A DNA stretch of 64,000 bases from Gilvimarinus sp. DA14 (GTDB lineage Bacteria > Pseudomonadota > Gammaproteobacteria > Pseudomonadales > Cellvibrionaceae). The notes beneath the pieces are model-generated. The model was not told the origin of the DNA, made no database searches, and worked only from the letters and a program-made list of their open reading frames with translations. Where the stretch lies: contig NZ_CP100350.1 of assembly GCF_024204685.1 (NCBI RefSeq), positions 2,024,501-2,088,500 of the forward strand. The letters are read 5' to 3'. How positions within the stretch are numbered: the first letter of the stretch is position 1; each line of letters begins with the position of its first letter. Both the position numbers and the translations under genes were made by a program. This document shows positions 1 through 64,000 of this stretch, one piece after another.

Positions 1-1
1 G

Positions 2-304
2 GGGCAAGCGCGCATTGGCTACTGGCTAGCGGAAGATTATTGCGGCCAGGGCATAATGAGCCGCAGTGTGAACAGCCTGTGCCAGTTCGGCTTTGCGGTG
101 CTCAAGCTGCATACATTGATACTCTGCGCCGCCGAACACAACGAAAAAAGCCGTGCAATTGCCGAGCGACTGGGTTTTAGCAATACCCGAAAAATCATGG
201 CGGCAGAAGATTTATACGGCGAAGAGGTTAATCATATCCGCTATGCATTAACGCTCTCGCAGTTCGAGAAAAACGATTATGACCCCAGCAATTATTCTGC
301 TTGA
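2..304 (+). CDS. GNAT-family N-acetyltransferase, 3' part (gene runs off the left edge)
   Basis: The reading frame is open from the second base, so the start lies outside the window. The visible 100 residues are the C-terminal half of a RimJ/RimL-type GNAT domain: a GYWLAEDYCGQG stretch that fits the acetyl-CoA-binding Q/R-x-x-G-x-G/A loop, then the usual N-x-x-S-x-x-x-x-E-x-x-G-F segment (NEKSRAIAERLGF). It would transfer an acetyl group from acetyl-CoA to an amine; the substrate cannot be told. Its end overlaps the ybaK start by 26 bases, suggesting co-transcription. Family call is firm, specificity unknown. Confidence 0.85.
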   Translation, partial: GQARIGYWLAEDYCGQGIMSRSVNSLCQFGFAVLKLHTLILCAAEHNEKSRAIAERLGFSNTRKIMAAEDLYGEEVNHIRYALTLSQFEKNDYDPSNYSA

Positions 305-749
305 TAAGAGCAACACCCAGTATCGTTTACACGAATATACTCACGCCGCAAATTGCACCGCTTATGGCGAAGAGGCGGCCCAGGCGCTGAACGTCGCGGC
401 GGCGCGTATATTCAAAACTCTGGTGGCGGAGTTGGCCGACGGCGAATTGGTTGTCGCCTTGGTAAGCGTTGATTCAACCTTGCAGCTCAAAGCGCTCGCA
501 AAAGCCGCTGGCGCGAAGAAGGCTAGCATGGCAGCGGCGGCAAAAGTTGAGCGCACCACAGGTTTCGTGCTGGGCGGCGTCAGCCCACTGGGACAAAAGA
601 AAACCTTGCGCACATTTATCGATGCCGCCGCGCAAAACTTCTCCACTATATACATCAGCGCGGGTAAGCGCGGCCTGGAGATCGAGCTAACCGCGCAGGA
701 TTTAGCGGCCTTAACTCGCGCCCGCTTCTGCAATATTGCCACCCCATGA
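279..749 (+). CDS. ybaK: Cys-tRNA(Pro)/Cys-tRNA(Cys) deacylase YbaK
   Basis: The 156-aa protein matches E. coli YbaK (159 aa) over its full length, including the MTPA start, the FKTL segment whose lysine (K46) is the conserved functional residue, and the GGVSPLGQKK and YISAGKRGLEIEL blocks. YbaK hydrolyses cysteine mischarged onto tRNA-Pro by prolyl-tRNA synthetase, a trans-editing step in the cytoplasm. It overlaps the upstream acetyltransferase by 26 bases in another frame, so the two are probably translated from one message. Confidence 0.93.
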   Translation: MTPAIILLDKSNTQYRLHEYTHAANCTAYGEEAAQALNVAAARIFKTLVAELADGELVVALVSVDSTLQLKALAKAAGAKKASMAAAAKVERTTGFVLGGVSPLGQKKTLRTFIDAAAQNFSTIYISAGKRGLEIELTAQDLAALTRARFCNIATP

Positions 750-826
750 TATAGGCTATAGTTTATTGCCCGCTAAACGATTGCATAAAAGTGTACGGTT
801 TAGGACATTGCAGCAGAGGAAAGCTT

Positions 827-2272
827 ATGCCCGCTCCCATTATTCTCGGCGGCGCCGAGGGTGCCAACATCACCCTGGAACCATCACTGGCCAATCGCCA
901 CGGCTTGATTTCCGGTGCCACCGGGACCGGCAAAACAGTCAGCATGCAGGTATTGGCCGAGTCATTTTCGCGCCTAGGGGTGCCGGTATTTTTACCCGAC
1001 ATAAAAGGTGATCTATCGGGCATAAGCCGGGCGGGTAAAGCCCACAAAAACATAGACGCACGCCTCGCCGCGATGCAGATACCGGACTTTGCCTTTGCCG
1101 GTAACCCGGTGCGATTATGGGATTTAACCGGCGCCAAGGGCATTCCGGTACGTCTGTCCATTTCCGATTTAGGCCCGCAGCTGTTGGCGCGCCTGTTGGA
1201 TTTGAACACCATCCAGGAATCTATTCTCAGCATTATTTTTGACTATGCCGACGATCAGGGTTTACTGCTTCTGGATTTAAACGATTTGACCACCAGCCTT
1301 AACTTTGTGCAGCAAAATGCCAAAGAGCTGCAGGCGGAATACGGCCGGGTCTCGGCAGCCTCGGTGGCCGCTATAAAAAGGCGCTTATTACTTTTGCAGC
1401 AGGAAAACCTGAGCAACTTTTTCGGCGAGCCGGCGCTGGACTTTGGCGATTTAATCGCCCAGCAAAATGGCGCTGGCGTTATCAATATTCTCGATGCCAG
1501 CACCTTGATGCAGAGCCCTAAAACCTACGCGGTCTTTTTGCTGTGGTTAATGTCTGAGTTATACGAACATTTACCCGAGGTAGGCGACCCAGAGAAGCCA
1601 GTCATGGTTCTGTTTTTCGATGAAGCGCACCTGCTTTTTAACAACACCCCCAAGGTGTTTGTAGAAAAAATCGAACAGATTGTGCGACTGATCCGTTCCA
1701 AGGGTGTGGGTATCTATTTTGTCAGCCAGAGCCCTGGCGATATTCCCGACAATATTCTCGGCCAGTTGAGCAATCGCATTCAGCACGCACTGCGAGCCTA
1801 TACCCCCAAAGAGCGCAAAGCCGTGCGCGTAGCTGCGCAATCGTTTCGCCCCAATCCAGCACTAGACACCGAACAGGTTATTGCCGAGTTGGGCGTGGGT
1901 GAGGCGCTGGTATCAACACTTGAAACCGGCGGCATACCCGCCGTGGTGCAGCGAACCTTAATGGCACCACCGCGCTCTAAAATTGGCCCCATCAGCCAAA
2001 CGCAGTACAAGGAGTTAATCCGCGGTGACACCCTGCTCAGCAAATACGCCACCACCTTAGATCCGGAATCCGCCCACGAAATACTGCTAAAGCGTCAGGC
2101 CAAAATGGCCGAACGTGCGGAATTAGAAACGCAAAAGAGCAAAAAATCCAACCGCCGTGGCTCATCGCGCCAAAGTGTAGGTGAGGCGTTTATGAAAAGT
2201 ATTGCCCGCAGTTTTGGCAGCGGGCTGGGGCGAAAATTGGTGCGGGGATTGTTGGGATCGTTACTTAAATAG
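827..2272 (+). CDS. yjgR: HerA-like/DUF853 ATPase YjgR
   Basis: A 481-aa P-loop ATPase matching E. coli YjgR throughout. The Walker A motif GATGTGKT lies near residue 30, the hydrophobic-DE Walker B is VLFFDEAHLLF, and the C-terminus ends in the typical GRKLVRGLLGSLL. The family is related to HerA/FtsK-type DNA-pumping helicases, but the physiological role of YjgR is not established. The ATG at 827 was chosen over an upstream in-frame GTG at 791 because it has a GAGG ribosome-binding site (815-818) and gives the family N-terminus. It converges with ypfJ, overlapping by 8 bases. Confidence 0.9.
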   Translation: MPAPIILGGAEGANITLEPSLANRHGLISGATGTGKTVSMQVLAESFSRLGVPVFLPDIKGDLSGISRAGKAHKNIDARLAAMQIPDFAFAGNPVRLWDLTGAKGIPVRLSISDLGPQLLARLLDLNTIQESILSIIFDYADDQGLLLLDLNDLTTSLNFVQQNAKELQAEYGRVSAASVAAIKRRLLLLQQENLSNFFGEPALDFGDLIAQQNGAGVINILDASTLMQSPKTYAVFLLWLMSELYEHLPEVGDPEKPVMVLFFDEAHLLFNNTPKVFVEKIEQIVRLIRSKGVGIYFVSQSPGDIPDNILGQLSNRIQHALRAYTPKERKAVRVAAQSFRPNPALDTEQVIAELGVGEALVSTLETGGIPAVVQRTLMAPPRSKIGPISQTQYKELIRGDTLLSKYATTLDPESAHEILLKRQAKMAERAELETQKSKKSNRRGSSRQSVGEAFMKSIARSFGSGLGRKLVRGLLGSLLK

Positions 2273-3158
2273 GGCCCGAAAACGTATCGCACTGGCGAAT
2301 ATCGCCACTCTCAAACCCGCGCGTAAACCAGTTTACCCGCTGCTGAGAGGTGCCGTGGGTGAAGGACTCGGGGGTAATGTATCCGCGCGCCTGTTGCTGC
2401 AAGCGATCGTCGCCAATGGCCGAGGCGGCCACTAAGGCTTCATCTAAATCGCCCGGCTCCAATAAATCGCGAAACTTATCGGCGCTGTAACCCCACACGC
2501 CGGCAAAGCAGTCGGCCTGCAACTCCTGCCGTACCGACAGCTCATTGGCCTCGGCCTTACTCACCCGCGCCTGCTGCTCGCGCACCTTAGGGGAAATACC
2601 CAACAGCGTCTGCACATGGTGGCCCACCTCGTGGGCGATGACATAAGCCTGAGCAAAATCGCCGGGGGCGTTGTGGCGATTTTTTAAGTCCTGATAAAAA
2701 CTTAGATCGATATACACCTTGCGATCCGCCGGGCAGTAAAACGGCCCCATGGCAGAGTCAGCGCGGCCGCAGGCGGAGTTAACCGCGCCGTTAAACATCA
2801 CCAGGGTCGGCTCTTGATACTGACCGCCGCCCTCGGCAAAAATCCGCCCCCAGGTTTCTTCGGTATCGGCCAACACCACGGCGGTAAACTCCGCCAGTTC
2901 CTGTTCGGCGGCACTGGGTTGGTAAGCCGCACTCTGCTGACCCGATGGCCCGGAGGCGGATAAAAACGGGATATCCACACCCAGATAAGAGGCAACCAAT
3001 AACCCGCCAATAACCAACACCACCCACTTACCGCCTTTGCGCCCTAGCAGCATGGGTAACAGTCGCAGCAAAGGCGCCGCACCCGAACTACTACCAGAGA
3101 CCCGCTGCCCCCGGCGATCTTCAATATTGCTGCTGCGTCTGCGGTTTTGCCAGCGCAT
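2265..3158 (-). CDS. ypfJ: YpfJ-family neutral zinc metallopeptidase
   Basis: The 297-aa protein has an arginine-rich cytoplasmic N-terminus, one membrane segment (about residues 44-60) and a large outer domain with the zinc-binding motif HEVGHH at about 176-181, as in the YpfJ/zinc-metallopeptidase family. It is predicted to be a membrane-anchored metalloprotease facing the periplasm; substrates are unknown. An AAGGAGAG ribosome-binding site lies just upstream of the start. It is convergent with yjgR and shares 8 bases with it. Confidence 0.88.
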   Translation of the reverse strand: MRWQNRRRSSNIEDRRGQRVSGSSSGAAPLLRLLPMLLGRKGGKWVVLVIGGLLVASYLGVDIPFLSASGPSGQQSAAYQPSAAEQELAEFTAVVLADTEETWGRIFAEGGGQYQEPTLVMFNGAVNSACGRADSAMGPFYCPADRKVYIDLSFYQDLKNRHNAPGDFAQAYVIAHEVGHHVQTLLGISPKVREQQARVSKAEANELSVRQELQADCFAGVWGYSADKFRDLLEPGDLDEALVAASAIGDDRLQQQARGYITPESFTHGTSQQRVNWFTRGFESGDIRQCDTFSGPI

Positions 3159-3186
3159 AGCTCTCTCCTTGAAAGGGTAAACCTAA

Positions 3187-3233
3187 GGAACCTCTGTTAG
3201 CCAGAAGCCGGATAGAACTTAATCAGAGGTTCC
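3187..3233. repeat. 10-bp inverted repeat, 27-nt spacer
   Basis: GGAACCTCTG at 3187-3196 is perfectly matched by CAGAGGTTCC at 3224-3233. The unit sits between the 3' end of the kinase gene and the start of ypfJ, both on the minus strand. It could form a hairpin, or be a short dispersed repeat or operator. No T-run follows, so a simple intrinsic terminator is less likely. Confidence 0.6.
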
Positions 3234-3272
3234 CTAAATAATAGCCCGCCAATATGGCCGCTTGCGTATTTT

Positions 3273-3752
3273 TTATCGGACGATGTTAAAGCCTTCTTCG
3301 GCGCTGGGGGCCTCAAAATAGCGACTTACCTGGGCAAACATTTCCGGCGTGTCGGTCTGCGCGCGACCGGGCTCGGTCTCGCGGCGCTGTTTAATCCGTG
3401 CCAGGCACACCGCGTCCGTCTGCTCGATATACACCAACCGATGCTCTGCCCCGACCTCCGTAAAAATATCGTGAAACCACTGCCGCTGCGCTCTGGTATT
3501 GGCGGGAAAGTCCAGCACCACATCCGTACCCGCCAGTAAAATCGACTGAACCAGGCTTTTAACCTGCCCCTTTAACCGCGTAGACAGCTGAACATAATCC
3601 ACCAAGGATGCAATTTGCCCCGGGTACAGTGCCGCCAACCACTCGTCCTCACTAATCAGCGCTACACGGCCGTCTGCCGACATTTGCTTGGCGCGGGTAG
3701 ACTTACCCGCGCCCATTTTGCCGCAAAAAAAGGTGAGCGTACCTGTGCTCAT
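3273..3752 (-). CDS. Small P-loop kinase-like ATPase (AAA_33 type)
   Basis: A 159-aa protein beginning with a beta strand and Walker A motif (FFCGKMGAGKST, about residues 9-20), followed by ISEDEWLAALYP and VVLDFPANT. This resembles zeta-toxin/polynucleotide-kinase/gluconate-kinase-like AAA_33 proteins, which phosphorylate small molecules or nucleic-acid ends. The substrate cannot be inferred. Its ATG overlaps the TGA of the upstream CBS-domain gene (ATGA), so the two are translationally coupled. Confidence 0.8.
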   Translation of the reverse strand: MSTGTLTFFCGKMGAGKSTRAKQMSADGRVALISEDEWLAALYPGQIASLVDYVQLSTRLKGQVKSLVQSILLAGTDVVLDFPANTRAQRQWFHDIFTEVGAEHRLVYIEQTDAVCLARIKQRRETEPGRAQTDTPEMFAQVSRYFEAPSAEEGFNIVR

Positions 3753-4171
3753 TCGCCTTTGCCCTTATTGCGGTTGCCAATTTCGCGCATAAGATCGCGC
3801 CACGAAATAATCCCCACGGGCTTTCCATGCTCACTGACGACCGGGACACAAGAAATTGAATGGGTATTAAAAAGTTCAACCACCTCGAGAATTGAAGCAG
3901 TTTCGTAAACAGTCACGGGGTTGCGACTCATAATCTGGTGGGCTTTCTTTTGCAGGGTCGCCAGGTCTTTGCTGGTGGCCGCTGGCGTCCCTAGATTGGG
4001 ACTGATGGCTTTAAAAAAGTCGCGGTCGGATATCACGCCCAATAGCTTGGTGCCCTCAACTACCAATAAGTGATGAAAGCTTACGTGGTCAAAAATCTCC
4101 TTGATCAGGGCGAGGGAATCGCCCATCTCTACCGTAACCAGCTTAGAGCTCATTAAGTTTTTAGCTTTCAT
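3749..4171 (-). CDS. CBS-domain pair protein
   Basis: The 140 residues consist almost entirely of two CBS motifs. The first is KNLMSSKLVTVEMGDSL through LLGVISDRDFF, the second IMSRNPVTVYETASILEVV through GKPVGIISWRDLM. Such Bateman modules bind adenine nucleotides and act as sensors, but no effector domain is fused here. The stop overlaps the start of the downstream P-loop kinase by four bases, so the CBS protein may sense nucleotides for that partner; this is inference from context. Confidence 0.87.
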   Translation of the reverse strand: MKAKNLMSSKLVTVEMGDSLALIKEIFDHVSFHHLLVVEGTKLLGVISDRDFFKAISPNLGTPAATSKDLATLQKKAHQIMSRNPVTVYETASILEVVELFNTHSISCVPVVSEHGKPVGIISWRDLMREIGNRNKGKGE

Positions 4172-4280
4172 AAATACCGCTTACGCCTTTTAGTGTCTTT
4201 AAGACTACTGAAATACACCTTTTATAAATGCCGGTTGTGTTGTTGGTAAGAGAGCGAAGCGGCGGACAAACTCAAACCCG

Positions 4281-5144
4281 CTAAGGCTCGTCATCCTCCG
4301 TCAGGCGGCGAATCCGCGCCTGCTCTTCTTCGTGCTCGGCCATTACCGCTTTAATCTCTGCCAACACCGAATCCACATCCGCGTCGTCTTCATCGGCGGC
4401 ATAGACACCGGTAATGTCGGTTTCGGGCGTCAGCTCACCCTCGGCAAACAGTGCCCACATTTCTCCAGCGTAGTCGGTGTCGGCAAGCTCCGGAGCAAAG
4501 GCGGCGTAGTATTGGGTAATTTTATTCACGTCGCGGGTAAACATCTTTTGGGCATTGTTATTAGCGGCGGCGTCCACTGCTTGGGGTAAATCAATAATCA
4601 CTGGACCATAGGGGTCGAGCAGAACATTAAATTCCGACAAGTCGCCGTGCACCAGCCCCTCACACAACATCAGCTTAATGTAGTGCATCATCACGGCATG
4701 ATCTTCCAGCGCTTGCTCGCGGGTTAAGATCACATCGTCCAGGCGAGGCGCTACATCGCCCTCATCGTCAGTCACCAACTCCATCAGCAATACGCCGTCC
4801 ACGCAGCCGTAGGTTTCCGGCACCCGCACCCCGGCCTTTGCCAGGCGCGATAGCGCGGTGACTTCGGCGCTCTGCCAAATCTCTTCTTGCTGCTGGCGTC
4901 CGTAAGAAGAACGTTTCGCCATGGCGCGAGCCCGGCGACCGCCGCGCACCGAGCGCCCCTCTTGATACTCGGCGGCTTTTTTAAAACTGCGCTTGGCAGC
5001 GTCCTTGTAAACCTTGGCGCAGCGAATGGCATCGCCACAGCGGACAATAAAAATATCCGCCTCTTTACCACTCATTAAACGAGACTGAACCGAGCTGATT
5101 AAGCCATCATCCACCAACGGCTGCAAACGTTTTGGAACTTTCAT
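4281..5144 (-). CDS. RIO1-type serine protein kinase
   Basis: A 287-aa RIO kinase very like the Pseudomonas family: MKVPKRLQPLVDDG start, SGKEADIFIVRCG nucleotide loop, CAKVYKD with the ATP-binding lysine, catalytic loop GLVHGDLSEFNVLL and metal-binding IDLPQAVD. The C-terminus is acidic (DEDDADVD, EEEQARIRR). RIO kinases autophosphorylate and phosphorylate serine; the bacterial targets are poorly known. The start at 5144 is preferred over 5201 because it gives the family N-terminus, although no strong ribosome-binding site precedes it. Confidence 0.88.
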   Translation of the reverse strand: MKVPKRLQPLVDDGLISSVQSRLMSGKEADIFIVRCGDAIRCAKVYKDAAKRSFKKAAEYQEGRSVRGGRRARAMAKRSSYGRQQQEEIWQSAEVTALSRLAKAGVRVPETYGCVDGVLLMELVTDDEGDVAPRLDDVILTREQALEDHAVMMHYIKLMLCEGLVHGDLSEFNVLLDPYGPVIIDLPQAVDAAANNNAQKMFTRDVNKITQYYAAFAPELADTDYAGEMWALFAEGELTPETDITGVYAADEDDADVDSVLAEIKAVMAEHEEEQARIRRLTEDDEP

Positions 5145-5397
5145 TATTCGTGTGTAGCACCTATTGAAAACTGCCAGCCACAATAGAAGTACTGGCGGCA
5201 AAGTGCAACGGGGATTGACGGGATTTTATCTACTGGGCGAGAAAAGGAGAGCGGCTTACGGTAAACGAGAATAGCCCATTGCTGATGGCCTTGGGCGTTG
5301 ATCCACTTTTGGCAGGTATATTGCTATATGCAGTTATATGTAATCCAATCTGATTTACATCTCGTAAGCCTAAAAGAAGAAACCATGGAGATAAGAC

Positions 5398-5841
5398 ATG
5401 AGCATTTTTGATGCCCTGCGCGAAGACCACGACGTACAGCGTAAGCTGTTGGATGACTTGATCAGCACCCAGGGTAAAAGCCGCGAAAGAGAACAGTTTT
5501 TAAACCTGATTAAAGAGGCCATGGAAAGTCACGCCGCCGCCGAAGAGCGCTATTTTTACAAACCCCTTATCGATTTTGACACAACCATTGATCACTCCCG
5601 CCACAGCGTGGCTGAACACCACGAGCTGGAAGAACTGCTTGAAGACTTAACCGACACCGACATGGACTCTTCTGCCTGGATGGCTAAAGCAAAAACGCTA
5701 CAAGAGCGTCTATTGCACCACCTGGATGAAGAAGAGACCGAAGTGTTTCCACTTGCCGGTAAAGCACTAACGCCCGAGCTGAAAAATAAACTGGGGTCCG
5801 ACTATGTGGCCGAAATGTCCAAGCGAAGCCATTTTGCCTAA
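5398..5841 (+). CDS. Hemerythrin-like HHE domain protein
   Basis: A 147-aa all-helical protein with the iron-ligand pattern of HHE cation-binding domains: REDHD near the N-terminus, SHAAAEER, AEHHELEELL, and HHLDEEETEVFP near residue 110. It probably binds a di-iron centre and acts in oxygen or nitric-oxide sensing, storage or stress protection in the cytoplasm. GGAG (5388-5391) precedes the start. gdhA follows after 38 bases in the same direction and may be co-transcribed. Confidence 0.88.
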   Translation: MSIFDALREDHDVQRKLLDDLISTQGKSREREQFLNLIKEAMESHAAAEERYFYKPLIDFDTTIDHSRHSVAEHHELEELLEDLTDTDMDSSAWMAKAKTLQERLLHHLDEEETEVFPLAGKALTPELKNKLGSDYVAEMSKRSHFA

Positions 5842-5879
5842 GCCACGTCAAATTCAGCACCACGCGTAAGGAGCCATTA

Positions 5880-7220
5880 ATGCCTGCGGATTCCGCCATC
5901 CGATCGTTCGACGACTATGTAAAAACGCTGTACCCCGACTACGATGCCTTTCATCAGGCGACCCACGATATTGCCGAAGACGTTATCCCCTACCTACTAG
6001 AAAGCGATGATCAGGAAGGCATAGAAATTCTTAAGTATTTGGCACAACCGGACCGGGTGATCGACTTTCGGGTAGATTGGCGCAACGACAAAAACCAGAC
6101 CGAAACTCACCGCGGCTTTCGCGTTCAGTACAACAACGCCTTGGGCCCTTACAAAGGCGGCTTGCGCTTTAGCGATTCGGTTGACTTAAATGTGCTGTTT
6201 TTTCTGGGCTTTGAACAGTGCTTTAAAAACGCCCTTACCGGCCTGCCCTTGGGCGGCGCCAAAGGCGGCGCAAACTTTAACCCCCACGGCCGCAGTGATG
6301 AGGAAATCCGTCGCTTCTGCCAGGCGTTTATTACCGAACTGGCGCGCCACATAGGTCCGACCACAGACATTCCCGCCGGTGATATCGGTGTCGGCAGTCG
6401 CGAAATCGCCTTTATGTTTGATCACTACAAAAGCATTACCGGGCGGTTTGAATCAGCCCTGACCGGCAAAAGCCCCGCCTTTGGCGGCAGCTGTGGACGG
6501 CAAGAAGCCACGGGCTACGGCGCTGTTTACTTTACCAAAGAGATATTGGCGCACCACGATGACAGCCTTGAGGGCAAGCGCTGCTGCGTATCCGGCTCGG
6601 GTAATGTGGCCCTGCATACCGCCGAAAAGCTTATTGAACAACAGGCCCAGGTACTGACTCTGTCCGATCGCGGCGGCACCGCTACATTCCCCGACGGACT
6701 CGACCAGGAAACTCTTGCTAAGGTGCAGCGCAAAAAAGCGCAACGCCAGTCTCTGCAAGAGATCTGCGAAAAATACGATTTTGAGTATCACGACGAACAA
6801 AAGCCGTGGCAACAAAAGTGTGACATTGCCTTTGCCTGTGCCACGCAAAATGAACTGGAAAAGCAGGACGCCCAAAGCCTGGCGGATAATGGCTGTCGCT
6901 ATGTCATTGAAGGGGCGAATATGCCCAATACCGATGGCGCCTTAAAGCTGTTTGCCGAAAAGGGTATTGTGGTCGCGCCGGGTAAAGCGGCCAATGCCGG
7001 TGGGGTGGCGGTTTCCGGATTAGAGATCAGCCAGAACCGGGCACTGATGCCCTGGAACATCGACCGGGTGGATGAAGAGCTGAGAAAAATCATGAAAGAT
7101 ATTCACAAAAGCTGCGTTAAATACGGCGAGCAAAACGGTACTGTTAACTATATTAAGGGCGCCAATATCGCCGCTTTTAAACAGCTTTCCGAGGCGATGA
7201 CTTTGTACGGCAAAGTCTAA
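5880..7220 (+). CDS. gdhA: NADP-specific glutamate dehydrogenase
   Basis: At 446 aa it has the length of E. coli GdhA (447 aa) and its signatures: PYKGGLRFSDSV, LPLGGAKGGANF with the catalytic lysine region, PAGDIGVGSREIAFMF, the Rossmann CCVSGSGNVALHTAEKL, and EGANMPNT. It catalyses reductive amination of 2-oxoglutarate with ammonium and NADPH, a route of ammonium assimilation. A TAAGGAG ribosome-binding site lies upstream. Confidence 0.96.
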   Translation: MPADSAIRSFDDYVKTLYPDYDAFHQATHDIAEDVIPYLLESDDQEGIEILKYLAQPDRVIDFRVDWRNDKNQTETHRGFRVQYNNALGPYKGGLRFSDSVDLNVLFFLGFEQCFKNALTGLPLGGAKGGANFNPHGRSDEEIRRFCQAFITELARHIGPTTDIPAGDIGVGSREIAFMFDHYKSITGRFESALTGKSPAFGGSCGRQEATGYGAVYFTKEILAHHDDSLEGKRCCVSGSGNVALHTAEKLIEQQAQVLTLSDRGGTATFPDGLDQETLAKVQRKKAQRQSLQEICEKYDFEYHDEQKPWQQKCDIAFACATQNELEKQDAQSLADNGCRYVIEGANMPNTDGALKLFAEKGIVVAPGKAANAGGVAVSGLEISQNRALMPWNIDRVDEELRKIMKDIHKSCVKYGEQNGTVNYIKGANIAAFKQLSEAMTLYGKV

Positions 7221-7299
7221 TTACCAACAATTCTGGCATTGGCTGGGCTGATCGATACTTCAGTCCTGCCAAAACACACCCTTTAACACCACCCCGCTA

Positions 7300-8073
7300 T
7301 TAGGCCCGCACCAACCGGGCCTCCAGTAGTAAGTTGGGGCCCAGCTTTACCACCTTTACCCTGCGCGGGTTAAGCCCCAACTCTTGCAGGGTTTCATGAA
7401 TTTCCGGTAACTGCTCCGCTTGCGGCGCCGCCAGTAATAGTTCGCGCACCGCGCCCAACACCATTTTGACCGGCACGGCGATAAAGTACACCGAAATCAG
7501 CACCATCATCATTGGGTCGGCGTATACCGCATAGTGAGACCAAGCCGTTTGCTCCAGCAACCAGGCCAGCACAAAGCCAAAGGTTACGGCGGCGCTTAAG
7601 ACGCTGTCCATAAACCACTGGTGTTGCTCGGCCTGCACCAAGCCACTGTCGTTGCGGCCGAAAGCCCAGCGCAGATAACCCCACACCATAGCGCAGCCCA
7701 CAAAACTGATGGCGCCAAATCCTATGGCCATATCAACCTCGATCGGGCGGCCGCCCTGCGCCAAACGCACCAAGGCCGACAGCAGCGAGAACAAGCAGAC
7801 AATGGCAATCACCAAACCTTTTACGGCAATGACTAAAGGCTCTACCGCACCCAGGCCAAACGGGTAACGACTGTTAGCCGGGCGGCGAATAATTCGCGCG
7901 GCGTACAGCGAAAGCAGCGACAGCCCCAAGCTGATCAGCGAATAAGCGCCGTCGAACAAAATCACCATTGATTGTGCCCACAGCCCCCAGACGGTGCCAG
8001 CCACGGCAAACAGGCCAGCCATTAGCGCCGATATAATCAGCGCCATATTTTCCCGCGCCAGATACGTAAACAT
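7300..8073 (-). CDS. Cation-diffusion-facilitator-like membrane transporter (divergent)
   Basis: The 257-aa protein has about six hydrophobic segments, a YPFGLGAVEPL loop matching the CDF SFGHGKAE block, and ADPMMMVLISVYF in the last transmembrane region. CDF proteins export Zn, Mn, Fe or related ions with proton antiport. The metal-site residues are unusual: the TM2 DxxxD reads DGAYS and the TM5 HxxxD reads QWFMD, so the substrate may differ. The start at 8073 has a strong GGGAGG ribosome-binding site. It is divergent from the LysR regulator. Confidence 0.78.
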   Translation of the reverse strand: MFTYLARENMALIISALMAGLFAVAGTVWGLWAQSMVILFDGAYSLISLGLSLLSLYAARIIRRPANSRYPFGLGAVEPLVIAVKGLVIAIVCLFSLLSALVRLAQGGRPIEVDMAIGFGAISFVGCAMVWGYLRWAFGRNDSGLVQAEQHQWFMDSVLSAAVTFGFVLAWLLEQTAWSHYAVYADPMMMVLISVYFIAVPVKMVLGAVRELLLAAPQAEQLPEIHETLQELGLNPRRVKVVKLGPNLLLEARLVRA

Positions 8074-8162
8074 TTTGACCTCCCATGCGTTACAGGCCAT
8101 ATTATCGGTATCCGCTCACAGGCGTGAGTCACTCAGCGACGGAAAAACCGTCACAGGTTCCC

Positions 8163-9044
8163 ATGAAAATTTCTCAGATCTCGGCGTTTCTCTGTGTTGC
8201 CCGGCACGGCAGTGTGGCCGCCGCAGCCCGCGAGCTAAACCGCAGCCGCACCACGGTAAGCACCATGCTGACGGCGCTGGAAGATGAGTTAGGGGTAGAG
8301 TTATTTGAACGCACAGGCAACCGGCTGCAGCTTACCGCCATTGGCCAGTCCATCCTGACCGACGGGCGGCGCCTTGAACAGGTTGCGGGGCAAATTCAGG
8401 CGCGCTGCCAGCATCACTTAAGCGGGGCCGAATCGGTTTTGCGTATCGCACGGGACGATTCACTGCCAGAGTCGGTATGGCGCGACCTTCTGCGCCAGCT
8501 TAAGCTCAAATTTCCGCAAACCAGCGTTACCGTGTACCTGGCGCCGCCGCGTGAACTGGCACCTTTGGTGCGCGACCAATCGGTGGATGTTGCCTATGGG
8601 CTGATGCCCGAGCTGTTAAACGAAGGCTACCAGTGGTTTCGCGAACTGGCCGATGTACGCATGCTCACCGTAGCCGCCCCCAACCACCCCTTAAGCCAGC
8701 TGAAGCGAGTCACCCAAGACGACCTGGTGGCCCACACCGAAATTACATTAGCCTATATGCAAGACGCCATGCTGGTGGCCGAATCACCCGAGACGGCCAA
8801 CTACCTGGCGTTTACGCAATACGAATTAATACGCGATGCCGTGATCGACGGCGCTGGCTGGGCAGACCTGCCCCTACCGTTAATTGCCGAGGCGCTGCGC
8901 GCAGAAACCTTAAAAACCATCCACCATCGCAGCGCCAACTGGTGGAAGGTATTCAGCGCCCTGGAGTCAGAGCAGGCCCAGGGCGGCGCTGTGGTGAGCT
9001 GGCTGGCACAAGCACTGGAGAAACAACTGGAAGCCTTGCACTAA
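8163..9044 (+). CDS. LysR-family transcriptional regulator
   Basis: The 293-aa protein starts with a winged helix-turn-helix (MKISQISAFLCVARHGSVAA, then ELNRSRTTVSTMLTALEDELG) and continues into a LysR effector-binding domain. LysR proteins bind DNA as tetramers and respond to a small co-inducer; the ligand is unknown. The ATG at 8163 gives the normal LysR N-terminus; the longer upstream frame would add 26 unrelated residues. It is divergent from the cation-efflux gene, with about 90 bases between starts, so it may control it. Confidence 0.88.
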   Translation: MKISQISAFLCVARHGSVAAAARELNRSRTTVSTMLTALEDELGVELFERTGNRLQLTAIGQSILTDGRRLEQVAGQIQARCQHHLSGAESVLRIARDDSLPESVWRDLLRQLKLKFPQTSVTVYLAPPRELAPLVRDQSVDVAYGLMPELLNEGYQWFRELADVRMLTVAAPNHPLSQLKRVTQDDLVAHTEITLAYMQDAMLVAESPETANYLAFTQYELIRDAVIDGAGWADLPLPLIAEALRAETLKTIHHRSANWWKVFSALESEQAQGGAVVSWLAQALEKQLEALH

Positions 9045-9505
9045 GCGTTATCACCAAGGCGTCGGTAAACTCGCACTACCACCTCTTCGGCGGCAATCAT
9101 CACGGCCACCACCGCAATAAAAGGCACGGCGCCATGAAAGCGACCGTCAAAGTGAATCTGCCCACCAAACGCGAATTCTATGGCGCCAAGCATAATAAAT
9201 TTTGAGACAAACAGAATAAACCAAACGGTAACAAAGTAAGCACCCTTGGCCGCTGCGCCCGACTTGGCTTTAAAATAATCACTAACGTAATGCTCAACCT
9301 TAAAGGTTGCCTGCAACAAGAGTTGCATCAACGCCGCCACCAGCAACGCCACCGAAAAAGCCTCAATATGCACCCGGTCCCAATACTCGTTAAACAGCCC
9401 CAGCACCACCAGATCAATCAAAATAGCGAGAGTGTAGCGTACAAATAACTTCTGACGATTAGTCGGAGGCAGCGCCAGCGCGGAAACAGCGTCTTGTTTT
9501 GACAT
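9041..9505 (-). CDS. Four-helix membrane protein of unknown function
   Basis: The 154-aa protein has about four hydrophobic helices (around residues 25-42, 48-66, 88-110 and 124-140) joined by short charged loops, with no recognised enzymatic motif. It is likely an inner-membrane protein. Its stop overlaps the stop of the convergent LysR gene by four bases. It is the last gene before the AT-rich accessory stretch; the 259 bases beyond its start show no convincing gene or attC structure. Confidence 0.75.
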   Translation of the reverse strand: MSKQDAVSALALPPTNRQKLFVRYTLAILIDLVVLGLFNEYWDRVHIEAFSVALLVAALMQLLLQATFKVEHYVSDYFKAKSGAAAKGAYFVTVWFILFVSKFIMLGAIEFAFGGQIHFDGRFHGAVPFIAVVAVMIAAEEVVVRVYRRLGDNA

Positions 9506-9764
9506 GGTTGATTCTCTTTTTTAACAGCGAAGACTTGCGCTTTGTGATTAGCGTAGACGGGGAAATATACAGGTTTCTTGGGGCGGCGTCAGTTCAAGTG
9601 GTTGCATCGGACTCTTGAAAATACGGCATTCATTGCTCTTTCGGGGGTTTTCACTTCACCATCCACGGGAAAAACCCTCAACAACCAAAAAACTGACTCC
9701 GAAACCTATGATTGCCTATAGCTTCTTAATAGGGTAGCTGGGCGGGTATCGATTAATTTCAAAA

Positions 9765-10250
9765 TCAGTCCGCAATACAACTGCACTCGTTAATGATGAC
9801 GTGCCGAACAGAATCTGGCAGCCCCTTTAGCCCGGCCACTAAAAACTTAGGATACAAGTCATAATCACCAACGCTGCCTAAGGGAACCCAACGAAAAACC
9901 AAATTCACATCCTCTTCCACACCCTCGAAATCCACTTCAGGCTCAAAGTGTGGATAATCGTTCAAAGAAACCATGAAATAATTGGCCACCTCATGGCATC
10001 TCTCAGCTTCATGCTCAAAGAAATTTTCCGTATGCCAAACAAGCCTCTCAACGCGACATTTAACGCCTAGCTCTTCAAAAAGCTCCCTCTCGACAGCACC
10101 CACTGAAGACTCAAAGAGCTCAACCCGGCCACCCGGAAGCGCCCAAAAATCATCGCTCGCGGCTTTATGAATTAACACGTGCTCTCTGTAAATAACTACA
10201 GCCGCAGCCCTAAAACTAAAGCGGCCCTCGCTTGCATCAAAACAAATCAC
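9765..10250 (-). CDS. Nudix hydrolase
   Basis: The 161-aa protein contains a complete Nudix box: a glycine followed by RVELFE and seven residues later RELFEELGV, fitting G-x5-E-x7-R-E-U-x-E-E-x-G-U. Nudix enzymes cleave nucleoside diphosphates linked to another group; the substrate is not evident. The start is GTG, with GAGGTGA just upstream. It lies in the AT-richer accessory block and may be a former integron cassette, although no attC was found beside it. Confidence 0.88.
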   Translation of the reverse strand: MICFDASEGRFSFRAAAVVIYREHVLIHKAASDDFWALPGGRVELFESSVGAVERELFEELGVKCRVERLVWHTENFFEHEAERCHEVANYFMVSLNDYPHFEPEVDFEGVEEDVNLVFRWVPLGSVGDYDLYPKFLVAGLKGLPDSVRHVIINECSCIAD

Positions 10251-10445
10251 TTTTCACCTCAATCACAGCCAGCACTCGCAATACGCTTGTTCCGCACAGA
10301 AATCAAAGACTTGCCCCGGCTCTGTACTGACAAAGTGAAATATTGACGTAAAAAGAATGACTCGACTGTGCCTATTAAATGGACTTAAACCTAAACAGAC
10401 TAATTCAAGATGTTGTCCTTATTTCTTTAAACCTCCATGTTGCAC

Positions 10446-10871
10446 TCACCACCAAGGCGGCGCCGTTAATGAGGCCGAAAAACCGGCGCTTTGAATTTTT
10501 GACAGTAGGCTTTCATTTCTCACTAGACACATGCCTTCATGACCAACTGCACAGGCACTCCACTCTTTGTCTCCTTCAGGGTACAGTGCAATACTATCGC
10601 TGTTACACTTGAGCTTCGAGGCAAAGGATTTTAGCGTCAACATAAAATTAGATGTTGCAAGTAGCGAGCTGGTTCGCCTAGGTTTAGTCCCATCTTCGTA
10701 CGTTGTTATTGCTACCAGATTTTCGTGATCATTTAAAATAAGAATTCCCGCAAGATGTTTTATTTTCGACTCTGGGTATAGCCAAATAACCAACTCACAC
10801 ACTTCCACCTCGGATAGAAGCGCGAGCAATTCAAGCTGCCTCTTAAGCCCGCTCTCTTGAATATAAATCAT
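10446..10871 (-). CDS. Hypothetical protein, 141 aa
   Basis: No family is recognised. The N-terminal half is leucine-rich and alternates strand and helix (QLELLALLSEVEVCELVIWLYP). The middle has a possible beta meander (LAGILILNDHENLVAITTY), and the C-terminus ends PPWW. There is no signal peptide or membrane segment, and no strong ribosome-binding site. It sits between the Nudix gene and the protease gene, all on the minus strand, in AT-rich DNA typical of acquired genes. Coding status is probable rather than certain. Confidence 0.6.
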   Translation of the reverse strand: MIYIQESGLKRQLELLALLSEVEVCELVIWLYPESKIKHLAGILILNDHENLVAITTYEDGTKPRRTSSLLATSNFMLTLKSFASKLKCNSDSIALYPEGDKEWSACAVGHEGMCLVRNESLLSKIQSAGFSASLTAPPWW

Positions 10872-10970
10872 AAGACACCATTCAGAAACAACGTCCGCAC
10901 CAGCCTTAAAGGGGAGACAAAGGCCGACTACTACAGCTAGCTCCGACGCATAATTATTTTGTAATGTCCA

Positions 10971-11708
10971 CTAATCTTCTGGCGTTTGATCCGGCTTCGA
11001 ATTATCAATTACCTCCCTTAGCCAGGGGTAATGTGTAGACACACGAGAATAGTACTCTGAAACTCCGTAATGCCCCTCTTCAAATCCGTTACCCTTTTGA
11101 TACGCGCTGACGCCGGCAACGTAAAGTAGTCCGTCAATTTCCATCAGCGCAGGGCCACCGCTATCACCCGGCCCGCTGATCCCTTCCAGATTTGTCGCGG
11201 TTTCGGGTTTATCAAATAAGAATACGAGGTTGTATTGTGTAGCTTCAATCACCGTATTTCTTGCGCCGCGCAAATTACCATCCTCTCCGGCTAGGCCATC
11301 GCAGCCGTTACCGAAAACACCATTGCCAACGAATACAACGTTTCTGCCAAGCTCGTTTTTCTGGTTGTATAGGGCAATGGGTTTACCGTTGCGAACAGGA
11401 TTTTTCAGCTGGACCAGAGCAATATCACTGTCTGGATGGACAAAGGTTTGCTCAACCTGATACGGGACTTCGAGATGCAGTGCAGTTTCGAGACCGACGC
11501 CCTCCCCTCTCATACAATGCGCCGCCGTCAACAGCCAACCTGGCTCGACTAAGGTGGACATACAACCCCCGATATAGGCGACAGACGCAGCATACCGCGC
11601 GCCCAACTCCTGACATTCTTTATCATCCACATCATGTCGAGTGATGATTCCATGCGCCGGAGAGATTGTTAACAATGTAAGTAATGTTACGTATAGGGCT
11701 AACTTCAT
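10971..11708 (-). CDS. Secreted trypsin-like serine protease (S1 family)
   Basis: The 245-aa protein has a signal peptide (first about 20 residues, ending SPAHG) and then a chymotrypsin-fold domain starting IITRHDV. The catalytic triad is visible: His64 in TAAHC, Asp95 in DIALV, Ser183 in GPGDSGGPA. Several cysteines could form disulfides in the periplasm or outside the cell. Compact size and lack of accessory domains suggest a simple secreted protease. The 3' flank was examined for an attC site; none was convincing, but the 5' flank is attC 11747-11816. Confidence 0.88.
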   Translation of the reverse strand: MKLALYVTLLTLLTISPAHGIITRHDVDDKECQELGARYAASVAYIGGCMSTLVEPGWLLTAAHCMRGEGVGLETALHLEVPYQVEQTFVHPDSDIALVQLKNPVRNGKPIALYNQKNELGRNVVFVGNGVFGNGCDGLAGEDGNLRGARNTVIEATQYNLVFLFDKPETATNLEGISGPGDSGGPALMEIDGLLYVAGVSAYQKGNGFEEGHYGVSEYYSRVSTHYPWLREVIDNSKPDQTPED

Positions 11709-11746
11709 GTGGTATTTCCTTTACGTTTTATCTCTAGGATAGCTTG

Positions 11747-11816
11747 GGCTAACGCTTGGCTTTGCGGCGCATCGAAGCGGAGCGTAGGTGCGTCCGACAC
11801 CAGACACTGGTTACAC
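11747..11816 (-). repeat. attC recombination site between the 95-aa gene and the protease gene
   Basis: Read on the minus strand it begins GTGTAAC (R'' core) and ends AAGCGTTAGCC (R' core). Between them TGTCGGACGCA pairs with TGCGCCGCA, leaving an unpaired T and A: the extrahelical bases that mark the bottom strand of attC hairpins for IntI. The site is about 70 bases long, in the usual attC range. The TAA stop of the 95-aa gene lies inside the R'' core. Confidence 0.78.
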
Positions 11817-12098
11817 CGCATCCGTCAGTGCGGCAACGGCTTCAATAATTTTATCCCTTCTCAGTTCGTATTCACTACTCACTGGCTCTTGGCTACGAGT
11901 AGCCATAAAAAAGAGCTCCGAAGAGATACTCCTCAGTAGGTTAACCACTCTAGAAGATGGCCCAAGTCGGTTGTTCACCGCCCAACGGTCAATCGCACTT
12001 GAGGACAGTCCGAAGAGCTTTTCGTCAAGATCCAGTCTTGAGTTAACCATATCCAGAACATGTCTTTGAGTCGCCATTCGGCTAACAAACTCATCCAT
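11811..12098 (-). CDS. Small helical protein, third gene of the pentapeptide/nucleotidyltransferase cassette
   Basis: A 95-aa, probably all-helical, charged protein without a recognised domain or membrane segment. Its start overlaps the end of the nucleotidyltransferase gene by 8 bases, so the two are translationally coupled and probably work together. Its TAA stop lies within an attC core, as expected for the last gene of an integron cassette. A regulatory subunit, antitoxin or adaptor for the nucleotidyltransferase are possibilities, but none is shown by the sequence. Confidence 0.72.
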   Translation of the reverse strand: MDEFVSRMATQRHVLDMVNSRLDLDEKLFGLSSSAIDRWAVNNRLGPSSRVVNLLRSISSELFFMATRSQEPVSSEYELRRDKIIEAVAALTDAV

Positions 12099-12720
12099 TT
12101 AAATTTACCTCACGGCATAGTTCATCGATCCAAGATCGGCAGCGCTTCAACTCCGGCAATAGAATCGCCAGATCGATATCACCAATACTGTCCCCGGCTC
12201 CTCTCGTTGAAAGCAGGCGAGCCTGCATTAGCAAAGAGTAAACATTCTCATCAACATCCAGGCTTCTCGAGCCAAGCCTTCTCGCCGAATCCCTTCCGAA
12301 GGTTGGGCTGTCCATCCTCGAAAGCGAATAGCAGGTTGCGATGTTTCGCAAAGCTAGAAAAATCGTTGAAAGTTCAAACACTAGACTCGGCGAGCCTTTT
12401 TGAACAGACTGAAATGAGGATTCAAATATATCTCGAAATTTCAAGCAATCGGCTACTGCTCCCGAATATTTAGACGGCGCCCCCAAGCTCTTCAAAAAAT
12501 CAGCCCCATCAGCTGCGTAAATCAGGCGGCTCTCAAGAGAAAGATGCCAAGCGAATGCATTACCAGCTTTCCAGAGCTCAAGTATTCTCGCATACGAATA
12601 AATCGAAAATCTCTCAGGGTTGAGGCGAGAATCCCGACCTTCCACAAGGGCCAGCAGATCAACATCAGAGTCAACAGAAATGTCACCGCGACAAATTGAG
12701 CCAAAAGCGTAGATATGCAT
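12091..12720 (-). CDS. Pol-beta-superfamily nucleotidyltransferase
   Basis: The 209-aa protein opens with a nucleotidyltransferase active site: GSICRGDISVDSDVDLLAL (residues 7-25), matching GS-x(9-12)-D-x-D with Asp19 and Asp21 as metal ligands. The rest is largely helical. It contains IFLALRNIATC, faintly like the R-x4-6-H signature of HEPN domains but lacking the histidine. The family includes MNT antitoxins, aminoglycoside nucleotidyltransferases and AMPylating enzymes. Its start shares one base (TAATG) with the stop of the pentapeptide gene and its end overlaps the 95-aa gene. Confidence 0.82.
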   Translation of the reverse strand: MHIYAFGSICRGDISVDSDVDLLALVEGRDSRLNPERFSIYSYARILELWKAGNAFAWHLSLESRLIYAADGADFLKSLGAPSKYSGAVADCLKFRDIFESSFQSVQKGSPSLVFELSTIFLALRNIATCYSLSRMDSPTFGRDSARRLGSRSLDVDENVYSLLMQARLLSTRGAGDSIGDIDLAILLPELKRCRSWIDELCREVNLNG

Positions 12721-13559
12721 TATCGACGACTAAACCGTTTAACTAAAATCGACACCAAGCAGGCAAGCATTACATACCTCAAAGCCGCGATGCCTGCCAA
12801 TAGCAGACCTGAAAACCCATCTGGCTTAGCGACACCAAGGAATACTTGCGGAGCATTTTTTACTGCCTCAAAGTAACTGGTCAGTGAGTCTGCATCCTTT
12901 AAGAAATAAACCTCGCCCAATGCAATAGCCAACATTACCAAAAGCAACGTTCTAAGCAGCTTCATGAAGCTTTCACCATTCCCCCAGAACGCATCAAGCA
13001 ATACAAAATCAAGCCACTCTAAGAAAGCCTTAATTCGCGCTACACCTGGATAATGCTTTCGGTAATAGGCCTCGCGAGAGCGCCAAGCTTTATACAAATG
13101 AATACGACCGGCCTCAAGTTCAATTTTTATCGCCTTGTTTGCAGCAACTGAATTTCCGATTTGATGGAAGTTCACCCTAAGCGTTCTGGCAAATTTCTGC
13201 TGAAGGTTTTCCTTTCCGGGGCATCCTGTATCAAGAATTTCGGGCTCTACTTGCGTTTGGGAAAACTCTGCGTAATCAAACACACAGCCATCAAACTTAC
13301 TACCTCTAAGGTTTGAGTTAGTAAATTTACACCCAACAAATCTGCAAGAATCAAAAACACACTTATGCAAGTATGCTGAGTCGAAATGCGAGTAGCTGAA
13401 ATCGCAATCTGTGAAGCGCTTCTTCTTGGCAACCAAACGTTCAAATTGTTTATTTCTCAGGTTTACGCCTTTAAGGTCATGGGCGATAGCTTGGTCTGGG
13501 ATAGTTTCCCTGCTCGTAGGGCGAAAATGATCATTCATGCCGTGGGACTCATCCTTCAT
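12720..13559 (-). CDS. Membrane-anchored pentapeptide-repeat protein
   Basis: Residues about 45-105 contain roughly ten A(D/N)LXX-type pentapeptides (FTDCDFSYSHFDSAYLHKC and following), which fold into a right-handed beta helix. After a helical linker there are two hydrophobic segments near the C-terminus (LLRTLLLVMLAIALGEVYFL, then GLLLAGIAALRYVMLACLVS). The protein is thus a cytoplasmic beta-helix tethered to the inner membrane, an arrangement seen among accessory and defence genes. The first ATG lies 3 bases from the preceding attC core; a start 7 codons downstream (13538), preceded by AAGGATGAG, is an alternative. Confidence 0.83.
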   Translation of the reverse strand: MKDESHGMNDHFRPTSRETIPDQAIAHDLKGVNLRNKQFERLVAKKKRFTDCDFSYSHFDSAYLHKCVFDSCRFVGCKFTNSNLRGSKFDGCVFDYAEFSQTQVEPEILDTGCPGKENLQQKFARTLRVNFHQIGNSVAANKAIKIELEAGRIHLYKAWRSREAYYRKHYPGVARIKAFLEWLDFVLLDAFWGNGESFMKLLRTLLLVMLAIALGEVYFLKDADSLTSYFEAVKNAPQVFLGVAKPDGFSGLLLAGIAALRYVMLACLVSILVKRFSRR

Positions 13560-13562
13560 ACG

Positions 13563-13622
13563 GTATAACGCAAGAACTCACCGGCGCACTTTAGTGCGTC
13601 CGAGTGACGCGGTTTGTTAAAC
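13563..13622 (-). repeat. attC recombination site between the GHKL gene and the pentapeptide gene
   Basis: On the minus strand the site starts GTTTAAC (R'', a perfect RYYYAAC) and ends GCGTTATAC (R'). The inner arms TCACTCGGACGCACT and AGTGCGCCGGTGA pair fully except for an extra T and an extra A on one strand, the extrahelical bases used by IntI to choose the bottom strand. Total length is 60 bases, the same as classical attC sites. The TAA stop of the GHKL gene lies in the R'' core and the next cassette gene starts 3 bases beyond R'. Confidence 0.85.
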
Positions 13623-15305
13623 TACGGAATCCGAAGTTCTAGGCGTAAATTCTATATCCAGTATTTCTTTTAGGTACCCTTTCAAACAAAAAACCTCAAT
13701 TTTATGAGCTTTTTTAGGATTGTCTAAAAAGTACTTGGTATAAGACTCGTTCGAATCAGGGGCTATTATTTTCATTTTCCGCTCCTCCCCGTTTACATCC
13801 TTCAGGACATCATCGTGCTTTATATCCGATTCCCAGCAAACAATGCTGTGTAGATTCTCAAAGGAATGATTGAAGTTTCCCGTCAACGTTCTTTTAAATT
13901 CTACATAGAATAGGCGAGCACTAGATATAGGCGTTTTTTTATCCCCCTTGGCAATAACATCTATCCCCTCATGGGTGTCGTAATCAACAACATGAAATGG
14001 AAAGAGGTCTGGCCTCTTTTGTTCGAGCAATAGAAATATTGAGAATACTCCACTTTCTCGTTCAGGCTCCACAAGCGTAAGCCCTTCATAAACAGCAACG
14101 TTTGACCGATTAACCTTCTTAATACGCCATTCAAAGTTCTTCTTTTCTTTTTCCGTTGTTTGGTATGCCTGAGCCTCATCTTCAAGCCATTCCAATGAAG
14201 TCCACTCATCACTCTTTATAATTTCCTCATATATTTTCTTTACCTCCTGCTGGAGGTCCTGAAGAACTTCCGAAGGAGTATTATCTATAGATCCTCTGTT
14301 AGCTGTGAGCCGCAGATCCTGGCAATTAATAAAGGCATGGAATTTTGTATACTCAGAACCTTTAAAGGTGATCCATTCATTCTTTCTCTGGATTGGTATA
14401 AAATCTTTGCAAACCCACAACCCGTATCGCTCTTGGATAGTATAGGCACCAGTTGGTGCTGAATATCCTGGCCTTCTTAGCATCGCATTATAAGAATACT
14501 TTCTATACTTTCCTTCCACACAAAAGATAGCGTTGAACCGAATCTCAGGATAGTTTTTAAGGCTTCCAGTTCTAACTATCCTCTTGGAGTAATGATCAGG
14601 GGCTTTTACCAAATGCTCTTCGAACAGCTTATTTATATCTTTGCTGTCCTCTGGGAAGTAATGGCCTTGCTTAATTGTTTCAAACTCTTCCTCACCCAAT
14701 CCCTTTAGCTCGAGGGTTACAGGGGTCTTGAAATCAAAGAACTGGTTCTCTACCGATCCATGCTTTGTAAACCAAGAAATATAGTCCTTCAAAATATCGT
14801 GAGTAAACTTATCTCGTCGATTGTTGTTGTAACCCCAAACTACTATTTTCGTTCCTTTCTGAACTCCCTCTTTACTAACCACGTGAGCAACTGGTATCTC
14901 TCGGTCGAAAAGTTTCCGAAATGGAGAGTCCATAGTGGCGTGTAAGCCATTGTTCCCATCTGATGTTTCCACCTCAATCTTTTCGCTATTGAAATAGACT
15001 TTCGTCCCATGGCCTTTCTCACCAATTGATTCGATATCATCCCTTCGGGTAGAGTTTCCCAGGTCGAAAAAGTTCTGCAATTGCTCAGAAGTCATTCCGG
15101 CGCCGTTATCAGAAATCTCGATTTTCAAAACGGATTCGCCGTATTTTTTTACGACGTCAAAGCAAATTTTAATTTTTGAAGCCTTGGCGTCATAAGAATT
15201 GCTAACCGCCTCTCTCACCAAATCCAAAGGATTAGAAAAATCATTGGCAATTTCAATAAACTCTTGAGTTTCATCAACAGCAGGTCTGATTTCGAACGAA
15301 TTCAT
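13617..15305 (-). CDS. GHKL (MutL/MORC-like) ATPase with putative C-terminal PD-(D/E)XK nuclease domain
   Basis: The 562-aa protein has a full Bergerat ATP-binding fold: N-box Glu32-x3-Asn36 (LVREAVSNSYDAKA), DNGAGM at 66-71, and the lid G95-EKGHG-T. The middle resembles the transducer region of MutL/MORC/Hsp90-like ATPases. Near the C-terminus Asp449 (HEGIDVI) and Glu469-Phe-Lys471 (FYVEFKRTL) fit the D...(D/E)xK spacing of restriction-endonuclease folds. ATP-driven DNA recognition coupled to cleavage is therefore plausible, as described for bacterial MORC-type ATPases linked to restriction systems. ATG 15305 is preferred over an upstream start at 15395. The gene is AT-rich. Confidence 0.85.
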   Translation of the reverse strand: MNSFEIRPAVDETQEFIEIANDFSNPLDLVREAVSNSYDAKASKIKICFDVVKKYGESVLKIEISDNGAGMTSEQLQNFFDLGNSTRRDDIESIGEKGHGTKVYFNSEKIEVETSDGNNGLHATMDSPFRKLFDREIPVAHVVSKEGVQKGTKIVVWGYNNNRRDKFTHDILKDYISWFTKHGSVENQFFDFKTPVTLELKGLGEEEFETIKQGHYFPEDSKDINKLFEEHLVKAPDHYSKRIVRTGSLKNYPEIRFNAIFCVEGKYRKYSYNAMLRRPGYSAPTGAYTIQERYGLWVCKDFIPIQRKNEWITFKGSEYTKFHAFINCQDLRLTANRGSIDNTPSEVLQDLQQEVKKIYEEIIKSDEWTSLEWLEDEAQAYQTTEKEKKNFEWRIKKVNRSNVAVYEGLTLVEPERESGVFSIFLLLEQKRPDLFPFHVVDYDTHEGIDVIAKGDKKTPISSARLFYVEFKRTLTGNFNHSFENLHSIVCWESDIKHDDVLKDVNGEERKMKIIAPDSNESYTKYFLDNPKKAHKIEVFCLKGYLKEILDIEFTPRTSDSVV

Positions 15306-15652
15306 CTCATCTCTCGGTTGGTTGTATTTTTGTTTAACATTTGTATATCGCGCATGCGCATTATCCTTCGATGAAAAACTCCAAAAAAGAGGCACAAGCC
15401 TTTGAATTATCAGTCATTTAAGCCGCTTACGGGCTTCAGGAAGGGCGAACAGAACGCGCGAAGAGTGATCTTGTTATCTAACCTTCCAAACTGGTTAAAT
15501 GCCTGACTATAAAGCTTTTTATAAAATTTGAAAACCGCAAAGCGAGCAAGCGCCTATAGCAAACCGCGCACACAATCGAAAAGCTTACCACTAGAGCACA
15601 AACAAACGCTTTAGCATCAGACCTCAGACGTCCAGCATCAGACACCTCAAAT
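15306..15652. other. Non-coding stretch upstream of the GHKL cassette
   Basis: No gene is supported between the GHKL start and the ppc terminator; open frames here are short and have no recognisable content. It contains a close pair of integron core-like heptamers, ATCTAAC at 15476-15482 and GTTAAAT at 15494-15500, only 11 bases apart. These could be a remnant cassette boundary but lack attC arms. It also carries the motif CATCAGACCTCAGACGTC at 15615-15632, which recurs almost exactly at 34471-34488. Confidence 0.6.
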
Positions 15653-15688
15653 AAAAAAAGAGGAGACAACCCAAAGGCCATCTCCCCT
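15653..15688 (-). terminator. Intrinsic terminator of ppc
   Basis: On the minus strand AGGGGAGA pairs with TCTCCTCT (one G-T pair) across a 14-base loop, followed by seven T residues. It lies about 50 bases after the ppc stop codon. Confidence 0.72.
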
Positions 15689-15735
15689 CCTTTCCATCAA
15701 CCGTTCACCATAACCCGTGAACCGTCAACCAACCA

Positions 15736-18381
15736 CTAACCCGTATTCCGCATCCCCGCAGAAATACCGGCCATGGTCACTTTAAGCGCGCGCTCTAACT
15801 CGTCGCTAAACGGTTTGCCACTGCGGTAGCGTTTAAGCAGTTCCGCCTGCAGCAAGTTGAGCGGGTCGATGTAGGGTTTGCGTACGCTTAACGTCTGGCG
15901 CAGTACCGGATCGGACTCGAACAATTCGTCTTGCTTTTTGATGCGGTTAATCAGCACTTCAAGCGCAGACAAATCGGCGCGCAGTTCCTGACCCAGTGGG
16001 TGCAGCTCTTCGGGCACCAGTTGCTTTTCGTAGTAGGCGGCGATGGGTGTGTCCGCCTTGCCGATCACCATTTCCAGCAAATCTAAAAACGCGGAGAAGA
16101 ACGGCCAGTTCTCTACCATGTCGTTCAAGGTGCCGGGGGCATTTTCCAGCGCGTACTCCAGCGCTTGGCGGGTACCCAACCAGGCGGGCAGGTTTAAGCG
16201 CACTTGCATCCAGGCGAATACCCAGGGAATGGCGCGCAGGCTTTCGACCCCACCGGTGGCTTTACGCTTGGCCGGGCGCGACCCCAGTGCCAACAGGCCC
16301 AGCTCTTGCTCGGGGGTGAGCGAGCGGAAGTAAGGCACAAACTGCGGGTGGCCACGCACCACACGGCGGTAGCCTTCAAGGCTGGCCTGGGCCATGCGCT
16401 CGATCAAGTCGCGCCACTCGTCGCTCGGGGCGGCGTGGGGTTCGAGAGTCGCGCGCAAGGTGGCCACGGTGTAGGTCGAAAAGCTGCTGAACGCCACTTT
16501 GGGCAAGCCGAACTTGTAGCGAATCATCTCGCCCTGTTCGGTTACGCGAATTTTGCCTTTTACGGAACCCGGCGGCTGCGAAGCCATGGCTTTTTCTACC
16601 GGGCCGCCACCGCGCCCCACAGTGCCGCCGCGGCCGTGGAACAAAATTAAATCGATACCGTGCTTATCGGCCAGTTGAACCAAGCGCTCTTGGGATTTGT
16701 ACTGGGCCCAGGTAGCGGCGAATTTGCCCGCGTCTTTGGCCGAGTCGGAGTAGCCGATCATCACGGTTTGCTTGGTGCTGGTGTACTCGCGGTACCAAGG
16801 CAGTTGCCACAGCAGATCCATAACCTCGGCGGAGCGATCCAGATCGTCCAGGGTTTCAAACAGCGGTACGATGGGCATGTTCCAGCTCATGCCGCACTCT
16901 TTTAACAGCAGCGCTACGACTAATACATCCGAGGGCTGCTGCGCCATGGAGATAATATAGGTGGACAGAGTTTCCGGCGGTTCGCTGGCGATCACGCGGC
17001 AGGTTTTGAGTACCTCGGCGCCTTCGTCGCTCACGGGCCAATCGGCGGGCAGCAGCGGGCGTTTTTCCTGCAGGTGCTTCAGCAAAAACTCCTGGCGTTT
17101 GGCTTCGCCCCACTCCAGGTAGCTTCCCATTTCCAGATACTGGGTCAGCTCGTCCATAACGGCCACGTGGCGCTCGCCGTCCTGGCGTACATCCAGCGGC
17201 ACCAGATTAACGCCAAAGCTGTGCACCCGGCGGATGGTATCCAGCAGCGGGCCATTGGCAATATGCGGCAGGCCTACATCGTGCAGCGAGCGGTAGCAGA
17301 GCATTAACGGCTCGAGCAAATCGTCGCGGCTTTCGATCAAACCGGCGGGCTTGGCAGGCTCTTCGCCCTTAAGGGTGGCTTCGGCCCAGTCGAGAGTGGC
17401 CTGAATACGCTTGCGGAAATCAGCCAGGTAGTCGCGATAAGGGGTGTCGGAGTCGCCCACCTGCTCGCGCAGCTCGTCGCTGGCCGCGTGCATGCTCAGA
17501 TCGCCATAGAGTCCTTCGACATCGCGCAGGTAAAGCTCCGCGGCCATCCAGCGGCCCAGCAATAGAACCTCGCGGGTAACGGCATGGGTGACATTGGGGT
17601 TGCCGTCGCGGTCGCCGCCCATCCACGAGAAAAAGTGGAAGGGGTGCAAATCCAGCGGCAGTTTTAAATCCAGGTGGCGACTGCAGAGGCGATCTAAGTG
17701 GCGGATAAAGTCCGGCACCGCCTGCCACAGGCTGTTTTCAATCACCGCAAAGCCCCACTTGGCTTCGTCCACGGCGGTGGGCCGCTCGCTGCGAATTTCG
17801 TCGGTGGACCACATTTCTTCCACCAGGCGGTGCAGCCGGCCGATCACTTTGTCTTTTTCAAAGCTGAGCAGGTTGCCGCGCTGCTGATCCGACAGAGTAT
17901 TTACAATTTGGTCGTACTTGCGAATAAGGGTTCGGCGGGTCACCTCGGTGGGGTGCGCGGTTAACACCAGCTCGATGCGCAGGTTGCGAATCTCTTCGGC
18001 CAGTTTGTCCTGCCCATAGGTGTCTTTAAAGTTGAGCAACATGGCCTTTAGCCCATCTTCGGGCTCGGCCTCGGCGCTGGCGCCGTACTCTTGATCGGCC
18101 ATATTGGCCAAATTAAGAAACTGATTAAAGGCGCGCACGATGGGCAGAATGTCCTCATCGTTAAGTTCGCCCAGCATATCCACCAGGGCCGAGGGGTCAT
18201 CCTCTTCGCTCTGATTGATACTTTTGCCCAACTGGCGGATCTGTTCGATCCTGCTGAAACGCTCTTCGCCCTCGTGGTCGCGAATGGTCTCGCCCAGTAA
18301 CTCCCCTAATAAGCGGACGTTTTCCCGCAGGGTTTCGGGTAACTGTTGCATCAACTTTTCTCCGTTGCCAAAAAAAGACAT
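15736..18381 (-). CDS. ppc: Phosphoenolpyruvate carboxylase
   Basis: At 881 aa it matches the bacterial PEPC length (E. coli 883). It shows TAHPTEVTRRT with catalytic His143, FHGRGGTVGRGGGP with the essential loop, a GYSDSAKDAG block, and the invariant C-terminal MRNTG. It carboxylates phosphoenolpyruvate to oxaloacetate to refill the citric acid cycle. The upstream non-coding region carries several DnaA-box sequences, which is unusual for this gene. The gene ends in an intrinsic terminator. Confidence 0.97.
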   Translation of the reverse strand: MSFFGNGEKLMQQLPETLRENVRLLGELLGETIRDHEGEERFSRIEQIRQLGKSINQSEEDDPSALVDMLGELNDEDILPIVRAFNQFLNLANMADQEYGASAEAEPEDGLKAMLLNFKDTYGQDKLAEEIRNLRIELVLTAHPTEVTRRTLIRKYDQIVNTLSDQQRGNLLSFEKDKVIGRLHRLVEEMWSTDEIRSERPTAVDEAKWGFAVIENSLWQAVPDFIRHLDRLCSRHLDLKLPLDLHPFHFFSWMGGDRDGNPNVTHAVTREVLLLGRWMAAELYLRDVEGLYGDLSMHAASDELREQVGDSDTPYRDYLADFRKRIQATLDWAEATLKGEEPAKPAGLIESRDDLLEPLMLCYRSLHDVGLPHIANGPLLDTIRRVHSFGVNLVPLDVRQDGERHVAVMDELTQYLEMGSYLEWGEAKRQEFLLKHLQEKRPLLPADWPVSDEGAEVLKTCRVIASEPPETLSTYIISMAQQPSDVLVVALLLKECGMSWNMPIVPLFETLDDLDRSAEVMDLLWQLPWYREYTSTKQTVMIGYSDSAKDAGKFAATWAQYKSQERLVQLADKHGIDLILFHGRGGTVGRGGGPVEKAMASQPPGSVKGKIRVTEQGEMIRYKFGLPKVAFSSFSTYTVATLRATLEPHAAPSDEWRDLIERMAQASLEGYRRVVRGHPQFVPYFRSLTPEQELGLLALGSRPAKRKATGGVESLRAIPWVFAWMQVRLNLPAWLGTRQALEYALENAPGTLNDMVENWPFFSAFLDLLEMVIGKADTPIAAYYEKQLVPEELHPLGQELRADLSALEVLINRIKKQDELFESDPVLRQTLSVRKPYIDPLNLLQAELLKRYRSGKPFSDELERALKVTMAGISAGMRNTG

Positions 18382-18415
18382 TTTAAGGGATTTTTAAAAA
18401 GCGTGTCAGCGCCTC

Positions 18416-18680
18416 TTATTCACCCCCATTTCATTATCCACACTCACTGTGGATAAGTTTGTGCACGGGCTTTGCGTAACCGCCCCGAGCCCAGACCACG
18501 CCTGACCTGAGCAAAACTGTGTGATTCACAACCAGGGTAAAAAGCGCACAAAAACAGTGAGTTATACGCCTCCTTTTTGCTCACAGATGCATCAAAAGTG
18601 GATACTTTTTCGGCGCCACGCAACCTCGTGTGAGCATTTTGCAATTAACCCACAGAGCCCACTGCAAAAAGTTATTCACA
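18416..18680. promoter_or_regulatory. Cluster of DnaA-box sequences upstream of ppc
   Basis: Two perfect DnaA boxes face each other five bases apart: TTATCCACA at 18434-18442 and TGTGGATAA at 18448-18456. TTATTCACA at 18672-18680 also fits the TTATNCACA consensus, and TTATTCACC at 18416-18424 has one mismatch. The stretch lies between the epmA stop and the ppc start and holds no gene. It may bind DnaA, for titration or for regulation of ppc. No AT-rich unwinding element typical of an origin was recognised. Confidence 0.6.
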
Positions 18681-19629
18681 CACGCTCAGAGGCAAAGGCC
18701 AGGGTGTGAGCAATATCGACAGTGCCGGTTATCTGCATGAGCAAGCGGTCCACTCCCAGGGCGACGCCCGCGCACTCTGGCAGGCCCGCCGCCAACGCCG
18801 CTAAAAGCTTGGGGTCGGCCGCCATTTCGGGCAAATCCAGGTCGCGGCGGCGTTTCTGGTCTGCGCTAAAGCGGTGCCGCTGCTCGGTGGCATCGGTTAG
18901 CTCCCAGTAACCATTCGCCAGCTCCATTCCATTAAAGAAGGCTTCAAAGCGCCGCGCCACTTGAGTGCCGTTTTTGTCTGGCAGTATTTTCGCCAGCGCA
19001 GCCTGGCTGGCGGGATAATCGTAAATAAAGGTAAGGCCCGGCGGCAGCTCTGGCTCCAGCTTGTGAGTAACCAGCAAATCCAGCCAGTCATCGCGGGTAA
19101 GGCCGGTGTCATCTATTTCAATCAGCGCTTTACCCACAAGGCGCAGCTCGGCCAGCTCACAGGTGTGCGGGTTTATCCCCAGGCTGTTAGCAAACCACTG
19201 GTGATAACTCATGTAATGCACAGGTACGCCGGGCTGCAGGCTTTGCACCAGCTCGGCGACCTCGGCCATTAGCTGTCGGTCATCCAACCCCAGACGGTAC
19301 CACTCCAGCATGGTGAACTCGGGGTTGTGGCGACGGCTGGTTTCGCCGGCGCGAAAAACTTTATTGAGTGAATAGATACAGCGCGGGTATGCAGCCAAAA
19401 GCCGCTTCATGGCGTATTCGGGCGAGCTTTGCAAAAAGCGTTGGCGACCGGCATCGTCGGCGACAATGGGCTGAATAAAAGGGTCGGTGACAAAGTGCGA
19501 CGCCAGCAGCGGCATATCCACTTCAAGCACATCGCGGGCGTAAAAGAATTCGCGAATCTGGCGATATAAATTCGCCCGCGCTGTGAGCAGCGCGGGCGAA
19601 CAGGAGGGTAAATACGAGGTGTCTGACAC
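18676..19629 (-). CDS. epmA: EF-P--(R)-beta-lysine ligase
   Basis: A 317-aa class-II lysyl-tRNA-synthetase paralogue without an anticodon-binding domain, the size of E. coli EpmA (PoxA/GenX). It shows the class-II motifs FRAGETSRRHNPEFTMLEWY and, near the C-terminus, AGVALGVDRLLM. It attaches (R)-beta-lysine to a lysine of elongation factor P. It lies 5 bases after efp on the same strand, and epmB is divergent from efp, so the modification set is grouped. Confidence 0.94.
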   Translation of the reverse strand: MSDTSYLPSCSPALLTARANLYRQIREFFYARDVLEVDMPLLASHFVTDPFIQPIVADDAGRQRFLQSSPEYAMKRLLAAYPRCIYSLNKVFRAGETSRRHNPEFTMLEWYRLGLDDRQLMAEVAELVQSLQPGVPVHYMSYHQWFANSLGINPHTCELAELRLVGKALIEIDDTGLTRDDWLDLLVTHKLEPELPPGLTFIYDYPASQAALAKILPDKNGTQVARRFEAFFNGMELANGYWELTDATEQRHRFSADQKRRRDLDLPEMAADPKLLAALAAGLPECAGVALGVDRLLMQITGTVDIAHTLAFASERV

Positions 19630-19634
19630 AGCGC

Positions 19635-20204
19635 TTAGCTGTTGGCACGACCCAGGTATTCGCCGGTGCGAGTGTCTACACGCACCACATCGCCTTCATT
19701 CATAAACAGCGGCACTTTTACTACGGCGCCGGTGCTTAAGGTGGCGGGCTTAGTGCCGCCCTGAGCGGTATCGCCTTTCAGGCCGGGATCGGTCTGGGTC
19801 ACTTCCAGCTCAACATGGTTGGGCGGGGTTACTACCAACGGGGCGTTATTAAACAGGGTTACCACGCATTTGTCCTGCTCGCGCAGCCACTTGGCAGCGT
19901 CGGCCACGGCTTTTGCGTCGGCGGCAAACTGGTCGAAAGTGTCTGGATCCATAAAGTGCCAGAACTCGCCGTCGTTATACAGGTACTCCATATCGCGATC
20001 GACCACATCGGCACTTTCCAGCGATTCGTTGCCGCGGAAAGTACGCTCCCATACACGACCGGTGGTCAGGTTGCGCAGCTTCACGCGGTTAAAGGCCTGA
20101 CCTTTACCGGGCTTAACCAGCTCGTTTTCCACGATGTTACAGGGATCACCGTCCAGCATTACTTTCAACCCGGTGCGGAAATCATTGATAGAATAGGTGG
20201 CCAT
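19635..20204 (-). CDS. efp: Elongation factor P
   Basis: A 189-aa EF-P with KOW-like domain I, where the loop KPGKGQAF carries the modified lysine at position 34, followed by two OB domains and the typical C-terminal [14 protein letters not shown]-type end (here [17 protein letters not shown]). It rescues ribosomes stalled at consecutive prolines, and activity depends on beta-lysylation by EpmA/EpmB. A short 39-base region separates it from divergent epmB. Confidence 0.97.
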
Positions 20205-20243
20205 AACCCCTCTCTAGACGTTAACTGAATTTGAAAGGCGCCA

Positions 20244-21266
20244 ATGATACATCGAACCGCCGCCACATGGCAGACCGAAACCTGGCAAGAGGCGCTGAAA
20301 AACCTGATTCGCACCCCCGAAGAGCTGTTTTCCGAACTGCACCTGGACCCCAAGCTGCTGCCAGCCGCGCGTTTGGCCAGCCAGGATTTTGCGCTGCGGG
20401 TACCGCGCAGCTACGTGGCGCGCATGGAGCGCGGCAACATTAATGACCCACTACTGCGTCAGGTACTGCCGCTGGGCGAAGAGCTACTGGCCGAACCCGG
20501 CTACACTAGCGACCCGCTGGGCGAAGCCGACAGCAACCAGCTGCCCGGGCTGATTCACAAATACCACGGCCGGGTGCTGCTGGTAGTAACGGGCAATTGC
20601 GCCATCAATTGTCGCTACTGCTTTCGGCGCCACTTCCCTTACAGCGACAATCGCCCCAGTCGTGACCACTGGCAACAGGTGTTCGACTATATAAAAGCAG
20701 ACCCGAGCATTACCGAGGTAATCTACAGCGGTGGCGACCCGCTGGGAGCGCCCGACACCACCCTGAGCTGGCTGACCGACCAAATCAGCGCTATCGGCCA
20801 TGTGCGCCGCCTGCGGGTGCACTCACGTTTGCCCATTGTGATCCCGGCGCGCATTACCGACGAGTGCATAATGGCGATCACCCGAGCGCGACTACAGACC
20901 ACGCTGGTCATTCACGCCAACCACGCCCGCGAACTCAACGGCGAAGTGAGCGATGCGCTTGCAACGCTAAAACGCGCCGGGGTTACCCTGCTGAACCAAA
21001 CGGTACTGCTGCGCGGAGTGAACGATTCAGCGCAGGCACTGACAGACCTGAGTGAGGCATTATTCGCCAGCGGCGTGCTGCCCTATTACCTACATTTATT
21101 GGATAAAGTGCGCGGCGCGGGACATTTTGATGTGAGCGAAAATCGGGCGCTGGAGCTGCACCAAAACCTTCAGCACCATTTACCCGGGTATCTGGTGCCC
21201 AAACTTGTGCGGGAAATTGCGGGACAACCCTGTAAGACCCCGGTGCACCCAGCTCCAGAACATTAA
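20244..21266 (+). CDS. epmB: EF-P lysine 2,3-aminomutase (radical SAM)
   Basis: The 340-aa protein carries the radical-SAM cluster motif Cys119-x3-Cys123-x2-Cys126 (CAINCRYC) and the KamA-family blocks VIYSGGDPL, LRVHSRLPIVIPARI and YYLHLLDKVRGAGHF with a PLP-binding lysine. It converts (S)-alpha-lysine to (R)-beta-lysine for EpmA. It lacks the C-terminal extension of clostridial lysine aminomutases, as EpmB does. GAAAGG precedes the ATG; it is divergent from efp-epmA. Confidence 0.94.
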   Translation: MIHRTAATWQTETWQEALKNLIRTPEELFSELHLDPKLLPAARLASQDFALRVPRSYVARMERGNINDPLLRQVLPLGEELLAEPGYTSDPLGEADSNQLPGLIHKYHGRVLLVVTGNCAINCRYCFRRHFPYSDNRPSRDHWQQVFDYIKADPSITEVIYSGGDPLGAPDTTLSWLTDQISAIGHVRRLRVHSRLPIVIPARITDECIMAITRARLQTTLVIHANHARELNGEVSDALATLKRAGVTLLNQTVLLRGVNDSAQALTDLSEALFASGVLPYYLHLLDKVRGAGHFDVSENRALELHQNLQHHLPGYLVPKLVREIAGQPCKTPVHPAPEH

Positions 21267-21358
21267 CTGTATCGGCTGTGGCGTAATTAAAGGTAAGCGA
21301 CACGCGGCGGCTAAATCCGCTATATTTGCAACTACAGCAACACAGGCATGCGAGTTTA

Positions 21359-23164
21359 ATGAGTACTACATCATCCCAGGATTTACTGGCGCGGCTGCGC
21401 CTGCCAGAGCCCGAGCTAAAGCAGCTGAGCTTTTGCAAAAGCCCTACGCCTAAAAGTGTCTCTGCCTGGGTAGATGCTCTGCCGCTGACGCGCACCAGTT
21501 TTGTCAGCGCGCTGTTGTATTCCGCCGTGCCCGAGCTGGCGCGACTAAAAACCGACGGCGAAAACCATTTGCAGCTCATTGAAGCCGTGCGCCCGGCAGT
21601 GCAGGGCAGCATACTCGGCTTGTCTAAAACCTTTCTTAATCAGCCTATAATTCTGCCCGAACCGGCCCGCAAAGCCGCTACCGTTGCCCAGGCGCTGCAA
21701 AAACATTTAAGCAACGCCTATTGCTGCGCCCTGCGCGATTTAATGAGCGGTAAATCCAGCGATGAGCTGCGCGCCCTGGCAATCCATCGAGCAATGACGA
21801 GCCTGGGGCAGTTATTACTGCGTAGCTATCAACTCTATGCCCCGGCGATGAGCCAGGCCTGGCGTGAAGTAAATACGCTTTACCAGTTGGCCGAATCCCT
21901 GTCGCTGAGCAAATTAACGCTGGATGATCCCCTGCCTCATCACCGCAATATCACCACCATCGAGGCGGCCTATTTGCGAATTACCCTGCTGGCGTCATGC
22001 CGGCCCAACCAGTTGCGGCAAAACGATTTGTATAACGTTTACCGCGCGCTGGAGACGCTCGCTCCCAAGGCCCGGCTCGAGAGTGAATCGAGCCTGTCTC
22101 CAGACGGACTTTACAGCGTCATGCTCGATGGTGCGGGACCGCCGGTTTATCGCAATCGCCTGGGGCTTTACGAGAGCGACGCCATTCGCCAAATTAATAC
22201 GTCGCAACTGTGCAACGAGCTGGCAGCAATGGTCAGCGCACCCGACAAGCTACGCGAGCTTAGCCTCAACTCGGCGCTGGCCAGCCACATGCTTAATGCC
22301 TGGCAGCACACCGCCCAGCGCACCTTCGACCGGCACGCGGGCGAGGGCAAACTGGATGTCACCGTGGGGCTGTCTAATCTGCACTTTTATGTGGCCGATG
22401 AAACACCTTTCAGCATGTTCGTGCGCCAACCATCGGAGATGGGACTGGAGGACAGCGACGAAGGGATTTTCAAAAAACGCAGCCTGAAACTCAAAGACCG
22501 CATTAACGCGGCTGCGGGTGACCCCTGGGGCGAGGCCTTCGATGTCGCCCGCCCGGCACTGAGCAACTCCGGCGCCGCCACCACCAACGTGGACGAGAGC
22601 ATTCGTCGTAGCTCGCGGCTGCGCTATCGCGGCGAACACCCAGTATTCTCGGTCGATATTGTCGATGTCAGCGCCGGCGGCTATTGCCTGGAATGGCACA
22701 CGGAGATACCGCTACAACTGAAAGCGGGTGAGCTGCTAGGCATACGCGAACCAGGGCGCTACAAATGGGCCATTGCGGCGGTGCGCTGGGTACAGCAGGC
22801 ACGTGGCTCCAGTCAAATAGGTATTCAACTGCTCTCGCCGCAAGCACAGCCGGCCGCCGCTGCGGTCATACAAAAAACCGGCGACGATGCAGAATATTTA
22901 CGGGTACTGGCCCTGCCCGCCCAACGTTTAGCTAATCGCCCGGCCAGTTTGCTGACCAACGCGGTAAGCTTTCATGAGCAGCAGAAAATAAAACTCTACC
23001 AGGGCGGTAAACTCACCACTTTACAGCTGACCCGACGGCTGTTCACCACAGGCACAGTCAGCCAGTTTGCTTACAAAGCACTGGCCACGGCCAATATTGA
23101 CGATGAAGAACAAGACAAGTCTAGGTCCAAAGCAGACGACTTTGCCGCTGTCTGGCGACAGTAA
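21359..23164 (+). CDS. PilZ-domain protein with large unrecognised N-terminal region
   Basis: A 601-aa protein. Residues about 415-500 form a PilZ-like domain: RRSSRLRYRGEHPVFSVDIV with an R-x(2-3)-R-type c-di-GMP-binding start, then VDVSAGGYCLEW fitting D/N-x-S-x-x-G. The preceding 400 residues are helical and match no family I can name. It could be a c-di-GMP effector; the following gene is a c-di-GMP-binding-type FimX-like protein. An upstream TTG at 21326 is possible, but ATG 21359 is more likely. Confidence 0.78.
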   Translation: MSTTSSQDLLARLRLPEPELKQLSFCKSPTPKSVSAWVDALPLTRTSFVSALLYSAVPELARLKTDGENHLQLIEAVRPAVQGSILGLSKTFLNQPIILPEPARKAATVAQALQKHLSNAYCCALRDLMSGKSSDELRALAIHRAMTSLGQLLLRSYQLYAPAMSQAWREVNTLYQLAESLSLSKLTLDDPLPHHRNITTIEAAYLRITLLASCRPNQLRQNDLYNVYRALETLAPKARLESESSLSPDGLYSVMLDGAGPPVYRNRLGLYESDAIRQINTSQLCNELAAMVSAPDKLRELSLNSALASHMLNAWQHTAQRTFDRHAGEGKLDVTVGLSNLHFYVADETPFSMFVRQPSEMGLEDSDEGIFKKRSLKLKDRINAAAGDPWGEAFDVARPALSNSGAATTNVDESIRRSSRLRYRGEHPVFSVDIVDVSAGGYCLEWHTEIPLQLKAGELLGIREPGRYKWAIAAVRWVQQARGSSQIGIQLLSPQAQPAAAAVIQKTGDDAEYLRVLALPAQRLANRPASLLTNAVSFHEQQKIKLYQGGKLTTLQLTRRLFTTGTVSQFAYKALATANIDDEEQDKSRSKADDFAAVWRQ

Positions 23165-23400
23165 AAACATCGACGCTGTCGCATTATTCTTTTTACCCGT
23201 GTCGCATTAATCATTATTGATTCCTAAGCGGTTGTCGTGGGCTCGGATTCGGGTAATATAGTTGTTTCCGCTGACCGATTAGACTAAATATTGCAACACA
23301 ATACCGATAATTGGTTTTGCTTTGTGGGCAAACGGATAGGTGTTGTGCCCGGCTTATCAGCCTTTGCCATCAATGAGAACGAAGAGCGCAGTTATTCTCT

Positions 23401-25482
23401 ATGAATCCCAATGACACCATACGCCTGCTGATCCTCAATGACTCTCAGGCCGAGGCCGAACGCCTAATTAGCATGCTGCATAACGCTGGACGCCCCAACC
23501 GCGCTCAGCATGTCACCAGCGATGAATCTCTGGTCAAATTGCTGGAGGAGCAGGCCTGGGATTTAGCCATCGCCCACGACCACACGCAAAACGTTGCGCC
23601 CGCCAAGGCCATTCAAACCATTCGCCGCCTTAACAAAGACGTGCCCCTAATATTGCAAACCGATGAAGAGGGAAGCTTGCCGATTGTAGAGGGCATGAAA
23701 ATCGGTGCCTGCGATGTGATACGCCTGGACGAAGACCAACACTTGCTGCTGGCCATCAGCCGCGAAATGTCCAACCGCCAACAGCGCCAGGACAAACGCA
23801 TTGCCGAGCGACGCTTTCGCGAATCCGAGCGTCGTGCCCAGTCGCTGCTGGACAGCTCCCGCGATGCCATTGCCTATGTGCAGGACGGCCTTTACCTCTA
23901 CGCCAACGAATCTTTTGCCGAGCTATTCGGTTACGACGACAAAGACGATATCGACTGCATGCCCATTATGGACATGGTGGCCGACTCGGATCAGGCGCGC
24001 CTGAAAGAGTTTTTGAAAGACTTTACCCTCAAGGGGGTAGATGCCGAATCCACCAAGGTTGATTTTAAAGGGCTGCGCAACGACGGCGGCACCACAGATA
24101 TTGCGCTTGAGGTCTCTCACGCCACCTACGATGAAGAGCCCTGCATGCAGTTTTTGGCTCGCGCCACACGTACAGAAGGCCCCTCGGCGCAGGAGATTGA
24201 GGCGGTCAAGTCGCGCGATGTTGTCACAGGCCTGTATAACCGCAGCTACATGATCAGCCACAGCGACAAAGTGATCGACAGTATCGCCGACGGCCAGAGT
24301 CGCGCCTTGCTGTACATTGAGATTGACGACTTTGCCGACAGTGTACAAGGCAAGCTGGGTGTGTCCGGTGCCGATATGGCTCTGGCAGACCTGGCAAATC
24401 TGTTCAACTCACAGGTCGCTGAGGGCGAAACCCTGGCGCGCTTTGGCGATTCAAGCTTTACCCTGCTAAGCGCTCAAACCACCGCTAAAGATGCCGTGGC
24501 ACGGGCCGAGAAAATTTGCCAGCTGGTGGCCGATCATATTGTCGAGGTCAATAGCAAAACCCTGCAGCTTAGCGCCAGCATCGGGGTGTCTTTGATTAAC
24601 GAAAACACCGTCAGCGCGGAAACGGTTATCGAACAGGCCATAGACGCCATGGAGAAAGCGCGCGACAGTGAGGATACTTCAGCACTACTGTACGAACCGC
24701 CGATCAGTGCCGAGGAAAAGGAAGAGAAAAATATTCTCGCCGAAGTTCAGCATGCACTGGATAACGATTTATTCCGGCTGATGTTTCAACCCATTATCAG
24801 CCTGCGCGGCTCGGACGATGAGTACTACGAAGTTTTGCTGCGCCTGACCAATCAAAATGGTGAAGAGATCTCCCCCAATCGCTTTCTGGAATCGGCCTCT
24901 GAGGCGGGGCTGGGCACCAAGGTAGACCGCTGGGTAATTCTCGAATCAATCAAAATGCTTTCCGAGCATCGCTCGCAGGGCAGCAAGACCAAGCTGATCG
25001 TCAATCTCAACCGCGACTCTCTTTGCGATGACAGCCTCCTGCCCTGGCTGGGGGTAGCATTTAAAGCCGCCAAATTGCCTGCAGACTCGGTTGTATTTCA
25101 AACCCAAGAGATTGATGTCACCAATCACTTAAACGCCGCTAAGGCGCTTAATAACGGCCTGACAAAACTGGGGACTTCACTGGCCATCAGCAGCTTTGGC
25201 TGCGGCTTAAACCCATTTAACGCTCTAAAGCATGTAAACGCGCAAATCATAAAAGTAGATGGTTCCTTCACCCAGGACATTCAGAGCAAAAGTGAAAATC
25301 CCGAGGCACTGACCCAGTTGCTGCAGGAATTACACGAGCTCGAGAAAGTCACCATTGTGCCCTATGTGGAGAACGCCAGCGTACTGTCCACCCTATGGCA
25401 GGCGGGCGTGCACTATATTCAGGGGCACTATCTGCAAGAACCCACCGAGTCAATGAGCTACGATTTTAATATGGAGGGGTAG
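23401..25482 (+). CDS. fimX: FimX-like degenerate GGDEF-EAL protein (type IV pilus regulator)
   Basis: The 693-aa protein has the order and size of Pseudomonas FimX (691 aa): N-terminal receiver-like domain (1-125), PAS (about 145-255), GGDEF (about 270-430) and EAL (about 440-690). Both enzymatic domains are degenerate: the GGDEF signature reads GDSSF, the EAL signature EVLLRL, and the catalytic DDFG of phosphodiesterases reads SSFG. It should be an inactive c-di-GMP receptor controlling pilus assembly rather than an enzyme. It is directly followed by a heptamer tandem repeat. Confidence 0.83.
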   Translation: MNPNDTIRLLILNDSQAEAERLISMLHNAGRPNRAQHVTSDESLVKLLEEQAWDLAIAHDHTQNVAPAKAIQTIRRLNKDVPLILQTDEEGSLPIVEGMKIGACDVIRLDEDQHLLLAISREMSNRQQRQDKRIAERRFRESERRAQSLLDSSRDAIAYVQDGLYLYANESFAELFGYDDKDDIDCMPIMDMVADSDQARLKEFLKDFTLKGVDAESTKVDFKGLRNDGGTTDIALEVSHATYDEEPCMQFLARATRTEGPSAQEIEAVKSRDVVTGLYNRSYMISHSDKVIDSIADGQSRALLYIEIDDFADSVQGKLGVSGADMALADLANLFNSQVAEGETLARFGDSSFTLLSAQTTAKDAVARAEKICQLVADHIVEVNSKTLQLSASIGVSLINENTVSAETVIEQAIDAMEKARDSEDTSALLYEPPISAEEKEEKNILAEVQHALDNDLFRLMFQPIISLRGSDDEYYEVLLRLTNQNGEEISPNRFLESASEAGLGTKVDRWVILESIKMLSEHRSQGSKTKLIVNLNRDSLCDDSLLPWLGVAFKAAKLPADSVVFQTQEIDVTNHLNAAKALNNGLTKLGTSLAISSFGCGLNPFNALKHVNAQIIKVDGSFTQDIQSKSENPEALTQLLQELHELEKVTIVPYVENASVLSTLWQAGVHYIQGHYLQEPTESMSYDFNMEG

Positions 25483-25484
25483 GC

Positions 25485-25624
25485 GCAGAACGCAGAACGC
25501 AGAACGCAGAACGCAGAACGCAGAACGCAGAACGCAGAACGCAGAACGCAGAACGCAGAACGCAGAACGCAGAACGCAGAACGCAGAACGCAGAACGCAG
25601 AACGCAGAACGCAGAACGCAGAAC
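25485..25624. repeat. Twenty perfect tandem copies of GCAGAAC
   Basis: The heptamer GCAGAAC is repeated 20 times without a single substitution over 140 bases, starting 2 bases after the fimX-like stop codon. It ends about 38 bases before a bidirectional terminator. Perfect conservation implies recent expansion by slippage. The array lies outside any gene, so copy number would alter the 3' untranslated region rather than a protein. Confidence 0.97.
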
Positions 25625-25662
25625 AGTTTAGGCTAGAGCTCAGTTAGGTAAAATTCAAACAT

Positions 25663-25693
25663 AAAAAAAGGCGGCAATTTTGCCGCCTTTTTT
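25663..25693. terminator. Bidirectional intrinsic terminator
   Basis: A symmetrical hairpin with GGCGGCA and TGCCGCC arms, a 4-base loop, seven A on the left and six T on the right. It serves the plus-strand fimX-like gene and the minus-strand mannan operon, whose last gene ends 19 bases away. Confidence 0.92.
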
Positions 25694-25711
25694 GTGCTTG
25701 TCGCTGCCCGC

Positions 25712-26938
25712 TTAGTTGGCAGGCTTTAAGCGCAACACCACCACATCGTGAGGTGGGATTTCCAAGCTCAGGGGCTTATCGGTATTACCCTTGCCGCCTT
25801 TCCACAGGTCCTTCCAGGTGAAACGCTTACTATTAAAGTTGATCTCCAACCCAGTCTGGTCATCTTTAATGATATTAAACTGCCAGTCGTGAGTGTACTT
25901 GAGCACCTCGTCGCCACGGTTTAAGAACAGCAATGCCAGCTCATCGTTTGCCAGTGGCTTGAGGAACACATTCAAGTCGCCGGCATCAATGTAGCGCATG
26001 GCCTCAACACCCTTGGGATCTTGATTCAGGGCGATGATTTCCTTATTGGTTAAGATCTCGCGGGTGGTATCCGACATGCTGCGCAAGTCATTACCGGTAA
26101 TCAATGGCGAGTTAAGCATGGCCCACAGCGAGAAGTGCGAACGGTCTTCCGCCTCGGTCATGCCATTGCCCACTTCCATCATGTCGTAGTCATTCCAATG
26201 GCCGGGGCCGGCGTACTGACGCAAGCGCAAGTCTTTGCGGATATCCAGAATTTTTAAGACCCCCAAGCTGCTCCAGCTACCCCAGTTGTAGGAGCAGTCC
26301 CAGCAGGGGTAGATGTCGCCGGTAGCCCGCCAGCTGTGGCCGATATCCTGCGCCCACTCCCAGGGCTGGTTATCGCCCCATTCGCAAATGCTGTAGTAAA
26401 TGGGCCGCCCTGCTTCGTGCAAGGCATCGCGCATGGTGGTGTAGGCGCCGATGGGGTTAATGTTCTCGGTGTCGCACCAGTCGTATTTTAAATAGTCGAT
26501 GCCCCACTCGGCATAGGTGCGGGCATCTTGATATTCGTGGCCGCGCGACCCCGGACGACCAGCGCAGGTGGTATCACCGGCGTCGGAGTAAATACCCAGC
26601 TTTAAACCTTTGCTGTGCACGTAATCGGCCAGAGCTTTCATACCCGAGGGAAAGTGCTCTTCGCTTACCTGAATTTCGCCATTCTCATCGCGCTCTCCGT
26701 GCCAGCAGTCATCAATATTGATGTACTCGTAACCGGCGTCGCGCATGCCCGACTCCACCATGGCGTCGGCCATTTCGCGAATCATGTTTTCATCGACATC
26801 ACAGTCGAAAGTATTCCAGCTGTTCCACCCCATGGGCGGGGTATCGGCTAAACCTTCAAACTTTTTCTCGGCGGCGGCGTTGACGCTAAGCAGCAGTGCG
26901 CTGCACAGAACGCCAGTTTTAATGAGAGTTTTTCGCAT
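25712..26938 (-). CDS. GH27 alpha-galactosidase
   Basis: The 408-aa protein has a signal peptide (about 22 residues) and a GH27 barrel: PPMGWNSWNTF, YINIDDCW, nucleophile Asp153 in YLKYDWC, and acid/base Asp208 in SWRATGD. A small beta-sandwich domain follows. It removes alpha-1,6-galactose side chains from galactomannan or its oligosaccharides, probably in the periplasm or outside the cell. It resembles Cellvibrio Aga27A and is the last gene of the mannan operon, 11 bases after the mannanase gene. Confidence 0.94.
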   Translation of the reverse strand: MRKTLIKTGVLCSALLLSVNAAAEKKFEGLADTPPMGWNSWNTFDCDVDENMIREMADAMVESGMRDAGYEYINIDDCWHGERDENGEIQVSEEHFPSGMKALADYVHSKGLKLGIYSDAGDTTCAGRPGSRGHEYQDARTYAEWGIDYLKYDWCDTENINPIGAYTTMRDALHEAGRPIYYSICEWGDNQPWEWAQDIGHSWRATGDIYPCWDCSYNWGSWSSLGVLKILDIRKDLRLRQYAGPGHWNDYDMMEVGNGMTEAEDRSHFSLWAMLNSPLITGNDLRSMSDTTREILTNKEIIALNQDPKGVEAMRYIDAGDLNVFLKPLANDELALLFLNRGDEVLKYTHDWQFNIIKDDQTGLEINFNSKRFTWKDLWKGGKGNTDKPLSLEIPPHDVVVLRLKPAN

Positions 26939-26949
26939 AATCCTGTCCT

Positions 26950-28272
26950 TTATTCTATTGCTTGTAGTGCCTGGGCATGGTCTTTAATAATGCGCAGAGT
27001 CGACTCGTCGTTGGAGAAAACCGAATTTAAGCCCTGCGCCTCTTGCGGTGGATCGCCAAAGAAATCGTCCCCTGGCTGCCACATATAATCTTCGCGGTCG
27101 GTTTCACCAAAGCCGCCCCAGGCCCAGAAGTTAGAACCGGCAAAGGGGCCACCAGCGCGGGCGTTGGTTTCAATAAAGTCAAACACCTGAGCGTAAAAAC
27201 GGTCGCGGTACTCGGTGCTGGTATTGCGGGCAAAAACGCCGTTGTCACGCTCCACTCCAAACTCTTCCAAGACAATAGGTTTGTTTAAACGCTCGGCAAT
27301 CGCCATATGTTGCTGCATGTATTCTTGCGCGGTTTCCCAGGCACCGGGGTAAGAAGCTTCGGCGTCTTTTACGTCGAACCAGCTCCAGTTTTTAATCCAC
27401 ATGTGAAAAGTCAGGTAGTCGACATTGCCACTGGCGTGGGATTTTTCGAATAGCTCGGCATCCTGCAAAGTGCCCATGGCGCCTTCGTTACCCGTGCTTA
27501 CCAACTGTTGCGGCGCGAGGGATTTAATATAGCCGGCAGTTTCGTCAATCCACTTTTCAAACTGCGGATAAAACGGACGACCGTCGGCATCGCTGCCGGG
27601 GCGCGGCTCGTTGGCCAGCTGCCATGACATAATGGTGGGGTCTTGACTGTAGGCAACACCGGTAATAGTGTTGGTGCGGGTCACCACGGCTTTAATGACA
27701 TCGCGGTACAGCGCCTGGGCCTCGGGCATGCGGTAAAAGCGTGCCGAGTTTTGCATAAACGGGTTCCACTTACCGGTCACATCTGGATCGAATACAGGCT
27801 CGCCGGTAAACCAGGCAACATACTGCGACATACCGCCCGACCACTGCCAGAAATTGTTCAGGTACAACACGGCTTTCATATCGCGCTTGGCCATTTCTGC
27901 CAGTAGGAAGTCCATGCCTTGCAGCAGAGCCTGATTTAACTCACCCTCTTTATTTTCCACAATCGCTGGACGTACCGCGCGCATTAATTCGCTGTCTTCC
28001 GAGGCGGCGAGTACACGCAAGTTGTTGATGCCTTTGGCGTGCAGCAAGTCCAACTCTTTAATCAAACGCTCGCGGTCACCCAGCTCGCCGGGCGCACCCA
28101 GGTAGGCGCCATACCACATGTTGGTGCCAACGTAGCGATAGGGCTCGTCGTCTAACATAAATTGGGTGCCCTGAACACGGACAAAGTCATCCGCCGGGGC
28201 ATTCGTTTGCGGACCGGCGCAGGCGGCCAACAGGCACACCAACGCGAAAAGAAAAGCGGGCATTTTTATCAT
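26950..28272 (-). CDS. GH5 beta-mannanase/mannosidase-type lipoprotein
   Basis: The 440-aa protein starts with a lipoprotein signal (LVCLLAAC, Cys18), so it is membrane-anchored. The barrel shows acid/base Glu222 in SWQLANEP and the nucleophile glutamate in VLEEFGV (336-337). The sequence fits GH5 subfamily 7 mannanases such as cell-bound enzymes acting on short mannooligosaccharides. Its place between the 2-epimerase and the alpha-galactosidase supports processing of galactomannan fragments to mannobiose before uptake. Confidence 0.88.
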   Translation of the reverse strand: MIKMPAFLFALVCLLAACAGPQTNAPADDFVRVQGTQFMLDDEPYRYVGTNMWYGAYLGAPGELGDRERLIKELDLLHAKGINNLRVLAASEDSELMRAVRPAIVENKEGELNQALLQGMDFLLAEMAKRDMKAVLYLNNFWQWSGGMSQYVAWFTGEPVFDPDVTGKWNPFMQNSARFYRMPEAQALYRDVIKAVVTRTNTITGVAYSQDPTIMSWQLANEPRPGSDADGRPFYPQFEKWIDETAGYIKSLAPQQLVSTGNEGAMGTLQDAELFEKSHASGNVDYLTFHMWIKNWSWFDVKDAEASYPGAWETAQEYMQQHMAIAERLNKPIVLEEFGVERDNGVFARNTSTEYRDRFYAQVFDFIETNARAGGPFAGSNFWAWGGFGETDREDYMWQPGDDFFGDPPQEAQGLNSVFSNDESTLRIIKDHAQALQAIE

Positions 28273-28308
28273 GAGAATTCTCTACTTTTTTAGTTGAATC
28301 GTTTAGCT

Positions 28309-29529
28309 TTATTCGGCCAACAGCTTTGCCACCTCAATCATGGCGCGGCCATTGTGATAAGGGCCTTTCCAGAAACCGGCTTTGTAATCGCGCGCACCAT
28401 CGGGCTCATCCAACCGACAATGCCAGCGCCACTCACCGCGTTCGGTATCCATTTGGTATTCTTTAATAAAACTCCAAACATTGGCGGCAGTCTCAAACAG
28501 AACCGGCTCGTCGCTGAGTTTCCAGGCGACCAAAAAGCCTACCAAGGCTTCGGCCTGCACCCACCAAACGCGCTGGCTGTGCACTTTGCCTGTGGCCTTT
28601 TCCATACTGTCCAGCACTTCGCCCAACTCGCCCAGCGCCTCGCGTCGGCAGGTGTGCGAAAGCTTAATAATATCCGGCACCAGCTTATCGGTACGCGTTT
28701 GATCGCCCAGTGATTGCAGGGCTTTATACAGCAGCCAGGCACACTCGATGTCATGGCCGTAGGTCAGCTCGGTGGAGCAGTCCTGCCAATCGTCTTGCAT
28801 AAACATACGCAGGTGATAGTTGCCGCGATCGATCATATAGCGGTCAAACAAATCGATGTTGTACGCCAGTGCTTTTTCAATGCGCTCTTCTTTGCATACC
28901 TGGTACAACGAGGTGTAGGCCTCCAGCACATGCAAATGGGTGTTCATTGTCTTGGGAAAGTTAAGATCCTTTTCGCTCAGGCGCACATCGTCCATCTTGC
29001 CCCACTCGCGGGTATAGGCTTCAAAGTAGCCCTCTTGCTCGCGATCAATACAATGGCACTCAATCAACTCAAAGCAGGCCAAAGCATCATCCAGCGCTTG
29101 TTGTTCGCCGGTTAACTGGTAGTAGGCCACCAGGGCATAAACGCCAAACGCCTGGGCGTAAACCTGCTTTTTGTCATTGGCAACCGAGCCGTCTGCATTC
29201 AATGACCAGTAATAACCGCCAAACTCCGTGTCAAAAAAGTAATCGCGCAGGTAGTGATAGGCGCGCTCGGCCGCCTGACGATAATCGGCATTATTACTAA
29301 AGCGCGCCGCTTCGCTAAAGAACCAGAGTATGCGCGTGTTTAACACAATGCCTTTTTCCGCAGCGGGATCGGGCTTGTTGTCGTCGCAAACTTGGCCGTA
29401 AAAACCGCCGTTTTCGTGATCCAGCGAATAATCCAACCACCAGCGACCCGTGCGCGCCAATTCGGCGCGACACTCGTCTGCCATTTGTGTTTTGCTTAGT
29501 AGGTTTTGTTGAATAGCCGCCTGACTCAT
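28309..29529 (-). CDS. Cellobiose/mannobiose 2-epimerase (AGE family)
   Basis: The 406-aa (alpha/alpha)6-barrel protein has cellobiose 2-epimerase signatures: [25 protein letters not shown] with the catalytic histidine, VWWVQAEA and [15 protein letters not shown]. It converts beta-1,4-mannobiose to mannosyl-glucose, the substrate of the phosphorylase encoded just upstream. Its ATG overlaps the stop of that gene (ATGA). It is cytoplasmic, with no signal peptide. Confidence 0.93.
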
Positions 29530-30707
29530 TTCAGCGAATCCAAAATATCCAGGTTGCTTTTGATCAGCGCATTGCGCGTTTGCACCGAAGCGGCGGAACG
29601 CAGTCCGTCCTCGGGAGTATTGATGCAGTAATCCACTAGCTTATCGACAGTGGAGGTAGCCACATGCATGCGGGTGTCGGACGAGGCGTAGTAAACAAAC
29701 ACCTCGTTGTTTTCATTCACGATCCAGCCATTGGCAAAAGCCACGTTGGATACATCACCCACACGTTCGCTGCCTTGCGGGGCGATAAAGTGACCACCGG
29801 GGCGATGCGTAACCACCCAAGGTTTTTCCAGGTCGGTCATAAACACATACAACACATAGCGCAGACCGGCGGCGGTGTTGCGCACACCGTGAGCCAGGTG
29901 CAGCCAGCCTTTATCAGTTTTGATGGGCGCAGGACCCTGACCGTTTTTCACCTCTTTAATGGTGTGGTATTCCTTGCCGTCGACGATAACTTCATCTTTA
30001 ATTTCGGCATTTTCCATGGACTCGCTCAAACCCCAGCCGATGCCGCCGCCGGAACCAACACTGATAAAGCCGTCCTGCGGGCGGGTGTAAAGAGCGTACT
30101 TGCCATCCACAAACTCGGGGTGCAGTACCACATTGCGCTGCTGGCCCGAGTAGGTAATTAAATCGGGCAGGCGCTCCCAGTTGACCAGGTCTTTAGTACG
30201 GGCAATACCACACTGAGCTTCGGCGGCTGACAGGTCATGGGGTTGAGTTTCGTCTTTGCGCTCGGTGCAGAACAGGCCGTAAATATAGCCGTCTTCGTGC
30301 TGGGTTAAGCGCATATCGTACACATTGGTGTCCGGACGATCGGTTTCCGGGAGAGTGATGGGGTAATCCCAAAACTTGAAGTTGTCGACACCGTTAGGGC
30401 TTTCAGCGATAGCGAAAAAGCTTTTACGGTCATTGCCTTCAACACGCACCGCAAGAATGTACTTGCCGTTCCAGTAGAGCGCGCCGGAATTAAACGCGGC
30501 ATTAACGCCCTGACGCTCCATCAGATAGGGGTTAGTGGCCTCGTTTAAATCGTAGCGCCAGGTAATGGGAGCGTGTTCGGCGGTGAGAATGGGGTTCTCC
30601 CAACGCGAGTAAATACCATTGCCCGGTGTCACTTCGCGGTTAGGGCGGGCGATAAGCGCCTCGTGGTTTTGTAATAGTTGTTTGGCGCGTGTTTTAAAAT
30701 CACTCAT
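29526..30707 (-). CDS. 4-O-beta-D-mannosyl-D-glucose phosphorylase (GH130)
   Basis: The 393-aa protein closely fits GH130 subfamily 1: [18 protein letters not shown] start, [31 protein letters not shown]-type block ([12 protein letters not shown]), and [11 protein letters not shown] with the catalytic aspartate. It phosphorolyses mannosyl-glucose to mannose-1-phosphate and glucose in the cytoplasm. ATG 30707 with AGGA upstream is chosen; a longer frame reaching 30893 overlaps the symporter gene and has no family support. An operator-like palindrome lies 59 bases upstream of the start. Confidence 0.93.
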
Positions 30708-30765
30708 ACATGTTGTCCTGCAAGTTCTATTGTTCAGTCGTTTAACTGTCGCCGGTGGCGCATTT

Positions 30766-30779
30766 AGAAACCGGTTACA
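30766..30779. promoter_or_regulatory. LacI-type operator between symporter and phosphorylase genes
   Basis: AGAAACCGGTTACA matches the palindrome TGTAACCGGTTACA found at the other sites of this locus, with a perfect AACCGGTT core. It lies in the 113-base gap before the GH130 gene, suggesting an internal, separately controlled promoter. Confidence 0.65.
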
Positions 30780-30820
30780 GATTACGGTATAAAAAGCCCC
30801 AAGAAGGGGCTTGCCCGGCG

Positions 30821-32680
30821 CTAAGCGCGGGGCAGGTATTGCGCTGGGGTGTCCTTTGGGTGATCTTCCAAGGTACACCACCAGAATTTCCACAAATACA
30901 CACTACTGGCAACCACCACCAACAGTGAGATAACGAACTCTTGCCAGTGCTGGATAACCATAAAGATAGCTGAAGCGGTCATAGAGGTTTGCCAGACGAT
31001 GCCCACCAGGATGTTGCCCCAGTCGCGCGCGCAGTGACGGTTGCGCTCCAACTCTGGATGCTCCAGTTTGGCGGCTTCGTAAACCGGGCCCCAGAAGCCC
31101 CAGGGCCGAACCTTAATATAGAAGACTTTCAGCACTTCCATGTCGTCGGGCTTGGAAAGCAAAGAGCCGATCACACAGGCAATCAAGCAGCCGCCGAAAA
31201 TAAACGGGAAGGCGTATACCTGCATAAAGGTGACGTCCAGCATCCACTGCAACACCTGGATAATCAGCAAGATCACCACCCCGGCGGCCATACCGCAGAA
31301 GTAGCCCACACCATTAAAGCGCCACCAGAACCACTTGAGTACATTAGAAGCGGTATAGGCGCCGTAGAAAGCACTCACAATCCACATAATGATGGAGTTC
31401 AGTGACGGCACAAACAGACCGATCAATACGCCCAAAACCACAAACAGTACAGACACTATGTAGCTGGCAATCACATAGTTTTTGTCGTCGCCTTCGGGCT
31501 TGAAATAGCGCTTGTAAATATCATTAACCACATAGGCCGGTGCGGCGTTGGTGGTCGCAGCAAAAGTAGACATAAACGCCGCCAGCAAGCCGGCGATCAG
31601 CAAACCTAACAAACCGGGCGGTACGAATTCGCGCATAGCGAACGGCAAGATTTGCTCGAAGTCCACATCCGGCCCCATGGCACGCAAGTCATCCATAAAG
31701 TAAACCAGCGCCAGAATGGTCAAACCGGCAATCAGCATATAGCGCGGGAACAACAACACCACATTCACAAAGCCACTCATTTTTGCGGCTTCGGTGGGGC
31801 TGCGGGCCGATAGAACACGCTGCATATCATAGTTAGGCGGCGGGCCCATCAGGCTTTTAAGGATGCCGGAGGTCAGCATCAGCATAAAAAAGATGGTGAA
31901 GGGCTCGTAGCCATCGGCAACTATTTTTTCGTTCGCGGACTGCAGAATATCCGACCAGTCCATATCCAGATTCCAGCCAAACCCAATGCTCGCCCAATTG
32001 TCCGGCACCACCGCCGCCAGCATATCGGGCGAGACCTGATTCATAGCGATAATACCCACTGCCACACAGGCAAAGGTCATAATAAAAAACTGCAGCACTT
32101 CGGTGAACACCACGCTGAACATACCGCCTTTCACCACATACACCGTGGTTAACGCCGTAATAATCAAGCCGTAGTAGATATCGTTAGTGGTTGGGTCGGG
32201 CGATAGCTCCCAAGGCAAAAAGACCGAGGCGAATTTACCGATGCCGATAAAGCCGTAGGCCAAAAATCCCACCACATTAACCAGTGCGAACAGCACCACG
32301 ATAAGATGGGACAGGCGCGCGCCCAGGCCATCGCCAAAACGGAAGGTAATCCACTCTGCGCCAGTAAGCACGCCAGAGCGACGCAACCACACAGACAGAA
32401 ACACCATCATGAATATCTGGTTAAACACTGGCCACAGCCAGGGGATGTACACGCTAGTAAGCCCGTAAACGAACAGCAGATACACCATCCACATGGTGCC
32501 CGAGATGTCGAACATCCCCGAGGCATTTGATAGACCGAGGGTATACCACTTGAGCTTGTTGCCACCGAGAAAGTAGCTGCGGATATTTTTGCTGGCTTTG
32601 GCGGAAATCCAGAAACCGATTACGATTGTGGCCAGGATGTAGCCGACGATGACCGCCACGTCGATAAAAGCTAATTGCAT
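30821..32680 (-). CDS. Sodium/solute symporter (SSS family), probable mannobiose transporter
   Basis: The 619-aa protein has about 14 hydrophobic helices. SSS-family features include the N-terminal FFLGG-type motif ([18 protein letters not shown]), [13 protein letters not shown] and the conserved block [21 protein letters not shown]. It likely imports mannooligosaccharides with sodium, supplying the epimerase and phosphorylase. ATG 32680 is preferred over an upstream TTG. Two operator-like palindromes lie upstream, near the divergent lacI gene. Confidence 0.88.
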
Positions 32681-32760
32681 GCTGTAGTCCAACGTTATTA
32701 TACGAACTCGAGCTGGATTCGAGTGCCCGGGGTCTGTGGGGCATGGTAAACAAGCCCTAC

Positions 32761-32774
32761 TGCAACCGGTATCA
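32761..32774. promoter_or_regulatory. LacI-type operator upstream of the symporter gene
   Basis: TGCAACCGGTATCA departs from TGTAACCGGTTACA at a few positions but keeps the AACCGGT core. It lies 81 bases upstream of the symporter start, within the lacI/symporter intergenic region. Confidence 0.55.
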
Positions 32775-32868
32775 GTCGCGCCCCTAGGCAGAATAATGCC
32801 AGAAGCAACGCCCGCTGGGAATTCCCCGAGGGCAATCTCATCGCTCTATCTATACTAACGCGGCGCAA

Positions 32869-32882
32869 TGTAACCGATTACA
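32869..32882. promoter_or_regulatory. LacI-type operator in the lacI/symporter intergenic region
   Basis: TGTAACCGATTACA is a near-perfect palindrome with a central CG, typical of LacI/GalR operators. It lies about 90 bases upstream of the lacI GTG start and could control both divergent transcripts, including autoregulation. Confidence 0.68.
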
Positions 32883-32973
32883 CCTCAGATATCCAGCACT
32901 TTACACTACTTATCGGCGCCCTGGGGCTGTGCTAGTATCCCCCTTTCGCATAAAACAGCAAAAGGCAAAGCGA

Positions 32974-33975
32974 GTGTCCAATATCCGAGATGTAGCCCGC
33001 GAGGCAGGTGTATCCGTCGCCACAGTGTCACGCGCTCTGAGCGACCCCGAAAAAGTGTCGCAAACCAGCCTGAGCAAAGTTCACAGCGCCATCGAAAAGG
33101 TCGGCTACCGGCCCAACATGCTGGCGCGCAGCTTTCGCTCCGCGAAAAGCTACGCCGTAGTGGTATTGGTACCGGACATTACCAACCCGTTTTTCTCCGA
33201 GGTAATTCGCTCCATTGAAGATCGCGCGCAACAAAAAGGCTATGCGGTTTTGCTGGGTGATACTCGCGGCCTGCCGGAAAGAGAAAAAGAGTACATCCGC
33301 CGGGTAGAGACCCGCCTTGCTGACGGTGTGATACAGCTTCGCCCCGACGAGCCCGGCAAGCAGAGCCAAATTCCCAGCGATGTCTCATTTGTGAATGTGT
33401 GTGGCTGCGAATCTACCACCGGCCCGCGGGTGCGTATCGATAACCGTGGTGCGGCGCGCTCAGTGGTTGAGTATTTAATATCCCTTGGGCACAAACGCAT
33501 TGGCGTTATATCCGGCCTTAGCACCAACCCTCACACCATTGACCGCCTTGAAGGCTACAAAGAAGCGCTGGAAGCCGCCAACATTGAATTCGACAAAACC
33601 TTAATTGCCGAGGGTGATTTCACTACCTGGTCGGGCCTTAACAGCGCCAAGCAGTTTTGCAGTATGGCCGAGCGCCCTACCGCCGTATTTTGCATGAACG
33701 ATGAAATGGCCATCGGCGCAATTCAAACGTTTAAAAGCCAAGGATTAAAGGTGCCAGAAGATATTTCTGTTACCGGCTTTGATGATATCAGCTACGCCCG
33801 CTACAGCGACCCAAGCCTAACCACCGTCACCCAGCCCGCCGAAGAAATGGGCAAGCTGGCCATGGATATGCTGCTGCGGTTAATTGAGGGCCAGGAGTTG
33901 GCCCAGGAAGAGAATGTATTGCCGGCGGAATTTGTGATTCGCAAGAGCACGACGGTGCCAGCTAAGCGAGACTGA
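32974..33975 (+). CDS. LacI-family regulator of the mannan locus
   Basis: The 333-aa protein starts with the LacI helix-turn-helix (NIRDVAREAGVSVATVSRAL) and hinge region (GYRPNMLARSFRS), then a periplasmic-binding-type sensor domain ending in the FVIRKSTT segment. The GTG at 32974 gives the normal LacI N-terminus; an upstream frame adds 15 unrelated residues. It is divergent from the mannan operon and probably represses it through the TGTAACCGGTTACA-like sites until a mannosaccharide is bound. The ligand is inferred from context only. Confidence 0.92.
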   Translation: MSNIRDVAREAGVSVATVSRALSDPEKVSQTSLSKVHSAIEKVGYRPNMLARSFRSAKSYAVVVLVPDITNPFFSEVIRSIEDRAQQKGYAVLLGDTRGLPEREKEYIRRVETRLADGVIQLRPDEPGKQSQIPSDVSFVNVCGCESTTGPRVRIDNRGAARSVVEYLISLGHKRIGVISGLSTNPHTIDRLEGYKEALEAANIEFDKTLIAEGDFTTWSGLNSAKQFCSMAERPTAVFCMNDEMAIGAIQTFKSQGLKVPEDISVTGFDDISYARYSDPSLTTVTQPAEEMGKLAMDMLLRLIEGQELAQEENVLPAEFVIRKSTTVPAKRD

Positions 33976-34015
33976 ATAAATGTCAGACGTCTGACGCTCA
34001 ACGCCTTAAGCGTCT

Positions 34016-34480
34016 GACATCAGACCTGAATGGCACTTACTTAAGGGAAAATCTTGTACGTCATTTCCGCAAGGCACATTGCGCAGTTTGGAAGGTAGCC
34101 TAGGCTAGAGGAGCTGCGGCCCGGAAAATGCTGGAATATTCATTCTCTTGCAATAAGCCCGTGTCGCCGGGCGTTGCGAGTTACTTTTTGCGGCAAAAAG
34201 TAACCAAAAACCTCGCCCAACAACTGACCCCTTCGGGGTCCCCTCCCTCCGGCCAATTTTAGCGGTCGGTCTAAACCGCACATCCCTGTGCGCTTAGACC
34301 TTTCGCGCTCATCCAGAGCGCTCACCCCCTAAAATCGGCCTCCGCTCGGCTCAGTCGTAATCGGGCGAAAACCCCAATCGGTTCCACATGTTCAGCTTTG
34401 CTTAAAAATACATTTAAACCTATTAATTCCCGCATTTGTGAGGAAGGCAAGATTAATTAAGTGCCATTGACATCAGACCT
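34016..34480. mobile_element. MITE-like non-coding element with terminal inverted and flanking direct repeats
   Basis: AATGGCACTTACTTAA at 34029-34044 and its near-exact inverse TTAATTAAGTGCCATT at 34453-34468 (15 of 16 matching) bound a 440-bp non-coding element. The 12-mer GACATCAGACCT occurs directly at 34016-34027 and 34469-34480, just outside the ends, like a target duplication. No gene is supported inside, though it holds a strong palindrome and GC-rich inverted segments. The whole lacI-isomerase gap (33976-34492) is explained by this element and a short TCAGACGTC-rich dyad at its left. Confidence 0.62.
34180..34204. repeat. 11-bp palindrome with 3-nt loop
   Basis: GTTACTTTTTG and CAAAAAGTAAC form a perfect stem around CGG. 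A closely similar GTTACTTTTTG...CAAAAAGTAACCAAAA word is, to my knowledge, a widespread intergenic repeat in Proteobacteria. It lies inside the MITE-like element. Confidence 0.85.
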
Positions 34481-34492
34481 CCGACGTCAGAC

Positions 34493-35638
34493 TTATTTCC
34501 CCTGATACCGAAGCAATTCCTGCATCAACACCAGCAAATGATAAAGCGTACTGGCGGGCGCAACATCGGCAACCACCTCATCGTGCTCACCGCGCTGATC
34601 AATATAACTGCCGGGCGTTGAACCGCACAGGTAATAGTCGAACAACCGGGCGACAGAATCGGCGGCACGCTGCTCAGCTTGCGCATCGCCCCGCCCTGCC
34701 ATCACCAGCGACGCCTTGATTAGCTCTGTTAACCCCCAGCAGCGTTTGGTGTGCTGCAGCACTTTGCCTTCGGGGGTAACCGAGTCGAACAGCAACCCAG
34801 AATCTGGTTTTAAACCTAACTCAAGCCCGCGGTTGTACAGTACCGTTAGGTACTGACTAACATCTTCACCGCTCAGGCGTGAATACCAATCCAGCAACCA
34901 CACCCACTCCATCATATGGCCGGGCTCGACAACCTGTCCGTCGTCGCCGGGGGCGAGACTCCAATCGTCGCAAAAAAATTCAAACAGCACACCGCGCTCG
35001 GGGCAGAAAAAATACTTTTGAAACAGGTTATACATCTGCTCTGCGCGCGCCAGCCACTGCCTGTCGCCACTGGCCTCAAACAGTGCCATAAACGCCTCAA
35101 ACAAATGCATATGGGGGTTTTGCCGGCGCCACTTATAATCGTAGTCGCCTTCAATCCAGCCGCCGTTTTCACCGGCAAATGCCGCATCAAAGTGCGCCAC
35201 TAGGCGCGCGGCTTTGTCCAGCGCGGTTTGATCGCCGCGCACCCTGAACTGCCAAGCGTAAGCGAGCAAAAAGAAGGCGTGATCGTAAAGGTCCTGACGG
35301 GAGTCAATGACCTCAAGCGCCGGATTCAAAAGATGGGTAAACCCCGCTGCCGCACTTGGGTGCGCAGCATTGTTTTCGACAAACTCGAGCATTCTCTTAC
35401 CCACTGCGGCGCCGTCGGCGCACCAACCCAACGCTTGCGCGGCGGTAAAAAAGAACGATTGGCGAGCCTGCACCCGCACCCGAATATTCGCCTGCCCATC
35501 CACTTCGCCCGAGGCCAACAGGCGCTCGCAGCTGTTACCGGCGGCGGGGTCGACGCTGCGCTCGCGCCACATCGGCAGGGCGTCGTCGACGAACCAGGCC
35601 GCCAGGCGCTGTGTTTGGCTGGATAAAGAATTGCTCAT
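34493..35638 (-). CDS. AGE-family isomerase, probable D-mannose isomerase
   Basis: The 381-aa (alpha/alpha)6-barrel protein belongs to the N-acylglucosamine 2-epimerase superfamily. It has the RQNPHMHLFEAFMALFEASG-like block (RQNPHMHLFEAFMALFEA) and VVEPGHMMEWVWLL of mannose isomerase/YihS-like members, with conserved histidines. It may convert free mannose to fructose. It is distinct from the 2-epimerase upstream in sequence and operon. A TGTAACCGGTTTCA operator 53 bases upstream ties it to the LacI regulon. Confidence 0.82.
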   Translation of the reverse strand: MSNSLSSQTQRLAAWFVDDALPMWRERSVDPAAGNSCERLLASGEVDGQANIRVRVQARQSFFFTAAQALGWCADGAAVGKRMLEFVENNAAHPSAAAGFTHLLNPALEVIDSRQDLYDHAFFLLAYAWQFRVRGDQTALDKAARLVAHFDAAFAGENGGWIEGDYDYKWRRQNPHMHLFEAFMALFEASGDRQWLARAEQMYNLFQKYFFCPERGVLFEFFCDDWSLAPGDDGQVVEPGHMMEWVWLLDWYSRLSGEDVSQYLTVLYNRGLELGLKPDSGLLFDSVTPEGKVLQHTKRCWGLTELIKASLVMAGRGDAQAEQRAADSVARLFDYYLCGSTPGSYIDQRGEHDEVVADVAPASTLYHLLVLMQELLRYQGK

Positions 35639-35690
35639 GGGATCTTCCCTTAATTTACTGAGATTCGGCCGGCGCGATAATGCCGCAGAA

Positions 35691-35704
35691 TGTAACCGGT
35701 TTCA
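35691..35704. promoter_or_regulatory. LacI-type operator upstream of the AGE isomerase gene
   Basis: TGTAACCGGTTTCA differs from the palindrome TGTAACCGGTTACA at one position. It lies 53 bases upstream of the isomerase start and is the best evidence that this gene belongs to the mannan regulon. Confidence 0.7.
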
Positions 35705-35834
35705 AGGCGTTCTTACTCAGCGGGCCCCAACCTTACTAATTCCATTGTTATCGCGGCCCCATACGCTATAGGGTAAACTTTACCGGATTCAAATGACAAA
35801 ACAACGGGCAACTTTGCCAGTGCCAACAGCCACT

Positions 35835-37762
<1,928 letters not shown>

Positions 37763-37838
37763 CAGTTTCTCTCCACCGTCCTGAGAAGTGGTAGGATAGC
37801 GCCTTTGTTGATCAGCGATAAGGGTTAGCACTCCCGCC

Positions 37839-39020
37839 ATGTTCTTTAAGCGCTTTAGAAAAAACACCGACACTCAGGACAAAGCCGCCCCGAGCGAGCC
37901 GCAACCCCCTGAAAATACCGCCGAGGCGAAACCCTCAAGCGAGCCCGAGACCGCCCCCGAGGTAAAGCTTGAGGCCGAGGCATTGGCTGAACAGCCCGGC
38001 AAGCCGGCAACTGAGTCTCTGTCGTCCACGGCCGATTCTGCCGCAGGTGCACTGCACAACGTCAGTGAACCCGCCCCAGAGCCCGAAGCTCCGGCTAAAA
38101 AAGAGGGCTTTTTCAGCCGCATTAAGCGCGGCCTGTCGCGCACCAGCAACAATTTCTCCGAGGGCATTGGCAATCTCTTTTTAGGTAAAAAAGAGATTGA
38201 CGATGAGCTGATGGAAGATATTGAGTCTCAGCTGTTGGTGGCCGATGTGGGCATGGAAGCGACCGAACAAATCATCGAGGATTTGACTGACCGGGTCGCG
38301 CGCAAACAACTGGCCGATCCCGACGCACTTTTTACCGCCCTGAAAGCCTCTTTGCGGGACTTGCTGCGGCCGGCCGAAGCGCCACTGGTAATCGACACCA
38401 GCCGCACACCCTATGTGATTTTGGTGGTAGGCGTTAATGGTGTGGGCAAAACCACTACCATCGGCAAGCTCGCCAAACGCCTACAAAACGAGGGCAAGTC
38501 GGTAATGCTGGCAGCGGGGGACACCTTCCGCGCCGCCGCGGTGGAACAACTACAAGTGTGGGGCGAGCGCAACAGCATACCCGTAATCGCGCAGCACACC
38601 GGCGCCGACAGCGCCTCGGTGATATACGATGCGGTACAAGCGGCCAAAGCGCGCAGCATTGATGTTTTGATTGCCGATACCGCCGGGCGACTGCACAACA
38701 AAGATCACTTAATGGAAGAGTTATCTAAGGTGCGCCGAGTGATGGGCAAGCTGGACGACAGTGCCCCCCACGAAACACTGTTGGTGCTGGACGCCGGCAC
38801 TGGCCAGAACGCCGTCAGTCAGGCCAAGCATTTTATTGAATCGGCCCAGGTCTCAGGCCTGGCACTGACCAAGCTCGACGGCACCGCCAAGGGCGGGGTT
38901 ATTTTTGCCCTGACTAAGCAGTTTAACCTGCCAGTGCGCTTTATTGGCGTAGGCGAAGGCATTGACGACTTACAACCATTCAGCGCAGAACCTTTTGTCG
39001 AGGCGCTGTTTAACCAGTGA
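37839..39020 (+). CDS. ftsY: Signal recognition particle receptor FtsY
   Basis: The 393-aa protein has an acidic, low-complexity A domain (first about 85 residues, rich in E, P and A) and an NG GTPase domain: GVNGVGKTTTIGKLAKRL (G1), DTFRAAAVEQL, DTAGRLHNKD (G3) and TKLDGTAKGG (G4). It docks the ribosome-SRP complex at the membrane for co-translational insertion. Its TGA overlaps the GTG of ftsE. Confidence 0.96.
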   Translation: MFFKRFRKNTDTQDKAAPSEPQPPENTAEAKPSSEPETAPEVKLEAEALAEQPGKPATESLSSTADSAAGALHNVSEPAPEPEAPAKKEGFFSRIKRGLSRTSNNFSEGIGNLFLGKKEIDDELMEDIESQLLVADVGMEATEQIIEDLTDRVARKQLADPDALFTALKASLRDLLRPAEAPLVIDTSRTPYVILVVGVNGVGKTTTIGKLAKRLQNEGKSVMLAAGDTFRAAAVEQLQVWGERNSIPVIAQHTGADSASVIYDAVQAAKARSIDVLIADTAGRLHNKDHLMEELSKVRRVMGKLDDSAPHETLLVLDAGTGQNAVSQAKHFIESAQVSGLALTKLDGTAKGGVIFALTKQFNLPVRFIGVGEGIDDLQPFSAEPFVEALFNQ

Positions 39021-39682
39021 TTCGCTTTGAAAACGTCAGCAAACGCTACGATACCGGGCAAGAGGCCTTAAGCCGGGTCGATTTCCATATCGGCCGTGGC
39101 GAGATGGTTTTTCTGACCGGTCACTCGGGCGCTGGCAAAAGTACGCTAATGAAGCTGATCATGCTGATGGAAAGACCCAGCAATGGTCAGGTATTGGTGG
39201 GCGGGCGCCAAACCAGCCGCATTCGCGGCGCCGGTATCGCCCACTTTCGCCGCGATATCGGGGTGGTATTTCAAAATCACCAACTGCTGTTCGACCGCAG
39301 CGTATTCGACAATGTCGCCCTGCCTTTGCAAGTGGCAGGCTTTCAATCAGGCGATATAGGCCGCCGAGTGCGCGCCGCGCTGGATAAAGTCGGCTTGCTG
39401 CACAAAGAAAGACAAAACCCGATCACCCTCTCAGGCGGTGAACAGCAGCGCGTGGGCATCGCCCGCGCGGTGGTTAATAAACCCGCGTTGGTGCTGGCCG
39501 ATGAGCCCACCGGTAATCTGGACCCGGAGCTGTCCGCCGAGATCATGACCCTGTTTCGCCAGTTTAATGAGCTGGGCACCACACTGGTTATCGCCACCCA
39601 CGATATCGACCTGATTGGCCGTATGAACAAGCGTGTGCTCAGCCTGGCCCACGGCCGGGTTGTCGCCGGGAGCCAATCGTGA
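39017..39682 (+). CDS. ftsE: Cell-division ATP-binding protein FtsE
   Basis: A 221-aa ABC ATPase with Walker A GHSGAGKST, ABC signature LSGGEQQRVGIARA, Walker B VLADEPTGNLD and the downstream histidine in ATHD. With FtsX it couples cytoplasmic FtsZ ring activity to periplasmic amidase activation. The GTG start overlaps the ftsY stop (GTGA), and its stop likewise overlaps the ftsX start. Confidence 0.96.
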   Translation: MIRFENVSKRYDTGQEALSRVDFHIGRGEMVFLTGHSGAGKSTLMKLIMLMERPSNGQVLVGGRQTSRIRGAGIAHFRRDIGVVFQNHQLLFDRSVFDNVALPLQVAGFQSGDIGRRVRAALDKVGLLHKERQNPITLSGGEQQRVGIARAVVNKPALVLADEPTGNLDPELSAEIMTLFRQFNELGTTLVIATHDIDLIGRMNKRVLSLAHGRVVAGSQS

Positions 39683-40665
39683 AAGCGCGCCAGAAAAACA
39701 CCATCCGCCCCCAGGGTGCGGTGCATAGCAAAACCCTCTGGCAAGACAAGCTCAGCGCTTGGCAAGCCCACCACAGCACCTGCGCCATAGAAAGCTTGGT
39801 GCGACTGCTGCGCAGCCCGTTGCAGAGTTTTATGACCTGGCTGGTTATCGCCGTCGCCACCGCACTACCAGCCACCTTGTACGTTGCGCTGGAGAACATT
39901 CAGGCACTGGGGTATCAATGGCAGGACTCCAGCCAGATTTCGGTCTTTCTACGCCGCGACGCCAGTGACCAGGCGCTGACCGAATGGCGACAGCAACTCG
40001 GTCAGCGACAGGACATCGCCGAACTCACCTACATCAGTCCAGCGCAAGCCATGGCAGAGTTTCGCCAGCATTCAGGGCTCGGCGATGTGCTGGACGACTT
40101 AGAACAAAACCCTCTGCCACCGGTGCTGCTGGTGCAGCCAGCCACCAGCGCGAGCCAGGGCCCAGCACTGGAAACACTGCTGGCAGACTTACAGACTCAT
40201 CCTTTAACTGACGATGCCCGCCTGGATATGGTGTGGGTGCAGCGCCTGGAACAGCTCTTACTGCTGGCCAGCCGCGTCATATTTTTTCTCGCTCTGCTAT
40301 TGGTGTTAGGCCTGCTGCTAGTTATCGGCAACACCATTCGCCTGGCTATTGAAAGCCGACGCGCGGAAATTTTGGTGGTAAAACTGGTGGGCGGAACCAA
40401 CGCCTATGTGCGCCGTCCATTCTTGTACACTGGCTTATGGTACGGATTGGGTGGCGGCCTAATCGCTTTGCTGTTACTGGCGTGCGGCCTACACTGGCTG
40501 TCACCTCCTGTGTCCCAGTTGGCGAGCCTGTATCACAGTGATTTCCAGCTGGAAGGCTTGGATTTTATTACCAGTGCCCAACTGGTTCTGCTGGCAGGCC
40601 TGGTAGGTTTAGCGGGCGCCTGGCTGGCGGTGGGCAGACACTTGGCCGCGATCGAACCGCAATAA
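39679..40665 (+). CDS. ftsX: Cell-division permease FtsX
   Basis: The 328-aa protein has a cytoplasmic N-terminus, a first membrane helix (about residues 50-70), a periplasmic loop domain with FLRRDASDQ and LTYISPAQAMAEF, and three further helices in the C-terminal half. It is the transmembrane partner of FtsE. The start is GTG within GTGA at the end of ftsE, so ftsYEX is translationally coupled. Confidence 0.95.
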   Translation: MKARQKNTIRPQGAVHSKTLWQDKLSAWQAHHSTCAIESLVRLLRSPLQSFMTWLVIAVATALPATLYVALENIQALGYQWQDSSQISVFLRRDASDQALTEWRQQLGQRQDIAELTYISPAQAMAEFRQHSGLGDVLDDLEQNPLPPVLLVQPATSASQGPALETLLADLQTHPLTDDARLDMVWVQRLEQLLLLASRVIFFLALLLVLGLLLVIGNTIRLAIESRRAEILVVKLVGGTNAYVRRPFLYTGLWYGLGGGLIALLLLACGLHWLSPPVSQLASLYHSDFQLEGLDFITSAQLVLLAGLVGLAGAWLAVGRHLAAIEPQ

Positions 40666-40685
40666 CCTTGTATATGCTGTAAATA

Positions 40686-40704
40686 AGGGTTAAGACCCTG
40701 TTTT
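40686..40704 (+). terminator. Weak hairpin after ftsX
   Basis: AGGGT and ACCCT form a 5-bp stem around TAAG, followed by GTTTTAT. It may end some ftsYEX transcripts before rpoH. Confidence 0.4.
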
Positions 40705-40732
40705 ATATAGCTTTTAAATGAACTTTAGGTTA

Positions 40733-40762
40733 TTGGAAGTCTCTAATCAGTAGTGCTAGACT
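40733..40762 (+). promoter_or_regulatory. Candidate sigma-70 promoter of rpoH
   Basis: TTGGAA (-35) and TAGACT (-10) are separated by 18 bases, about 60 bases before the rpoH ATG. The -10 is a moderate match; the assignment is from consensus only. Confidence 0.45.
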
Positions 40763-40821
40763 AACCGGCCCCTAAAACGTGTTAGGGGGTAATCAAGGTA
40801 CCACTTAGGAGTAGACACACT

Positions 40822-41682
40822 ATGGGCACAAGCCTACAGCCATTGGGGAACCTCGCGCCAGGCGGCAACCTCAACGCCTACGTGCAGGCTGTCAGCAGCT
40901 TTTCCGTACTTACTGTCGAGGAAGAGCAGTCACTCGCTGAAGACCTTTACTACAACGACAACCTGGATGCCGCCCGCAAACTGGTGATGGCACACCTGCG
41001 CTTTGTCGTTCACATCGCCCGCTCCTACAACGGCTACGGTTTGCCGCTGGGCGATCTGGTGCAAGAAGGCAATGTTGGCCTGATGAAAGCCGTTAAGCGC
41101 TTTAATCCCGAAAAAGGTGTGCGCTTGGTGTCTTTTGCGGTGCACTGGATTAAAGCCGAAATTCACGAATATATTCTGAAGAACTGGCGTATTGTTAAAG
41201 TGGCGACCACCAAAGCCCAGCGCAAATTGTTCTTCAACCTGCGCGGTGCCAAAAAGCGCTTGGCTTGGCTGACCAACGATGAGGCCAAAGCCGTTGCCGC
41301 AGACCTCAACGTTGAGGTTAAGCATGTGCGCGAAATGGAAAGCCGCCTGTCTTCCTACGATGCTGCCTTTGACGCCCCCGAGGGCGACGATGACGACAGC
41401 AACTATGTGGCCCCGGCCCACTACCTGGAAGACAAACGCCAGGATCCGGCCGCCCAGCTTGAAGCGGCCGACTGGGAAGAAAACAGCGTTAATGGCCTGG
41501 AAGCGGCTATGTCACAGCTCGATGATCGCAGCCGTACCATTTTGCAGCGCCGCTGGCTCAGCGATAGCAAAGCCACACTGCACGATTTGGCCGCCGAATA
41601 TGGCGTGTCAGCAGAGCGGATTCGCCAGCTGGAAAAGAACGCCATGAAAAAAGTGAAAACCATGATGCTGGAAGCCGCTTAA
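40822..41682 (+). CDS. rpoH: RNA polymerase sigma-32 (heat shock)
   Basis: The 286-aa protein has sigma-70 region 2 ([39 protein letters not shown]), the RpoH box QRKLFFNLR that distinguishes sigma-32, and region 4 ([20 protein letters not shown]). It directs RNA polymerase to heat-shock promoters. The GGAG site at 40808-40811 precedes the start, and an intrinsic terminator follows. The ftsYEX-rpoH order is conserved in Gammaproteobacteria. Confidence 0.97.
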
Positions 41683-41707
41683 CAGCTCCCGCATTAAAGG
41701 TCTAAAG

Positions 41708-41730
41708 GCCGCGCATCGCGCGGCTTTTTT
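41708..41730 (+). terminator. Intrinsic terminator of rpoH
   Basis: GCCGCGC and GCGCGGC form a perfect stem around ATC, followed by six T. It lies 26 bases after the rpoH stop. Confidence 0.92.
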
Positions 41731-41758
41731 GTGTCAGTGACTTACATAAGCCAGAACT

Positions 41759-42133
41759 ATGTCGCAGTTATTTTTAGCTATCGCTGCCCTCTCGGGTTTT
41801 TTCGCCGTCGCCTTGGGGGCCTTTGCCGCCCACGGGCTGAAAGGCAAATTGGCGCCCAATCTGCTGGCCGCCTTTGAAACCGCCACTCAGTATCAGATGT
41901 ACCATGCCCTGGCACTGCTGGCGGTTGCGCTGCTCGTTAAAGCGCACCCATCCGGCTGGCTCAATGCCAGCGGCTGGCTGTTTATTGCCGGCAGTGTGCT
42001 GTTTAGCGGCAGTCTGTACGGCTTGGCGCTCAGCGGTATCCGTCTGTTCGGACCTATTACACCTATCGGCGGAGTCTGCTTTTTACTCGGCTGGCTCTGC
42101 CTGTTAATCGCCTCCTTAAAATTTATCAAGTAG
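41759..42133 (+). CDS. DUF423-family small membrane protein
   Basis: The 124-aa protein has four hydrophobic helices and the DUF423 blocks LGAFAAHGLKGKL, ETATQYQMYHALALL and PITPIGGVCFLLGWLCL. The function of this inner-membrane family is unknown. trmB follows after 6 bases. Confidence 0.9.
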   Translation: MSQLFLAIAALSGFFAVALGAFAAHGLKGKLAPNLLAAFETATQYQMYHALALLAVALLVKAHPSGWLNASGWLFIAGSVLFSGSLYGLALSGIRLFGPITPIGGVCFLLGWLCLLIASLKFIK

Positions 42134-42139
42134 CCATCC

Positions 42140-42838
42140 ATGAACGAAGAGTTTCGTCCCGAGTACAAGAAAAAGTCCATACGCAGCTTTGTCATCCGCG
42201 CCGGGCGCATGACCGAGGGGCAGCGCAAAGCGTTTGAAGCGCACTGGCCCAAATATGGATTAAGCCTGTTTGACGGCCCGCTGAATCCCGAACAGGCCTT
42301 CGATCGCCAAGCGCCGTTAGTGCTGGAGATTGGTTTCGGCATGGGCGACTCGCTGCGGGAAATGGCTATAAATGAGCCGGAAAAAGACTTTATCGGTATT
42401 GAAGTACATCCACCGGGCGTGGGCCGGCTGATTTACACCGCGGCGCAGAATGAAGTAGACAACCTGCGTGTGTATATGGCCGACGCCACGGATGTATTGG
42501 ATGACTGCATCGCCGATAACAGCATCAGCCGTCTGCAGATTTATTTTCCCGACCCATGGCACAAGAAAAAGCACCACAAGCGCCGTATTGTGCAGCCCGA
42601 ATTTGTACAACGCATTCGCCGCAAGCTAGCCCCCGGCGGGGTATTGCACCTGGCCACCGATTGGGAAAATTATGCCGAACACATGAAAGAGGTAATGGAC
42701 GCCGCCGAGGGCTACCGCAACACCCAGAGCGATGGCGGCTATTCACCCAGACCCGAATACCGCCCCATCACCAAGTTTGAAAAACGCGGCGAACGCCTCG
42801 GCCACGGCGTTTGGGACCTTGTCTATAAGAAAATTTAA
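42140..42838 (+). CDS. trmB: tRNA (guanine46-N7)-methyltransferase
   Basis: The 232-aa protein contains the TrmB features [10 protein letters not shown] (SAM-binding loop), [30 protein letters not shown] with the catalytic PDPW, and [13 protein letters not shown]. It methylates N7 of G46 in tRNA variable loops. Probably co-transcribed with the DUF423 gene, 6 bases upstream. Confidence 0.95.
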
Positions 42839-42862
42839 ACGCTGAAGCCGCAAGAGCTGAAC

Positions 42863-43630
42863 ATGCCAAGGATTGTGTGCTCCCCCCTGCCCCTTACTTA
42901 TGCTGTTGCGGCAAGCAGCGCCCTCGCGCTCGTGGCAATAGCAGGTTGGGCTTGTGGGATTTTACCCCTGCTCTGCCTGATGGGTTTAATCATTCTCATC
43001 CCCTTGCTCTACGGCTTGCAGAGGCTGAATGGCCCTAGCGCCACAGGCTTATGGTCAGTGTGTTTATGCATTCCTTTTTTCGTCGCGACCTATCGGCCCG
43101 AACAATTCCATTATCCGCTGATACACCACTACAGCGAACTCGATTTTGATTTGTTTTTGAATGTCGGCAAAATGCTGACTGGTTATTTGCTGCTGACGTG
43201 GCTCTGGCAACAAGAGCGGTGTCAGCCCTGGCAACGCAGCGTGATAATCGGCCTCGCGGCAGGCCTCTCTCTTGTGCTTGTTGCCCATTTGCTGTTCGGT
43301 TATGAGTGGCTGCCCAAATGGCCGCACGGCACACTGTATTTTTTTGCAGTCAATCTGGGTGCAACGGTATTAGCCGAAGAGGCCTTCTTCAGGCTGGCAA
43401 TACAACGACCTCTGCAGCGCATTACTGGCTCGCAAACATTGGCCGTGGCAGCAACGACTTTACTGTTTGTGATTGCGCACAACCCTGCGAATTTAAAAGC
43501 TGCAAGTTTGATCGGCGTAGCCGGGCTTATCTATGCGTTGGTTTACAGCTACAGCAAGCGATTCAGCGCCGCCTTGACCTGTCACTTTGCGGTCAATGCA
43601 CTGCACTTTACCCTACTCAGCTACCCCTAG
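42863..43630 (+). CDS. CPBP-family intramembrane metalloprotease-like protein
   Basis: The 255-aa protein has about eight hydrophobic segments. The CPBP (Abi/Rce1) motifs are visible in the C-terminal half: EEAFFRL (E-E-x-x-x-R), FVIAHNPAN with a conserved histidine, and HFAVNALHF (H-x-x-x-N). Such proteins are membrane proteases or bacteriocin self-immunity proteins; the substrate is unknown. It follows trmB by 24 bases and ends 11 bases from the convergent solute-binding-protein gene. Confidence 0.85.
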   Translation: MPRIVCSPLPLTYAVAASSALALVAIAGWACGILPLLCLMGLIILIPLLYGLQRLNGPSATGLWSVCLCIPFFVATYRPEQFHYPLIHHYSELDFDLFLNVGKMLTGYLLLTWLWQQERCQPWQRSVIIGLAAGLSLVLVAHLLFGYEWLPKWPHGTLYFFAVNLGATVLAEEAFFRLAIQRPLQRITGSQTLAVAATTLLFVIAHNPANLKAASLIGVAGLIYALVYSYSKRFSAALTCHFAVNALHFTLLSYP

Positions 43631-43641
43631 GCGCAGGGCAA

Positions 43642-44433
43642 TCACTGCCAGTCGCTGATCCCGTATTTTTGCAAAATGGCCGCGAGCTCACCGGAGCGGC
43701 GAGCTTTTTCCATATAGTCGGTAAGCCATTGAGCGTAGATCGCGGACTTTTCTCCGGCAGGCGAAAATGCCACATACACCTGACTGAAAATATCACTATT
43801 GCGGGCGCTTCCCGCAAGTGAAAACCGGGACTGGAAATTGTGTTCCGCCATCCAATGACGCATCACTTGTTCGTCTTCCAGCAGTACATCGAGACGGTTT
43901 CGCAGCAACATACTCGCGCCGCGCAGCAACGGATCTTCTCCAGAGAGCACAGTAACCTGAGCCGCATTGGCGGGATCTTGAATATAGGCTTCTATTTCCT
44001 CACCATAACTGTAACCGCCAATCACACCCAAGCGCACATTCTGCAATGATTCCACCCCTGAGTAAGTCCAGGGGTTGGGTGCCGCAACCCAAAAGCCGTT
44101 GCGCATTCTCCCCTGAGCCATGGCTGGAAACACAAACCCCGGTGCTTCTATTTTAGAGGCGCCAATCACTCCGTCCAACGCCCCCTTCTGCACTGCGTGC
44201 AAGGCGCGCAGCCAGGGCATTACCCGGTAGTCGACTTTAACTCCATGGGCCGCAAAAGCGCCCTCGGCAATTTCTATCATAAAGCCCGGCGCCTCGCTGC
44301 CCGGCTCGCAGTTGTAGGGGCACCAATAGTCCGCCACCAGAGTAATGGATTGCGCCCGTAACCAAGGGCTAAAGCAAAACAGCAACAGTACGATGAGCGA
44401 GCGCCTACCGGCGCGCAGCGGTAATACTTTCAT
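43642..44433 (-). CDS. Periplasmic solute-binding protein (SBP family 3)
   Basis: The 263-aa protein has an N-terminal signal (LIVLLLFCFSPWLRAQS) and a family-3 binding fold: ITLVADYWCPYNC, GFMIEIAEGAFAAHG, LDGVIGASK, LRNRLDVLLEDE. No permease is adjacent, so it could bind amino acids or related ligands for a distant transporter or sensor. ATG 44433 is chosen for its GGAGA ribosome-binding site; a longer frame to 44496 is unlikely. Confidence 0.83.
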   Translation of the reverse strand: MKVLPLRAGRRSLIVLLLFCFSPWLRAQSITLVADYWCPYNCEPGSEAPGFMIEIAEGAFAAHGVKVDYRVMPWLRALHAVQKGALDGVIGASKIEAPGFVFPAMAQGRMRNGFWVAAPNPWTYSGVESLQNVRLGVIGGYSYGEEIEAYIQDPANAAQVTVLSGEDPLLRGASMLLRNRLDVLLEDEQVMRHWMAEHNFQSRFSLAGSARNSDIFSQVYVAFSPAGEKSAIYAQWLTDYMEKARRSGELAAILQKYGISDWQ

Positions 44434-44635
44434 AGTCTCCAACCCTGGTGACATTGCTGTGCGCGCAAAACGAGCACGATTCTTGAATAAACCCACTGCG
44501 AAGCAGCTTTTACCGCTATCAGAGATAAAAAATTGCTCTGGACAGCAACCTGTACTTTTATTCTAAGTAATATTTACAACATTTTGCAGCACAAATAAGT
44601 GCATCGGCAAAATCAACCAGGACTTGATTACACGA

Positions 44636-45718
44636 ATGTTAACTTTTTTCTCTGTTCTTACTCTGGTCTTACTGCTGGCAACCCTCATACCTCTGCTTAA
44701 GCTCCCCTATTGGCCCATACGCGTGCTGGATTTCCCTCGATTACAAATAGCCTGTCTGTGGGCGGGGTTAATCGCCGTCGAGCTGTTCACCCTACCGCTA
44801 AGCAGCGGCTCCACTTGGCTGTTGCTCACCTTGGCGGCTGCGGGACTGGCGAGACAGCTGTGGTGGATTATCCCCTACACTCGCCTGGCATCGACGGAGG
44901 TGAGACTCGCCGGTGAGCAAGACAAACATCCGACCATTAAACTGCTTACCGCCAATGTGCTCACTCCCAACCGACAGGCCGAGAAGTTATTGGAGCAAAT
45001 CCGCGAGCACCGCCCTGACATTGTAGTAACCCTGGAGTCAGACTTATGGTGGCAACAGCAACTGGATTCGCTAGAGCCCGACTATCCCTACACGGTTAAA
45101 TGTCCGTTGGATAACCTTTACGGTATGCACGTCTACTCACGTCTGCCTCTACACGATGCGCGATTAGAATATCTAGTAGAGGAAGACAAGCCTTCGGTGC
45201 ACGCTCAAGTCGAACTCGCAGATGGTCACCGGGTCCGCTGTCATTTTCTGCACCCAGCGCCACCCAGCCCCACCGAAAACAGCGAATCCTCAGAGCGCGA
45301 TGCGGAATTATTAGTGGTCGCGAGAAAGCTGCGCGGCTACCAAGGACCTGTAATCGTCACGGGCGACCTGAACGATGTCGCCTGGTCGATTACCACCCGC
45401 GCGTTTCGTACTGTAAGTGGTTTACTTGACCCGCGCATTGGCCGCGGCATGTTCAACACCTTCCACGCCAACTACAAATTGCTGCGCTGGCCGCTGGATC
45501 ATATTTTTCACTCGGACCATTTTTCGCTAGTGCGGATGTTTCGGCTTAAGCCCTTCGGCTCGGATCATTTCGCCCTGTTTACCGAGCTTGCGTTGACGCC
45601 AAGCGCTCGTGAGCAACAAGATGCCCCCAGCGCTGACCAGGAAGAGCTAGAATTGGCCCGGGACAAACTAAAAAGCGAGTCCGTCAGCCCCGCCGATGTA
45701 CCGAAACCCGGGAACTAA
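44636..45718 (+). CDS. Endonuclease/exonuclease/phosphatase-fold membrane protein
   Basis: The 360-aa protein has two or three N-terminal hydrophobic helices. It continues into an EEP domain: KLLTANVLTPN with a catalytic asparagine, DIVVTLES with the metal-binding glutamate, GDLNDVAWS, and GSDHFALFTEL with the catalytic histidine. The catalytic domain probably faces the periplasm; substrates may be nucleic acids, phospholipids or phosphates. The C-terminal 40 residues are polar and low-complexity. TTG at 44624 is an alternative start. Confidence 0.85.
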   Translation: MLTFFSVLTLVLLLATLIPLLKLPYWPIRVLDFPRLQIACLWAGLIAVELFTLPLSSGSTWLLLTLAAAGLARQLWWIIPYTRLASTEVRLAGEQDKHPTIKLLTANVLTPNRQAEKLLEQIREHRPDIVVTLESDLWWQQQLDSLEPDYPYTVKCPLDNLYGMHVYSRLPLHDARLEYLVEEDKPSVHAQVELADGHRVRCHFLHPAPPSPTENSESSERDAELLVVARKLRGYQGPVIVTGDLNDVAWSITTRAFRTVSGLLDPRIGRGMFNTFHANYKLLRWPLDHIFHSDHFSLVRMFRLKPFGSDHFALFTELALTPSAREQQDAPSADQEELELARDKLKSESVSPADVPKPGN

Positions 45719-45768
45719 CCCGTAAGCGAGGCAATCCAATACGCGACCTTTCAAGGAGTTTGATATTT

Positions 45769-46488
45769 ATGCGCACAATTCACCACCTTTGTTTAAGTTT
45801 GATGTTGGTATTGACCGCCGCCACCTGTGGAGCCCAAACCATGCCAGATTTCCCCCATATTAGCGTTACCGGCGAAGCAAAAACCGATGTCGCACCAGAT
45901 ATTGTCACCCTGCAATTTCAAATTAGTGCTACCGAGCAAAAAGCTGACAGCGCTGTTGACACCGTCACCCAAAGAGCGGCCAATGTCGTTGCAATAGCAA
46001 AGAAAAACGGTATGAGCCACAAGGATATAGAATCCTGGGCCATCGATAAGCAAACACGCCGCGAGCGTGATCCCGCCAGCGGCCTTTTGAAAATTACCGG
46101 CTACGAGGTTAGCCAGAGATTTATTCTTCACATCAAAGGCATGGACACCTACGAAAACATTGTTAATGAACTTTTGCGCATGCCCAACACTGAGCGCTTA
46201 AACGCCGAGTTTGATGTCAGCGAACGCGACAAGCTCACCCGTGAATTGACCGCCAAGGCGGGTAAAGACGCAAGGCGACGTGCCGAAGAGATGGCCCATG
46301 GCCTCGGCGTGGAAATAAGCAGCGTTTACGCCATCAGTCAGGCGGGAGACTTCAACCAGCCCATGGCCAAGTTTGCCATGAGTGAGGCTCAGTACGACCG
46401 TGCTGGCGGCGGCCGCTTTGAACTCTTCGCCCCCCAGTCCATAACCCTGGAAAAGCACATCAACGTTATTTTCCAAATTGATCCCTAA
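45769..46488 (+). CDS. SIMPL-domain (DUF541) periplasmic protein
   Basis: The 239-aa protein has a signal peptide (about 21 residues, TAATCGAQ) and a SIMPL/DUF541 domain: ISVTGEAKTDVAPDIVTLQFQI, then ITGYEVSQRFILHIKGM and the helical AGKDARRRAEEMAHGLG. Family members are periplasmic or outer-membrane associated and linked to oxidative stress, without a settled function. AAGGAG lies 11 bases before the ATG; a hairpin terminator follows the gene. Confidence 0.88.
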   Translation: MRTIHHLCLSLMLVLTAATCGAQTMPDFPHISVTGEAKTDVAPDIVTLQFQISATEQKADSAVDTVTQRAANVVAIAKKNGMSHKDIESWAIDKQTRRERDPASGLLKITGYEVSQRFILHIKGMDTYENIVNELLRMPNTERLNAEFDVSERDKLTRELTAKAGKDARRRAEEMAHGLGVEISSVYAISQAGDFNQPMAKFAMSEAQYDRAGGGRFELFAPQSITLEKHINVIFQIDP

Positions 46489-46498
46489 TCTGCTGTGT

Positions 46499-46520
46499 GG
46501 CCCGGTTTAACCGGGCCTTA
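46499..46520 (+). terminator. Hairpin after the SIMPL gene
   Basis: GGCCCGG and CCGGGCC form a stem with a short TTTAA loop. The following bases are only weakly T-rich, so termination is probable but not certain. Confidence 0.55.
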
Positions 46521-46602
46521 AATTGCCCGCCTTGTGCTTCACTGCTATGTTTACTTAGGCCCTTACAATACTTGGGCAATCCCCTAACACAGCGGCTCGT
46601 CT

Positions 46603-47592
46603 ATGATTAGAAAACTGCGGGAAGAGTTTCGCCAGACTATGGCAATTTTATTGTCCTGCTGTGCGATTCTGGCCATTTCCATTTTGGCTGTAGTCCGAGC
46701 CCTATCCGACCAGTGGTTAATTGCAGCACTGGATACAGCAATAGTTCTAGGTATTACGTATGCGCTGTGGCATCAACTAGTCAAAGGGCAGTCTTCACTC
46801 ACTAATTTTATCTGTGCTTGTTTCTACACGCTGGCCGGCCTGGGCATGTCCTATCTAAACCCACAGCCTATGATTTACTGGCTTTACCCTATCGCTATTG
46901 CCAACTTTTTTCTCCTACCGCTGCGCCAGGCCGGGGCACTCAACCTATTTGCCGGCATAGTGCTGCTGCCTTTATCCGTATATTTTTCGCAGCAGTTAGA
47001 GTTTGTCGATATGTTAGTTTCCTGGGTATTGGTATGTGCTTTTTCCGGTATTTTCGCTTGGAAGACTGATGATCAACACCACCAGTTGGAGCAATGGGCC
47101 CACCTTGATACGCTGACCGGGATAGGCAACCGACGCAAACTGTTTAGTCGCCTTAGCGAACAACCCCACGAGCCCGTTTGCTCGGTGTTGCTACTGGATT
47201 TGGATCACTTTAAAGCGATTAACGATCAACACGGACATGAAGTCGGAGATCATACCTTGCAGTCTGTATCGCAACTTATTCACTCTCGTCTGCGCTCAGG
47301 CAGTGATGAGGTGTTTCGCTACGGCGGCGAGGAATTCTTGATTTTACTTCACAATACAGACCTGCCCGGCGCCAGCCTTCTGGCCGATAGCTTGCGCCAA
47401 CAAATACAACAGCAGCTAAGTGTTACGGCATCCATTGGTTGCGCGCAAAAACAGCTGGAGGAAAACTGGCAAGAACTGATTAAACGTGCCGACGCGGAGC
47501 TTTATAAGGCCAAGAGCGCGGGGCGCAATTGTGTGCGCCCCGCGCCCGGCACTACCAGTGGCGAGCGTGAAAACGCAGATGCTCTTCTATAA
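46603..47592 (+). CDS. Membrane diguanylate cyclase (GGDEF)
   Basis: The 329-aa protein begins with about six hydrophobic helices (residues 15-165) forming a MASE-like sensor. A GGDEF domain with intact signature [12 protein letters not shown] and [18 protein letters not shown] follows. It should synthesise c-di-GMP from GTP, unlike the degenerate FimX-like protein earlier in the window. No clear RxxD inhibitory site is visible. Its end overlaps convergent fghA by 41 bases. Confidence 0.92.
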
Positions 47593-48387
47593 AACTGGCG
47601 ATGAAATAATAACTGTGGTCGTAGCCTGGCTGCAGCCGTAACTCAAGCGGGTACCCGCTTTTATCCGCCGCCTTTTGCAAGGCCTCGGGTTTTAATTGTT
47701 CCTGTAAAAAATTATCGGCATCGCCCTGATCAACCAATGCCGGAACATTACCCCCCTTTGCCATTAACACACTGGCATCATACTCTCGCCACAAGTTTTC
47801 ATCCGATCCCAGATACGCGCTAAACGCTTTTTTACCCCAGGGGCAATCAACGGGATTGCTGATGGGACTGAACGCCGTTACCGAACTGTAGCGTCCGGGG
47901 TTTTGCAAAGCCACAGTCAAGGCGCCATGCCCACCCATGGAGTGACCACTGATTGCACGCTGTTGGGTGACGGGAAAATACTGCTCGATTAACTCGGGCA
48001 GCTCTTTCACCACATAGTCGTACATTTGATAGTGACGCGCCCAGGGCTCGGCGGTGGCATTGACGTAAAATCCCGCCCCCAAACCTAAATCGTAAGCGCC
48101 GTCGGCATCGTCCACGACGCCCTCCCCTCGGGGGCTGGTATCGGGGGCGACCAGCGCCACCCCCAGCTCGGCGGCTATACGCTGGGCACCGGCCTTTTGC
48201 ATAAAATTTTCGTCGGTGCAGGTAAGACCAGAGAGCCAGTAGACTACCGGCACACTCTTACCCTCGGACACCACCGGCGGCAGATAAACCGCAAACTCCA
48301 TGGTGCAATTCAGCACACTGGACTGATGGCTGTAGCGTTTGTGCCAACCACCAAAACACTTATTGCTGCTGATCGGTTCGATGTTCA

Positions 48388-48388
<1 letters not shown>
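47552..48388 (-). CDS. fghA: S-formylglutathione hydrolase
   Basis: The 278-aa alpha/beta hydrolase has the nucleophile elbow [10 protein letters not shown] with the catalytic serine and the family start [15 protein letters not shown]. It hydrolyses S-formylglutathione to formate and glutathione, completing formaldehyde detoxification begun by the upstream dehydrogenase. The start shares a base with the frmA stop (TAATG), so the pair is coupled. Confidence 0.95.
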
Positions 48389-50501
<2,113 letters not shown>

Positions 50502-50620
50502 ATTTTCCTCAATCTATTGCTGCGGCGTCCGATAACTCATTATCCGGGTGTTTCCGGAAACCAGAATAGTCGTCAGATTCAACTATACTCTGTTCAATTA
50601 AAGGACTGCCGGAGAAAACC

Positions 50621-52759
50621 ATGTTCCGCTCGTTGAAATCCAAACTGCTGAGCGTGATTGCGATCGCGTTTATTGTGCTACTGGTACTGTTAGTGGCTCA
50701 GCTTACTTACAGCTTAAACAGCATGAAAACTCAGCTGGTGGAGCAAACCCAAGACACCATGGAGACGGAAGTTCTCGGCCGTCTGGAAAGTGAGGGCGCG
50801 CGCTTGGGCAACGCCATTTCAGGCTACCTGAACAGTCTGTTTCGTGTATCCGACACCCTCGCCAGCACTCTGGCCGCCAACGCGATCAACCGCGAAGGCC
50901 AGAATGAGACGGAACTTAATCGCGCGCAGATAAACCAGCTGGTCGCGTCAACCCTCGCCAGTCACCCGGACATTAGTGCCCTTTACGCCCAGTTTGAAGC
51001 CAATGCCTACGATGGCCTAGACGGCGAATACCTGGGCAGCGATGCCATTCACTCGGTACCCGACACCGGCAGCCTGGAAATTTACTGGATACGCGATGAA
51101 AACGGTCAGTTGGTCCAGGAACGCGTGCTGGACGCCAGCGAAAAATACTTGGATGACACGGGTGAGTTTGGCCAGCGCGAAGCCGAGTGGTTTCTCTGCT
51201 CCAAAGACAAGGGCCGCGCCTGTATGCTCGAACCCTACTTTTACGAAATCCGCGAAGGCTACAGCGAGCTGATGACCAGCCTTACCAGCCCGGTTATGGT
51301 GGACGGCAATTTTCGCGGGGTGGTGGGTATTGATGTGAACCTACCCGTAATTCAATCGTTGATCGACGAGCTGCAACAGGAACTCTACAGGGGTAAAAGC
51401 CGCGTCACTCTATTGAGCGAAAAAGGTCTGATTGTGGGCTCGAGCGAGTACACCGAGCACCTGACCCGCCCTCTGAAAGAGGCCCGCGACACCCTGGGCA
51501 ACCAGCTTACCCAGCTTCACCAACAGCGCGACGCTTTTATACATCAGGACGGCACCTACTTTGTCGCCCATCCGCTAACCATTGAGGCGTCAGGCACTAC
51601 CTGGTCACTGCTGCTCGAGCTGCCGGAAGAGATTGTGCTCGCCTCCACAGACACTCTTACCTCAACCATTGACAACAATGTCGCCAGCCTGCTCAGCACC
51701 GAAATTATTATCGCACTGATCAGTACGGCGATAATTATGTTCGTACTGCTGTTACTGGTGCGCTCAATCGTGAGCCCCATCCGTCAGCTGGACGAGCGGG
51801 TTCACAACCTCGCCAGTCAAGACGGCGACCTGAGCGCCAATATTAATATGCAAACCCACGCCGAGCTGATGTCGCTGAGCAGCGGGTTTAACGACTTTAT
51901 CGCCAAGCTGCGGCATATGGTTTTGGAGCTGAAAAATATCGGCACTAACGCCAAACACTCCGCCGCACAAATCAAAACCATTAACGCCCGCGCCGCCGAA
52001 GCCACTGGCGAGCAGCAGCGCGAAATCGACAGCGTGGTAACCGCCACCAATGAAATGTCGCAAACCGCCGCCAGCGTGTCGCAACTGGCCGCCGATGTTG
52101 CCAGCAACGCTACCAGCTCGCTGGACACGGTAAAACGCTCGCGCGAATCGCTGGCCAATTCGGTGACTCAGGTAGAGGCATTAACCGAGGATATGCTGTC
52201 GGCCAGTGACAGTATCCGCGAAGTATCCGACCGCACCGAAGACATCAACCGCATTTTGGATGTGATTCGCGCGATTGCCGAGCAGACTAACCTGCTGGCA
52301 TTAAACGCCGCCATCGAGGCGGCGCGCGCGGGCGAGCAGGGACGCGGCTTTGCGGTGGTGGCCGACGAGGTTCGCAGCCTGGCCAGTAAAACCCAGGACA
52401 GCACCAATGAAATTAACGATTTGATTTCCAATTTGAAAGAGGGCGTGGCGCGCTCGGTGTCGATTATTGCCAGCAGCAACGAAAAAGCTGAAGACACCAA
52501 GCTCAATACCCAGGAATCTTACCGCTCACTGAAAACCGTGGTGGAAGATGTCAACGCCATTGCCGATAACATCACCCAGGTCGCCACCGCTGCCGAAGAG
52601 CAAAGCGCGGTAAGTGAAGAAATTAGCCGCAACCTGACCATTATTGGCGATGCCGCCAATCGCCTGGCGAGCATGACCGCCGAATCGGATCAGGCCGGGA
52701 TAGAGCTGGAAAGTGTTATGCAGCAGCTGGACGAACAGCTAGCGTCGCTGCGCACTTAA
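50621..52759 (+). CDS. Methyl-accepting chemotaxis protein
   Basis: The 712-aa protein has an N-terminal membrane helix (residues 11-29), a large periplasmic sensor region with a dCache-like fold (about 30-355), a second helix ([19 protein letters not shown]), a HAMP domain, and a cytoplasmic signalling domain with the hairpin tip [33 protein letters not shown]. It relays an external ligand signal to CheA. Extra serine/alanine heptads flank the tip, as in long-hairpin receptors. The ligand is unknown. Confidence 0.94.
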
Positions 52760-52778
52760 GGCGCGAAATGAAAACCCA

Positions 52779-53978
52779 TTAAGGGTTTAGCGGTTGCAGC
52801 TGTGTATGCTTGCGCGCTTGCATCTGCTGCAAGGCGCGGCGATAAGCGTCCAGCTGGGCAACCAAATCGGTGTTGGACTGAACCTTGGCTCGGGGAAGAT
52901 AGATTTGCTGCTCCAACGCCAGCATTAAGGCGCTAAACTCTTTTTGCCGTTGATGTTGGTCTCGGTACTGGACGGGCCAGCAATGATGCCATTGGTGTAA
53001 AGCTTGTTCGCTGGCGCGCTCGGGTTTTGCCAGAGCGTGGCGGGCGCGTCGAAAGCGCGCCGGCTCGGTTTGCAAATAGGCGTTATATTGTTTTCTCAGC
53101 CATAGGCCCAGCAGCGCCAAAACCAGTAATCCCACCAGCGCCAGCACAGCGTAAAAGAGTTTTTGCAGTGCCGTGGCCGGGGGCTTGGCAGCCTCAAACA
53201 CGGTGCCCTCGGCAACCACTTCAACTATCTCGCCAGAACTGGGTTGATAGTAGCGCAGCGCTATATCGGCAAATGGAACCCGCCCCGAGGCTTTAACCAG
53301 AACATCCTGTTGCTCGGTGCGCACGCCGTTAACCCAGTCGCCTTCGACTTCATCTTGACTCACCGGGCTCTGCTGATAAGACGACACTGACTCATCTTCC
53401 AACGCCTTAAGCAAGGGCGGCAAAAACAAGGATGAACTGCCGCTGACGCGCACGGTTAACGAGCGACTCACACTATCGCCCACCGTTAACTGATCCGGTG
53501 CGCTGAACGATTGCTCGAAGGTAATATCCTCGGCAATAATCAACGGCTGCAAACTTTGCGCCGCAGGAGGAACAAAAGCATTAAAAGTCACCGGCGGGGG
53601 AGTCACCTCAAGGTTCTGCGGCTTTCCATCATCGCCACTATAGTGCAACTTTAACGTCGGAAAGTTTAAGGTAAAACTGCCCGCCGTCATGGGCACCACC
53701 GTATAGTCTTTGACAATACCAGACCAGGTTTGACCGTTAACACTTTCCGATACCGGATAAGAACTTTTATTGCCCGCGAGACTGATAATATTGACCGCCT
53801 CGACCTCATCAAAATAAACCGACTGGGTAAACCAGGTAGGCACCAATACCTTGACCGAGAGAGTGTTCAGCTGCCCGACCATAACCTGTTCGTTTTTTAC
53901 CGATGAGCTCACCCTGGGTTCAGCCAGCGCAGACAAGCAGAAAAATCCGAGCAATAGGGACAAAAGCCATCTATTCAT
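52779..53978 (-). CDS. BatD-like periplasmic/membrane protein
   Basis: The 399-aa protein has a signal peptide (to about LSALAEP), an extended beta-rich periplasmic region (RVSSSVKNEQVMVGQ; LTVRVSGSSSLFLPPLL) and one membrane helix near residue 275, then a charged cytoplasmic tail. This is the layout of BatD/OatX-type members of Bat operons. It is the last gene of the MoxR-Bat operon, overlapping the BatB-like gene by 8 bases; ATG 53978 is preceded by AGGTGA. Confidence 0.82.
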   Translation of the reverse strand: MNRWLLSLLLGFFCLSALAEPRVSSSVKNEQVMVGQLNTLSVKVLVPTWFTQSVYFDEVEAVNIISLAGNKSSYPVSESVNGQTWSGIVKDYTVVPMTAGSFTLNFPTLKLHYSGDDGKPQNLEVTPPPVTFNAFVPPAAQSLQPLIIAEDITFEQSFSAPDQLTVGDSVSRSLTVRVSGSSSLFLPPLLKALEDESVSSYQQSPVSQDEVEGDWVNGVRTEQQDVLVKASGRVPFADIALRYYQPSSGEIVEVVAEGTVFEAAKPPATALQKLFYAVLALVGLLVLALLGLWLRKQYNAYLQTEPARFRRARHALAKPERASEQALHQWHHCWPVQYRDQHQRQKEFSALMLALEQQIYLPRAKVQSNTDLVAQLDAYRRALQQMQARKHTQLQPLNP

Positions 53979-55581
53979 TAGCGTCACCTACCGGATTATT
54001 CGCCTCGTTGGCAAACTTGGCCGAGAGAAAATCACTCATATCCGAGTCTACACTGCGCATCCACTTTTCCCGCGCATCTTCCGACAGGGTATCGCCCACC
54101 TGATACTGCTGCGACTTACCCGTTTGCTCCTCGGGCTTGGCCTGTCTATCGTCTACCTCCAGCGAGATACTCTGCTCGGCATCAATATTCTCGCCGGCAT
54201 CAATCAACTCCTGAATAATCGCCTGAGTGATGGCGAGGTTGCGCTCGGCCTTGGCATAACCGGGCTGTTCTTTTAACACCTGCTGGTAGGCGGCCACGGC
54301 GCCGTAATATTGGTGGGCTTTTAGCAGCGCATTGGCGCGGTTATACATAGCCTCAACCGTGCCAATGGTCGCAAATAAAGTGGCGGCTTGATTGTATTTC
54401 CCCTCTTCATAAAGGGCGGTGGCTTTCCACATAGGGTTTTCAAACTTCTGTGCTGCCCGCTCAAAATGATTTTTCTGAAACTGCCAATAGCCCTGCTGAT
54501 CGGGAGTAACAAACCAATCCAGAACATCGGCGCGCGCTGTTTGCGGCTGCATGGCAAACCCCAGAAACAACACCCCCAGCACTGAAGCCGCGCCGCGCGA
54601 GCCAATCTGAGCACCGGTGGAGGTAAAACCTTTGCGAAACCACAGCGCCATCAACCCCAACACCGGCCAGATAAAATACCAAGCCATATCTTGATAGGGG
54701 GCGTTAGGGTTATTGCGCAAGGCCTCGCGCTGCAACTCGCGCACAGCGTTATCCAGCGCCAATAAATCCTGATTATTGAGCGTAACCTTTTGTGTAATCA
54801 CTTGATCCAGCTCGGCCGCAATAGTCGGGTTGAGCGCGAAGTTCAACGCCTGGCCACTGTCATCACTCTGATAAGCGCCACTGTCACTGACAATAACCCC
54901 GCCCTGTTCGGTCGCAAACTGCCACCAGATAAAAGGTGTCTCACTCTGTTTTAATTTCTCTACCTCGCCCGGCTGAAGGTTATCGGCCATTAAAATCACT
55001 ACGCCCTCACCGGCGCGCTCAACCTCCTTCGCGGCCAGCTCAATGGCGGCGGCCGCGTCGTCGGCGCCCAGCGAAGTGTTATTGGGCATAATGTCCGGGC
55101 TCAAAGCTTCGACAAACGGCTGGAAAACGCGATTGTCTTCGGTCATGGGCAAAACTTTATGACTGCTGTCGGCGTAGACAATCAGTGCGGTTTTGGCCCC
55201 CGCGCGAAACGAGAGTAAATCGGTAATCTTTTGTTTGGCCCGGGTCAGACGGTTGGGTTGAAGGTCGTTGGCCATCATGGTCTGCCCCAGCTTGAGCACC
55301 AAGACCACCGGCGGTGACTGCTCGGTGTCGTCAACCGCTTTGTACCAGGCTGGGCCAGCGGCGGCGAACACTAATAGAAAAGCGATTACCGCCACCAAGT
55401 CTACCGGCTTGAACTTATCGAGTAAGCTCTGGCGTGGAGTTAATGCTTTAACCAAATGCGGCGCAATGGTCTTTTGCCAGTTGGCTTTGCTGATCAAGCG
55501 ACGGCGCAAAGCCCAATAAAGCAGTGCCAGTATGGGCAACGCCAGCAATAAGGCGGGACGCAAAAAATGGAAATCAAACAT
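53971..55581 (-). CDS. BatB-like VWA-domain protein with TPR region
   Basis: The 536-aa protein has two N-terminal helices (LLLALPILALLYWALRRR; VAVIAFLLVFAAAGP), a VWA domain (PPVVLVLKLGQTMM ... GVVILMADN), a further helix, and a C-terminal tetratricopeptide region (YNRANALLKAHQYYGAVAAY) followed by an acidic tail. The metal-ion-dependent adhesion motif DxSxS is replaced by K-L-G-Q-T, so it likely does not bind metal. Overlaps the BatA-like gene by 8 bases. Confidence 0.85.
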   Translation of the reverse strand: MFDFHFLRPALLLALPILALLYWALRRRLISKANWQKTIAPHLVKALTPRQSLLDKFKPVDLVAVIAFLLVFAAAGPAWYKAVDDTEQSPPVVLVLKLGQTMMANDLQPNRLTRAKQKITDLLSFRAGAKTALIVYADSSHKVLPMTEDNRVFQPFVEALSPDIMPNNTSLGADDAAAAIELAAKEVERAGEGVVILMADNLQPGEVEKLKQSETPFIWWQFATEQGGVIVSDSGAYQSDDSGQALNFALNPTIAAELDQVITQKVTLNNQDLLALDNAVRELQREALRNNPNAPYQDMAWYFIWPVLGLMALWFRKGFTSTGAQIGSRGAASVLGVLFLGFAMQPQTARADVLDWFVTPDQQGYWQFQKNHFERAAQKFENPMWKATALYEEGKYNQAATLFATIGTVEAMYNRANALLKAHQYYGAVAAYQQVLKEQPGYAKAERNLAITQAIIQELIDAGENIDAEQSISLEVDDRQAKPEEQTGKSQQYQVGDTLSEDAREKWMRSVDSDMSDFLSAKFANEANNPVGDANE

Positions 55582-56563
55582 GATTGCGCTCCAGCATCAG
55601 CACACGAATAAAACTGATGAAAAACGACAGAATGAACATCCCCAGAGCCGCTACCAGTGGGTAAACGAGTAATGCCTGCTCGCTGCGTTGCACAGGTTTT
55701 TCGCTGGTGGTCGCGGCAACCTGATCAATTTCGGCATACACCTGGCTCAGGGCATCAGCGTCCTGGGCCGAATAGAAAGCCGCGTCGGTAATCTTGGCAA
55801 TTTTGCGCAAGGTGTCAAAGTCTACCCGGTACTGGCCTTCACCGTTTTCGTCACCGATACCGATGGTGAAAATTTTCACTCCGTCTTCGGCGGCAATATG
55901 CGCAGCATTTAAGGGCGACATTCGCGAGCCGGTATCGGCGCCGTCGGTCAGTAAAATTAACACCCGGTCTTCTACCTGGGAGGATTCAAAGTGTTTGATG
56001 GCCAAGCCAATAGCATCGCCAATGGCGGTATGTGGCCCGGCAATAGAAACCGCCGACTCGCGCAAAATTTCTTCTGCGCTGGCCAAATCCTGAGTAAAGG
56101 GCACCTGCAGATAGGCGCGGGTACCGAACACAATCAACCCAATGCGATCTTCGCTGCGCTCGCGTATGTATTGCGACACCACATTTTTGACGGCCTGCAA
56201 ACGCTGTATTTTTACGCCGCTGGCATCGGGAAAATCCTGCTCATCCATGGAGCCGGATAAATCAATTGCGAGCATAATATCGCGGCTAATCACTTTTTCC
56301 TGAACAGGCGCCCCCAACTTTACCGGTTCGGCCAAAGCCAACACCAGCAAGCCCCAGATCAGCAATCCCGCAACAATATCCCACAAAGGCTTACCAAACA
56401 CCTGGCTGCCCGCCCCTACCCGCGCACCGGAAACCTCGGCGGCCAGATTAAAAAACGGAATGCGTATCGCCAGAGCGCGCTGGCGCAGCGCGGGTAAAAG
56501 CCAGTACACCAATAATGGCAAAGGTAAAAGTGCCAGCAGCCACAGATGCTTAAAGACAATCAT
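55574..56563 (-). CDS. BatA-like VWA-domain protein
   Basis: The 329-aa protein has N-terminal helices (LLALLPLPLLVYWLL; IVAGLLIWGLLVLALAEP), a VWA domain with intact MIDAS (AIDLSGSMDEQD, then VAFGT-type VFGTRAY and LLTDGADTGS), and a C-terminal helix. Unlike its BatB-like neighbour it can coordinate metal. It probably forms a membrane complex with the MoxR ATPase. ATG 56563 overlaps the DUF4381 stop (ATGA). Confidence 0.88.
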   Translation of the reverse strand: MIVFKHLWLLALLPLPLLVYWLLPALRQRALAIRIPFFNLAAEVSGARVGAGSQVFGKPLWDIVAGLLIWGLLVLALAEPVKLGAPVQEKVISRDIMLAIDLSGSMDEQDFPDASGVKIQRLQAVKNVVSQYIRERSEDRIGLIVFGTRAYLQVPFTQDLASAEEILRESAVSIAGPHTAIGDAIGLAIKHFESSQVEDRVLILLTDGADTGSRMSPLNAAHIAAEDGVKIFTIGIGDENGEGQYRVDFDTLRKIAKITDAAFYSAQDADALSQVYAEIDQVAATTSEKPVQRSEQALLVYPLVAALGMFILSFFISFIRVLMLERNHV

Positions 56564-57039
56564 GGCACCGCCTTGTAGTTTTGCAGCCAATAAATAGCCT
56601 GCTGCTTAAGTGCCTGAGGATCAAACTCGTCGCTGTCGCGCAAACGATAGAAATTGGTAAAGGTCACTTGATGATCGGCCCGAGCGTTTAAATACTCACA
56701 CCATGAATCCCCTGTGAGGGACGCCACTTCATTGCGCGGCGTATGAGACAAAAGGCAGCGCTTGAGAATCGAGCTGATATCGAGCGGGCTGTAATCATCA
56801 CTCAGCGCCTGGACCTCGGCAATGGCGTACAGGCGATAGCGGTTTTGATAACGGCGGTAATAGTGCCGCCCCATCATCACAGTCAACACCAGTAAGACAA
56901 CGCCCAGCAAAACCCACCAACCCGGTCCCTGAGGAATCATCGAGACAGGTTCGGCGGGCTCCAGCGGTTCCATCAATTCGAACAGCTGATAGATTTCCAG
57001 CCCTTCTAAATCACTGTTATCCATGGCCCCGTCACTCAT
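56560..57039 (-). CDS. DUF4381 membrane protein
   Basis: The 159-aa protein has a single membrane helix (about 44-62) after a proline-rich segment (EPLEPAEPVSMIPQGPGWWV), followed by a cytoplasmic domain with LSDDYSPLDISSILKRCLL and WLQNYKA. DUF4381 genes are standard members of MoxR-VWA operons. A GGAGATAA ribosome-binding site lies before the ATG; start and stop are tightly coupled to neighbours. Confidence 0.86.
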   Translation of the reverse strand: MSDGAMDNSDLEGLEIYQLFELMEPLEPAEPVSMIPQGPGWWVLLGVVLLVLTVMMGRHYYRRYQNRYRLYAIAEVQALSDDYSPLDISSILKRCLLSHTPRNEVASLTGDSWCEYLNARADHQVTFTNFYRLRDSDEFDPQALKQQAIYWLQNYKAVP

Positions 57040-57042
57040 TAT

Positions 57043-57990
57043 TTATCTCCGCACCGCCAGGGCCTCGGCCATTTGCATAAAGGTATCTTCGGCGGTGCTC
57101 AGCTCCATAACCGATAATTTCATGCGCTCACGCCAGTGGCCGATTTTTTCTACCCGTTCGCTAAAGCTCGCCTGCAATTTGGCGTGGGTTTGACGCTGGC
57201 TGGTATCCAGGGTCATTTGCAGGCGACCGTCGCTCACCACCATTTGCATGTCCGCTGGCAGCTCGCGGGCCATGGGGTCCACTACCTGCACCAGTACCAC
57301 ATCATTGTGAGCGCAAAGCTCGCCCAGATACACCTCGGTTTGTTCATCCACCTCGTCAAAATCGCTGATCACGATAATCAGCTGATCGTGGCCGGCACAT
57401 TCTGCCGCCGTTTTAAGCGGCAGGTTTAAATGCATGGGTTGGGAAACCGGAAGGTCGCAGTTAAGGGCCAGATTACAGTCGGCCAGTGCGCGCACGATTT
57501 GCTCCAGCGAGCGGGCGCGTTTGCTGGGTTTATAGGCGTGAACCTGCTCGTCGTTAAACAGTACCGCCCCCACCCGATCACCGCGCTCGAAAATGCCGTA
57601 AGCGCAAAGCGCGGCGGCCTCGCTGGCGGTGACGGATTTCATATTGTGGGTCGAGCCAAAAAACATACTCATGCGCTGGTCCACAATCAGCAGGGCCGAG
57701 CGGTCTTTTTCTTCGGCGTAAACACGCACATGGGGTTTGCCCGTGCGTGCCGTCACGCGCCAGTCTATGGTACGGATATCGTCGCCGACCCGATAATCGC
57801 GCAGCTCTTCAAAACTTAATCCCCGCCCGCGCATCCGCGATCCATGGCGCCCGGACAAAATGCTTTTACTGTTGTGGCGGGGCAGAAAGTTGAGTTTGCG
57901 CGCCCGTCTTTGCAAACCCTTTAAGTGCACAAAGTCGGTGTAGATGCGCGAATCGTGTGAGCCTGTGGCGTCATTCCCTGTCGGCTTCAT
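57043..57990 (-). CDS. DUF58 protein of the MoxR operon
   Basis: The 315-aa protein carries the DUF58 signature YRVGDDIRTIDWRVTARTGKPHVRVY and a degenerate VWA-like remainder (SALLIVDQRMSMFF, LIIVISDFDEVDEQTE). DUF58 proteins partner MoxR ATPases and are thought to link them to VWA membrane proteins; their biochemical role is unresolved. It lies 9 bases after moxR. Confidence 0.9.
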   Translation of the reverse strand: MKPTGNDATGSHDSRIYTDFVHLKGLQRRARKLNFLPRHNSKSILSGRHGSRMRGRGLSFEELRDYRVGDDIRTIDWRVTARTGKPHVRVYAEEKDRSALLIVDQRMSMFFGSTHNMKSVTASEAAALCAYGIFERGDRVGAVLFNDEQVHAYKPSKRARSLEQIVRALADCNLALNCDLPVSQPMHLNLPLKTAAECAGHDQLIIVISDFDEVDEQTEVYLGELCAHNDVVLVQVVDPMARELPADMQMVVSDGRLQMTLDTSQRQTHAKLQASFSERVEKIGHWRERMKLSVMELSTAEDTFMQMAEALAVRR

Positions 57991-57999
57991 ACTACGCCC

Positions 58000-58977
58000 C
58001 TAAGGTAAGGCGACCAGCTCGATAATTTTGTCGATCACGCCGTCGGCGTCCAGCCCTGCCCCCTGAGCTTGATAACTCAGGGCCAAACGGTGGCGCATGA
58101 CGTCTTTGGCAATGGCGCGAACATCTTCCGGGAGCACATCGGCGCGGCCATTTAACCAGGCCTGGGTGCGGGCGCATTTATCCAGTGAGATGGAAGCGCG
58201 CGGCGAAACACCAATTTCAATCCAACCGGCAAGCTCGGCGTCGTACTTTTCGGGGGTGCGGGTGGCGTAGACCAAGTCGGCCATATAGCGGGCCATGGCG
58301 GGGTCGACGTTAACCGCCGCTATTTCCCGGCGGGCGGCAAAAATAACTTCTTGCTCGGTGCATTCGGTTTCACTGTGGGGCTTGGTACCCTGGGCTTGTT
58401 GCTCCTCGCCGCGCACCAACTCTATCACTTTAACTTCGTCTTCAACGCTCGGGTAGTCGATATTAACCTTCATTAAAAAGCGGTCCAGCTGCGCCTCGGG
58501 CAATGGGTAGGTACCCTCTTGCTCCACCGGGTTTTGCGTGGCCAGCACCATAAACAGCGGCTCCATGGCGTGGCTTTTTCCATTAACCGTTATCTGCCGC
58601 TCTTCCATGGCTTCCAAAAGCGCTGACTGGACTTTGGCCGGGGCGCGGTTAATTTCATCGGCCAAAACAATGTTGGCGAAAATGGGACCGGGGTCAAAGT
58701 GAAACTCGCCGCCAGCGGGAGTTTGGTGGAAGACCTCGGAACCGGTGATATCCGAGGGCAGCAGATCGGGGGTGAATTGCACCCGGCTGAACTCGCTCAC
58801 CATGTTTTTTGCCAAAGCTTTAATCGCGCGGGTTTTAGCGAGCCCCGGCAGACCTTCGATCAGCAGGTTGCCATTGGCCAGCAGGCCAATCAGCAAACGG
58901 TCAACGACTTCTTCCTGGCCAATAATACTGGCGGCGATACGGGTTTTTAGTGCTTTTACTTGTTCCAGTGTATTCAT
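58000..58977 (-). CDS. MoxR-family AAA+ ATPase
   Basis: The 325-aa ATPase has Walker A GLPGLAKT (about 42-49), FTPDLLPSDITGSEVF, Walker B VLADEINRAP, sensor 1 VLATQNPVEQEGTYPLPEAQLDRF-type region (ATQNPVEQEGTYPLPEAQ) and sensor 2 GVSPRASISL. MoxR proteins act as chaperone-like ATPases that mature or activate VWA-linked complexes. It starts 16 bases after the octaheme cytochrome gene, so both are likely in one transcript. Confidence 0.93.
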   Translation of the reverse strand: MNTLEQVKALKTRIAASIIGQEEVVDRLLIGLLANGNLLIEGLPGLAKTRAIKALAKNMVSEFSRVQFTPDLLPSDITGSEVFHQTPAGGEFHFDPGPIFANIVLADEINRAPAKVQSALLEAMEERQITVNGKSHAMEPLFMVLATQNPVEQEGTYPLPEAQLDRFLMKVNIDYPSVEDEVKVIELVRGEEQQAQGTKPHSETECTEQEVIFAARREIAAVNVDPAMARYMADLVYATRTPEKYDAELAGWIEIGVSPRASISLDKCARTQAWLNGRADVLPEDVRAIAKDVMRHRLALSYQAQGAGLDADGVIDKIIELVALP

Positions 58978-58993
58978 ACCAACTCTTTCAACC

Positions 58994-61285
58994 TCAATCC
59001 TTTTGCTGCTGTTGCAGTTGTCGCACCATTTGCTGAATTTGCCGATTGCCTGGCACCAGAGTGTTTAGCTTTTTAGCATAGAACAATGCGCGGTCGTATT
59101 GCTGTAGCTTTACATACAATTGCGACAATGTGTAACTGATATCCGGGTTGCTTGGCTCCAAATGATAAGCTTTTTGCAACTGTACTACCGCGTCATTTAA
59201 ACGCCCTAAATCTTGCAATAGCAGGCCGTAAGTGTAAATAAAGTTAGCGCTGGTATCCGGCGCATTTGCCGCCGCCTGCAGCTCGGGCAATGCCGCCTGT
59301 TTATCGCCCTGGCGGATAAAACTCATCGCCATAGAGTAATGCACCGAGGCTGCTTCGGCGTTTACTTGCAAGGCTTGTCGTAACACTTGCTGCGCTTTTT
59401 CTTCATTCTGACGCAGGCGATATAAGTCAGCTAGGTTGACATAGGCCGGCATAAAAATGGGTTCAATCTCTATCGCCTTGCGATAATGTGCTTCAGCGTT
59501 TTTCGCTCGCCCCAACTCCTGCTCCAAATTACCCAAATTGGTATGCGCAAAGCCGCGGTCGGCCTGGTACAACTGAACCTCACGATACTCTTCCAGCCCT
59601 CGGTTAAGTCGCGCCTTGTCCTTTTCGGACAGTGCGGTTTCGGGTGGCTGCACCAGCATACGCGCTAACGAGCGTGCAGCCTCGACGCGAATCGGCAGAT
59701 GTGCATCATCCAACAAGCTATTGAGCATGCGCCACTTATCTGGCGCAGGGTAAGCCGATGCCGCCTCAATGGCTGCCTGACGCTTTAACGGGTCTTGGTC
59801 CCGCACCGCGCGCACAATAGCGACCACTGCGTTTTGTCCGGGGGTGGCAGCCATTCGATGCAGAGCAGAAGCGCGAATAATATCCGGGTAGCGCGGGTCC
59901 TGGGCGATTTTAGTCAGTTCTTGCCCGGCGTCAGCGGCGCCGGTATCGCCCTTATAAAAGGCGGTGGCAAAATGCTCAGCACCCAATATTTCGCTGTCCG
60001 GGTGCCACTGGCGAATTTGCGCCTCAGACCACTTTGCAGTTTTATCGGTGTGGCAGCCGTTACAGGCGTTAGGCACATCAAGGCTTTGGGTTAAATCCGG
60101 GCGGGGCACTTTAAAGCTGTGATCCCGGCGCGGATCAATCTGCATATAAGTAGTAGCGGGCATATGACAGTCCACACAAGCACTGCCACTCGTGCCCAGC
60201 ACATGGCCGTGGTGCTTTTTGTTCTCGTAAGTTTCCTGTGTATGACACTGGGTGCATACCAGATTACCGGGCAGCTTAAGCTGCCCCGAATGCGGATTGT
60301 GGCAGTTGGTACAGGTGACACCGGCCTCGTGCATTTTGCTTTGCAAGAATGAGCCCCAGACATAATCTTCATCCCAGATTTGCCCGTCGGCGTGATACAA
60401 GCCTGCGGTGATTAATGCAGGCTGATAAGTATGGTGATAATCATCTGGCGCCGAGCTGTCATTAAAGGCTGCACGTCGCGAATGGCAACGGGCACAGACC
60501 TGAACTTGCTGGCTGGGTTTAATTTTGGCAATGGCCTGCATTAAGCCCTGATCATTTTCACGAAACAGCGCAGTTTTAGCACCAATATAAGTACTGTAGC
60601 CTTTATCAGCGATAGATTTATCCCCCGCCGCCCACTGTAAATGCTTTTCCGCACTGCCATGACAAGCAGCGCAGGAAACGTTGACTGCCGAGTAAGTAGA
60701 ATTATAGGACTGACTCTCTAAATCAAAGCCTTTGCGATAGTCTGTGGAGTGGCAATCGGCACACATCTGGTTCCAGTTCTGCCCCATATTGGACCAGTGA
60801 AACTCGTCGCTTGGAGTTTGTTCAGGGTGCAATACAAACCAGCGCTGGCCCCCGTCATCTTTAGGGCGGCTGTCCCACGCGAAGGGGAAAAATTGATATT
60901 TACCCTTGCCCGCATCAAACATATATTGCTGCAGAGGCTGGTAACCGAAGGTATAGGCAACGGCAAACTCCTGCTCTTTACCGTCCAGCCCCGGCATCGA
61001 GATAAACAGCTTGTCGCCGCGCTGGGAAAAGCTTGCAATTTTCCCCTGATAAGGCAGCGACTGCTGGTTAAAGTTACCAAGTACAGTACCCACCGTCGCG
61101 GGCTCCATGGCGTGAAAATGATGCGAACTCTGCCAATCATTAACTTGCTGTTGATGGCAATCTGAACATTCTGAGACTGGATCTTGTGCGTAACTTAACC
61201 CGCTTAATCCTCCCAACCAGATTGCCAGCAGCCCAATGATTCTACTGCCCAAATGTACCGGGCTCTTCTGTCTTCCTAACGCCAC
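58994..61285 (-). CDS. Octaheme cytochrome c fused to TPR repeats
   Basis: The 763-aa protein has a signal peptide (ending LSYAQ) and eight CxxCH heme-binding motifs: CSDCH, CADCH, CAACH, CARCH, CTNCH, CTQCH, CVDCH and CNGCH. A HEAT-like helical stretch and about four tetratricopeptide repeats follow in the last 250 residues. It is a periplasmic multiheme electron carrier or redox enzyme of the multiheme cytochrome superfamily, with TPRs for protein contacts. Transcribed just upstream of moxR and divergent from the sulfatase. Confidence 0.9.
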   Translation of the reverse strand: MALGRQKSPVHLGSRIIGLLAIWLGGLSGLSYAQDPVSECSDCHQQQVNDWQSSHHFHAMEPATVGTVLGNFNQQSLPYQGKIASFSQRGDKLFISMPGLDGKEQEFAVAYTFGYQPLQQYMFDAGKGKYQFFPFAWDSRPKDDGGQRWFVLHPEQTPSDEFHWSNMGQNWNQMCADCHSTDYRKGFDLESQSYNSTYSAVNVSCAACHGSAEKHLQWAAGDKSIADKGYSTYIGAKTALFRENDQGLMQAIAKIKPSQQVQVCARCHSRRAAFNDSSAPDDYHHTYQPALITAGLYHADGQIWDEDYVWGSFLQSKMHEAGVTCTNCHNPHSGQLKLPGNLVCTQCHTQETYENKKHHGHVLGTSGSACVDCHMPATTYMQIDPRRDHSFKVPRPDLTQSLDVPNACNGCHTDKTAKWSEAQIRQWHPDSEILGAEHFATAFYKGDTGAADAGQELTKIAQDPRYPDIIRASALHRMAATPGQNAVVAIVRAVRDQDPLKRQAAIEAASAYPAPDKWRMLNSLLDDAHLPIRVEAARSLARMLVQPPETALSEKDKARLNRGLEEYREVQLYQADRGFAHTNLGNLEQELGRAKNAEAHYRKAIEIEPIFMPAYVNLADLYRLRQNEEKAQQVLRQALQVNAEAASVHYSMAMSFIRQGDKQAALPELQAAANAPDTSANFIYTYGLLLQDLGRLNDAVVQLQKAYHLEPSNPDISYTLSQLYVKLQQYDRALFYAKKLNTLVPGNRQIQQMVRQLQQQQKD

Positions 61286-61601
61286 GCTCTGCCTCGTATA
61301 ACTGCTTTGTACTAATCACGGTAGGCGTATTCTGGCACAGCTTACATGGGTAAAAATAGCAACTGCTCTATCTCGAAAGAAATTGCAGCCCCTAAACATA
61401 GTTTGATGACGCCACCATGAACATAAAAAAAGTGGTAGATAGCTTGGGCGGGCAACAATTTAGGTTATATACTCAGTGATCCTGTTCCAAGGTACGGACG
61501 TACCACATAGGTGCCCCTACTTTACAGACAAGGCGATATAATCTGTAAACACATGTTTGTGGATTAATCTGCCAGCCTGCCACAACTAAAGGAGTTAGAT
61601 C
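61286..61601 (+). promoter_or_regulatory. Cytochrome/sulfatase divergent regulatory region
   Basis: This gene-free stretch contains GGTACG-GA-CGTACC at 61491-61504 and an 8-bp perfect inverted repeat TTTACAGA (61521-61528) / TCTGTAAA (61542-61549). TATAAT at 61537-61542, a perfect -10 hexamer, overlaps the second repeat. No convincing -35 lies at the usual distance, suggesting an activator-dependent or repressed sulfatase promoter. AAAGGAG at 61588-61594 is the sulfatase ribosome-binding site. Confidence 0.55.
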
Positions 61602-63176
61602 GTGTTTACATTTAAAGCACAGTGGAAGAAGCTAGTCGCTTTGACCGCACTCACCCTCGGCGCATCCGCCGCCACCCAAGCTGCCGACAAACCCAATATT
61701 CTGGTGATATGGGGCGATGATATCGGTGTTCACAATATTAGCGCTTACAACCACGGCATTATGGGTTACCAAACCCCGAATATTGACCGTATCGCCAACG
61801 AAGGCGCTATGTTTACCGATGCCTACGCGCAGCAGTCCTGTACTGCCGGGCGCGCATCATTCATCTTAGGTCAACACCCCTTCCGGACCGGTCTTTTAAC
61901 CATCGGTATGCCAGGCTCGGATCACGGCATCCCAGATTGGACCCCCACCATCGGTGACATTCTGAAAGAACAGGGTTACACCACTGGTCAGTTTGGTAAA
62001 AACCACTTGGGTGATCAGGACAAGCACCTGCCCACCAATCACGGTTTTGATGAGTTCTTCGGCAACCTTTACCACCTGAACGCAGAAGAAGAGCCAGAAG
62101 GTTATTACTATCCTAAAGACCCAGAGTTCCGCAAAAAATTTGGCCCTCGCGGCGTACTGCATTCAACCGCCGATGGCAAAATTGAAGACACCGGCCCGCT
62201 GACCAAAAAGCGCATGGAAACTGCGGACGAAGAGTTTTTGTCAGCCGCTCTGGATTTTATTGATCGCGCGGTTAAACAAGACAAGCCTTTCTTTGTATGG
62301 ATGAATACCACCCGCATGCATGTATGGACTCATCTGAAGGAAGAGTCTGTGGGCACCACCGGCATTGGCCTTTACCCTGACGGTATGGTTGAGCACGACA
62401 AAACCGTTGGTGTACTACTGGACAAACTGGATGAGTTGAACATTGCCGATAATACTATCGTAATGTACTCCACTGATAATGGTGCCGAAACCATCAGCTG
62501 GCCCGACGGCGGTACCACCCCGTTCCACGGTGAGAAAGGCACCACCTGGGAAGGCGGCCACCGTATTCCTCTAGTTGTTCGCTGGCCTGGTGTGATTGAG
62601 CCCAACACCAAGATCAACGACATCATCTCTCACGAAGACTGGATGCCTACCTTCGCCGCCGCCGCAGGCGAGCCCGACTTGGTCAACAAGCTGAAGAAAG
62701 GCTACCGCGCCAACGGCAAAAAGTGGAAGATTCATCCCGATGGCTACAACTTCATGCCTTATTTTAAAGGTGAAGCCGAAGCGCCTCGCAAAGAGATTTT
62801 TTACTTTGGCGCTACTGGCGAGCTGAACGCTGTACGTTACCAGGATTGGAAAGTGCACTTCGCGACGTTGAAAGGTGGTATCAACACCGCCACTCGTGAA
62901 ACGCCCGCCTGGCCACTGGTTATTAATCTGCGTGCCGATCCTTATCAAAAAGGAGCTTTGGAGTCCGAAATGTACCTGAAGTGGTATGCGGAAAACACCA
63001 TGTGGATTTTTGTACCCATTCAGATGGAAGTAGCTAAATTTCTGAAAACCATTCCTGAGTACCCCTTCCAGCCGGGTTCAAGCCTCAGCATGAGTAATAT
63101 CAGCTACAAAACTTTCGAGATGAAAGACGCCATGCAGCGCCTGGAAAACCTGGAAACCACAGTACCTCGTAACTGA
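61602..63176 (+). CDS. Secreted formylglycine-dependent arylsulfatase
   Basis: The 524-aa protein has a signal peptide (to about AATQAADK) and a sulfatase fold: metal-binding ILVIWGDDIG (Asp39, Asp40) and the modification motif Cys80-T-A-G-Arg84, whose cysteine becomes formylglycine. TGQFGKNHLGD and DNGAETISWPDGG also fit. It hydrolyses sulfate esters, plausibly of algal polysaccharides or small aryl sulfates. The start is GTG with AAAGGAG upstream. A formylglycine-generating enzyme must be encoded elsewhere. Confidence 0.92.
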   Translation: MFTFKAQWKKLVALTALTLGASAATQAADKPNILVIWGDDIGVHNISAYNHGIMGYQTPNIDRIANEGAMFTDAYAQQSCTAGRASFILGQHPFRTGLLTIGMPGSDHGIPDWTPTIGDILKEQGYTTGQFGKNHLGDQDKHLPTNHGFDEFFGNLYHLNAEEEPEGYYYPKDPEFRKKFGPRGVLHSTADGKIEDTGPLTKKRMETADEEFLSAALDFIDRAVKQDKPFFVWMNTTRMHVWTHLKEESVGTTGIGLYPDGMVEHDKTVGVLLDKLDELNIADNTIVMYSTDNGAETISWPDGGTTPFHGEKGTTWEGGHRIPLVVRWPGVIEPNTKINDIISHEDWMPTFAAAAGEPDLVNKLKKGYRANGKKWKIHPDGYNFMPYFKGEAEAPRKEIFYFGATGELNAVRYQDWKVHFATLKGGINTATRETPAWPLVINLRADPYQKGALESEMYLKWYAENTMWIFVPIQMEVAKFLKTIPEYPFQPGSSLSMSNISYKTFEMKDAMQRLENLETTVPRN

Positions 63177-63213
63177 GTTTTCACTAAGCGTTAACGCTTA
63201 GAAGGCCTGTAAT

Positions 63214-63240
63214 GCCCTGGCACAAAGCCAGGGCTTTTTT
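63214..63240 (+). terminator. Intrinsic terminator of the sulfatase gene
   Basis: GCCCTGGC and GCCAGGGC form a perfect stem around ACAAA, followed by six T. A separate 16-bp palindrome TAAGCGTTAACGCTTA lies just before it at 63185-63200. Confidence 0.93.
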
Positions 63241-63268
63241 GTTTCTGCCTATTGGTTAGGAAAATGAA

Positions 63269-63691
63269 ATGACAGAGTTTGAGATCTCTTATCTAACCAG
63301 CGAATCCCTGGACCGAATGTGGGACATTATGCAGTTCTGGGTCAGCATTACCTTCGGCCTGATCGCCATGTCGCATATTGCGCGTCGTCATTTAAACATT
63401 ATCTTGGTGGGCGCCGTCAGTCTGTTGTACTTACTTTTTTCTCTGTTTGTTTTTCGGGTGATTTATTTCAATCTGAAGGTCATGCAGGGCCACTTGATTG
63501 ACTTACGAGAGCTGGGAGAGCAAAATCTAAGCTCAGCGCAGCGCTATTTTATCGAATACTTTCCATCAGAGTTTGAGATTGGGGTAGGAGTCTTATTCGC
63601 CTTTGTGGGGCTGCTGGTGTGTGTTCTGCTGTTTCTTTGGCACAACACCATGGAGCAAAACAAAACCTTTCGCGATAAGCTGCGCAAATAA
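63269..63691 (+). CDS. Small membrane protein of unknown function
   Basis: The 140-aa protein has three hydrophobic helices (WVSITFGLIAMSHIA; ILVGAVSLLYLLFSLFVFRVIYF; IGVGVLFAFVGLLVCVLLFLW) and a short charged C-terminus (EQNKTFRDKLRK). No family is recognised. It follows the sulfatase terminator on the same strand and may be an independent gene. Confidence 0.72.
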   Translation: MTEFEISYLTSESLDRMWDIMQFWVSITFGLIAMSHIARRHLNIILVGAVSLLYLLFSLFVFRVIYFNLKVMQGHLIDLRELGEQNLSSAQRYFIEYFPSEFEIGVGVLFAFVGLLVCVLLFLWHNTMEQNKTFRDKLRK

Positions 63692-63777
63692 GGCGTGGAA
63701 TCACCCTTACCTCAAACTTCCTTGTCAGAGGTAAGAGCAATGTCTATCTATGGCAACAGCCTTATCGCCGGTGACTA

Positions 63778-63999
63778 TTACAGCTGATAGTTAAACTCGA
63801 TGCGCTGATCGCCATCGTCAAAGTCGACATTCTCGTTCCAATTGGCGAAATAGCGAACATTAAAACGCGGGGTAATTTGATAACTGAGCGCGAACTCGTG
63901 GGTGAGAATATCGCCATTGTCGCGGCCGTAGTAGTTGTCTTCGTAATTGTCAGAACCTGTGATGGTCGTTAACCAAAACGGGTTGTAGTTAATCCAAAT
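63778..63999 (-). CDS. Outer-membrane beta-barrel protein, C-terminal part (runs off the right edge)
   Basis: Open on the minus strand from the window edge to a TAA, giving 73 residues of alternating hydrophobic and polar beta strands rich in aromatic residues (THEFALSYQITPRFNVRYF; QRIEFNYQL at the end). The final strand ending in a hydrophobic residue fits the beta-signal recognised by the BAM complex, though leucine replaces the usual Phe/Trp. The family cannot be decided from the fragment. Confidence 0.72.
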   Translation of the reverse strand: MWINYNPFWLTTITGSDNYEDNYYGRDNGDILTHEFALSYQITPRFNVRYFANWNENVDFDDGDQRIEFNYQL

Positions 64000-64000
64000 T

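Follow-up and report, generated by a model that had tools for sequence, protein, structure and literature searches.

The hairpin at positions 13563-13622 of the window, as we call the whole 64,000-nucleotide stretch of the Gilvimarinus sp. DA14 chromosome that was analysed, is very probably an attC site, that of the first cassette in a two-cassette array which starts from an attI copy equipped with a cassette promoter but has no intI gene. What we observe is an attC structure and its match to an attC model, stop codons within the R'' boxes, an upstream leader that ends at G^TT, the occurrence of that leader next to an intact intI in related genera, and no intI here. The initial annotation had described the hairpin as the first attC of an integrase-less cassette cluster, and the start of the array at an attI-type site is the part that goes beyond that account. 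The features of the array and the gene that follows it, all on the minus strand, are these:

15506-15534, minus strand: candidate cassette promoter TTTTCA-17-TATAGT; hexamers largely conserved across aligned leader copies
15335-15541, minus strand: orphan attI/promoter leader, a 207-bp copy of a family of about 224 bp (model R2, 159 bits; alignment); ends at the crossover ATG^TTA
15334-15340, minus strand: attI-side core box GTTAAAC; leader homology ends there in the aligned copies
13569-15339, minus strand: gene cassette 1, probable limits from the G^TT rule, the leader end and the R' box of attC1
13617-15305, minus strand: GHKL-type ATPase gene, 562 aa (HATPase_c_3, 48.5 bits, gathering cut-off 25)
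13563-13622, minus strand: attC1 (model R1, 35.9 bits, E 1.5e-6; fold)
11753-13568, minus strand: gene cassette 2, probable limits from the R' boxes of attC1 and attC2
12720-13559, minus strand: pentapeptide-repeat protein, weakly HalA-like (Pentapeptide, 53.2 bits; NCBIfam HalA, 38.9 bits, cut-off 250)
12091-12720, minus strand: nucleotidyltransferase, weakly HalB-like (NTP_transf_2, 27.8 bits; NCBIfam HalB, 39.8 bits, cut-off 190)
11811-12098, minus strand: 95-aa ORF with its TAA stop in the attC2 R'' box; no family match
11747-11816, minus strand: attC2 (R1, 30.0 bits, E 4.7e-5; template score 9.8)
10971-11708, minus strand: trypsin-like gene (Trypsin, 55.9 bits), starting 38 nt past attC2

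The hairpin has the structure of an attC site

The folded bottom strand of an attC site is the substrate for recombination, and an attC is recognised by paired R'' and R' boxes, paired inner arms and extrahelical bases on that strand, all of which are found at 13563-13622. Read on the minus strand from 13622 to 13563, attC1 consists of R'' GTTTAAC, a 9-nt spacer, CAC, an extra T, CGG, an extra A, CGCAC, a TAAA loop, the return arm and R' GTTATAC. The R' box departs once from GTTRRRY, the cores pair at 6/7 positions, and the inner arms pair at 10/10 positions of our attC template. On the window's plus strand, which is the bottom strand, the extrahelical bases are T 13599 and A 13603. The attC sites that adjoin integrases in the same bacterial order have this layout, and in them, as in attC1, the extra base beside the loop is mostly A on the top strand. 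The initial annotation had proposed folding the bottom strand as a check, and both bases are indeed bulged in the predicted DNA fold, at -11.7 kcal/mol; because 10/200 shuffles are equally stable, the energy alone is modest evidence.

In a template scan of the 64-kb window, attC1 scored 10.5 and attC2 9.8, while 150 dinucleotide shuffles of the window, read on both strands, gave 0 sites at 10 or above and two at 9.5 or above. The form of the template was settled after viewing attC1 and the array sites, at which point we did not know of attC2. We also built a covariance model, R1, from 14 attC sites of integrase-adjacent arrays and zero window sequence. Since MAFFT misaligned the 3′ arms of full-length attCs, its alignment is limited to the arms; of 20 arms-only rows, six that lacked the full (9,8) layout were removed and 14 kept. 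With E-values that are rough owing to a short calibration, R1 gives exactly two matches in the window, attC1 and attC2, on the same strand. The minus-strand covariance-model match that had been put forward as a check is thus present and significant, with a model built here, and the predicted orientation and the place of attC1 as first in the array, with attC2 next, are borne out. At both sites the ORF that comes before, at 13617-15305 in the case of attC1, has its TAA stop inside R''.

Across 28 loci R1 gave 116 matches at E≤0.1, of which 113 are in integrase-adjacent array loci and 3 in L016, and in the former the match agrees with the array strand in 113/113 cases, the 14 training sites counted in. 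R1 misses some attC types, and one further attC of this genome, at L085, was recognised by eye only. Genome-wide, with 150 of 2252 first-look candidates scored, R1 finds at least 14 attC-like sites, at least 12 of them at E≤0.005, in at least nine places. We also noted half an attC, 86% like attC1, at 1501-1543 of L012 (G054), 3′ of a shortened LysR-type ORF.

The cassettes and their genes

The gene of cassette 1 has a relative with 69% DNA identity in another genus (G032), where it is bracketed by two other attC sites (L016, 10030-10107 and 8242-8313); the DNA similarity reaches into the R'' box and then stops. Beside the attC behind this relative, at 6538-8004 of L016, is a reverse transcriptase gene, probably of group II intron type, which would fit an attC-targeting intron.

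In cassette 2, the pentapeptide-repeat protein has two C-terminal hydrophobic stretches by eye. It and the nucleotidyltransferase match the Hailong families weakly, at 38.9 of 250 bits for HalA and 39.8 of 190 bits for HalB; as these scores are far under the curated cut-offs, we call the pair no more than Hailong-like. With PADLOC, the six window proteins that were scanned had no more than weak matches. No attC was found behind the trypsin-like gene, R1 having no further match in the window, and this gene is at most a possible cassette gene. Elsewhere in the window, at 25484-25623, the 7-base unit CGCAGAA is repeated in tandem in about 20 copies directly 3′ of a gene that by eye is of GGDEF/EAL type.

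No integron integrase is recognised in the genome

The window's genome, of the Gilvimarinus clade, is complete as a single contig of 3,956,837 bases. In the whole genome six rows match TIGR02249, none over the 265-bit cut-off and the best at 86.4, and at the same lax level this model has matches in all 14 control genomes as well; a search for intI at 1e-60 found none in this genome. An intI gene is present in 6/7 congeners, in 84/194 genomes of the order (1e-80) and in 113/144 of the family (1e-60). The earlier description as integrase-less therefore agrees with a genome in which no integron integrase is recognised, and with the intI gene absent the array is not a complete integron.

By the IntegronFinder default, a CALIN has at least two attC sites (PMC12444791). 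The window array has two attCs on the same strand, 1.8 kb apart, with no integron integrase nearby, in a genome without intI, and it retains a recognisable attI and promoter. The term cluster that had been applied to it stands in that a second attC is present, but its extent is only two attC sites.

A leader that ends at the probable crossover

Leader copies end at the crossover ATACAAATG^TTA, which in the window would lie between 15340 and 15339. When leader DNA is compared with its repeats in this genome and in relatives, similarity stops at or a few bases from window position 15335 (split hits aside). Among 12 copies, eight are 223-224 bp long, one is 220 bp, the window copy is 207 bp, and the two at L083 and L084 in the window's genome are 366-367 bp through an insertion. 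The window leader is missing about 17 bp and the TATACAG box. Ten aligned copies have a mean column identity of 82%, and at least four copies are in the window's genome. A promoter search in the window leader found one candidate against a shuffle mean of 0.6, which makes the candidate weak as evidence alone.

Two further observations concern these copies and their surroundings. The leaders at L083 (1341-1706) and L084 (5216-5580) have in common an insertion of about 143 bp. An intergenic repeat of about 200 bp lies about 140-355 bp upstream of the leaders in L083, L084, L092, L093, L094, L097, L131 and L132, and it also occurs without a leader.

A model of the leader, R2, built partly from the window copy, has matches in 26/144 family genomes and 7/32 genera, with 76 rows, some of which are fragments of one copy. 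Most leaders are without an adjacent intI, and 7/76 rows are 124-247 bp from an intact intI (in G232, G241, G245, G246 twice, G260 and G327); at L115, L127 and L129 the leader core itself adjoins an intact intI. In eight Gilvimarinus-clade genomes 0/38 leader rows are beside intI, and a tblastn search at E 0.01, covering the window and loci L083-L102 (20 in all), found no IntI remnants beside Gilvimarinus leaders, the matches it gave being due to aconitase ORFs among the queries. At the leader loci L114-L133 IntI-like sequence was found in 4/20, the match at L124 spanning only 200/329 residues. Eight of the 26 leader-bearing genomes are outside the 113 with intI (G000, G004, G008, G036, G234, G235, G239 and G259).

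The core GCGCATGCGCGRTATACAAATG^TTA is common to intI-adjacent and orphan leaders with few changes, and divergence begins immediately after it. An attI that adjoins an intact intI in G026 shares CGATATACAAATGTT, and the leader core resembles the published attI1 and attI2 cores, AAACAAAGTTRRRY and AATAAAATGTTRRRY (PMC12901181). In several of the orphan leaders a TATACAG(G)TATATT box still stands in the place it has in intI-bearing copies, where it is upstream of intI. In leader loci, a few of which had been selected because of an attC, the attC matches are downstream and on the same strand in 18/18 cases at E≤0.01, 22/22 at 0.05 and 26/27 at 0.5, but only 21/37 leaders have a detected downstream attC within 4.2 kb. 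The leader thus has what marks an attI: it lies beside intI in relatives, ends at G^TT and is followed by unrelated cassettes. From its place beside intI in relatives, its end at the crossover and the downstream same-strand attCs, we conclude that the window array, one of several of its kind, is a small CALIN behind an orphan attI.

A scan of the named genome collection with the core pattern found 16 places, 4 with IntI alongside, in Cellvibrio, Gilvimarinus, Porticoccus and relatives, and Idiomarina; those in Roseivirga and Akkermansia may be stray. A literature search by titles and the starts of abstracts, covering few subscription journals, found no description of a multi-copy or orphan attI, and a search of the same collection found no paper on Gilvimarinus and integrons together.

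Other leader loci and defence-like genes

Two relatives have the ppc-locus leader with different genes after it: in Gilvimarinus xylanilyticus HB14 (G003) it is followed by a reverse transcriptase of DRT8-like type and by an attC (E 0.084), and in G. chinensis DSM 19667 (G007) by a 143-aa ORF and an attC. The window's genome has another leader directly after acnA, where G001, G002 and G005 have intI. The acnA-locus attI of the genus was considered as the parent of the leader and rejected, as the cores differ in the one case compared (G002). In G003 the leader after acnA (L099, 2136-2250) has lost internal sequence between its two GCGCAYGC motifs, which resemble each other.

A domain scan of ten proteins encoded close to attCs or leaders covered nine from the window's genome and one from G003. 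The domains found were Shedu, SIR2, two TIR, PIN_8, T5orf172 and Mrr-TPR in the former set and DRT8 in G003, and two of the ten had no match. Judged by these domains, several genes behind leaders or at other attC places look like phage defence genes (Shedu, SIR2 and TIR, with the DRT8-like one in a sister species). We claim no defence enrichment, because the ten were hand-chosen from the ORF list; integrons that hold defence genes have already been published (PMC12409362).

Alternative explanations and a possible mechanism

An alternative is off-target insertion of the cassettes at an attG-type site, which is not an attI, with the leader a coincidental neighbour. Such insertion is a published route to CALINs (PMC8618304), and six other attC-bearing places in the genome (L086-L091) have no leader match. 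We nevertheless consider it unlikely here, because many unrelated loci have a leader that ends at the crossover, the leader matches attI regions beside intI, and it precedes same-strand attCs in 26/27 placements. The leader could also be a dispersed promoter or regulatory repeat behind which cassettes follow by accident, an idea that draws on its conserved promoter-like hexamers and on the other repeat that is often found 140-355 bp upstream. Its placement between intI and cassettes in the Cellvibrio group and the likeness of its core to AAACAAAGTTRRRY and AATAAAATGTTRRRY (PMC12901181) speak against such a repeat, to which we give little credence. That 13563-13622 is an ordinary hairpin or a chance match would sit well with a fold energy only modestly better than that of shuffles and with an Rfam scan of the window that returned no family at its threshold; it is contradicted by the R1 E-value, the second site, the stop codons in R'' and the cassette relative elsewhere, and is highly improbable.

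We thus favour an attC-bearing array that begins at an attI copy, although the limited share of leaders with a detected downstream attC (21/37), the shortened window leader without its TATACAG box, the lack of intI beside leaders in the Gilvimarinus clade and the different attI of the genus's usual intI after acnA (in G002) count against it. Its cassettes would have been inserted through attI x attC recombination, with the IntI either supplied from another place or subsequently lost, the leader promoter may express the first cassette, and the present genome would contain nothing recognised as able to move the cassettes. More broadly, and tentatively, the attI-plus-promoter leader of about 224 bp may act in Cellvibrionaceae as an acceptor that is scattered in multiple copies and maintained with no integrase of its own, so that an IntI acting in trans or arriving on passing DNA would load it with cassettes, some of them anti-phage, and several one- or two-cassette sites would replace one long array. 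The partial IntI at L124 and the TATACAG boxes would be explained by decay of whole integrons, and the lack of any intI trace beside Gilvimarinus leaders by spread of the leader without intI. The origin of a CALIN, whether off-target insertion, intI loss or rearrangement, is usually difficult to establish, since attI sites can be recognised in few classes only. In this case the attI is recognisable by sequence, Cellvibrio-group genomes allow its cognate IntI type to be identified, and the ppc-locus leader has different genes in sister species, so that trans-loading of an orphan attI is directly testable.

Comparison with known systems

The window array has the same attI core, promoter region and kind of attC as the sedentary chromosomal integron of Cellvibrionaceae, which consists of intI, attI and cassettes; unlike that integron, it has no integrase and lies elsewhere than the acnA locus, where several congeners have theirs. 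The Xanthomonas CALINs are likewise integrase-less arrays at recurrent chromosomal places, but the portions of that report available to us mention no repeated attI at those places (PMC12444791), whereas one is present here. Insertion at attG sites also puts cassettes outside an integrase-bearing platform, yet its target is short and degenerate, whereas the cassettes here follow a long, conserved attI-type leader.

What the first reader, a model, noticed from the sequence alone, without database searches (positions are those of the whole stretch)
13617..15305. Cassette-borne GHKL ATPase with a C-terminal PD-(D/E)XK-like nuclease motif
An intact Bergerat ATP site plus Asp449...Glu469-x-Lys471 at the C-terminus suggests an ATP-gated nuclease. 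MutL/MORC-type GHKL ATPases linked to restriction systems are known in bacteria, but a compact single-gene version on an integron cassette would be a candidate anti-phage factor.
Basis: partly seen in the sequence, partly recalled or inferred. Interest (0 to 1): 0.78.

Follow-up and report, generated by a model that had tools for sequence, protein, structure and literature searches.

The report
Integron-borne ATPase–nuclease, probable phage defence
A rare mobile bacterial gene, carried here on an integron cassette, encodes an ATP-binding clamp fused to a probable DNA-cutting domain; it looks like a one-gene anti-virus weapon similar to, but not the same as, one already shown to block phages in cholera bacteria.

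Summary
Window 13620-15305, on the MINUS strand, encodes a 562-aa protein with an intact GHKL ATP site, and E417, D449, E469 and K471 are invariant in ten homologues (48-98% identical). A model of residues 399-562 (pLDDT 84) most resembles EndoMS/NucS (Z 5.7). Fourteen of 24 structural rows are restriction-endonuclease-fold nucleases, but each Z is low. No Pfam, PDB-sequence or PADLOC family covers the C-terminus.

The gene is on an integron cassette. A block 97% identical to Marinobacterium runs exactly from a GTTAAAC junction (15338) to the attC (about 13566), with different neighbours on each side. Two further genomes also carry it between attC-like sites. The host lacks the integron integrase; six of seven congeners have it. 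Relatives sit on a plasmid, a phage contig, beside restriction-modification genes and in a defence island.

Best reading: an ATP-controlled DNA nuclease, spread as a one-gene anti-phage or anti-plasmid system. No activity has been shown. The design is not new: paraMORC3 (predicted 2008) and VcSduA (anti-phage, 2025) have it. Here the nuclease domain is not recognisably VcSduA's DUF4263, so I call it a new variant. Haloarchaeal relatives have lost the nuclease residues and lie next to tRNA-guanine-transglycosylase genes.

The parts
13620..15305 (-). CDS, 562 aa GHKL ATPase with C-terminal nuclease-like domain (stop codon 13617-13619)
14826..15239 (-). GHKL (Bergerat) ATPase domain, about residues 23-160; E32, N36, D66xGxG70, G95xKGxGxK102
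   Evidence: Pfam; invariant in 13 homologues apart from the residue at position 96; full-length model matches TRAP1, MutL and Topo VI at Z about 15
14112..14825 (-). Middle region, residues 161-398, probably the S5-like transducer; R337 invariant down to haloarchaea
   Evidence: no sequence family match; low model confidence
13620..14111 (-). C-terminal nuclease-like domain, residues 399-562; E417 (14055-14057), D449 (13959-13961), E469 (13899-13901), K471 (13893-13895)
   Evidence: invariant residues; model pLDDT 83.9, pTM 0.81; EndoMS and other RE-fold structures in VIA-align
15332..15338 (-). GTTAAAC, 5' junction of the cassette (R'-type core site)
   Evidence: start of the 97% identity block shared with Marinobacterium L002
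13563..13622 (-). attC site of the cassette: R'' GTTTAAC 13622-13616, R' GTTATAC 13569-13563
   Evidence: end of the shared block; hairpin on the bottom strand, z -1.9; matching attC-like sites in L002 and L004, weaker in L005
13569..15338 (-). whole gene cassette, about 1.77 kb, 41% G+C against 55-60% around it
11747..11816 (-). second, weaker attC-like site ending the next cassette (pentapeptide-repeat protein 12720-13559, nucleotidyltransferase 12091-12720, 95-aa ORF 11811-12098)
   Evidence: sequence; fold z only -0.6; Pfam

Best explanation
A single-gene, ATP-controlled DNA nuclease carried as a mobile accessory gene, most likely an anti-phage or anti-plasmid defence protein. Proposed working, with status of each step. 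(1) The N-terminal GHKL domain binds ATP: fold and motifs shown, binding inferred. (2) ATP binding closes a dimer clamp through the middle domain, as in MutL, Hsp90 and MORC proteins: inferred from the families; R337 may be the catalytic-loop arginine. (3) The closed clamp holds DNA and switches on the C-terminal RE-fold nuclease (E417, D449, E469-x-K471) to cut invading DNA: fold supported, activity and gating inferred from VcSduA. (4) Integrons, plasmids and phages spread the gene between phyla: shown by sequence.
For: Intact GHKL motifs. Fold matches to TRAP1, MutL and Topo VI at Z about 15. Invariant E-D-ExK set. C-terminal model with EndoMS, AspBHI, MspJI, NucC, HamA, Cap4, McrC and Avs3 among the best matches. 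Purifying selection, dN/dS 0.057. Rare and patchy: 2 of 100 genomes of its own family, 1 of 398 genomes of its phylum with a full-length match. Cassette transfer across gammaproteobacterial families. Relatives in a defence island (L009), next to an EcoO109I-type RM system (L005) and near an M5C/Vsr pair (L010). Published precedent: VcSduA, where E27A or K557A abolishes defence.
Against: No activity has been shown for any member. Several homologues (L003, L006, L007, L008) have no defence neighbours. The structural Z scores of the C-terminal domain are individually low (5.7 and below), and Foldseek alone found nothing significant. The middle domain is poorly modelled. PADLOC has no matching model.
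Confidence: 0.6

Rival explanations
1. A DNA-repair or mismatch-type nuclease: a MutL-like ATPase with an EndoMS/NucS-like cutting domain, carried as an accessory repair function rather than defence.
For: Closest solved sequences are MutL and MORC; best C-terminal structural match is EndoMS, a mismatch endonuclease.
Against: Rare, patchy and mobile rather than core; some relatives lie among RM and defence genes. No MutS-type partner was recognised in the loci read.
Confidence: 0.12
2. An accessory component of linked or unlinked restriction-modification or DNA-modification systems, not self-sufficient; the ATPase remodels DNA for a partner enzyme.
For: MORC and paraMORC proteins are mostly RM components. 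L005 has an RM system next door. Haloarchaeal relatives abut a TGT gene, with DpdJ- and DpdK-like genes beside one of them.
Against: In the window, L002 and L004 it travels alone as a one-gene cassette with no constant partner.
Confidence: 0.15
3. The C-terminal domain is an RE-fold relic or DNA-binding module without cutting activity; the protein works as an ATP-driven DNA clamp or silencer.
For: Haloarchaeal homologues keep the ATPase but have lost D449, E469 and K471, so the ATPase can be kept without the nuclease residues.
Against: All four catalytic-type residues are invariant in the ten bacterial and viral sequences of A3.
Confidence: 0.1

Closest known systems
VcSduA (GHKL-Shedu, Shedu type I-D; V. 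cholerae WASA lineage; PMC12137116)
   Same: Single gene, N-terminal GHKL ATPase, clamp-like middle domain, C-terminal PD-(D/E)xK nuclease; shown to defend against phages, needing both active sites.
   Different: VcSduA's nuclease is DUF4263. This protein has no DUF4263 match in Pfam, and profile comparison with SduA_C sequences found here gives probability 0.5%. A GHKL-SduA_C protein (L052) aligns only over the GHKL domain (29% identity, E 5e-9).
paraMORC3 family (Iyer, Abhiman and Aravind 2008; PMC2292703)
   Same: GHKL plus S5 plus C-terminal RE-fold domain with E-D-ExK; a standalone subset in proteobacteria and Bacteroidetes.
MORC and paraMORC1/2/4/5 ATPases of RM systems
   Same: GHKL ATPase related to MutL and MORC.
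   Different: The MORC-defining S5 motif GhXhhpXXRhl and the paraMORC2 ExxxH motif are absent.
EndoMS/NucS nuclease
   Same: Best structural match of the C-terminal domain, Z 5.7, 3.4 A over 89 residues.
   Different: EndoMS has no GHKL domain; 12% identity; Z is below the level that proves kinship.
BbrUII/HgiDII family restriction enzymes (NF050001)
   Same: GHKL N-terminus, E 2.9e-9 over residues 23-164.
   Different: 36 bits against a cut-off of 550; no match outside the GHKL domain.

Membership tests
GHKL ATPase superfamily | Four Bergerat motifs and GHKL fold | tested here: met
PD-(D/E)XK / RE-fold nucleases | E-D-ExK residues conserved in family | tested here: met
   E417, D449, E469 and K471 invariant in 10 of 10; lost in haloarchaeal relatives
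PD-(D/E)XK / RE-fold nucleases | RE fold of the C-terminal domain | tested here: inconclusive
   14 of 24 VIA-align rows, including ranks 1-4, are RE-fold nucleases, but the best Z is 5.7; Foldseek alone gave none. Strongly suggestive.
PD-(D/E)XK / RE-fold nucleases | Metal-dependent DNA cleavage | not testable with these tools
   needs biochemistry
Shedu (SduA_C, DUF4263) | DUF4263 nuclease domain | tested here: not met
   no Pfam match at E up to 10; hhalign probability 0.5%. A common distant origin of the RE folds is not excluded.
paraMORC3 | GHKL + C-terminal E-D-ExK domain | tested here: met
paraMORC3 | S5 domain between them | tested here: inconclusive
   fold matches to Hsp90 and MutL extend to about residue 445 in some rows, but pLDDT there is low
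paraMORC3 | Sequence kinship with the 2008 members | not tested
   their sequences were not to hand
MORC | GhXhhpXXRhl motif in the S5 domain | tested here: not met
   motif absent
Integron gene cassette | Single ORF bounded by core sites and attC, with different neighbours in other genomes | tested here: met
Complete integron | IntI in the same genome | tested here: not met
   no TIGR02249 match over cut-off in the host; 6 of 7 congeners have one
Anti-phage defence system | Protection against phage | not testable with these tools
   phage challenge needed

The most novel reading that the evidence does not exclude
A separate class of GHKL-driven effector, not Shedu, in which a MutL-like clamp senses an abnormal DNA state (mismatch, branch or modified base) and triggers an EndoMS-like nuclease. 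In haloarchaea the same ATPase has shed the catalytic residues and been paired with a TGT-like enzyme of a 7-deazaguanine DNA-modification locus, so the ATPase would be an exchangeable sensor for DNA modification and restriction.
Probability: 0.15. Interest if true: 0.75.

Novelty: new variant of a known kind. Interest (0 to 1): 0.5.

Why it matters
If it restricts phages, it extends the GHKL-plus-nuclease design, proven only for VcSduA as far as I found, to a second nuclease type, and adds a 1.8-kb single-gene system to the defence genes that integrons carry. The paired active sites (E32; D449, E469, K471) and natural haloarchaeal variants that lack the nuclease residues make the question 'does the ATPase gate the nuclease?' directly testable.

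Tried and rejected
Rfam scan of the window: nothing. Phage records and E. coli genomes: no match. IMG/VR search with the single protein: nothing; with the alignment: two loci. Full-length AlphaFold with 8 sequences: pLDDT 58.6, poor outside the N-terminus, so the C-terminal domain was modelled alone. Foldseek on that model against PDB and BFVD: nothing at E below 0.001. PDB and Pfam profile searches of the middle and C-terminal regions: nothing convincing. Membership in Shedu: rejected for lack of DUF4263 similarity. MORC membership: motif absent. The second attC-like site (11747-11816) and the L005 site do not fold better than shuffled sequence, so those boundaries rest on core-site letters only. 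My suspicion that LxANR (R337) matches the Hsp90 catalytic loop was not confirmed by profile search. The IntI search hit only matches far below the cut-off in the host, of the kind that also ring in genomes without integrons. The Gu et al. Shedu paper is not in the library.

Full report
WHAT IS THERE. The stretch 13617-15305 read on the minus strand gives an open frame of 562 residues from an ATG at 15305; the plus strand is closed by many stops. The whole genome is held as one contig of 3.96 Mb, and the gene occurs there once. Pfam finds HATPase_c_3 (E 1.1e-12) and HATPase_c (8.9e-8) over residues 29-122 and nothing convincing elsewhere; PADLOC has no model for it.

HOMOLOGUES. One scan of 84,980 species genomes returned nine loci (54-98% identity over the full length), in Gammaproteobacteria, Chlorobiota, Bacteroidota, Thermodesulfobacteriota, Zixiibacteriota, Verrucomicrobiota and UBP11; L009 is frameshifted and L007 has one stop. 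A Caballeronia plasmid carries a 77% copy, and two haloarchaeal plasmids carry 28-30% relatives. IMG/VR gave two more (57% and 47%). The 57% copy lies on a 36.5-kb viral contig between a gene with a tail-fibre-J match and another with tail-assembly similarity. The gene is rare: of 398 genomes of the phylum only its own gave a full-length match, the other 32 hits being short GHKL matches; 2 of 100 genomes of its own family have it.

ATPASE. All bacterial and archaeal homologues keep E32, N36, D39, D66, G68, G70 and the G95-x-KGHGTK glycine-rich loop. The full-length model, poor overall (pLDDT 58.6), still matches TRAP1/Hsp90, MutL and topoisomerase VI at Z about 15. The nearest solved sequences are MutL and MORC. 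R337 in an LxANR motif is invariant in all 13 sequences. It could be the catalytic-loop arginine of the S5-type transducer; that is my inference, and profile searches did not confirm it.

C-TERMINUS. In ten bacterial and viral sequences E417, D449, E469 and K471 are all invariant: the E-D-ExK pattern of restriction-endonuclease folds. No Pfam family covers the domain. Modelled alone with ten sequences it gives pLDDT 83.9 and pTM 0.81, with a helix (starting at E417), then strands, D449 in the second and E469-x-K471 in the third. Foldseek finds nothing significant. The second-look aligner ranks EndoMS first (Z 5.7, 3.4 A over 89 residues), followed by AspBHI and MspJI; NucC, HamA, Cap4, McrC, TSEN and Avs3 also appear. 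By my knowledge of these folds 14 of 24 rows are RE-fold nucleases. Single Z values this low prove nothing, so I treat the fold as strongly suggested by motif, topology and the company of hits together, about 85% likely. In the haloarchaeal relatives all of these residues are replaced while the ATPase is kept.

CASSETTE. The window and Marinobacterium alkalitolerans share a block of 97% DNA identity that begins exactly at GTTAAAC (15338) and ends in the attC (about 13566); both flanks differ. In Marinobacterium an attC-like sequence lies immediately upstream. In Exilibacterium, attC sites lie on both sides (fold z -3.0 and -3.8) and a reverse transcriptase gene with a weak group II maturase match follows. 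In Desulfaltia a GTTAGAC core lies upstream and a TAACAA-type start downstream, but the hairpin there is not better than shuffled. The window attC folds moderately well (z -1.9). The host has no integron integrase above the curated cut-off, while six of seven congeners do, so the array is a cluster of cassettes that has lost its integrase. In two congeners the interval between ppc and the 154-aa gene holds 7-8 kb of quite different genes: the site is variable. The cassette is 41% G+C against 55-60% nearby, and its closest relatives are in another gammaproteobacterial family and on a Burkholderiales plasmid rather than in Exilibacterium, which falls in the host's own GTDB family. dN/dS against Marinobacterium is 0.057, with 37 of 47 differences at third positions: the protein is kept under selection.

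NEIGHBOURS OF HOMOLOGUES. L009 is a defence island: type I methylase and specificity genes, a DUF1016-type nuclease candidate, a PtuA/PtuB-like pair and a weak SIR2-like match. L005 has a methylase and an EcoO109I-family restriction enzyme next door. L010 has a cytosine methylase and Vsr within 4-8 kb. L003, L006, L007 and L008 show no such genes. No statistical enrichment test was made. In Haladaptatus the gene follows directly on a TGT gene, near DpdJ-like (E 2e-47) and DpdK-like (9e-12) genes; in Natrinema it also follows a TGT gene, one with weak DpdA similarity. All these Dpd matches are far below the curated cut-offs.

WHAT IT WORKS LIKE, AND WHAT IT IS. It works like VcSduA: a GHKL ATPase with a PD-(D/E)xK nuclease in one gene, which protects against phages and needs both active sites (PMC12137116). 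Iyer et al. had predicted this architecture in 2008 as paraMORC3, including a standalone subset (PMC2292703). It is not a Shedu protein by the defining domain: no DUF4263 match and hhalign probability 0.5%; a GHKL-SduA_C protein aligns only in the ATPase. It lacks the MORC motif. Whether it belongs to the original paraMORC3 set could not be tested. Integrons are known to carry anti-phage genes (review PMC12409362), so the setting also fits.

VERDICT. The most likely function is an ATP-controlled nuclease acting as a one-gene anti-phage or anti-plasmid system (0.6). Nuclease activity, gating and defence remain to be shown. Novelty: a new variant of a known kind.

Noticed in passing
L018 10923-13539 and L019 10943-13545 (haloarchaeal plasmids): 28-30% relatives of the ATPase sit directly downstream of a tRNA-guanine transglycosylase gene and have lost the nuclease residues; in L018, DpdJ- and DpdK-like genes are nearby, in L019 the TGT has weak DpdA similarity. 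Possibly a divergent 7-deazaguanine DNA-modification locus.
   Followed up: partly
L039 7965-9698: A 57% homologue is carried on a 36.5-kb viral contig between tail genes.
   Followed up: partly
window 9506-15735 (between ppc and the 154-aa gene): Variable site in the genus: two congeners carry 7-8 kb of different genes between the same flanking genes (L059, L060).
   Followed up: partly
window 11811-13559: Adjacent cassette-like unit with a pentapeptide-repeat protein, a nucleotidyltransferase-like ORF and a 95-aa ORF; the NTase and the small ORF overlap by a few bases like a two-gene module.
   Followed up: no
window 9765-11708: Further low-G+C genes in the same interval: trypsin-like protease (10971-11708), a 141-aa ORF with no Pfam match, and a NUDIX hydrolase (9765-10250).
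   Followed up: no
G000:C1:1201012-1201488 (L046), outside the window: The same genome carries a protein with an SduA_C (DUF4263) domain (E 2.8e-26), next to a transposase-like ORF.
   Followed up: no
L004 11993-13459: Reverse transcriptase with weak group II maturase match just after the attC of the Exilibacterium copy, consistent with a group IIC-attC intron.
   Followed up: no
L052 1192-3171: A 659-aa GHKL protein with a weak SduA_C match, a VcSduA-like architecture.
   Followed up: partly
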